Positions 1 to 25,344 of a DNA stretch of 25,344 nt are shown here, in pieces. Source of the DNA: a virus; the IMG/VR virus record IMGVR_UViG_3300044681_000343, positions 1-25,344 of that record; one strand, given 5' to 3'. A program made the translations under genes and the position numbers. Every line of letters starts with the position of its first letter. Positions within the stretch are counted from its first letter, which is position 1. The notes beneath the pieces were generated by a model. The model saw nothing but the letters and a program-made list of their open reading frames with translations. It made no database searches and was not told the origin of the DNA.

Positions 1-479
1 AAGTCGAGTCCGGCGTTATCTCTATAGTTCTCTCTGTAGAATACATTTCGTATTCCGGATTGATATATCAACTTCGCACATTCGATGCAGGGCGAGTGTG
101 TGATGAAAATATCAGCGTCTTTTCCACTATTAGACGACTTAGCTAATTTAGCGATCGCGTTTGACTCCGCATGCAACACTTCGGGCTTGGTTTTTAATCT
201 ATATCTAGTATTAACTTCTTGCCCATTGATCCAAAATTTTCCTTCGTAGGGCCATTGTGCTTCGATCTCTTCAGGGTTCAACCATCCTCCGGCGTCGGAA
301 TCCATCAATTCAACATTTTCACAATCGTTATCCCAACCAGCAGGCATACCGTTGTAACCGTAACTGATCACGGTGTCATCTTTGACTACGACAGCACCTA
401 CATTTAATCTTTGAGCATAACTGAGCTTTGCGACACGCCAAGCCCAATCTATATAAAGATCTATAAATTTTTGTTTCAT
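1..479 (-). CDS. cd: dCMP deaminase (partial, C-terminus beyond window)
   Basis: This gene should deaminate dCMP to dUMP, supplying dUMP for thymidylate synthesis during phage DNA replication in the cytoplasm. Translating the minus strand from the ATG at 479 gives 159 codons that stay open to the window edge. The zinc-site signature of cytidine/deoxycytidylate deaminases is present: an LHAESNAI segment (zinc His plus catalytic Glu), followed about 25 residues later by SPCIECAK (two zinc Cys). The N-terminus (DWAWRVAKLSYAQRLNVGAV, then YNGMPAG) matches the T4-type enzyme. There is a roughly 45-residue acidic/aromatic stretch between the NGMPAG segment and HAE, as in phage dCMP deaminases. The start codon overlaps the gp44 stop by one base (TGATG), so the two are probably translationally coupled. 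Only the C-terminal part is missing. The family assignment is secure. Confidence 0.93.
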   Translation of the reverse strand, partial: MKQKFIDLYIDWAWRVAKLSYAQRLNVGAVVVKDDTVISYGYNGMPAGWDNDCENVELMDSDAGGWLNPEEIEAQWPYEGKFWINGQEVNTRYRLKTKPEVLHAESNAIAKLAKSSNSGKDADIFITHSPCIECAKLIYQSGIRNVFYRENYRDNAGLD

Positions 480-1393
480 CACAACCGAGCAAGTTTTACA
501 AGTGTAGCTGCTAGGTTAATCTCTGGATCTGCGATCAGTGTATGATCCACTAGTCCAGCCTTGATGATCAATATAGCTTTATCTTGTGTTTCTTCGTCAC
601 CGAAAATAGCCAAGTTATCATACAACCAACGATAGACTTCTTCCATTTCTTCTGCACGGATCTTACCACAGAGTAATTTACGTGCTTCTGTGATTTTACC
701 TGCTTTGAAAAGTGAGACCATGTCGAACTTCCAATCAGCTTCTCCTTGGTCGCCTTTGTTCGGCTCGTTTAGTTTTCCTTCATTGACATTCTGCTGTACG
801 AGATTGATGCATTTACGGAGATCTGGATATGTTACTTTGACATAGTTGTCAAGCGTCTCAAGATCGAAATCAATCGCTTCGTCAACAAGAATAGTAGCAA
901 CACGAGCGGTAAACTCAGTAAGATCCGTTCGCTCGACGTGAAATCCTTGACATCGTGAGTGTATAGCAGGGATAATGCGATTAGGGTAGTTACAGGTGAG
1001 GATGAAACGAGCAGTCGCATGATACTCTTCCATGACTCCACGCAGCGCAGCCTGCGCATTAGGGCTAAGATAGTCTGCTTCATCTAATAGTACCACCTTG
1101 AAAGGTCCAAACGGAATCATCTGAACAAAGTTTGTAATTTTATCACGGACATCTTCGACAGAGTTTGTACGTGATGCGTTGATCTCTAGAACATCGTATT
1201 CTTCGATGCCTAGTTCGTTAATAAGGATTTTAGCTAATGTAGTTTTACCAATGCCGGCATTGCCACTTAGCAGTAGATGCGGAATACTGCGATCTTTGAT
1301 CCAAGTTTCCACTTGCTTGCGCTGATGATCGTCTCGGAACACATAACCATCTATGCTTTTAGGACGATATTTTTCTACCCATAATTCTTTCAT
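479..1393 (-). CDS. 44: Clamp-loader large subunit, T4 gp44-like AAA+ ATPase
   Basis: This is the ATPase subunit that, with the gp62-type small subunit, loads the sliding clamp at primer-template junctions for phage DNA replication. At 304 aa it is close to the length of T4 gp44. Visible motifs in order: an N-terminal LWVEKYRPKSIDGYV box typical of RFC/gp44 proteins, Walker A (GNAGIGKTT, about residues 44-52), Walker B with DEAD box (VVLLDEAD, about 100-107), sensor 1 (ILTCNYP) and the arginine-finger SRC motif (IHSRCQGF). The C-terminal third is the helical collar region and is less conserved. It starts inside the end of the MazG-like gene (ATGA overlap) and runs into dCMP deaminase, so these genes form a co-translated replication and nucleotide cluster. 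A gp62-type subunit was not seen in this window and would be expected outside it. Confidence 0.96.
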   Translation of the reverse strand: MKELWVEKYRPKSIDGYVFRDDHQRKQVETWIKDRSIPHLLLSGNAGIGKTTLAKILINELGIEEYDVLEINASRTNSVEDVRDKITNFVQMIPFGPFKVVLLDEADYLSPNAQAALRGVMEEYHATARFILTCNYPNRIIPAIHSRCQGFHVERTDLTEFTARVATILVDEAIDFDLETLDNYVKVTYPDLRKCINLVQQNVNEGKLNEPNKGDQGEADWKFDMVSLFKAGKITEARKLLCGKIRAEEMEEVYRWLYDNLAIFGDEETQDKAILIIKAGLVDHTLIADPEINLAATLVKLARL

Positions 1394-1755
1394 TTTAAAA
1401 ACCTTTTCAGTTCAGGAGGTTGCCAGCCTTCTGGTTTCAGCACTTTACCGTCAGCACGTTTGATTACTTTGCCTGTGGCAGGATCAATTTTAGCAAAGTT
1501 AGTACGCATGACTTCATTCCAAGCACCTTCTGCATCAGCGCCCATTGAATGTATAGCACCGATAGTAACGACCAAAATATCGATAAGCGCATCTAGCTGT
1601 TCGACACGATCATTGGCAGTATGTGCAGCCATTAGTTCTGCTACTTCTTCTTTGATGAGACCGTAATACATTTCGTATTGCGAAGCATTTTTTTCATTGA
1701 CAGACTGATCGCAGGCTGTCATAAACTTCGCCTGATCACGAAAAGGATTAGTCAT
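1390..1755 (-). CDS. MazG-like nucleotide pyrophosphohydrolase
   Basis: This 121-aa protein belongs by motif to the all-alpha NTP pyrophosphatase superfamily (MazG / phosphoribosyl-ATP pyrophosphohydrolase type), which hydrolyses nucleoside triphosphates to monophosphates plus pyrophosphate. The metal-binding signature is visible: KEEVAELM (EExxE, Glu36, Glu37, Glu40), then EQLDALIDILV with Glu52, Asp55 and Asp59. The length fits a single-domain enzyme rather than the two-domain cellular MazG. The start is supported by a strong AAGGAG ribosome binding site 6-7 nt upstream of ATG. The gene sits just upstream of gp44 with an ATGA overlap. In marine T4-like phages, MazG-like genes have been proposed to act in nucleotide-pool control or ppGpp manipulation. 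The substrate here is unknown; house-cleaning of non-canonical dNTPs or dCTP/dUTP hydrolysis are equally possible. Confidence 0.8.
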   Translation of the reverse strand: MTNPFRDQAKFMTACDQSVNEKNASQYEMYYGLIKEEVAELMAAHTANDRVEQLDALIDILVVTIGAIHSMGADAEGAWNEVMRTNFAKIDPATGKVIKRADGKVLKPEGWQPPELKRFLK

Positions 1756-1764
1756 TGTATCTCC

Positions 1765-2007
1765 TTAGGACTTAAGATGTTTTATTATACGTTTTTGTTC
1801 TTGTTCGGTCAACCATTGTTTTTCCAGATCGCCGAAGTTTGGAGAATTTTGTAGAGCGCGATTTATAGCTTCTTGTATTTGGTAGAGATCTTTTTTACAT
1901 TCGAAAGATGTAAATCCGTCGTTATACGGGCTAGAGCATTCTCTAGAAAGAGCGTGGACTTGCCTTATGATGTCGTCCACGCTCCACGTTTTCTTTTTCA
2001 ACATCAT
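1765..2007 (-). CDS. Hypothetical 80-aa protein
   Basis: No family is recognised. The protein is 80 aa and begins with two consecutive Met codons, so the start could be either; the first overlaps the GroES-like stop codon (TAATG). It is charged and probably mainly helical, with Cys24 and Cys37 and a Lys/Arg-rich C-terminus (EQEQKRIIKHLK). There is no signal peptide or membrane segment. It is accepted as a real gene because it fills the space between the GroES-like and MazG-like genes exactly, in the same direction, with the same TAATG coupling used by its neighbours, and with no competing frame. It is likely co-expressed with the chaperone and nucleotide genes. Function is unknown. Confidence 0.7.
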   Translation of the reverse strand: MMLKKKTWSVDDIIRQVHALSRECSSPYNDGFTSFECKKDLYQIQEAINRALQNSPNFGDLEKQWLTEQEQKRIIKHLKS

Positions 2008-2396
2008 TAGACGAATTGGTCTGGACTAAATGTTGCTGTTGAACCGTTGCTAAACTCTTCTCCGATGTAAAAATCGTTAGGTTTTTCATCGCTAATAGCT
2101 AAAATGGATTTCGTTTCTACTTTTTGTATTTCTTTAATACCTTCGCCGTCGTCAACAGTAATTTTTCTTGTCCAGCGGCCGTGTTCGATCAAGATCCATT
2201 CTCCTTCTTTTACATCTCGTTGTTCAGGACCGACTTTGTAAACTCGAGCCCAACGAGGTTTAACTCCATGAGCTTTGCCGTCGTCACTGCGAACAACTAT
2301 ACCAGAAGATGTGGTCATTTCACCCATATCCATATCACAGACAAGAACATCGTCGTGCAAGGGTCTAAATTGACCTTTGATCGGGTTATAATTCAT
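2007..2396 (-). CDS. GroES/gp31-like co-chaperonin
   Basis: This 129-aa protein looks like a phage co-chaperonin that would cap the host GroEL chamber to fold phage proteins, as T4 gp31 does for the major capsid protein. The GroES-type start RPLHDDVLV (residues 11-19) corresponds to the cellular RPLHDRVIV. It is followed by the mobile loop TTSSGIVVRSDDG, whose hydrophobic IVV (33-35) aligns with the GroEL-binding IVL tripeptide of GroES. The motif VYKVGPEQRDVKEGEWILIE matches the later GroES barrel strands. It is about 30 residues longer than GroES because of an extra C-terminal segment ending SPDQFV. No large GroEL subunit gene is present, so the partner is expected to be the host chaperonin. 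It overlaps both neighbours by TAATG junctions. The family call is strong; the meaning of the C-terminal extension is not known. Confidence 0.88.
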   Translation of the reverse strand: MNYNPIKGQFRPLHDDVLVCDMDMGEMTTSSGIVVRSDDGKAHGVKPRWARVYKVGPEQRDVKEGEWILIEHGRWTRKITVDDGEGIKEIQKVETKSILAISDEKPNDFYIGEEFSNGSTATFSPDQFV

Positions 2397-2626
2397 TATT
2401 TTTTACCTTTTCTATCTACGATTTCTTCTTTCATTGCTCTAGGATTATTTTTATAATAATCGGCAAGAATTTGTTCTCTGGTTTTTACTACTTTTCCTCC
2501 GGGACCTAACTGATCTCCTCTTGCGTTTACTTTCATATTACCTACTGCAGGTAATGTTTCGTTTTTGAGATTCAGCTGTTCCATATCCAACTGTTTGCCT
2601 CTCATAGTGGTATAAGTTTTACCCAT
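2396..2626 (-). CDS. Conserved small phage protein (76 aa), function unknown
   Basis: The 76-aa product is polar and basic, with a Gly-rich central segment (NARGDQLGPGGKVVKTREQ) and a charged C-terminus. I recognise the overall pattern (MGKTYTTMRGKQLDMEQL, then VGNMKVNARGDQLGPGG) as similar to a short uncharacterised protein of marine T4-like phages, but this is from memory and unverified. No membrane segment, signal or catalytic motif is visible. The ribosome binding site AAGGAG lies inside the last codons of the polymerase III-like gene, and only one base separates that gene's stop from this ATG. The two are therefore almost certainly expressed together. Virion component or regulatory protein are both possible. 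Confidence 0.75.
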   Translation of the reverse strand: MGKTYTTMRGKQLDMEQLNLKNETLPAVGNMKVNARGDQLGPGGKVVKTREQILADYYKNNPRAMKEEIVDRKGKK

Positions 2627-2627
2627 T

Positions 2628-3092
2628 TTATATCTCCTTGAAGAATTCTTCTATTGGTAGATTGTATTTAACACTATCTATCTTGTGTACACCTAATAAA
2701 AAGAGCACATAACTAGCCACAGAACTTCCGCGGCCAACACCCCATACTATGTTGTTTTTTCTCAGCGTATCTACTATATATTTTATCGCACGAAGCATGG
2801 GAATAAAATTATTTTTGCGATATAATTCTAATTCTTTAACTAATCTATGATAATTTTCTTTAGGACACTGATCGATTAAAAAACCTTCAATATCGAAATT
2901 TTTATATTCTTGAGGTATTAGCCAATTGGAAGGATCTATAGTATTTTTTGGTATTGGATAGTTTAAGTGTTCTTCGTATATTCTTTTTAGATAATTTTCT
3001 ATATCATTAGAATCGGCAGAAGATTTTTTCAGTATATCTATACCGTGACAAATAACAGCTTTTGCTAATTGTTGTTCTATACTAGTCGACAT
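2628..3092 (-). CDS. DNA polymerase III alpha (DnaE)-related fragment with GRGS motif
   Basis: The 154-aa protein resembles a short piece of the bacterial replicative polymerase alpha subunit, not the whole enzyme. Residues about 81-154 follow the DnaE pattern: YHRLVKELELYRKNNF (DnaE: RLExEL...GFxxYF), then IVDTLRKNNIVWGVGRGSS (DnaE: wAkxxgIxVGPGRGSaaGS), then LFLLGVHKIDSVKYNLPIEE (DnaE: aLGITxiDPLxYNLLFERF). In DnaE the GRGS loop sits in the palm nucleotide-binding region. The catalytic aspartates that follow in PDIDxDF are absent because the protein ends just before that point. No PHP, thumb, finger or beta-binding domain is seen. It therefore cannot polymerise by itself. A T4-type phage uses a family-B polymerase, so this may be a domesticated nucleotide-binding or decoy domain. 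It overlaps the preceding 77-aa gene by 11 nt. The family resemblance is clear; the function is unknown. Confidence 0.72.
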   Translation of the reverse strand: MSTSIEQQLAKAVICHGIDILKKSSADSNDIENYLKRIYEEHLNYPIPKNTIDPSNWLIPQEYKNFDIEGFLIDQCPKENYHRLVKELELYRKNNFIPMLRAIKYIVDTLRKNNIVWGVGRGSSVASYVLFLLGVHKIDSVKYNLPIEEFFKEI

Positions 3093-3315
3093 TTATAAGT
3101 TGATCCAAATCTCCGTCTATATTACTTTGGGTTTTAGTCCTCAGTCTTTTAGACATTTCCTCTTTATATATTGTAAGGAAAGTTGAGATCTGTGTCAACA
3201 GTTCAGGCTTACCTAACCGGCTGGCTTGGAAGTATTTCCTGGTTAGTTCGGTAACTTTGTCTTCGATTTCGGAATCTTTTAGTTCCGAAAGGTCACCTTC
3301 AAATGGATGGAACAT
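3082..3315 (-). CDS. Conserved small helical phage protein (77 aa), function unknown
   Basis: This is a short charged protein, probably all-helical, with repeated Leu/Ile spacing and basic patches (SKRLRTKTQ). It begins MFHPFEGDLSELKDSEIE, a pattern I associate, from memory only, with small uncharacterised proteins found beside structural genes in marine T4-like phages. It has no cysteines, membrane segments or known motif. Its ATG overlaps the stop of the 202-aa virion gene (TAATG), and its 3' end overlaps the polymerase III-like gene by 11 nt, so it lies at the junction of the virion block and the small-gene block. It could be a minor virion, chaperone or assembly factor. No specific role can be supported. 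Confidence 0.72.
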   Translation of the reverse strand: MFHPFEGDLSELKDSEIEDKVTELTRKYFQASRLGKPELLTQISTFLTIYKEEMSKRLRTKTQSNIDGDLDQLINVD

Positions 3316-3923
3316 TAGACGAATTGGCCTAAATATCTAATATATGTAAAGTCGTTGCTGTGTTTCCAAACTTCGATAAAAATGGGATTCTCGTTGGAAT
3401 CGGCAGGAAGAACCAATGGCTGACGATCTACTCCGATTTTAGCTAAGGGGAAACCATTGGCACGCCATTCTCCTCCGGGTGAATATAATGTAAGGGTAAC
3501 TTCGGAGCCAGTGCTTCTTAGTTCTAATGTTGCTCTACCTACACCTGCGGTTAACAAAGGATTTGCATTGGTAGGAAAGTTAACGAATTCAAGATCAGCA
3601 TCTACGCCAAATCTGTATAATTGATAACTACCATTTTCAAAATCGATACTTACCGGAGCAGCTAGTTCAGTACTGATAGCTCCACCGTCGACACGTCGTT
3701 CCGTTGTTTGCTGTAAAACTGCATTGATAATAACGGAATTAGAAAACTCGTTATCTTCGTTTAGTTTTGCAGTGTTGTTTTGAAGATCTGTTATTTCTTC
3801 TTGTGCAGCTCTAAGACTATTTTTAATCGTGTCAAAATTATCTCTAAAAACTTGTGTGTCATTGTCCTGTCCTGCTACAGGAAAATTTTCATTGATACTT
3901 AAATAATTTACATTACTGGTCAT
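3315..3923 (-). CDS. Putative virion/tail-fibre-associated protein (202 aa)
   Basis: The protein has two parts. Residues about 1-55 contain FPVAGQDNDTQVFRDNFDTI followed by a heptad-like stretch (LRAAQEEITDLQNNTAKL), predicted to be a short coiled coil. This resembles the N-terminal module of the neighbouring fibre proteins (GDxxRxxFxKVNxNFxxL). Residues about 75-202 are beta-rich and end in a compact domain (SPGGEWRANGFPLAKIG, then IFIEVWKHSNDFTYIRYLG) typical of fibre tips or small receptor-binding knobs. It is the most promoter-distal of five virion genes and overlaps the 930-aa gene by ATGA. The 3' end shares a 15-nt sequence with the end of the GroES-like gene. Virion location is inferred from composition, context and module sharing, not shown directly. 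Confidence 0.75.
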   Translation of the reverse strand: MTSNVNYLSINENFPVAGQDNDTQVFRDNFDTIKNSLRAAQEEITDLQNNTAKLNEDNEFSNSVIINAVLQQTTERRVDGGAISTELAAPVSIDFENGSYQLYRFGVDADLEFVNFPTNANPLLTAGVGRATLELRSTGSEVTLTLYSPGGEWRANGFPLAKIGVDRQPLVLPADSNENPIFIEVWKHSNDFTYIRYLGQFV

Positions 3924-6712
3924 GGTTGTTTTTCTCCGCTCTGTGGGAACGCAAGGTATTTATTCTCTAGTTCACCGTTAAGAACATCGATCAGATATCG
4001 ATCGACTTCAAAATCTAATTTTTTAAAATCGTAGTTACTATTTTTTATTCTGCTGATAATCCCTGCACTGTACCCTGGCAAACAGTAACAAATTATCAGA
4101 GATTTCACATATCCTGTTTCTGCAACATCGCCCTCTTGTATACTACGCATCCACAACGGCAAATATTCTCGATCTCTATCTCCGATTGCTTTGATTCTAT
4201 TTCTCATATTTTTGATAGAATTTGGAAATATTCGTTGATGGTCGCTGTCACTGACCAGCGGAATATCAGAATCGATAGTGATAGCGTCATAACTTATCAA
4301 TACTTTGCTGTTTATATTATCTGGTAACTGTACTTGTGCAGATATGCTTTTACCATTTTTTTCTAGGTCGTCGACTATGTCTACATAGATCGTTTCATAT
4401 ATTATTTCCTGAGTGTTGGGATCTTTCGCTACAGCAGTTTTTAAATTTCCAAATTTTATTCTCTTTTTATAGTGATTACGACTCATAGCCTGTACATAGT
4501 TTACTGCGTCAACAGATTCTATTCCTGCATAGACTAAAATTTTTAATTCGGTCTGGACTCCGAAGTTAGTATCACCGTATCTATATATTTCTTCAGGTCT
4601 AAATATATTAGAATCTGTAATAAAATTAAACCATTCTAATCTCTTAGCTTTTGGTTGGAAGGCTTTAAAATACAAGTTTGCAAATGTTTTTACATTATCT
4701 GCAATGACTTTGATCTGAAAAGTTTTAATCGATTCTGAAAAATTGGCCCCGTCCTTGGCCATAATTTCGAATTTAAAAACTTTATCAAAAGTTGTGAGAT
4801 TATCATCGAAAGATACAGTATAGTCTTTGTACATCATTGAGCTATCTTCGATTGAATTGTTTAGACCGTCGCTATCCATTCTTTCAAAAAATCTAGTAAG
4901 TGCCGGACCATTAGCATCTGCAAATTGTTTGACCTTACCTTCTATATCTCCGGTACCTAATAACGATAGCCCCGGAGGCAAATTGCCACTGACTAATTGA
5001 TAACTAACTCTACCGCCATATAGAAGACTTTTAGCTCTGATATATAGTCTACTAGGTTGATTTGGTTTTATTTCTCCGACTAGTTCTTCGCTAATCCATT
5101 CTATAGCACTGTCAATTTCTCCGATTATATCGAGTACAAAGGTCTTTTCAGCTGACGATGTAGCCTTAGCCCATGTAGAGGGAGACAGATTCGGTATCTG
5201 ATTTCTGTGTACCAGTAAACAGATATATATTTCTCCTAGGTAAATCACGGTATCGTTGATACTATAAATGGTAGTAGAGTTCCATGATCCCTGATAACTT
5301 AATTCAGTATCACCTAATGTCAACGGATAGTTAGTGGCTTTAAGTGTAAATTTGTAAGTCTTAGTTACTGCAGATTGATACCCGACCTTTCCTGCGATTT
5401 CACCAGTGATACTGTCCAATGTCATACCGTCTGGTATCTGACTTACAGTTTCTGGGTCTACCACTTCCCATAATAAACTGTCTAGTATAAATGTCTGATC
5501 TGAAGTATAGACGTTATTTTTTGTCCAATACTCGCTTTCTCTAGGAGATTGGCCAGCATTATCTATTAAGCAGACCCAAGTTTGATTAGTAATAGTAGAA
5601 TCTTCATCGTCAACATATGTTACTGCATCACCTAGAACATATTTTTTACCAGAACTCCACGTTCCCTGTAAATTATACTTCCATCGAGGAGCCTCGTCGC
5701 TGATATCATAATATCCTTGGGTAATGAAATCGGTCCCGATCACTCTGTAGGTTCCAGGATTTCGATCTAATAAAAGATATGAAATTGTTCCGCTTAGACT
5801 AGGAGGATCGTATACATCTAAGTAGAGCGTGATGTAATTGTTGGCTCTGTATCTACCTAAGTAACTATCAGTGATCCATAAGGGCAGTCGATCCCCTGTG
5901 TTGTCAGCTCTAAATAAGTTAGTATCTACCTGTACAATACTGTTGTCGGATTGCAGAAATTCTTCTGTGACTACCCATATTCTAAATATTCGGGTTATCA
6001 CGTTTATTCCATCTGTCACTCCAACGATAAAACTGTAAAACCGACTGAGTCTTTTTGGAACTTGAGATGTCTCTGAATAGTCAAACGTGGTGTTGTCGTA
6101 TAGAAAGGTATCAAATCCGTTAGAATTCGCTTCTGGTTTATCCAACGGAACGATATCGAATGCACCAGTATCGTATGCACCACTGACTGTTGATGAATAT
6201 TGCACAGAGAAAATAGCTTCAGTAAATCCCTGAATCTTTCCGTCTTTAGTTAATATCAAGCCGGGAGGAAGAGTACCGCCATTTGGAACTAGGTAGTATT
6301 CTATAGAATCTCCTGCTATCTGATCTGGATCATATGCTTCTAGCTGAAAATCTACATATGCATTATCTAATACAAAATAATTTTCGCCCTGTCCAACGTT
6401 TAGGAATCCCTCTGGTGTTTGCCATACTGGAACGTCAGCGCCATCTACAGATAATGAAAATGTTCTATCTTCTAAATTAATGCCGTCGCTGGCTCTTATA
6501 ACAAAGCGATTAGTTGTGAATTTTCTTACTTCTGTCGGACTACCTTTTATAAATCCGTTATCTAGTCTTAGACCTCTTGGCAAACTTCCAGCAATAAGGG
6601 AATAAGTGATAGATAAATCTTCTGTAGAATATGCAGACAGAGACAAGTTTATTGTCTGTCTTTCTGTTAATATCCCTAGATCTCCCGGTTGAGTTTGCCA
6701 AATAACTGCCAT
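3920..6712 (-). CDS. Large virion protein with Ig-like (He_PIG) and carbohydrate-binding-like modules
   Basis: This 930-aa protein is probably an adhesive fibre or baseplate-associated protein. Four Ig-like modules of the He_PIG type are visible by their core ITYSLIAGSLPRGLRLDN pattern at about residues 30-75, 135-165, 420-450 and 570-600 (each with LPxGLxL...GxIxG or a close variant). Between them are two short aromatic modules, at about 346-395 and 470-512, with the pattern GxW....Y..GDxVxY....YxC......P......W. This resembles carbohydrate-binding modules of the CBM5/12 (chitin-binding) type. The last third (YVQAMSRNHYKKRIKFGNL onwards) is not recognised. There is no signal peptide, as expected for a phage virion protein. 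The gene overlaps the 202-aa gene (ATGA) and follows the 187-aa gene after 9 nt. Binding of host polysaccharide is an inference from the modules. Confidence 0.8.
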   Translation of the reverse strand: MAVIWQTQPGDLGILTERQTINLSLSAYSTEDLSITYSLIAGSLPRGLRLDNGFIKGSPTEVRKFTTNRFVIRASDGINLEDRTFSLSVDGADVPVWQTPEGFLNVGQGENYFVLDNAYVDFQLEAYDPDQIAGDSIEYYLVPNGGTLPPGLILTKDGKIQGFTEAIFSVQYSSTVSGAYDTGAFDIVPLDKPEANSNGFDTFLYDNTTFDYSETSQVPKRLSRFYSFIVGVTDGINVITRIFRIWVVTEEFLQSDNSIVQVDTNLFRADNTGDRLPLWITDSYLGRYRANNYITLYLDVYDPPSLSGTISYLLLDRNPGTYRVIGTDFITQGYYDISDEAPRWKYNLQGTWSSGKKYVLGDAVTYVDDEDSTITNQTWVCLIDNAGQSPRESEYWTKNNVYTSDQTFILDSLLWEVVDPETVSQIPDGMTLDSITGEIAGKVGYQSAVTKTYKFTLKATNYPLTLGDTELSYQGSWNSTTIYSINDTVIYLGEIYICLLVHRNQIPNLSPSTWAKATSSAEKTFVLDIIGEIDSAIEWISEELVGEIKPNQPSRLYIRAKSLLYGGRVSYQLVSGNLPPGLSLLGTGDIEGKVKQFADANGPALTRFFERMDSDGLNNSIEDSSMMYKDYTVSFDDNLTTFDKVFKFEIMAKDGANFSESIKTFQIKVIADNVKTFANLYFKAFQPKAKRLEWFNFITDSNIFRPEEIYRYGDTNFGVQTELKILVYAGIESVDAVNYVQAMSRNHYKKRIKFGNLKTAVAKDPNTQEIIYETIYVDIVDDLEKNGKSISAQVQLPDNINSKVLISYDAITIDSDIPLVSDSDHQRIFPNSIKNMRNRIKAIGDRDREYLPLWMRSIQEGDVAETGYVKSLIICYCLPGYSAGIISRIKNSNYDFKKLDFEVDRYLIDVLNGELENKYLAFPQSGEKQP

Positions 6713-6721
6713 ACTTTACCT

Positions 6722-7285
6722 TTAAATAGATCCTAAATCTAGACTTAGTCTTCCAGGATTAGTAATAGTTCCGAAATCGATATTTGACGAAGCCAATGCA
6801 AATTGTATCGGATGCTCGTAATTTCCTTGGATGTTTCCAAAATCGTAGGTTAATAGTATTTGTTCTAGGTCTAAAACAGTATCAACTTCAATGATTCTAT
6901 CATTTGCAGATACTGTAATATTCCGAGCACCCTGCCCGCCTCTAATAGTGATATCAGTGGTATTGGTATCGTTATCTGCTACGATCAAACCAGAATTAGT
7001 TGTTATACTAGTAAATGCATCGGGCTGGCTTGAATTGATACGAATGTTATCTTCTAGATTATCTAATGTTATTTTTGTTCCCGGAAGTAGTTTTTTAAAT
7101 TCTAAATTAGATCCGGTTTTTTGTTTGAAAATTCCTTCGCCTAGCGTACCTACGTTGCTAGCAGTAATAGTTAATCTAGATTCTAAATCTGAAAAATTAG
7201 AATTGACTTTCTGGAACGCTGTTCGTAAATCATCACCTAATCCGTCGTTTACTCTGTTACCTATGTTGATCGTTTGTATGGCCAT
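6722..7285 (-). CDS. Small fibre-like virion protein with shared N-terminal module
   Basis: The 187-aa product begins with NIGNRVNDGLGDDLRTAFQK then VNSNFSDLE, closely parallel to the start of the 2811-aa protein (IGIVGNDGTGDSIRDSFRKV then NDNFRELY). The rest is beta-rich, with repeats of the NTNTTDITIRGG and SANDRIIEVD type typical of trimeric phage fibre shafts. It is much shorter than its neighbours, so it may be a short fibre, a connector or a decoy of the same attachment site. A TAAATA late-promoter-like element ends 18 nt upstream of the ATG, with a GAGAG Shine-Dalgarno-like sequence between, so it may be transcribed independently as well as by readthrough. No enzymatic motif is present. 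Confidence 0.78.
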   Translation of the reverse strand: MAIQTINIGNRVNDGLGDDLRTAFQKVNSNFSDLESRLTITASNVGTLGEGIFKQKTGSNLEFKKLLPGTKITLDNLEDNIRINSSQPDAFTSITTNSGLIVADNDTNTTDITIRGGQGARNITVSANDRIIEVDTVLDLEQILLTYDFGNIQGNYEHPIQFALASSNIDFGTITNPGRLSLDLGSI

Positions 7286-7303
7286 TTTGCGCTCTCTTTT
7301 GTA

Positions 7304-7311
7304 TATTTAAC
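7304..7311 (-). promoter_or_regulatory. Late-promoter-like element GTTAAATA upstream of 187-aa virion gene
   Basis: The minus strand reads GTTAAATA here, matching the TAAATA core of the T4 late promoter TATAAATA. A start site about 6 nt downstream would leave a short leader containing GAGAG before the ATG at 7285. It lies in the 29-nt gap between the 616-aa and 187-aa genes, one of the few gaps in the virion block, which supports a regulatory role. No -35 element is needed for T4-type late transcription. Confidence 0.5.
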
Positions 7312-7314
7312 CGT

Positions 7315-9165
7315 TTATAGATTCGCTAAAACCCATGTTTTAAATGCAGCATAATCGCCGGCCCCGTCTTGCAAAGCGGTCTTGAGATCTGCGATTTTCA
7401 CATACCCGGGAATTTCTCCATTAGTCGCATCTACCAATAATGTACTGTCGTCAGCAAATATACTACCTATAACGTCGCCGGTTAGGTTTCCAGTGATTCC
7501 TCCTGTGAATACACCTGTGGTTGTTTCTATAGGTCCAACGATTTTACCTTCTGTGGCATCAACTAATAATGTACTATCATCAGCAAATACACTACCGATT
7601 AGATCAGTGGTGATCGAACTGAGATTTGTTAGCGTAGAAGCACCTTGGAAATCTAGTTCGCTGCCCGGTAGCAAACGCATGTACCCGTCGAACTCAACAA
7701 TAGTACCTCCGGATAGATTTCCTATTCTTACCAATGCTGATTCTGTACCGAGCCAAAGACCACCGTTGGCATAACCTTCCCCAGCATTTCCCTCGCCGCC
7801 GTCGATGTACAGATTTCCGCCTTCGCTTAAACTACCACCCGATGTCTCTTGTCCTCGGATTGTAAAGTCTTCTGGAGTTCCGGAAGTTATAACTTGCGGT
7901 GTAATTGTTGCTCCGGTTGGTACAGTTAAGTCCCCGTCCTTGCCGAACACAAAGTCTTCTTGCCCACCACCGCTGGCATTGGTTCTAATAATGATATCGC
8001 TGTCGGTGTTAGAACCATAAATGTAAAAGTCTCCACCTTCATCTGAAAATAATTGATAACCGGTATTTCTAAAGTATACAAAATCAGTAGTAATCTCGCT
8101 GTTATTAACGTTGCCAACTATCAGTCCTTCTGTAGCATCAACTAACAGTGTGCTATCGTCAGCAAACACTGATCCTGTAACGTCACCTACTACAGTGCCT
8201 ACGATATTTCTTGTCAAAGTAGCATCTAATGTTAGATTGATGCCGCCGGTGCCTGCATCTATAGTTAATCCGTTTCCTACCGCTAGGCTAGTTACACCGG
8301 TATTAGTAAACGTTAAAGTATCTGTTAGAGGTGTGGTAGTGATACTTAGGCCGTCGCCGCTGGTTTGTATGGTTAGTGTATCGGAAGTACTGTCAGCAGC
8401 AATCGATGTTTGTGTAGGAACAGCAATTACACCAAAAGTTTGTTGTGGAACATTTGGCTGAGTGTTGACGATGTTTATGAACCCAGTGACTGGATCTCTT
8501 GCAGATACTGAAATTCCTATACCGGGATTTATTCCTACGATTCCTGTATTAGATATTTCGACAGTATTAGTATTGTTATCTAATGAAATACCAAGCCCGG
8601 CTTCGGCTCGTGTTACACCGATGTTAGTAATAACGATATCGCCGACTGTAGAAGAAACACTAATTCCAGTTCCTGAATTAGCAGATAATACTCCGGTGTT
8701 GCTAATTGTCACAGTGTCCGACGTTGAATTTGTAGTGATATTGATACCATTGCCGTTAGCAAAATTTAATGTATCAGTCCCGTCGTCTGCTTCGATATTG
8801 TCCTGGCCAGCCACTGATATGAATTTGAAATAGTTTTCGTCTACCCTCAACCCACCAATAGTCGATCCGACTGGCAAATTAATAGTTTCTCCAGAGGATG
8901 TAATAACAGCCTCACCGAGATATAAGCTAGAACCACTTAAATACAAATCTCTCCATCTTTTAGTAGATGATCCGAGATCATAAACTTCCGAAGAAGAAGG
9001 GCTAACATTAGTTGATAAACTATTAAAATCAACAACAGATCCACCGCCGATTGTTGCATATAGTTCAACGAAGTTTTGATTAATTATCCTAAATGCGGTA
9101 TCGATATCACTCCAGAGTACTGGAGGGCTACCTGGACTAACTATGTTGTCTGATGTATATGCCAT
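7315..9165 (-). CDS. Tail-fibre-like repetitive virion protein (616 aa)
   Basis: This protein has the composition of a trimeric phage fibre: rich in Gly, Ser, Thr, Asn and Asp, with almost no Cys or Trp. The N-terminus (WSDIDTAFRIINQNFVELYA) is a diverged form of the module that opens the two neighbouring virion proteins. Residues about 150-310 carry tandem beta repeats of the form NTGV...GxGIxVS.....DxIxIxNTG. Three copies of FADDSTLLVDATEGxIxG occur at about residues 330, 525 and 570; this motif is, from memory, common in marine T4-like phage fibres. A region around 430-500 (GNLYIDGGEGNAGEGYANGG) is Gly-rich. The C-terminus is short and helical (IADLKTALQDGAGDYAAFKT). Its ATG overlaps the stop of the giant gene (TAATG). 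Host-recognition or fibre-shaft role is inferred. Confidence 0.8.
   Translation of the reverse strand: MAYTSDNIVSPGSPPVLWSDIDTAFRIINQNFVELYATIGGGSVVDFNSLSTNVSPSSSEVYDLGSSTKRWRDLYLSGSSLYLGEAVITSSGETINLPVGSTIGGLRVDENYFKFISVAGQDNIEADDGTDTLNFANGNGINITTNSTSDTVTISNTGVLSANSGTGISVSSTVGDIVITNIGVTRAEAGLGISLDNNTNTVEISNTGIVGINPGIGISVSARDPVTGFINIVNTQPNVPQQTFGVIAVPTQTSIAADSTSDTLTIQTSGDGLSITTTPLTDTLTFTNTGVTSLAVGNGLTIDAGTGGINLTLDATLTRNIVGTVVGDVTGSVFADDSTLLVDATEGLIVGNVNNSEITTDFVYFRNTGYQLFSDEGGDFYIYGSNTDSDIIIRTNASGGGQEDFVFGKDGDLTVPTGATITPQVITSGTPEDFTIRGQETSGGSLSEGGNLYIDGGEGNAGEGYANGGLWLGTESALVRIGNLSGGTIVEFDGYMRLLPGSELDFQGASTLTNLSSITTDLIGSVFADDSTLLVDATEGKIVGPIETTTGVFTGGITGNLTGDVIGSIFADDSTLLVDATNGEIPGYVKIADLKTALQDGAGDYAAFKTWVLANL
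7402..8183 (-). repeat. Three copies of a FADDSTLLVDAT-encoding repeat
   Basis: Three related segments of about 70-80 bp occur at roughly 8114-8183, 7531-7606 and 7402-7480 (minus strand). Each encodes a variant of GDVIGSxFADDSTLLVDATxGxIxG. The similarity is visible at DNA level, with third-position drift, so these are diverged internal duplications of a protein module rather than recent copies. They are coding repeats inside the 616-aa fibre gene. They could act as recombination points for swapping fibre segments. Confidence 0.8.
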
Positions 9166-12100
9166 TATGTTCTTCCTACGGCAACTTCGATAGTGCCAAT
9201 ATGATCTGAATCATAGTTTTCTAGCGCCTTTCCTATGATAGTTCCTGCTTTAGCATCGCCCCTTACGCTGACAGCAACGCCCGGTATCCCCGATGTAACC
9301 ATAAGGTCTCCTTTTCCAATCTTGCCTACTACACGACAAGGAACACGACCTTGCAATGCTAGCAGTGTTTTAATTCCTGGACACGATTCATTCATGATCA
9401 GAGCAGCATTTTCACTGACCACGCCAGCGACTCGATGATCCGCCTTGACATTACCTAGAGTTACTTCTTTGTCTCCTCCGAATATCAGTACAGTTCCGAC
9501 TTCGTATTCTTTATCTGCTTCATAATATTCAGCTAGGTCAGCATATGTGGCCTGTAGCTTAGATCCACTTGCCAGTACAAATGTACCCGTCATTGTGGTA
9601 TTTGGTGAGCCGCTACCTGTAATTGCACTAGCAGTTATGGTTGAACAGGTGATAGGAGAGTAGCCAATACCGTTTTGCGGACGGAATATATGTCCGTCGT
9701 TATCGTAATAATTTCTCTTGTCAGTAGCTAGACTACCGTCACCTAGCAAGATCGCTGCTTGATCTAAAAATCCGTACAGTTGTACGACACCGCCACCGCC
9801 CGAAGTAGTAGTATCTGCTAGCAGTTTAGTGTCGATCTTAAATTGTGCAGCAGAAATTACTCTTCCTGCGAAGTCTCCGTTGCTGTCTCGCTTTACTAGA
9901 GTACTGGCAGTGTTGTTTGAATCTGAATCTATTACCTCGAAGCTATCTGATAATCCAGCGCCTGTATCCCCACTAAAGCTAGTAGCATTCTTTCTTCTTA
10001 AGAATCCCACAGCAGTGAAGTTTGATTTCTTAACAGCTAACCCTTCGTTGACTACGGTAGCGAATGATACCGCAGTAGGAGTCGCAGTCGAACCAGTGCT
10101 ATTACCGATCACGGTGTCGCTGGCCAATTGCTGTATTTCACCCAGAGCAACGCCATTAGCTTTGATACCTACCCATCCATTCGTGATTTCGAAATTTGCA
10201 CTGTCAAAACTTGCGAGACCGCTGGCTGCTTGTATGGTACTAGCTGATCCAGTCGGTGCAGATGAAATAGCATCTGCGATATTCATATTCAATTTGCTCT
10301 GCTGGATACCCGCAGATGCATTAATGTCTGCATCTAAGATCACTTCAGGATTGATCTGCGCATCAATCGTGTTCGCGCTAGAATCGATATCTAATGCTAT
10401 GTCACCGACGATACGGGCATTTATAGCAGTGTTTCCGTCACCGGTGAACACTAACAGGTCGTTGGCTTGAATATCAGTGATATCGAATTCTTGAAGATTT
10501 GTAAAAGTCAGACTCTGTAGGTTTACTGCATCGAGCGGGTTCACAGGATCCGCTAGGCTAACGATTTTATTTTCTCCGAGATTCATGTCAGCTTTCATTG
10601 GTAGCTGACCATCCAAGGACATGTAACCACCGGTGAACGCAGGAATTAGAGAAGATGGAGTAACTACTGATCCACCGTGTGTGATACCTAATCTTCTTTC
10701 GATGTAGATACGAGTAGCGTTTTCTGTTGGCACAGTATCTGTGGCATTATCTACGAATCCCGAATCTGTAGAGAATTCAGCGATAGGCACACCTCTCTTG
10801 AATCCGATACCATCTAAGTTACTCAGGGCAATCGCAGCTGAGAATGTAACCTGTCCAGTACCTTGGTCAACACGGAAATAAGGACCTACAGTAAAGTTAC
10901 CAAATTGGTCTGTGGTCACGTAGAAAACACGACCTACACCTCGTTCCTCAGTTTCCGCAGCAGGGTTTGCTGCATTTACCGGCGCACCATAGATCTCGTT
11001 TGGATAGTTAGTATCTGCATAAGAACCTGTACCAATTTCTAATAGGTCGTGCGATGTAACTCGAGTCAACGAAATCCTAATAGTTAACGTACCTGGTTCT
11101 CCTTTAGGTACTCCTGATTTTAATGTTGGCAATGTGTTAAACTGAACTACAGAATCTACTAATCCTCGGTTTAGTCTAACAAGGGCATATGGTTCTTCTG
11201 TTATGGTTTCATTGTCATATCCTGTGATCGTGTATTCTTGTCCCTTGAATACCAATTTGCTACCAAGCACTCGACTTTCTTCTGGTCCAATCGGAACCAC
11301 TGCGAATTCTTGATCACCAACACCACCTACGACAAGTTGAACACTAAACGTTCCAGAACCACTCGATAATGATTGTACTTCTGCTGACTCACCTAGCAGA
11401 ACGTTTACTGTAAATTCAGTCGGACTAACAACGTTCGCTACGAAATAATGTCTTGTCGATGAAATACCACCAGGTAAACTTCCTCCAGCAGTTACACTAA
11501 ACCTAACCACATCGCCGTTGCTAAATCCGTGATTAGTTGATGTTGTAACAACTGCAGGATTGGCTACCGTGATCGTGCAGGTGAATGCAGTGTCTGTGTA
11601 AGGTTGTATTGGCCATACAGTAAGATCGATGTAGTTATAGTTTTCTCTTAGTGTAGTTCTCGCTAGACCTTCTAGATAGTATTGATGTGTTCCTGATCCT
11701 ACAGTAGTGGTTGCTACTGGAGTTCCATTCTTGGTTAGAGAGATTTGAAATGTATTTCTAGTAAGATTGTCAGGAAGAACAAAATAATATACTCCGGCAA
11801 CTATTCCTTCTGGTAATTCACCGTCAGTCAAGAAAGATATTAGATAACCAGGTTCTAGCTCATGGTTAGTTCTAGTAATAGTTACTGGATCGGAATTGCT
11901 GATAGTACAGGTTCTTCCGCCGACAGGGTCTTGATATTCTTCGAATTGTAAAACACGATAAACGTCTTCAGATTCGTTCAGTACTAAACCAGTCGAAGGT
12001 CTTGTAGTTACTTCGACAATATCACCAGTTAGAACTACCTGAGCATTTTGTCTGATGGTTAAAGGAGTTCCATCAAGAACAGGAGCTTCTAACCCTTCGC

Positions 12101-15100
12101 CGTCGGATGCCGCGAGATTTAATCTAGCAACACCGTCGGGCAAATCTTCTGTGGCTACAGATGTTACGGTATATCTATAGAGCTCGTAGCCAAAATCTAT
12201 TTCTAGTTCGCTGTTATTTAAAGGAACATATGTGTAATTATTAACATATATTACTAATCCTCCAGCGATGTTTGCATATAAAGCTCCGGGGAAATAACAG
12301 GTACAACCTTGGCTTAAATCATAATATAAATTAACAGGAGTAGGAACTTCTAACGGATCGGCACCGTCTGCGATCAATGCATATACACCGTGTGCCGATG
12401 ATCCTCCTACAGAACGTATCTGTGCACCGTTCAATGCAAAATACGAAACGTAACAGTAATAGGTAAACATCGACACGGCTTCAGTTAAGCCACCGTTAGT
12501 AGCTAACAGACCGTAGCCCATGTCGTTGATCTGTGTAAAGTCGTTTGACAACATAGATCTGTTACCAGGCATCAATACTTCGTAGACGTTGATATTATCT
12601 TCAATCCATTCGATAGTATCTTCTTGGATGGTTTCTTTTGCTGTATCGAGTGCCTCCTTAGAAGTTTTTAATGCAGTCGTATAAGAATAAGCATCTAAGT
12701 CAGGAAGTACTTCTGCTGGTAACGAACCTAGACCATCTCTAACAGTATCAGCTACAATCTGTAATAGACCTTCGATAGTTGTATGTAATGTTGCAGATGC
12801 CGCGGTACCTGTTACTCGCGAAGTGCTTGAGTATACAGTAGTCGGAGCTTGATTCTGGATTACCTGGTTGATTAGGTATGCTAGGTATTCATAGGCCGCA
12901 GCGGTCTCTGGTTCCTCTCCTGGATTAAAGATCGGATTTCCTGCGATCACGCTGCTGTAATATTTGTAAGCAGCATCTCTAGTCTGGCTGTTGCCACCAT
13001 AGAGCAAGTCATAGGTCACAGACTCAACAACTAGTCTAGTATCTCTAGCACAGGCAATACTGTTGTAAACAAAGCCGCTGTCAAATATACCAGTTCCTGC
13101 TAGGACGATCTGAGAATCAATCCAATCAGTTGTTGCTGAACCAATAGCTGTCTGTGCAGTTGAATCGAGAGCAGCATGCTCGGATTGTAAAGTTGCACTA
13201 GTCCATGTAATATCTGGTGCGGTTCTAGCTGGCAATGTTCCGTCACTGTCGATAGTATCGTATATAGATTGTACTAACGCTTCGGCAGCACTAGCAGCAC
13301 CCGCGCTACCTGCTGTTCCGCTAACGTCTTGAACTTCAGTAGTTCCTGAACTTTCTGTAACATCAGTTTCAAGAATAACTTCACCGACGATAGTTTTTAG
13401 TCTTGCTAATGCAGCAAGTATTTCATCTTTCTCTCCAGTGCCGTATTGTGCCACAGCATTGTCATAATAGGCTTTGGCAGCATCGTATGTCTGTAGATTT
13501 CCACCGTAGTTGATATCGTAGATCAGTGCATCAACGATAAGTCCAACGTCACGACTGCAGGCTTCCTCGTTGTATGTGAAAGAAGCAGTAAACGGAGTTC
13601 CTAGATCAGCTGTTACTTGATCAGCGATCCAAGAAATGATTTCATCTTGTAAAAATGCTTTGTTAGCCTGTAGCTGTTGTCTAGCGTATAGGTAACCAGT
13701 ATCGCTGGCGTTACCAGTACCACCTGTAGGAATAGTCAGTGTATATGAATCGGCAGCACTGGCTCCGTTGTTGATAATATCAATGACTTCATTCCAAAGA
13801 CTTGTGGCTCTAGAAATAGCAGTAGCATTAGTGAGTTCATCAATGGTGTAGTGTTTAGCACGTATCAGGCCCTGTAGAGTCTGTTCCTTTTGGCTAGTTA
13901 ATACTGTGCTGGCACCTGCCATTAGGTAGCGCAGCGCAGAGCTAACAGTTCTGTAGTTTGTGTTGAAAGCAAAGTCATATCTTATAGAGTCAACAATGTA
14001 TCCGACATCTCTTTCGCAGGCAGCAGAATCATAGGTAAAGCCGTTCCAAATGGTTCCGCCGTTACTGATGTTGTAGTTGATCCAAGCAACGAGTTCGTCA
14101 GCAAGGAAATCAACGTTTGCTAATAACAAGGCCTTAGCCGCTGCTATGTCTGCAGATACGCCAGACGGATTTGTAAGTACCAGTGTTGGCGCAAATGAAC
14201 TACCGTTTCTTACGATAGATGCGATAACAGCAGAACTCGTTGTTGCTGTAGCTACTGCATCTCCGCTGATGGTAGATATATAAGTTTTTGCTATTCTATG
14301 AGCTTCTTCGATGGCTCTAGAAGTAATATCGGATTGATCATTAACAACCACTGCTGCATTAGCCTGTCTATAAGTGAGACCTGCTTTCCGTGCATGATAG
14401 TTTGAACCAAATACGATATCATACCCTAATCCGTCTATGATAAGTCCGACATCACGATAGCAGATATCTGAATCATATTCAATAGGATCATCTAACCAAG
14501 GAGTCGTTTCGTCTAAAATAAATGATGCTGTGGAAGTCGCAGTAGCTCGTCCTTCGGTTACTTGGAAAGTAAAATCTCTAATATAGTTGATTCTATAGAT
14601 AGTATCATTAACGATAAACGATGCTGGAAGGTTAGGCATACGAGCTAAGTTTCCAACTCTTAAAAATGTATTACTATCTCTTTCTAAGATTTTAAATCTA
14701 ATATTACCAGCGAATCCGTCGACGAACATACCACCTGCGAATGTCTGGCGTCCTGTGGACTTACTGAATGATGCACATTCTTGAGCATACGGCGATCGAG
14801 CTAAGATTTGTCCCCAGGGGTCTAACACTAGAGCAAAACCTCCGTGTCCTTGCATAGTGATAGCCTGCCAACGAACGGAGTCGTTGGCTAAGAATACGTC
14901 CATTTGATCGTTGTCTTTGGGATAGTTAACGCTGTCAGAATTTTCTATGACATCGATCAATGCATTAATCAGTGATTGTACGACTCCGCCGGGTTTGGTT
15001 ACAGTTCCGCCGGATGTGTATGCAGTAAACTCTCTACTGTCAATTAGATCAGCACCGGCATATTCTCTGATACCAAAAGATGTTGAATTAATAACATCGA

Positions 15101-17600
15101 CATAATAATTATTACCGTTCAATTCGGTCGTGCCGCCGATGCCGCCAACGACGATTTCGTCGCCTGTGACCAAATTATGATTGGTTGCAGTTGTAATTAC
15201 ACAAGGATTGGCCAGCGTGATGTTAGAAATATTAATGACGGTGCCAGTCACACCGGATTCTGTTTGATAAGCGCCATCAACGATCTGCGGATTAATTACA
15301 GGATAGTATAATTCTGTGATAGCAATGTTTTTCAATACCAATTGTATCAGTGCGGCCAATCTTCTGATAGCTGCGACAGTCTCATCTAGCTGTGTTGTGA
15401 TAGCGATAAGACCGCTGGCATTTCCTTTGTATTTTAAAGCTGCTGATATAGTTCTATCACTGCCTCCGTATTTTAAATCAAACACCATGGCATCGATAAT
15501 GAGACCCACGTCTCTCTGGCATAGTGTTTTGTTATAAAGGAAACTGGCTACGTATGGATCGATTTCGTTAGCTATTTGATAATCGATCCAACCTACTACC
15601 TGTTGCTGTAAGAACTCTCTGTTTAATCTCAATAATTCAGCTGCTGCGGTATAATATCCTTTGTTATCGATCAAGGGGTAAACTGGTCGACTGACATCGG
15701 TTAGATAGTGATAACCGAATTGTTGATCTGCAGTTTCTAATCCATCAATGACTAAATCTCTGCGGAAATATAAAAATGCCCAAGGACTAGAACTTATGCC
15801 TGGCTTTGGTCTAATAATACAGCGTCTAAACTCGTCACCGACGATAGATACGTTCTGGGGAATACGTAAAGGATAATTTTCTTCGTAGATACCACTTTCT
15901 ACTAGAACGGTGATTTGGGTTTGTACGCCAACGTCACCGTAGGAAATCCATTCTCCTTCTCCGTATGTTTCAGAATCTATAAACGTGCCATAAATGATAT
16001 CAACATCGAATATTTCTCGACCTTCTGAATCTAGCTCGCCTTGGTGCGCTAGTATTTGTGCTAACGCTCCTGAGGTCTCGCCGCGGATATATAGACCTTC
16101 TCTGATGTCTCTGGTTCTCGCTGCCGATGCGGTAATAGTAGTAACATCACCAGTAAAATCAGTCCTATAACCATCTGTTTTTAATAAAAATCTAGGAAGA
16201 TTAACAACTACAGAAGGTATACTGGTAAATCCAGAACCTGGATCAGTAACAGTGATACTGAGGACTTCTCCGTCAACAACATTGGCAGTACCAAAAGCTC
16301 CAGCACCACCGCCACCTGCTACACGAACAGAAACTAAACCATATCCGCTGCCACCGTCATTGACCTGTATGTTATTGACATTAAAGGTAACTGAAAATTC
16401 AGCACCGTTAGGAGTTCTAGGAGGTATTACTCCTTCGGAGTCTGTAGCAGTGGTCTCGACGATTCGTTCAGATCCTACTAAAGTACCAGGCAATGATGTA
16501 TAGACTCCGCTGCTTAATACTCTAAATGTTAATACTCCTCCAGGAGTGGCTGTAGTCGATAAAACTTGAAGTCTAGCAGGTTCTGTATAAATTCCCCCTA
16601 CGAAAGTGATGATATCGCCGATATCGTAGTTAACACCCACGCTTTCTGTAGTAATGACATCAGCACTCATCAGTGCTATTCCGTTAAACCCACTACCAGA
16701 ACTTGGAGCTACGTCGATCTTTTCTAGAGTTACTTTAGATGCCCCCTCGTTATAAGTTAATACTTTCTTATAAGGACCTATTTCTGGTCGTGAGTCATTG
16801 ATGATTTCTTCAGCACGTTTTAAAGCAGCCTCGATAGTGCGATAAGCATAAGCAAGAGCACGACCTTGAAGTTCTCTAGATACTCCTACTCGATCGTCAG
16901 AACCAGAAGTTGCAACATATAAATTTACAGCACTGCCGAATGCGGAATTATCTACATATGCCTTTGTGGCAGCAATCAAGCCGTCATATATTTCGTCGTC
17001 TTCTGGTATTGGATTTCTAGCTAAAATCAACGGACCAGTCATAGTTCCGAATTCGCTATTCGATCTTCCAGTTTCTGGATCTATTCCATTTACACCTGCA
17101 CGTGAAATTTTACTGTCTGCATAGGCTTTGCTAACCGCTTCTCTAGGAAATACCGGACCTCCGGGTGACTCTGAAAAGAATTCGTATGGGGGTAGATCTA
17201 GAATTCTTTTTTGCTGTCCACCATAAAATGCACTTAAATCGCCCCCTAGCTGAGGAGCTGGGTCTCCGGAGACTGCTGAGAATTCTGAGTTTAGTCTAAT
17301 TTCATTGAGGTTTCCATCGGGGTTAAAATCTATTTTTATACCAACACCTTCTACTAACTGTTTGAATTTAATTCCGGTTACGCCAGTGTCGGGATCAGCA
17401 CCTACTACTAATAAGGCATTCTCTTGACCTAGATAAGTTTCCGGTGTATCATCTAATCCGATAAAAGTAAGTCTTTCGCCTAGGCCCAAAGAGCTATAAA
17501 GCTCTCGGAAATTATCGTTTACTTTTCTAAACGAATCGCGAATACTATCGCCGGTTCCATCGTTGCCTACGATGCCGATATCAATGATTTTACGTGCCAT
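9165..17600 (-). CDS. Giant multidomain virion/fibre protein (2811 aa)
   Basis: One uninterrupted frame fills a third of the window. Modules in order: the N-terminal module shared with neighbours (IGIVGNDGTGDSIRDSFRKV, about residues 5-35); Gly-rich beta repeats (about 380-460); a pectate-lyase-like beta-helix segment (VESGIYEENYPLRIPQNVSI, about 560-610); five repeats with a conserved Cys-x-Arg-Asp core (about 690-1550); three FCCH-like beta modules (TNHxL.TGD.., about 790, 1900 and 2015); a YVTTDQFGNFTVGPYFRVDQ segment (about 2225) common in marine T4-like structural proteins; and a C-terminal domain starting ATYADLAEYYEADKEYEVGT (about 2685-2811). That last domain resembles Peptidase_G2/intramolecular-chaperone ends that trimerise and may self-cleave. 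It is probably a very long fibre or baseplate protein. It has an AGGG ribosome binding site and a late-promoter-like element. Domain names are pattern matches by eye. Confidence 0.85.
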   Translation of the reverse strand: MARKIIDIGIVGNDGTGDSIRDSFRKVNDNFRELYSSLGLGERLTFIGLDDTPETYLGQENALLVVGADPDTGVTGIKFKQLVEGVGIKIDFNPDGNLNEIRLNSEFSAVSGDPAPQLGGDLSAFYGGQQKRILDLPPYEFFSESPGGPVFPREAVSKAYADSKISRAGVNGIDPETGRSNSEFGTMTGPLILARNPIPEDDEIYDGLIAATKAYVDNSAFGSAVNLYVATSGSDDRVGVSRELQGRALAYAYRTIEAALKRAEEIINDSRPEIGPYKKVLTYNEGASKVTLEKIDVAPSSGSGFNGIALMSADVITTESVGVNYDIGDIITFVGGIYTEPARLQVLSTTATPGGVLTFRVLSSGVYTSLPGTLVGSERIVETTATDSEGVIPPRTPNGAEFSVTFNVNNIQVNDGGSGYGLVSVRVAGGGGAGAFGTANVVDGEVLSITVTDPGSGFTSIPSVVVNLPRFLLKTDGYRTDFTGDVTTITASAARTRDIREGLYIRGETSGALAQILAHQGELDSEGREIFDVDIIYGTFIDSETYGEGEWISYGDVGVQTQITVLVESGIYEENYPLRIPQNVSIVGDEFRRCIIRPKPGISSSPWAFLYFRRDLVIDGLETADQQFGYHYLTDVSRPVYPLIDNKGYYTAAAELLRLNREFLQQQVVGWIDYQIANEIDPYVASFLYNKTLCQRDVGLIIDAMVFDLKYGGSDRTISAALKYKGNASGLIAITTQLDETVAAIRRLAALIQLVLKNIAITELYYPVINPQIVDGAYQTESGVTGTVINISNITLANPCVITTATNHNLVTGDEIVVGGIGGTTELNGNNYYVDVINSTSFGIREYAGADLIDSREFTAYTSGGTVTKPGGVVQSLINALIDVIENSDSVNYPKDNDQMDVFLANDSVRWQAITMQGHGGFALVLDPWGQILARSPYAQECASFSKSTGRQTFAGGMFVDGFAGNIRFKILERDSNTFLRVGNLARMPNLPASFIVNDTIYRINYIRDFTFQVTEGRATATSTASFILDETTPWLDDPIEYDSDICYRDVGLIIDGLGYDIVFGSNYHARKAGLTYRQANAAVVVNDQSDITSRAIEEAHRIAKTYISTISGDAVATATTSSAVIASIVRNGSSFAPTLVLTNPSGVSADIAAAKALLLANVDFLADELVAWINYNISNGGTIWNGFTYDSAACERDVGYIVDSIRYDFAFNTNYRTVSSALRYLMAGASTVLTSQKEQTLQGLIRAKHYTIDELTNATAISRATSLWNEVIDIINNGASAADSYTLTIPTGGTGNASDTGYLYARQQLQANKAFLQDEIISWIADQVTADLGTPFTASFTYNEEACSRDVGLIVDALIYDINYGGNLQTYDAAKAYYDNAVAQYGTGEKDEILAALARLKTIVGEVILETDVTESSGTTEVQDVSGTAGSAGAASAAEALVQSIYDTIDSDGTLPARTAPDITWTSATLQSEHAALDSTAQTAIGSATTDWIDSQIVLAGTGIFDSGFVYNSIACARDTRLVVESVTYDLLYGGNSQTRDAAYKYYSSVIAGNPIFNPGEEPETAAAYEYLAYLINQVIQNQAPTTVYSSTSRVTGTAASATLHTTIEGLLQIVADTVRDGLGSLPAEVLPDLDAYSYTTALKTSKEALDTAKETIQEDTIEWIEDNINVYEVLMPGNRSMLSNDFTQINDMGYGLLATNGGLTEAVSMFTYYCYVSYFALNGAQIRSVGGSSAHGVYALIADGADPLEVPTPVNLYYDLSQGCTCYFPGALYANIAGGLVIYVNNYTYVPLNNSELEIDFGYELYRYTVTSVATEDLPDGVARLNLAASDGEGLEAPVLDGTPLTIRQNAQVVLTGDIVEVTTRPSTGLVLNESEDVYRVLQFEEYQDPVGGRTCTISNSDPVTITRTNHELEPGYLISFLTDGELPEGIVAGVYYFVLPDNLTRNTFQISLTKNGTPVATTTVGSGTHQYYLEGLARTTLRENYNYIDLTVWPIQPYTDTAFTCTITVANPAVVTTSTNHGFSNGDVVRFSVTAGGSLPGGISSTRHYFVANVVSPTEFTVNVLLGESAEVQSLSSGSGTFSVQLVVGGVGDQEFAVVPIGPEESRVLGSKLVFKGQEYTITGYDNETITEEPYALVRLNRGLVDSVVQFNTLPTLKSGVPKGEPGTLTIRISLTRVTSHDLLEIGTGSYADTNYPNEIYGAPVNAANPAAETEERGVGRVFYVTTDQFGNFTVGPYFRVDQGTGQVTFSAAIALSNLDGIGFKRGVPIAEFSTDSGFVDNATDTVPTENATRIYIERRLGITHGGSVVTPSSLIPAFTGGYMSLDGQLPMKADMNLGENKIVSLADPVNPLDAVNLQSLTFTNLQEFDITDIQANDLLVFTGDGNTAINARIVGDIALDIDSSANTIDAQINPEVILDADINASAGIQQSKLNMNIADAISSAPTGSASTIQAASGLASFDSANFEITNGWVGIKANGVALGEIQQLASDTVIGNSTGSTATPTAVSFATVVNEGLAVKKSNFTAVGFLRRKNATSFSGDTGAGLSDSFEVIDSDSNNTASTLVKRDSNGDFAGRVISAAQFKIDTKLLADTTTSGGGGVVQLYGFLDQAAILLGDGSLATDKRNYYDNDGHIFRPQNGIGYSPITCSTITASAITGSGSPNTTMTGTFVLASGSKLQATYADLAEYYEADKEYEVGTVLIFGGDKEVTLGNVKADHRVAGVVSENAALIMNESCPGIKTLLALQGRVPCRVVGKIGKGDLMVTSGIPGVAVSVRGDAKAGTIIGKALENYDSDHIGTIEVAVGRT
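12953..15543 (-). repeat. Five-fold protein repeat with conserved Cys-x-Arg-Asp core
   Basis: Five segments inside the giant gene encode the pattern Y[ND]xxxCxRDVGxIxDxxxYDxxxGxNxxTxxAxxxY. They lie at about 15425-15543, 14364-14480, 13919-14036, 13459-13578 and 12953-13070. Variants include YNKTLCQRDVGLIIDA, YDSAACERDVGYIVDS and, most diverged, YNSIACARDTRLVVES. At least four are preceded by a helix with a conserved WI pair (for example FLQDEIISWIADQ). The last four units are spaced by about 450-510 bp, and the first is about 1 kb upstream of the second because other domains are inserted. Each copy keeps exactly one Cys in the core. The function is unknown. Confidence 0.8.
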
Positions 17601-17628
17601 AATTTACCCTAATAAAATGGTTATCGTA

Positions 17629-17636
17629 TATTTACC
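17629..17636 (-). promoter_or_regulatory. Late-promoter-like element GGTAAATA upstream of the giant virion gene
   Basis: The minus strand reads GGTAAATA, followed after 28 nt by the ATG of the 2811-aa gene. A start about 6 nt downstream would give a leader of about 20 nt containing the AGGG ribosome binding site. This is the expected position for a T4-type late promoter driving the virion block. It lies in the 68-nt divergent gap with an opposing TGTAAATA on the plus strand. Confidence 0.55.
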
Positions 17637-17656
17637 AAGAAATTTTATAAGCCGAA

Positions 17657-17664
17657 TGTAAATA
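17657..17664 (+). promoter_or_regulatory. Late-promoter-like element TGTAAATA, 4 nt before ATG
   Basis: The plus strand reads TGTAAATA then CGTT and the ATG at 17669. If used like a T4 late promoter, transcription would begin at or next to the start codon, giving a leaderless mRNA. No Shine-Dalgarno sequence is seen upstream of this ATG. The same spacing is seen before sod and kdsA. Confidence 0.4.
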
Positions 17665-17668
17665 CGTT

Positions 17669-17956
17669 ATGTTCTTGAGAGAATACAAAGAAAAAAACAT
17701 CTATGTCAGACATAGCAAAACAGGTAAAGAACACACGTATAGTAGAGAAAAGATCTATGCAGCGTTTGCCTGTGATAACTGCGGTCGAGAGTTCTCTAGG
17801 GATTTAAAGCACATGGATAGGAAACGACTCAGTGATAACTATTTTCACTGTTGTTCCAGCTGTGATGCTAAGAAATTCGCTCAACGCAAAGGCGTAGAAC
17901 GCAAGAAGATCTGGGATATGCCAGCTAGCTTAGATTGGCCAGTTTCTAAATATTAG
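17669..17956 (+). CDS. Small putative zinc-binding protein (95 aa), CxxC...CCxxC
   Basis: This is one of two plus-strand genes. The 95-aa product is basic and has a CDNC pair (Cys35, Cys38) and a CCSSC cluster (Cys61, Cys62, Cys65) 22 residues later. This spacing is typical of a zinc ribbon or treble-clef fold. Basic residues around the cysteines (GREFSRDLKHMDRKR) would suit nucleic-acid binding. It is too short for an HNH nuclease and lacks the HNH histidines. No Shine-Dalgarno sequence is seen; a TGTAAATA element ends 4 nt before the ATG. The stop overlaps that of iscA by 3-4 nt in convergent orientation. It may be a late transcription or recombination accessory factor, but this is a guess; the zinc site is inferred from spacing alone. 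Confidence 0.75.
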   Translation: MFLREYKEKNIYVRHSKTGKEHTYSREKIYAAFACDNCGREFSRDLKHMDRKRLSDNYFHCCSSCDAKKFAQRKGVERKKIWDMPASLDWPVSKY

Positions 17957-18279
17957 ACTCTGAAACTTTCTCCGCAGCCACAGCGATCTTTTTCTGCACT
18001 ATTGCGGAATTCGAATCCTTCGTTCAGACCCTGTTTTACATAATCTATTTCTAGATCTTTAAAATAAGGCAAATGTTTATCAGAAATAAAAATACTGAAA
18101 CTATCGAATACATAGGTCTTTCCAGCAGATTTAGGATCTACTGTGTCTAGATATTTAAAGGTATAGGCCAACCCGCTGCACCCTGTGGTACGCACACCTA
18201 TAGTTACGCCTATGCCCTTACCTCTTTTTTCAAGAGATTGGCGTATCTTTTGTCTTGCTATTTCTGTTACAGTGATCAT
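17953..18279 (-). CDS. A-type iron-sulfur carrier (IscA/HesB-like)
   Basis: This 108-aa protein matches the A-type carrier family, which binds an iron-sulfur cluster and passes it to target apoproteins. The three ligand cysteines are all present and spaced as in E. coli IscA: Cys34 in TTGCSGLAYTF, and Cys100 and Cys102 in the C-terminal DRCGCGESF. Length is normal for the family. The central FDSFSIFISDKHLPYF matches the IscA core. It lies 22 nt downstream of sod in the same direction, so the two probably share a transcript. HesB/IscA-like genes are known from aquatic phages, where they are thought to maintain host or phage Fe-S enzymes during infection. No scaffold protein or cysteine desulfurase is seen here, so it must rely on the host for assembly. 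Confidence 0.93.
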   Translation of the reverse strand: MITVTEIARQKIRQSLEKRGKGIGVTIGVRTTGCSGLAYTFKYLDTVDPKSAGKTYVFDSFSIFISDKHLPYFKDLEIDYVKQGLNEGFEFRNSAEKDRCGCGESFRV

Positions 18280-18301
18280 CTCGGTGCGTCTGCCTGAGAG
18301 T

Positions 18302-18859
18302 TTAAACTCCTAGTCTGATATTAACAACTTCCCAATTGATAATACGCCAAATATTTTGTAGATATTTGGCTTTGTCCTGCTGATAATCGAGAGCCCAAGC
18401 ATGTTCCCACCAATCTACTAACAGAGCAATCTTCATAGATTTTTTATATTCGTGATTTGGTATAGTATGTAGTTCGCCAGAAGTGTCCATATAAACCCAT
18501 CCGCTGCCTTGTATAGCCATTGCTTCTTTTTCAAATGCTTCTTTGAATTTTTCAAAACTACCATACTTCTCATCTATGACGGATTTACTGATTCCCTTGG
18601 GTTTATTAGCAGCTTGGGGAGGGATTAAGTTGGCAAAGAAAATATTGTGCAGAACAGCACCGCCATAATTAAAATCAGCGTCACCTTCTCCTTTATTATA
18701 ACGTTCAGAATATTTGGCAGCGAGACCGTCGTAGTGATACTTAATAGTGTCCTCGCTCATAACAGGCGCTAATTCATCTTTACCAAATTTAAGTTTTTCT
18801 TGGTAAATTTCTCTGTTATCGGAAGATTCTTTTAGACTTTTAATAAAATGTAGCGTCAT
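18302..18859 (-). CDS. Fe/Mn-family superoxide dismutase (divergent)
   Basis: The 185-aa protein should convert superoxide to oxygen and hydrogen peroxide. All four metal ligands of the family are visible: His42 (KYHYDG), His71 (GAVLHNIFF), Asp149 and His153 (VDWWEHAW), with the conserved GSGW (118-121), NW (175-176) and the gateway Tyr50. The core aligns with E. coli SodB from KDELAPVMSEDTIKYHYDGL onwards. Differences: the second His of the YHYGKHH segment (E. coli His30) is Leu46 here; the N-terminal outer-sphere Gln/His position before LH is Ala; and a His (His136, in IPNHE) takes the place of the MnSOD Gln, as in some archaeal/cambialistic enzymes. There is an N-terminal extension of about 20 residues and no signal peptide, so it is cytoplasmic. 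Metal preference cannot be told. SOD is rarely reported in T4-like phages, to my knowledge. Confidence 0.92.
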   Translation of the reverse strand: MTLHFIKSLKESSDNREIYQEKLKFGKDELAPVMSEDTIKYHYDGLAAKYSERYNKGEGDADFNYGGAVLHNIFFANLIPPQAANKPKGISKSVIDEKYGSFEKFKEAFEKEAMAIQGSGWVYMDTSGELHTIPNHEYKKSMKIALLVDWWEHAWALDYQQDKAKYLQNIWRIINWEVVNIRLGV

Positions 18860-18863
18860 CCTG

Positions 18864-18879
18864 TATTTACCGCTAAATA
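18864..18879. promoter_or_regulatory. Back-to-back late-promoter-like pair between sod and the dockerin gene
   Basis: The 16 bases TATTTACCGCTAAATA form a near-palindrome whose two arms are each a TAAATA core pointing outwards: GGTAAATA on the minus strand towards sod (4 nt before its ATG) and GCTAAATA on the plus strand towards the dockerin-like gene (18 nt before its ATG, with an AAGGAG ribosome binding site between). The 38-nt divergent gap holds nothing else. This would allow both genes to be switched on together late in infection. Confidence 0.5.
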
Positions 18880-18897
18880 ACCAACAAGGAGACTCTT

Positions 18898-19206
18898 ATG
18901 GAAATCATTATCGCACTCGTCGCTATTGTAGCTATTGCTGCTCTAATCTATTTTAATAGATCTGCGAAAAGTCTTGATATCAACAACGACGGTAAAGTTG
19001 ATTTGGCAGACGCCAAGGCTGCTGTTGACAATACAGTAGTCGGAGTAACTGCGGCTGCAGACGTTAACAAAGACGGAGTAGTTGATGCTAAAGACGCAGA
19101 AGTAGTTGTTGAAGCTGCCAAGGAACAAGTCAAAAAGGCAGCAACGAAGACCAAAGCTGCTGCTAAGAAGGCAACAACTCGCGGCCGCAAGCCAAAGGCT
19201 CAATAA
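18898..19206 (+). CDS. Membrane-anchored dockerin/EF-hand protein with Lys/Ala-rich tail
   Basis: The 102-aa product has three parts. Residues 2-20 are a hydrophobic segment (EIIIALVAIVAIAALIYF), either a membrane anchor or an uncleaved signal. Two dockerin-type calcium loops follow: DINNDGKVDLAD and DVNKDGVVDAKD, each with Asp/Asn at loop positions 1, 3, 5, 9 and 12 and the DG turn. The last 30 residues are a low-complexity Lys/Ala tail (KKAATKTKAAAKKATTRGRK) like histone H1 or bacterial H1-like proteins. The hydrophobic segment has no cleavage site I can recognise. Translation has a strong AAGGAG ribosome binding site. The 3' end overlaps the convergent uvdE gene by 44 nt. Plausible roles are binding the inner membrane and DNA, or holding calcium at the envelope; neither is shown. 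No cohesin partner is visible in this window. Confidence 0.85.
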   Translation: MEIIIALVAIVAIAALIYFNRSAKSLDINNDGKVDLADAKAAVDNTVVGVTAAADVNKDGVVDAKDAEVVVEAAKEQVKKAATKTKAAAKKATTRGRKPKAQ

Positions 19207-20221
19207 CTTTAGCCTGTTCATAGAGTGCAAAGCTGGCCAAATTCTTGGCCTTGCTTTCGCACATTATATCTGCATAATCTCTAAATCGCAGGGCCCATTC
19301 GTTGGATTTATTGTTCCAATAAAAATCTGAATGGGCTCTTAGTTTGGATTTTTTATAGCCTAGTTCTAACAGACGGTTCATATCCGGCAATATGTCTGTA
19401 TTGTGACTTGTAAGAAGATCTTCTCGACTTACGCTGTAGTGTATAACAGGTCTACGAGTACCACGCCAACTGTCGACGATACGCTTGAATCTGTCATCTG
19501 TGGGTTCGATATATTCGCCAGTTTTTACCCAATGATGATGGATATCTAGAACCAGCGCCAGGTCGTTAACAAGTTCCAGACTGGCTTCGATTCCCCAGGA
19601 GATTTCATCGTTTTCGATTGTAATGGTATTTCTTGCTTCTGGTGTGAGTCGAGACAAAGCGGCTCGAATACCTGCTGGACCTTGTCGTCCAGATATGTGG
19701 ACATTGATTTTGAAATCTTGGAAAGTCTGTCCGTAGCCCATCCACCTCGCCATGTCCACATGATATTCAAATTCCTCTATTGAGCGATTAACAATATCTG
19801 GGTTATCGCTTGCCAGGACAGTAAACTGACCAGGATGAAAACTAAGGCGAACATCACGCGAACGGGCCACGTCACCCAATCTTGAAAAAGCTCTCTCGCA
19901 GTAAGCCCGTACATCGTATTGCCGCCAAAACCAGCCCCAAGTAGGCTCAGTGTATACAGGCAGTATATCACTACTGAGTCGTACCATTCTAAGATCTTCA
20001 TCTAATACTCCCACACGTTCTACTAGTATGTGGCAGGCAGCGATGTTCTGTTCCATCAACGACCATAGCTTTTCGCAGGCCACGTCTTTAGTCTGTCTAT
20101 TTAACCAAGCGACAGTGGTGCTGCCAGTATTATATTTCTTGCAGTCGTCTTTGGGTTTGATACCATCTACTTGAGATGTAAAGTCGATCCATTTGCAGGC
20201 GAAGCCGATTCGTTTTGGCAT
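19163..20221 (-). CDS. uvdE: UV damage endonuclease (UvdE/UvsE)
   Basis: This TIM-barrel endonuclease would nick DNA just 5' of UV photoproducts and start alternative excision repair. From the ATG at 20221 it is 352 aa, somewhat longer than compact bacterial UvdE. Family motifs are present in order: N-terminal RIGFACKWIDF, SFHPGQFTVLAS (metal-site His), FKINVHISGRQG (KxNxH), ITIENDEISWG (Glu-Asn-Asp/Glu metal site), LDIHHHW and AHSDFYW. A frame extends 6 codons further to a TTG at 20239, but the ATG gives the natural MPKRIGFAC start. The 5' end overlaps the phosphomannomutase gene by 55 nt and the 3' end overlaps the convergent dockerin gene by 44 nt. T4 uses DenV for the same damage, so this is a functional replacement by an unrelated enzyme. 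It is probably co-transcribed from the sigma70 promoter upstream of queD. Confidence 0.95.
   Translation of the reverse strand: MPKRIGFACKWIDFTSQVDGIKPKDDCKKYNTGSTTVAWLNRQTKDVACEKLWSLMEQNIAACHILVERVGVLDEDLRMVRLSSDILPVYTEPTWGWFWRQYDVRAYCERAFSRLGDVARSRDVRLSFHPGQFTVLASDNPDIVNRSIEEFEYHVDMARWMGYGQTFQDFKINVHISGRQGPAGIRAALSRLTPEARNTITIENDEISWGIEASLELVNDLALVLDIHHHWVKTGEYIEPTDDRFKRIVDSWRGTRRPVIHYSVSREDLLTSHNTDILPDMNRLLELGYKKSKLRAHSDFYWNNKSNEWALRFRDYADIMCESKAKNLASFALYEQAKVIEPLACGRELLPS
19229..19257 (+). terminator. Possible hairpin terminator after the dockerin gene
   Basis: On the plus strand, AAAGC-t-GGCCAA, a 4-nt loop (ATTC), then TTGGCC-tt-GCTTT forms a strong stem with a small bulge, 22 nt after the dockerin gene's stop. 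Only a short U run (GCTTTCGC) follows, so it is a weak intrinsic terminator at best. It also lies inside the uvdE coding region on the other strand, so it may simply be a coding coincidence. Confidence 0.3.
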
Positions 20222-20910
20222 TGTGTTAATAGTTCCCAAGTATGTGTCCAGTCTCTAACATTATAACATTGTCCGCGATTGTTGTCAACGATAGCTTTGG
20301 CCAATGAGTAGTCATTGCCACTTTCGTCCATTCTATCTCCGAAAAATATTAGCTTTCCAGACTTAAGGTAATCCAAAACTTGGCTCTTGTCTTTTCCGTA
20401 CTCAAATATATCAATGCCCGTTTCACCACCCACTGCTGCCTGTACATTTGGCCACTGCTCGTTTATTCTTTTAGCTAACTTAATTCGTTCGTTGGACTGT
20501 TTGTCCCATTCGAAATAATCAGTTCTTTCTGATCCTACAGCGTTACGTCCGACTATGGAAAAATTTAACATTCCGATGCGTTCTTCAAAATGCTTACCAT
20601 ACTTTTTGTCGTAATGGGTTTTATATAGTTCATTTTCTAAGAATAGCCAGAGGTCTTCTGGGCATTGCCATTCGCTTTTGTAGATGCATTCGTGTTCGCA
20701 ATAGATAGCATTGCCTGAACAGTTGAAAGAATATTCGACTCGGTCTAAAATATCTTCGCCTAACTGTTCTAAGGTCTTTGCGTAGTCACTACCTGTAACT
20801 AAACACACTCTATTAGTTTCACAAAAGTCTAAAAACCAATCTTCGAATTTCGAATCTATCTGACCTCTACTAGGAGTCAGTGTTCCATCAACATCAAACA
20901 AATAAATCAT
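20167..20910 (-). CDS. HAD-superfamily phosphomannomutase, eukaryotic PMM type
   Basis: The 247-aa protein follows the eukaryotic phosphomannomutase (PMM1/PMM2) family of HAD enzymes, which interconvert mannose-6-phosphate and mannose-1-phosphate for GDP-mannose synthesis. Matches in order: FDVDGTLTPSR (Asp6 nucleophile, Asp8 acid/base), GSDYAKTLEQLGEDIL (40-54; PMM2 GGSDFEKVQEQLGNDV), GMLNFSIVGR with Arg122, SERTDYFEWD with Arg129, Arg142 (PMM2 Arg141 position), GGETGIDIFEYGKDKS (Asp167) and FFGDRMDESGNDY (190-201). One phosphate-binding Ser of PMM2 (SFD) is Gly here (GID), so a related sugar-phosphatase role is possible. Length fits the family. The last ~16 residues are an extra tail encoded within the uvdE overlap. 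It overlaps the upstream glycosyltransferase by ATGA, which suggests a shared job in sugar metabolism. Confidence 0.85.
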   Translation of the reverse strand: MIYLFDVDGTLTPSRGQIDSKFEDWFLDFCETNRVCLVTGSDYAKTLEQLGEDILDRVEYSFNCSGNAIYCEHECIYKSEWQCPEDLWLFLENELYKTHYDKKYGKHFEERIGMLNFSIVGRNAVGSERTDYFEWDKQSNERIKLAKRINEQWPNVQAAVGGETGIDIFEYGKDKSQVLDYLKSGKLIFFGDRMDESGNDYSLAKAIVDNNRGQCYNVRDWTHTWELLTQCQNESASPANGSTLHLK

Positions 20911-21698
20911 CGCCAGTTCTCTACTACAAAACTATCTTTAACATCTATAGGATTAGGATCTCCATGAAATACGGCAACGGAACATTCTGGGTGAGGGATA
21001 ACATCATTCCTAATAACTTTAAATCCTTTTTTCCCCGTTCGGTCTACCAATTCTTCTCTAGACCTTATTTCCCATTTGTAACTTTGTATCCATTGATCTG
21101 GCCAGAATTTGATACGATTTTTCGATGTTTTCCAGATCCAATCTTGATCTCCGTGTAATCTTTGAGCGGTATTCTTATCTTTGATAAATTGTTCATAGAT
21201 ATGCGATTGTGAACCATGAACCCAACTCATAACAGAGCTATTGAGATTTTGCCAACCATTGTGGAATTTACGATTAAAATCTCTAATTCCGTAGAAATCA
21301 TAAGCACAAATCTGCACCAATTTATCTATGTTTCGGTGGACAACTACATCGAGATCGAGATATAATATCCTTCCTTTAATCGGAAGATTAGGATCAAACA
21401 TATGCACCTTATGCCACCAGCCTTTGGGATATAAGGCATTTTTTTGATAGATGGTCCTTACGTTTGCGATGGGATTGTTGTCGTCGGTAAGGCAAGCGAA
21501 CTCATAAGGAATACTTAGATGTCGAGAGATCATATTTCTCAATCTCTCGACGTATTCTCTTCCGTATTTGTTACCAAATCTCACGCATAATACTGTGAGA
21601 GGTTCTTGTGGAAGGCTTGCTAATTTTTCTATCTTAGCTTTAGCTTTTTCTAATTTTCGCTGAGCTTTTAAATCAGCTGGGCTTAACGATTCTGTCAA
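20907..21698 (-). CDS. GT-A-fold glycosyltransferase
   Basis: This 263-aa protein looks like a nucleotide-sugar-dependent glycosyltransferase. The DxD motif is in [13 protein letters not shown] (Asp115, Asp117). A downstream LHGDQDWIW (181-189) matches the acceptor/donor site HGDQ segment of GT8/GT-like phage and capsule enzymes, and AVFHGDPNP (242-250) gives the conserved late His near the metal. Residues 1-30 are a basic, helical, coiled-coil-like extension ([16 protein letters not shown]) without a membrane segment. It starts inside kdsA (26-nt overlap) and runs into the phosphomannomutase gene (ATGA overlap), so all three are probably translated together. Transfer of a sugar to host lipopolysaccharide, or to phage protein or DNA, is possible; the context favours the cell surface. 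Donor and acceptor cannot be told from sequence alone. Confidence 0.8.
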
Positions 21699-22500
21699 TT
21701 TCTACCAACTTTTCTAATATTGATTTGAGATTATCTAATAGGACCATGTTCGGACCGTCACTAGGAGCATTATCTGGATTTTCATGCACTTCCATGAATA
21801 CACCGGCTACACAGCCTGTGGCTATAGCGGCCCTGGCCAAGTAGGGTACCATCTCGCGATCTCCTCCAGATGACGATCCCAATCCTCCAGGCTGTTGCAC
21901 AGAATGAGTGGCATCAAAGACCACTGGATACCCGGTGCTTGCCATAATGGGTAGACTACGCATATCCACAACCAAGTTATTGTATCCATGAGTGTATCCT
22001 CTTTCGCATAACATTATTCTTTCATTACCAGTTGATGCGATCTTAGCAGCGACATTTTTCATATCGTGTGGCGCTAGGAACTGGCCTTTCTTGACATTGA
22101 TAGCGCATCCTGTCTTGCCTGCAGCCAACAACAGATCAGTCTGTCGGCACAAGAAAGCAGGAATCTGCAGGACATCAACGCCAGCAGCAGCCACTTCGTT
22201 GGCCTGATATGTTTCGTGAATGTCAGTTAAGATAGGCACTTCGAACTTGTGTTTGACACCGTTGAGGATTTCTAGACCCTTGTCTATGCCCAATCCACGT
22301 TTAGTATTAACACTAGATCTATTAGCCTTATCAAAACTACTTTTGTAGATGAAATTGATGCCTAACCCGTCGCAGATTTCTTTGATAGAACCTGCTAACA
22401 TTTGGGCATGATCGTTGCTTTCTATCTGGCAAGGTCCGGCGATGAGAAAGAATTTATTTTTGTTACTGGCTTCGATTTTATTGATGTTAAATGATTTCAT
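21673..22500 (-). CDS. kdsA: 3-deoxy-D-manno-octulosonate-8-phosphate synthase (KdsA)
   Basis: This enzyme condenses phosphoenolpyruvate with arabinose-5-phosphate to make Kdo-8-phosphate, the precursor of the Kdo that links lipid A to the core in Gram-negative lipopolysaccharide. The 275-aa protein is full length. Motifs: IAGPCQIES (Cys24), [78 protein letters not shown] (metal His), [17 protein letters not shown]. The Cys in GPC, where the E. coli enzyme has Asn, together with the His, Glu and Asp positions, indicates the metal-dependent class typified by the Aquifex enzyme. It is a central member of the queD-to-uvdE operon. A TAAATA element 4 nt before its ATG may give a second, late transcript. 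No kdsB, kdsC or kdsD is seen, so the host must supply the other steps. Confidence 0.96.
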
Positions 22501-22504
22501 GAGA

Positions 22505-22512
22505 TATTTACC
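22505..22512 (-). promoter_or_regulatory. Late-promoter-like element GGTAAATA, 4 nt before kdsA
   Basis: The minus strand reads GGTAAATA then TCTC and the kdsA ATG. The TAA within it is also the stop codon of the 52-aa gene (TGG TAA), so coding constraint explains part of the motif. The position, identical to those of sod and the 17669 gene, and the lack of a clear Shine-Dalgarno sequence make it worth listing. Confidence 0.35.
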
Positions 22513-22666
22513 AGTGTCTTATTACTCCGGCGATGATAAAAAGATTAGTAACAATATAGAATAAAACGATACAAGATCTAACAAGTGCGACTCTATCCGC
22601 TTCGCTATCATTCTTTCCTGCCTTTTCTCCTAAGGCTTTAGCCCATATTCTCCAGAACTTTTTCAA
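22508..22666 (-). CDS. Small single-span membrane protein (52 aa)
   Basis: This gene is too short for usual ORF tables. It starts with TTG directly after the TAA stop of the queD-like gene (TAATTG), with GAGG 5-6 nt before the start as ribosome binding site, and ends TGG-TAA at 22508. The product starts [20 protein letters not shown] and ends [13 protein letters not shown]: a basic amphipathic N-terminus, a polar middle and one membrane span (about residues 31-48). I recognise the pattern W[RK]IW.KALGEKA....NxFIxAGVIRHW from short conserved proteins of marine T4-like phages, from memory. The frame is not interrupted and no other gene uses this space. It is probably an inner-membrane protein. 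Function is unknown; superinfection exclusion or lysis control are guesses. Confidence 0.75.
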
Positions 22667-23227
22667 TTAGCCCTCGTAGATTGCTGAATTGCCTTCGTGT
22701 TCGAATACTTCTGCAGAACGCAATCTTACACCTTGTCCGACAGGATATCGAGCTTCAAATACACGACCGTCTGGATGTGTCCAACTACGACCTTCTTGAT
22801 ATGCTTTAAGTATCTCGCTCATAGTAGTGTATGCTAGTTCTGCGAATTTTTCGCAGCCTACTGCTTCCACGATTCTGAGATCACATAATGCTCCTCTTTC
22901 ATTTGGAACAGGACTGTTAGGATCATTCGTGCCATCGACTGTCACGATGTCGTTCATTTGTTTGAAAAATGGTAGATGAGGATCATCTGATGCTACACAT
23001 AGAGTATGATCGAACTGCCATTCGCTCCACTCTTTAAATGCTTTTAGTCCACCGAAGTCCATAACCCAATTGCGATCATCAAGGGTAGTAGACTCAAATA
23101 CAAGACGAATGCCAATGCTATAACCATGCAATAGGCTGCAATGACTATGAGTGCTACGCCACTGACGAAAACAACATGAAAGACCTCTGTCATTGCCATA
23201 AGTTTTTGTTGATACATAATTTGCCAT
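22667..23227 (-). CDS. 6-pyruvoyl/6-carboxy-tetrahydropterin synthase-like protein (QueD family)
   Basis: This 186-aa protein belongs to the tetrahydropterin synthase family, whose QueD members make 6-carboxy-tetrahydropterin in queuosine/7-deazaguanine synthesis. The active-site region RSTHSHCSLLHGYS (24-37) holds the catalytic Cys30 and zinc-site His residues. VMDFGGLK and FDHTLCV follow as in the family, and a late Glu lies in the SAEVFEHEG segment. The usual HGHS is HGYS here, so one zinc His is replaced by Tyr. It is longer than bacterial QueD (about 120 aa) because of insertions after FDHTLCV, as in other T4-like phage homologues. No queC, queE or folE gene is in the window. The gene is first in the operon behind a strong sigma70 promoter and has a good AAAGGAG ribosome binding site. 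The product may feed tRNA or phage DNA base modification, but that is unproven. Confidence 0.9.
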   Translation of the reverse strand: MANYVSTKTYGNDRGLSCCFRQWRSTHSHCSLLHGYSIGIRLVFESTTLDDRNWVMDFGGLKAFKEWSEWQFDHTLCVASDDPHLPFFKQMNDIVTVDGTNDPNSPVPNERGALCDLRIVEAVGCEKFAELAYTTMSEILKAYQEGRSWTHPDGRVFEARYPVGQGVRLRSAEVFEHEGNSAIYEG

Positions 23228-23280
23228 CTCTAGTCTCCTTTAATAGTATGAGCAAGTTTGATGACATGCAGAATTTTTAA

Positions 23281-23305
23281 AGTGGGATGAACGTCTTAGA
23301 CCACT
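23281..23305 (-). other. Possible 5'-terminal hairpin of the queD operon transcript
   Basis: Counting about 7 nt from the -10 element puts transcription start near 23305. The RNA would then begin AGTGG, followed by a 15-nt loop and CCACT (a 5-bp perfect inverted repeat at the very 5' end). A stem at the 5' end can protect an mRNA from decay. With only 5 bp it is a modest structure, and no riboswitch family is recognised. Confidence 0.3.
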
Positions 23306-23311
23306 GAGTTA

Positions 23312-23339
23312 ATTATACAAGCTCTATATTTAATGTCAA
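23312..23339 (-). promoter_or_regulatory. Strong sigma70-type (early) promoter
   Basis: On the minus strand the -35 hexamer TTGACA (23339-23334) and the -10 hexamer TATAAT (23317-23312) are both perfect consensus, separated by 16 bp. It lies in the only sizeable gap of this region, 108 bp between the sialyltransferase-like gene and the queD-like gene, and points at queD. The -35 overlaps the stop of the upstream gene. T4-like early genes are read by host sigma70 RNA polymerase from such promoters, so the queD-to-uvdE operon is probably early. Confidence 0.85.
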
Positions 23340-23935
23340 GCCGTAAAATCCTCTATTTTTTTAAAATGGACATTTTTGTGGATCCATACTGGTGGCATTT
23401 TCCAATTTTCGTGATTGTAAATCGTAAATTTAACATCTGAAAAATATTGAAAAATTTTTGAAATTTGGTAGATCCAATAATTGGGATCTATTAGTTTAGA
23501 GTCCGCTGGTTGATAATTTACTGTACCTTTATACATATTATTAATTTTAAAATCGATTCCGTAAAGATCGAAACCGATCAAATCAATTTGTTTATGGTTC
23601 AGTTGGCATGATAGTAAGATAGCATAGGGACCGCTGTTCCAATGCATCGGTTGATCTGCCTTTTCTGTAGGCTCAAAAGGAATTTCGGGTAATAGAAAGA
23701 CATTTTTATTTTTAGCTATTTTTCTATAATCTTTGTAGTGTCTTTCTCTAGTATAAATTCTCGGAACAGAATTTGTTAGAGCTTCTACGACCATTCTTTT
23801 ATCAACACAAATAAGATGATCGGGTATGAAATCTCTATGAAGAGCATTGCAGCCAATAGTTTCGTGTGTTTGAGAAAAATGTGAGAGATCTATATCACGA
23901 CGACTTTCGCCGTTTCCTATCACTAGGGCTCGCAT
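23336..23935 (-). CDS. Sialyltransferase-like (GT42/DUF115-like) protein
   Basis: The 199-aa protein starts at the ATG at 23935 (MRALVIGNGESRRDIDLS), one base after the TAG of the fibre gene. A longer frame with a non-ATG start at 23992 would overlap that gene and is rejected. Its layout follows GT42 sialyltransferases such as CstI/II and the related DUF115 fold. GNGES at residues 6-10 (CstI: GNGPS) is followed by IDLSHF and CNALH. Later come HWNSGPYAILLSCQL and IDLIGFDLYG (CstI: ITSGVYMCAVA and IYLSGIDFY). No membrane segment is seen. If active, it would add a sialic-acid-type or related sugar to a surface glycan. The adjacent Kdo synthase and glycosyltransferase support surface-sugar chemistry. 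The fold match is reasonable; the catalytic role is uncertain. Confidence 0.65.
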   Translation of the reverse strand: MRALVIGNGESRRDIDLSHFSQTHETIGCNALHRDFIPDHLICVDKRMVVEALTNSVPRIYTRERHYKDYRKIAKNKNVFLLPEIPFEPTEKADQPMHWNSGPYAILLSCQLNHKQIDLIGFDLYGIDFKINNMYKGTVNYQPADSKLIDPNYWIYQISKIFQYFSDVKFTIYNHENWKMPPVWIHKNVHFKKIEDFTA

Positions 23936-23936
23936 T

Positions 23937-24812
23937 CTAGCCTCTTTCTTTGATGTCGCCGAATGGATACCATGCACCCGGACTACCGGCACGTAGACAT
24001 ATCCAACCTACATTACCACCAACTCGAGCTGCTTCGTTCCAAACAATGTCGCCTACGGAATATGATCCTGCACTCGGCGGAGCAGAAGCATACATATGTA
24101 GATGATTATGGATTCTTACTGGACCTGCAACATGCAAGTCTACAGCAGGATCGGGGGTGTTAACTCCGATACTGATTTTTCCATTAACTGTAACTTTGAT
24201 AGGATTTCTATTCGGATTTCCTAAAACAATATCGCCTGTTCCTTTGACTGTGATTCTAGCAGTATTATCAGTAACGATATCGAAATCTGTACTGGCATGG
24301 GTTCCGACCATACCGTGCATGTTCTCGGTAGTGCCTAGCATCACTTCTATTGCATTTTCGGCTACAGAAAATGCAGCGTTTGGTTCATCGATTCCTAGAC
24401 CTAATCGATCAATGCTTCCATTATAAAACAAGTATTGGTTAATATTAACAGATCCGTCTACGACCAATCCCTTTAATCTTCCGACTTCTTTTAAAGAACT
24501 TTTTACCACTGTAGGGCCTAATTCTTTTTCATTTAAAACAGGATTATTATTAATAAAAAATCCTTTATCTTTAGTCAAGCCTAAGTTTTCTGTAGAAAGA
24601 AATTTGTCGGGTTTGTGATTAAAAACAAATTGTTTTGTGTAGCCATCTCCGGTAAAGATCATTCCTTTACCGTAATTATCTCCGGAATTCTTAGATTTAA
24701 ATTCTAAGAATCTTAGATCGGAGTAAACAGCATCAATTGATGTTCGATGCTCAGCGAGATCCGCTAGAGCTTTAGAAATTACGTCTAATGGGTTGGAGGT
24801 TTGATCGTTCAT
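23937..24812 (-). CDS. Fibre-like virion protein with C-terminal GWICxxxGxPGxW domain
   Basis: The 291-aa protein begins with a short helical segment (LDVISKALADLAEHRTSI), then beta-rich repeats typical of phage fibres (NTARITVKGTGDIVLGNP, then KISIGVNTPDPAVDLHVAG). It ends with a compact domain SVGDIVWNEAARVGGNVGWI then CLRAGSPGAWYPFGDI, which is a common C-terminal tip of phage tail fibres. The ATG at 24812 is chosen. A TTG 5 codons upstream is possible, but the only purine-rich site (GGAGG) is then just one base away. The start lies in the loop of a perfect 13-bp inverted repeat, with a GATAAATA element overlapping the 5' arm. Its product is probably a short side or tip fibre. It is followed directly by the sialyltransferase-like gene. 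Confidence 0.78.
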   Translation of the reverse strand: MNDQTSNPLDVISKALADLAEHRTSIDAVYSDLRFLEFKSKNSGDNYGKGMIFTGDGYTKQFVFNHKPDKFLSTENLGLTKDKGFFINNNPVLNEKELGPTVVKSSLKEVGRLKGLVVDGSVNINQYLFYNGSIDRLGLGIDEPNAAFSVAENAIEVMLGTTENMHGMVGTHASTDFDIVTDNTARITVKGTGDIVLGNPNRNPIKVTVNGKISIGVNTPDPAVDLHVAGPVRIHNHLHMYASAPPSAGSYSVGDIVWNEAARVGGNVGWICLRAGSPGAWYPFGDIKERG

Positions 24813-24835
24813 GCATATATTTATCAAACCTCCAA
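24793..24835 (-). promoter_or_regulatory. Perfect 13-bp inverted repeat around the fibre-gene start codon
   Basis: On the minus strand, TTGGAGGTTTGAT (24835-24823) and ATCAAACCTCCAA (24805-24793) are perfectly complementary, with a 17-nt loop that contains ATG at 24812. The 5' arm holds the only Shine-Dalgarno-like sequence (GGAGG), so a readthrough mRNA would have it locked in the stem. There is no U run after the stem in either direction, which argues against a terminator. T4 uses similar hairpins at genes e, soc and 49 to keep early transcripts untranslated while late promoters inside the hairpin give active mRNA. Confidence 0.6.
24818..24825 (-). promoter_or_regulatory. Late-promoter-like element GATAAATA inside the hairpin
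   Basis: The minus strand reads GATAAATA, 5 nt before the fibre gene's ATG at 24812, starting in the last bases of the 5' arm. A T4-type start would place +1 at about the ATG and remove the 5' arm, so a late mRNA would be leaderless and free of the hairpin. Confidence 0.45.
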
Positions 24836-24842
24836 AAACTCG

Positions 24843-25344
24843 TTATTGTACTTTTAAAAGCACAGTATCTTCGTTGATGCGCCCGTTGAGCTTGATATCT
24901 ACTGCTTTAATATCCTCTAGGAACTTACGCAGAGCTACTTTACCTGCGGCTTTGAACTCTTTGAGTTGATCTTCTGGCTTACGCAGGGTCTTTTGCACAC
25001 TGGCATTCTCGTCGAATCCTGTAATTGATGTGCCTTTTACACCTAGTTCTTGATACTCTGCAGCCACGTATTTGCCTAGTTTACGTGTTTTCGTGTTGAA
25101 AATCCACAGCTCTTTAGCACCCAAGATATCAGTAGGGTTGATACTGACCAGCTTGAGCGGTTCGTTGCTCTTGCAATACTTCATCTTTTCCACGATCTTT
25201 TCAGCGGGCTTGGCCTTTCGAGCCCTAGGCTTCTTGTTGACTTTGGCTTCTTGCATCAGCATAGTACAAGCGGCTGCGATCTCTTGATAGAACTCTATGA
25301 GCTTTTTCATATTCTTTTTAGAGATATGGCTGTAGCCTTCCTTG
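24843..25344 (-). CDS. Conserved phage protein of unknown function (partial, N-terminus beyond window)
   Basis: The frame is open from the window edge at 25344 to the TAA at 24843 (166 codons). An internal Met at 25310 (MKKLIEFYQE) is possible, but the 11 codons upstream (KEGYSHISKKN) read as protein and there is no ribosome binding site before it, so the start probably lies outside the window. The segment has a basic linker (NKKPRARKAKPAEK), then a compact region KELWIFNTKTRKLGKYVAAE and a C-terminal ISLAND of conserved-looking sequence (QKTLRKPEDQLKEF, then KAVDIKLNGRINEDTVLLKV). It resembles, from memory, uncharacterised proteins of marine T4-like phages. No catalytic motif is recognised. 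Its stop lies 7 nt upstream of the inverted repeat that covers the next gene's start. Confidence 0.75.
   Translation of the reverse strand, partial: KEGYSHISKKNMKKLIEFYQEIAAACTMLMQEAKVNKKPRARKAKPAEKIVEKMKYCKSNEPLKLVSINPTDILGAKELWIFNTKTRKLGKYVAAEYQELGVKGTSITGFDENASVQKTLRKPEDQLKEFKAAGKVALRKFLEDIKAVDIKLNGRINEDTVLLKVQ

Follow-up and report, generated by a model that had tools for sequence, protein, structure and literature searches.

Our results suggest that a superoxide dismutase (SOD) gene probably heads an Fe-S supply operon in phages, with SOD protecting the clusters while the genes behind it build or deliver them. The main evidence comes from gene order. Among 119 distinct genes retrieved with SOD queries alone (duplicates removed and at least 1.5 kb of downstream sequence required), 114 are followed downstream by an Fe-S assembly gene on the same strand; these loci are interrelated and the counts are therefore not independent. 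The most likely role of the SOD-Fe-S unit, we infer, is to shield Fe-S enzymes and to replenish their clusters.

The window and its phage

The window, i.e., the whole stretch of DNA analyzed here, is a virus record of 25.3 kb. It is probably a fragment of a jumbo T4-related phage, because the nearest isolate-phage match of its clamp loader lies in the PA5oct-like Pseudomonas jumbo phages (56%) and because contigs bearing relatives reach 357 kb. The region of the SOD gene contains the following features:

17669..17956, plus strand: ORF95, a small Cys-rich protein, convergent with IscA and a conserved neighbor of the carrier gene
17953..18279, minus strand: A-type Fe-S carrier, IscA-like, 108 aa, CxnCGC (profiles, Cys pattern)
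18280..18301, minus strand: SOD-IscA junction, 22 bp, where the IscU scaffold gene sits in close relatives
18302..18859, minus strand: gene for the Fe/Mn superoxide dismutase (185 aa), heading the unit (profiles, ligands, AlphaFold2 model)
18864..18869, minus strand: TAAATA box that resembles a T4 late promoter and ends 4 nt upstream of the SOD ATG
18898..19206, plus strand: small EF-hand/dockerin-like protein, divergent from SOD and a conserved neighbor in many relatives
19163..20239, minus strand: UvdE-type UV endonuclease, conserved, upstream of SOD

The preliminary description of this DNA had placed SOD next to an IscA-type carrier, and the two genes indeed share one strand, with 22 bp from the SOD stop to the IscA start. 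The carrier matches PF01521 (E=9e-14; 52.1 bits against a cut-off of 26.3) and TIGR00049 (80.9 against 58.8 bits) and contains the Cys-X(n)-Cys-Gly-Cys pattern. Its top-scoring equivalog is that of IscA (TIGR02011), yet the score of 112.1 bits is lower than the cut-off of 150.6. The protein is an A-type Fe-S carrier by these measures and falls short of the IscA equivalog.

A TAAATA box was found at -10 to -15 before SOD in 108 of 118 relatives, relative to 14 expected after shuffling. In the window, boxes ending 4 nt before an ATG precede ORF95 (17659-17664, plus strand), SOD (minus strand, listed above) and KdsA (22505-22510, minus strand), and none precedes IscA. The presence of the box before SOD and its absence before IscA fit late transcription that would run from the SOD promoter through the carrier on one transcript. 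We take T4 geometry to put the late start at or next to the SOD ATG, which would yield a leaderless mRNA; such spacing at ORF95, SOD and KdsA would give leaderless late mRNAs.

Fe-S assembly genes behind phage SOD genes

When all loci are considered, an Fe-S gene lies downstream of SOD in 123 of 128, every time on the same strand and at a median of 143 bp from the end of the SOD match. An A-type carrier was present near SOD in each of the first 80 viral loci. The usual orders are SOD-IscU-IscA, with IscU sitting between SOD and IscA in most relatives, and SOD-ErpA. A second large group presents SOD, then ORF95 on the opposite strand, then ErpA. In two close relatives of the window (L002 and L003), 1 bp separates the SOD stop from the ATG of IscU. 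The pairing of SOD with an Fe-S gene on one strand, noted in the preliminary description, is real and widely conserved. The SOD-IscA unit that it put forward needs amending: the pairing of SOD with Fe-S genes is widespread, but bare SOD-IscA is not the usual arrangement, since IscU or ErpA intervenes or follows.

Because most relatives carry IscU between SOD and IscA, or ErpA after SOD, the window represents a reduced form of the unit, without IscU. The IscU gene is absent from the window and present in L002 and L003, whose SODs are respectively 87% and 86% identical to that of the window. Another record (L081) likewise has no IscU, and IscU was detected in 19 of the 27 records searched. IscS is absent from the window as well, and the set of IscS, IscU and chaperones with IscA that defines a bacterial isc operon is not found there. 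No intact cysteine desulphurase was identified in the ISC-type phages searched, and their sulphur would therefore come from a host enzyme.

Several Fe-S systems stand behind phage SODs: IscU-IscA, ErpA, SufC-SufD or the full SUF operon. In one phage, L337 (7378-13149), a complete SUF operon, SufB-SufC-SufD-SufS-SufE/T fusion-SufA, lies directly behind the SOD. L063, whose SOD is 79% identical to that of the window, presents the order SufC-SufD-SufS-like-SOD-ErpA-IscU-IscA, and L155 the order SOD-SufB-SufC-SufS-SufE-Grx4-ErpA, with frames broken in places. The type of Fe-S neighbor switches repeatedly on the SOD tree, where the starred branches force at least six changes of the ErpA label. Part of this switching may have arisen from a larger ancestral cluster, like that of L063, from which different lineages lost different genes.

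We also noted several particular cases. The SufS-like protein of L063 (4988-5992) has apparently lost, as judged by eye, its PLP lysine and catalytic cysteine and could be a pseudo-enzyme. In L289 (5823-7235), an intein-like insert of about 340 aa interrupts IscU at a conserved Cys. The sufBCDS-iscU genes of Microcystis phage MaAM05 (L399, MW495066) look bacterial and the record is perhaps not a phage; it was set aside. Clamp loaders 77-78% identical to that of the window were found in L334-L336, L338 and L359, with SUF genes about 1.8 kb beyond. This GroES-gp44-SufB order suggested that SUF lies just past the left end of the window, a proposal that is unsupported: among 24 records from phages of the window type and their relatives, a single one contained SUFBD.

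An independent check supports the link. Four contigs longer than 100 kb that were fetched via IscA (L135, L136, L115 and L092; two of them, G001 and G009, are near-identical) present no SOD within 6 kb of IscA; all four encode SOD elsewhere, each time with ErpA as the next gene. Most long records of this group encode two carriers, one IscA-like and one ErpA-like. The records are mostly fragments, and some observations speak against the link: SOD was not found in the SUF- and radical-SAM-rich genomes G058 (328 kb, 22 radical-SAM matches), G050 and G057, and it was detected in only 5 of 20 records selected by SufB, which are mostly fragments.

Radical-SAM enzymes as likely clients

We observed that phages with Fe-S assembly genes present a much higher median density of radical-SAM matches than phages without them (respectively, 4.8 and 0.28 per 100 kb; P = 1e-5; Mann-Whitney test treating related genomes as independent; isolate phage C48C1, with IscU and one radical-SAM match, was excluded). 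Up to 17 radical-SAM matches per record were found in SOD/IscU phages and up to 23 in SUF phages, whereas isolate phages that have no Fe-S assembly genes yielded 0-5. A search of 14 isolate phages, C48C1 among them, recovered no A-type carrier. In G014, about 15 radical-SAM genes and other small enzymes occupy an island of about 36 kb (L381 and L382; 36-72 kb), and none of the radical-SAM genes of this island has a clear equivalog match. These results suggest that radical-SAM enzymes are likely clients of the phage Fe-S assembly genes. Two purified radical-SAM enzymes and radical-SAM-dependent pathways of E. coli resisted superoxide and peroxide (PMC9576991). Since the radical-SAM enzymes tested resist superoxide, the protected target may be other clusters, assembly intermediates or freed iron.

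The same resistance could favor a different role for SOD: a general defense against reactive oxygen species (ROS) that keeps the infected host alive in the face of light, grazers or respiration, with the adjacency to Fe-S genes reflecting an old hot spot of auxiliary genes. Profile searches identified QueD, KdsA and PMM genes along with UvdE in the SOD region, and SOD stands without Fe-S assembly or radical-SAM genes in Paride (a PA5oct-like phage) and in Vibrio phage 2.275.O. Host protection is also how the SODs of freshwater phages were read (Kavagutti et al. 2019, PMC6802176). Although these observations give it some weight, we consider this explanation rather unlikely: the same-strand Fe-S gene behind 114 of 119 SOD genes is kept when the Fe-S system changes, and the SOD stop can be as close as 1 bp to the IscU start.

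The SOD protein

The SOD of the window matches both PF02777 (E=3.8e-24) and PF00081, the latter barely above its cut-off. Its metal ligands are His42, His71, Asp149 and His153, and it has Tyr50 (equivalent to Tyr34), Leu46 (equivalent to His30) and His136 (equivalent to the Gln of MnSOD). The AlphaFold2 monomer model presents a mean pLDDT of 90.7 and resembles Fe/Mn SODs of the PDB (E ~1e-15; TM 0.74-0.84). Ligands, profiles and fold place the protein among the SodFMs, and dismutase activity is predicted.

The preliminary description had recognized a divergent Fe/Mn SOD with four metal ligands, Leu for His30 and His for the Gln of MnSOD, all of which extend to the relatives. A set of 137 distinct phage SOD genes shows no variation at the four ligands, at Tyr34, at the interface Glu or at Leu30; all but one (136) encode the C-terminal water-coordinating His in place of the Gln of MnSOD. 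Position XD-2 is Leu in 126 of the 137, and Ala occupies the position of Tyr163 in 124. Phage SODs present Gly at the N-terminal Gln position of SodFM2 and His at the C-terminal Gln position of SodFM1, and thus have neither Gln that characterizes these classic Mn and Fe SODs. The median dN/dS of phage SODs is 0.21, a value that lends weak support since dS is near saturation.

The motif HXXXHH is replaced by HXXXL[A/Y/S] in all 137 phage SODs. The preliminary description took the residues of this SOD as a hint of a separate phage subfamily. They are present as described, but a C-terminal His as water ligand combined with the loss of HXXXHH is the published signature of SodFM4 (Sendra et al. 2023, PMC10172142) and is not unique. 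Phage SODs depart from this signature in that Leu has replaced the first member of the HH pair as well, and they form a branch of their own among the sequences sampled. Viruses are unmentioned in the SodFM4 paper (PMC10172142), which also reports Leu at XD-2 in the cambialistic SodFM1 of S. aureus. The Leu at XD-2 of phage SODs weakly predicts cambialism.

These substitutions raise the possibility that the SOD fold is non-dismutating and serves another role, e.g., as an Fe/Mn-binding metallochaperone feeding the carrier. The replacement of the second-shell His30 and of Tyr163 would be in line with such a role, as would the near-constant proximity of Fe-S genes. It appears improbable, however, considering that the four metal ligands, the water-coordinating His, Tyr34 and the interface Glu have been kept virtually without exception and that HXXXHH is likewise missing from published SodFM4 enzymes, including several with assay data (PMC10172142).

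A further possibility is that SOD and IscA serve virion assembly, e.g., the metal loading of the adjacent giant tail fiber, whose gene follows SOD-IscA within about 0.4 kb in the window and lies nearby in most relatives. This seems very improbable: ORF95 stands on the opposite strand between the fiber gene and SOD-IscA, L337 carries a whole SUF operon at this place, and IscA is remote from the SOD locus in G001, G002, G006 and G009.

Distribution and evolution of the SOD family

The preliminary description stated that SOD is rarely reported in T4-like phages. SOD is not rare in the phages studied here, as shown by our scan of viral contigs, which yielded relatives of this SOD family in at least 583 IMG/VR stretches, and by the SODs of freshwater phages (PMC6802176) and of PA5oct-like isolates. 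In INPHARED, the convincing phage matches to the window SOD were the PA5oct-like phages and Vibrio phage 2.275.O. The SOD and IscU matches annotated as Listeria, Staphylococcus, Enterococcus and Acinetobacter phages had weak identity or cellular annotation, look like host DNA and were excluded. The PA5oct SOD, used as a viral query, recovered just one further locus. The SODs of the PA5oct-like phages (Wroclawvirus, Arenbergviridae: Paride, Callisto and MIJ3) are related to that of the window (39% identity), whereas their gene context is different: SOD lies beside ClpS, Hsp20 and FtsH genes.

In the phylogenetic tree with bacterial and viral homologs, the phage SODs group apart from the sampled cellular SODs, on one side of a branch with support of 95/92, in agreement with the separate phage subfamily suspected in the preliminary description. 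This branch adjoins a myxobacterial group lacking HH, in a tree that contains no labeled SodFM4 references and in which Vibrio phage 2.275.O and PA5oct form long branches. The best full-length cellular match is 36% identical. Two matches are closer. One is L155, which is binned as a bacterium and is a phage contig with terminase, gp32 and helicase genes. The other is L154 (1-1841), a short contig of a Polaromonas MAG, in which an incomplete SOD of the phage type runs into ErpA, followed by AnmK and an M23 peptidase; it represents either an assembly chimera or a genuine exchange at erpA.

The preliminary description named as its refutation a single, recent acquisition of sod from one host clade, with the gene missing from close relatives. 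We reject this scenario as very improbable: nothing was found in its favor, relatives are numerous, and both the tree and the identities contradict it in the sampled genomes.

A proposed role in cofactor supply and its protection

We propose that late transcription of the SOD-first operon probably starts at the TAAATA-type promoter immediately upstream of SOD, with the A-type carrier made from the same transcript. SOD would remove superoxide, which destroys exposed [4Fe-4S] clusters and frees iron. IscU/IscA, ErpA or, in some phages, SUF would assemble clusters and pass them on to enzymes synthesized in the course of infection, the chief recipients being the phage's own radical-SAM enzymes. 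With IscU lost at the window locus, IscA would use the host IscU/IscS or a copy elsewhere in the genome. A bolder version of this proposal, which we advance as a tentative possibility, is that jumbo phages of a widespread lineage bring a dedicated Fe-S factory into oxic cells: SOD would be functionally, and perhaps physically, coupled to IscU/ErpA/SUF, loading a radical-SAM arsenal with [4Fe-4S] clusters late in infection as host metabolism and host SOD fail.

Bacterial ISC/SUF operons encode homologs of the IscU, IscA, ErpA and SufBCDSE proteins of these phages, but ISC-type phages have no IscS. The SOD-first order also differs from the gene order of the isc and suf operons of E. coli.

Parts of this system are known. 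Nishimura et al. (2017, PMC5332604) described marine T4-like environmental viral genomes in which ATC/IscU occurs with as many as 12 radical-SAM genes; their concept of Fe-S management by viruses matches ours, with phage IscU and A-type carriers alongside many radical-SAM clients. Unlike in those genomes, SOD heads the Fe-S unit here and complete SUF operons occur; the word "superoxide" is absent from PMC5332604. NifU, IscA and GrxD are listed as common phage proteins in Kieft 2021 (PMC8190135). The freshwater phages of Kavagutti et al. (2019) similarly carry SOD, among ROS-defense genes, whereas the terms "Fe-S" and "iron-sulfur" are absent from PMC6802176. In the passages searched, none of these three studies couples SOD to Fe-S assembly, and we found no report of such coupling in phages in the literature, including that on phage SUF and PA5oct-like SOD. 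IscU/ATC with radical SAM (2017) and freshwater-phage SOD (2019) were thus known earlier.

Until now, phage SOD was interpreted as a gene of general stress defense, and phage Fe-S genes counted as auxiliaries in their own right, whereas here they constitute one conserved unit, in which several Fe-S systems have been exchanged behind the same SOD and which accompanies unusually many radical-SAM enzymes. Our analysis further delineates a family of phage SODs whose second shell is altered, and it draws attention to the chemistry of the radical-SAM islands. These results suggest that these large, mostly environmental phages equip the cells they infect with a cofactor supply that comes with its own protection. 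If this is true, phages manage both cofactor supply and its protection during infection, and it becomes testable whether phages in oxic waters are held back in their replication by oxidants that damage Fe-S clusters.
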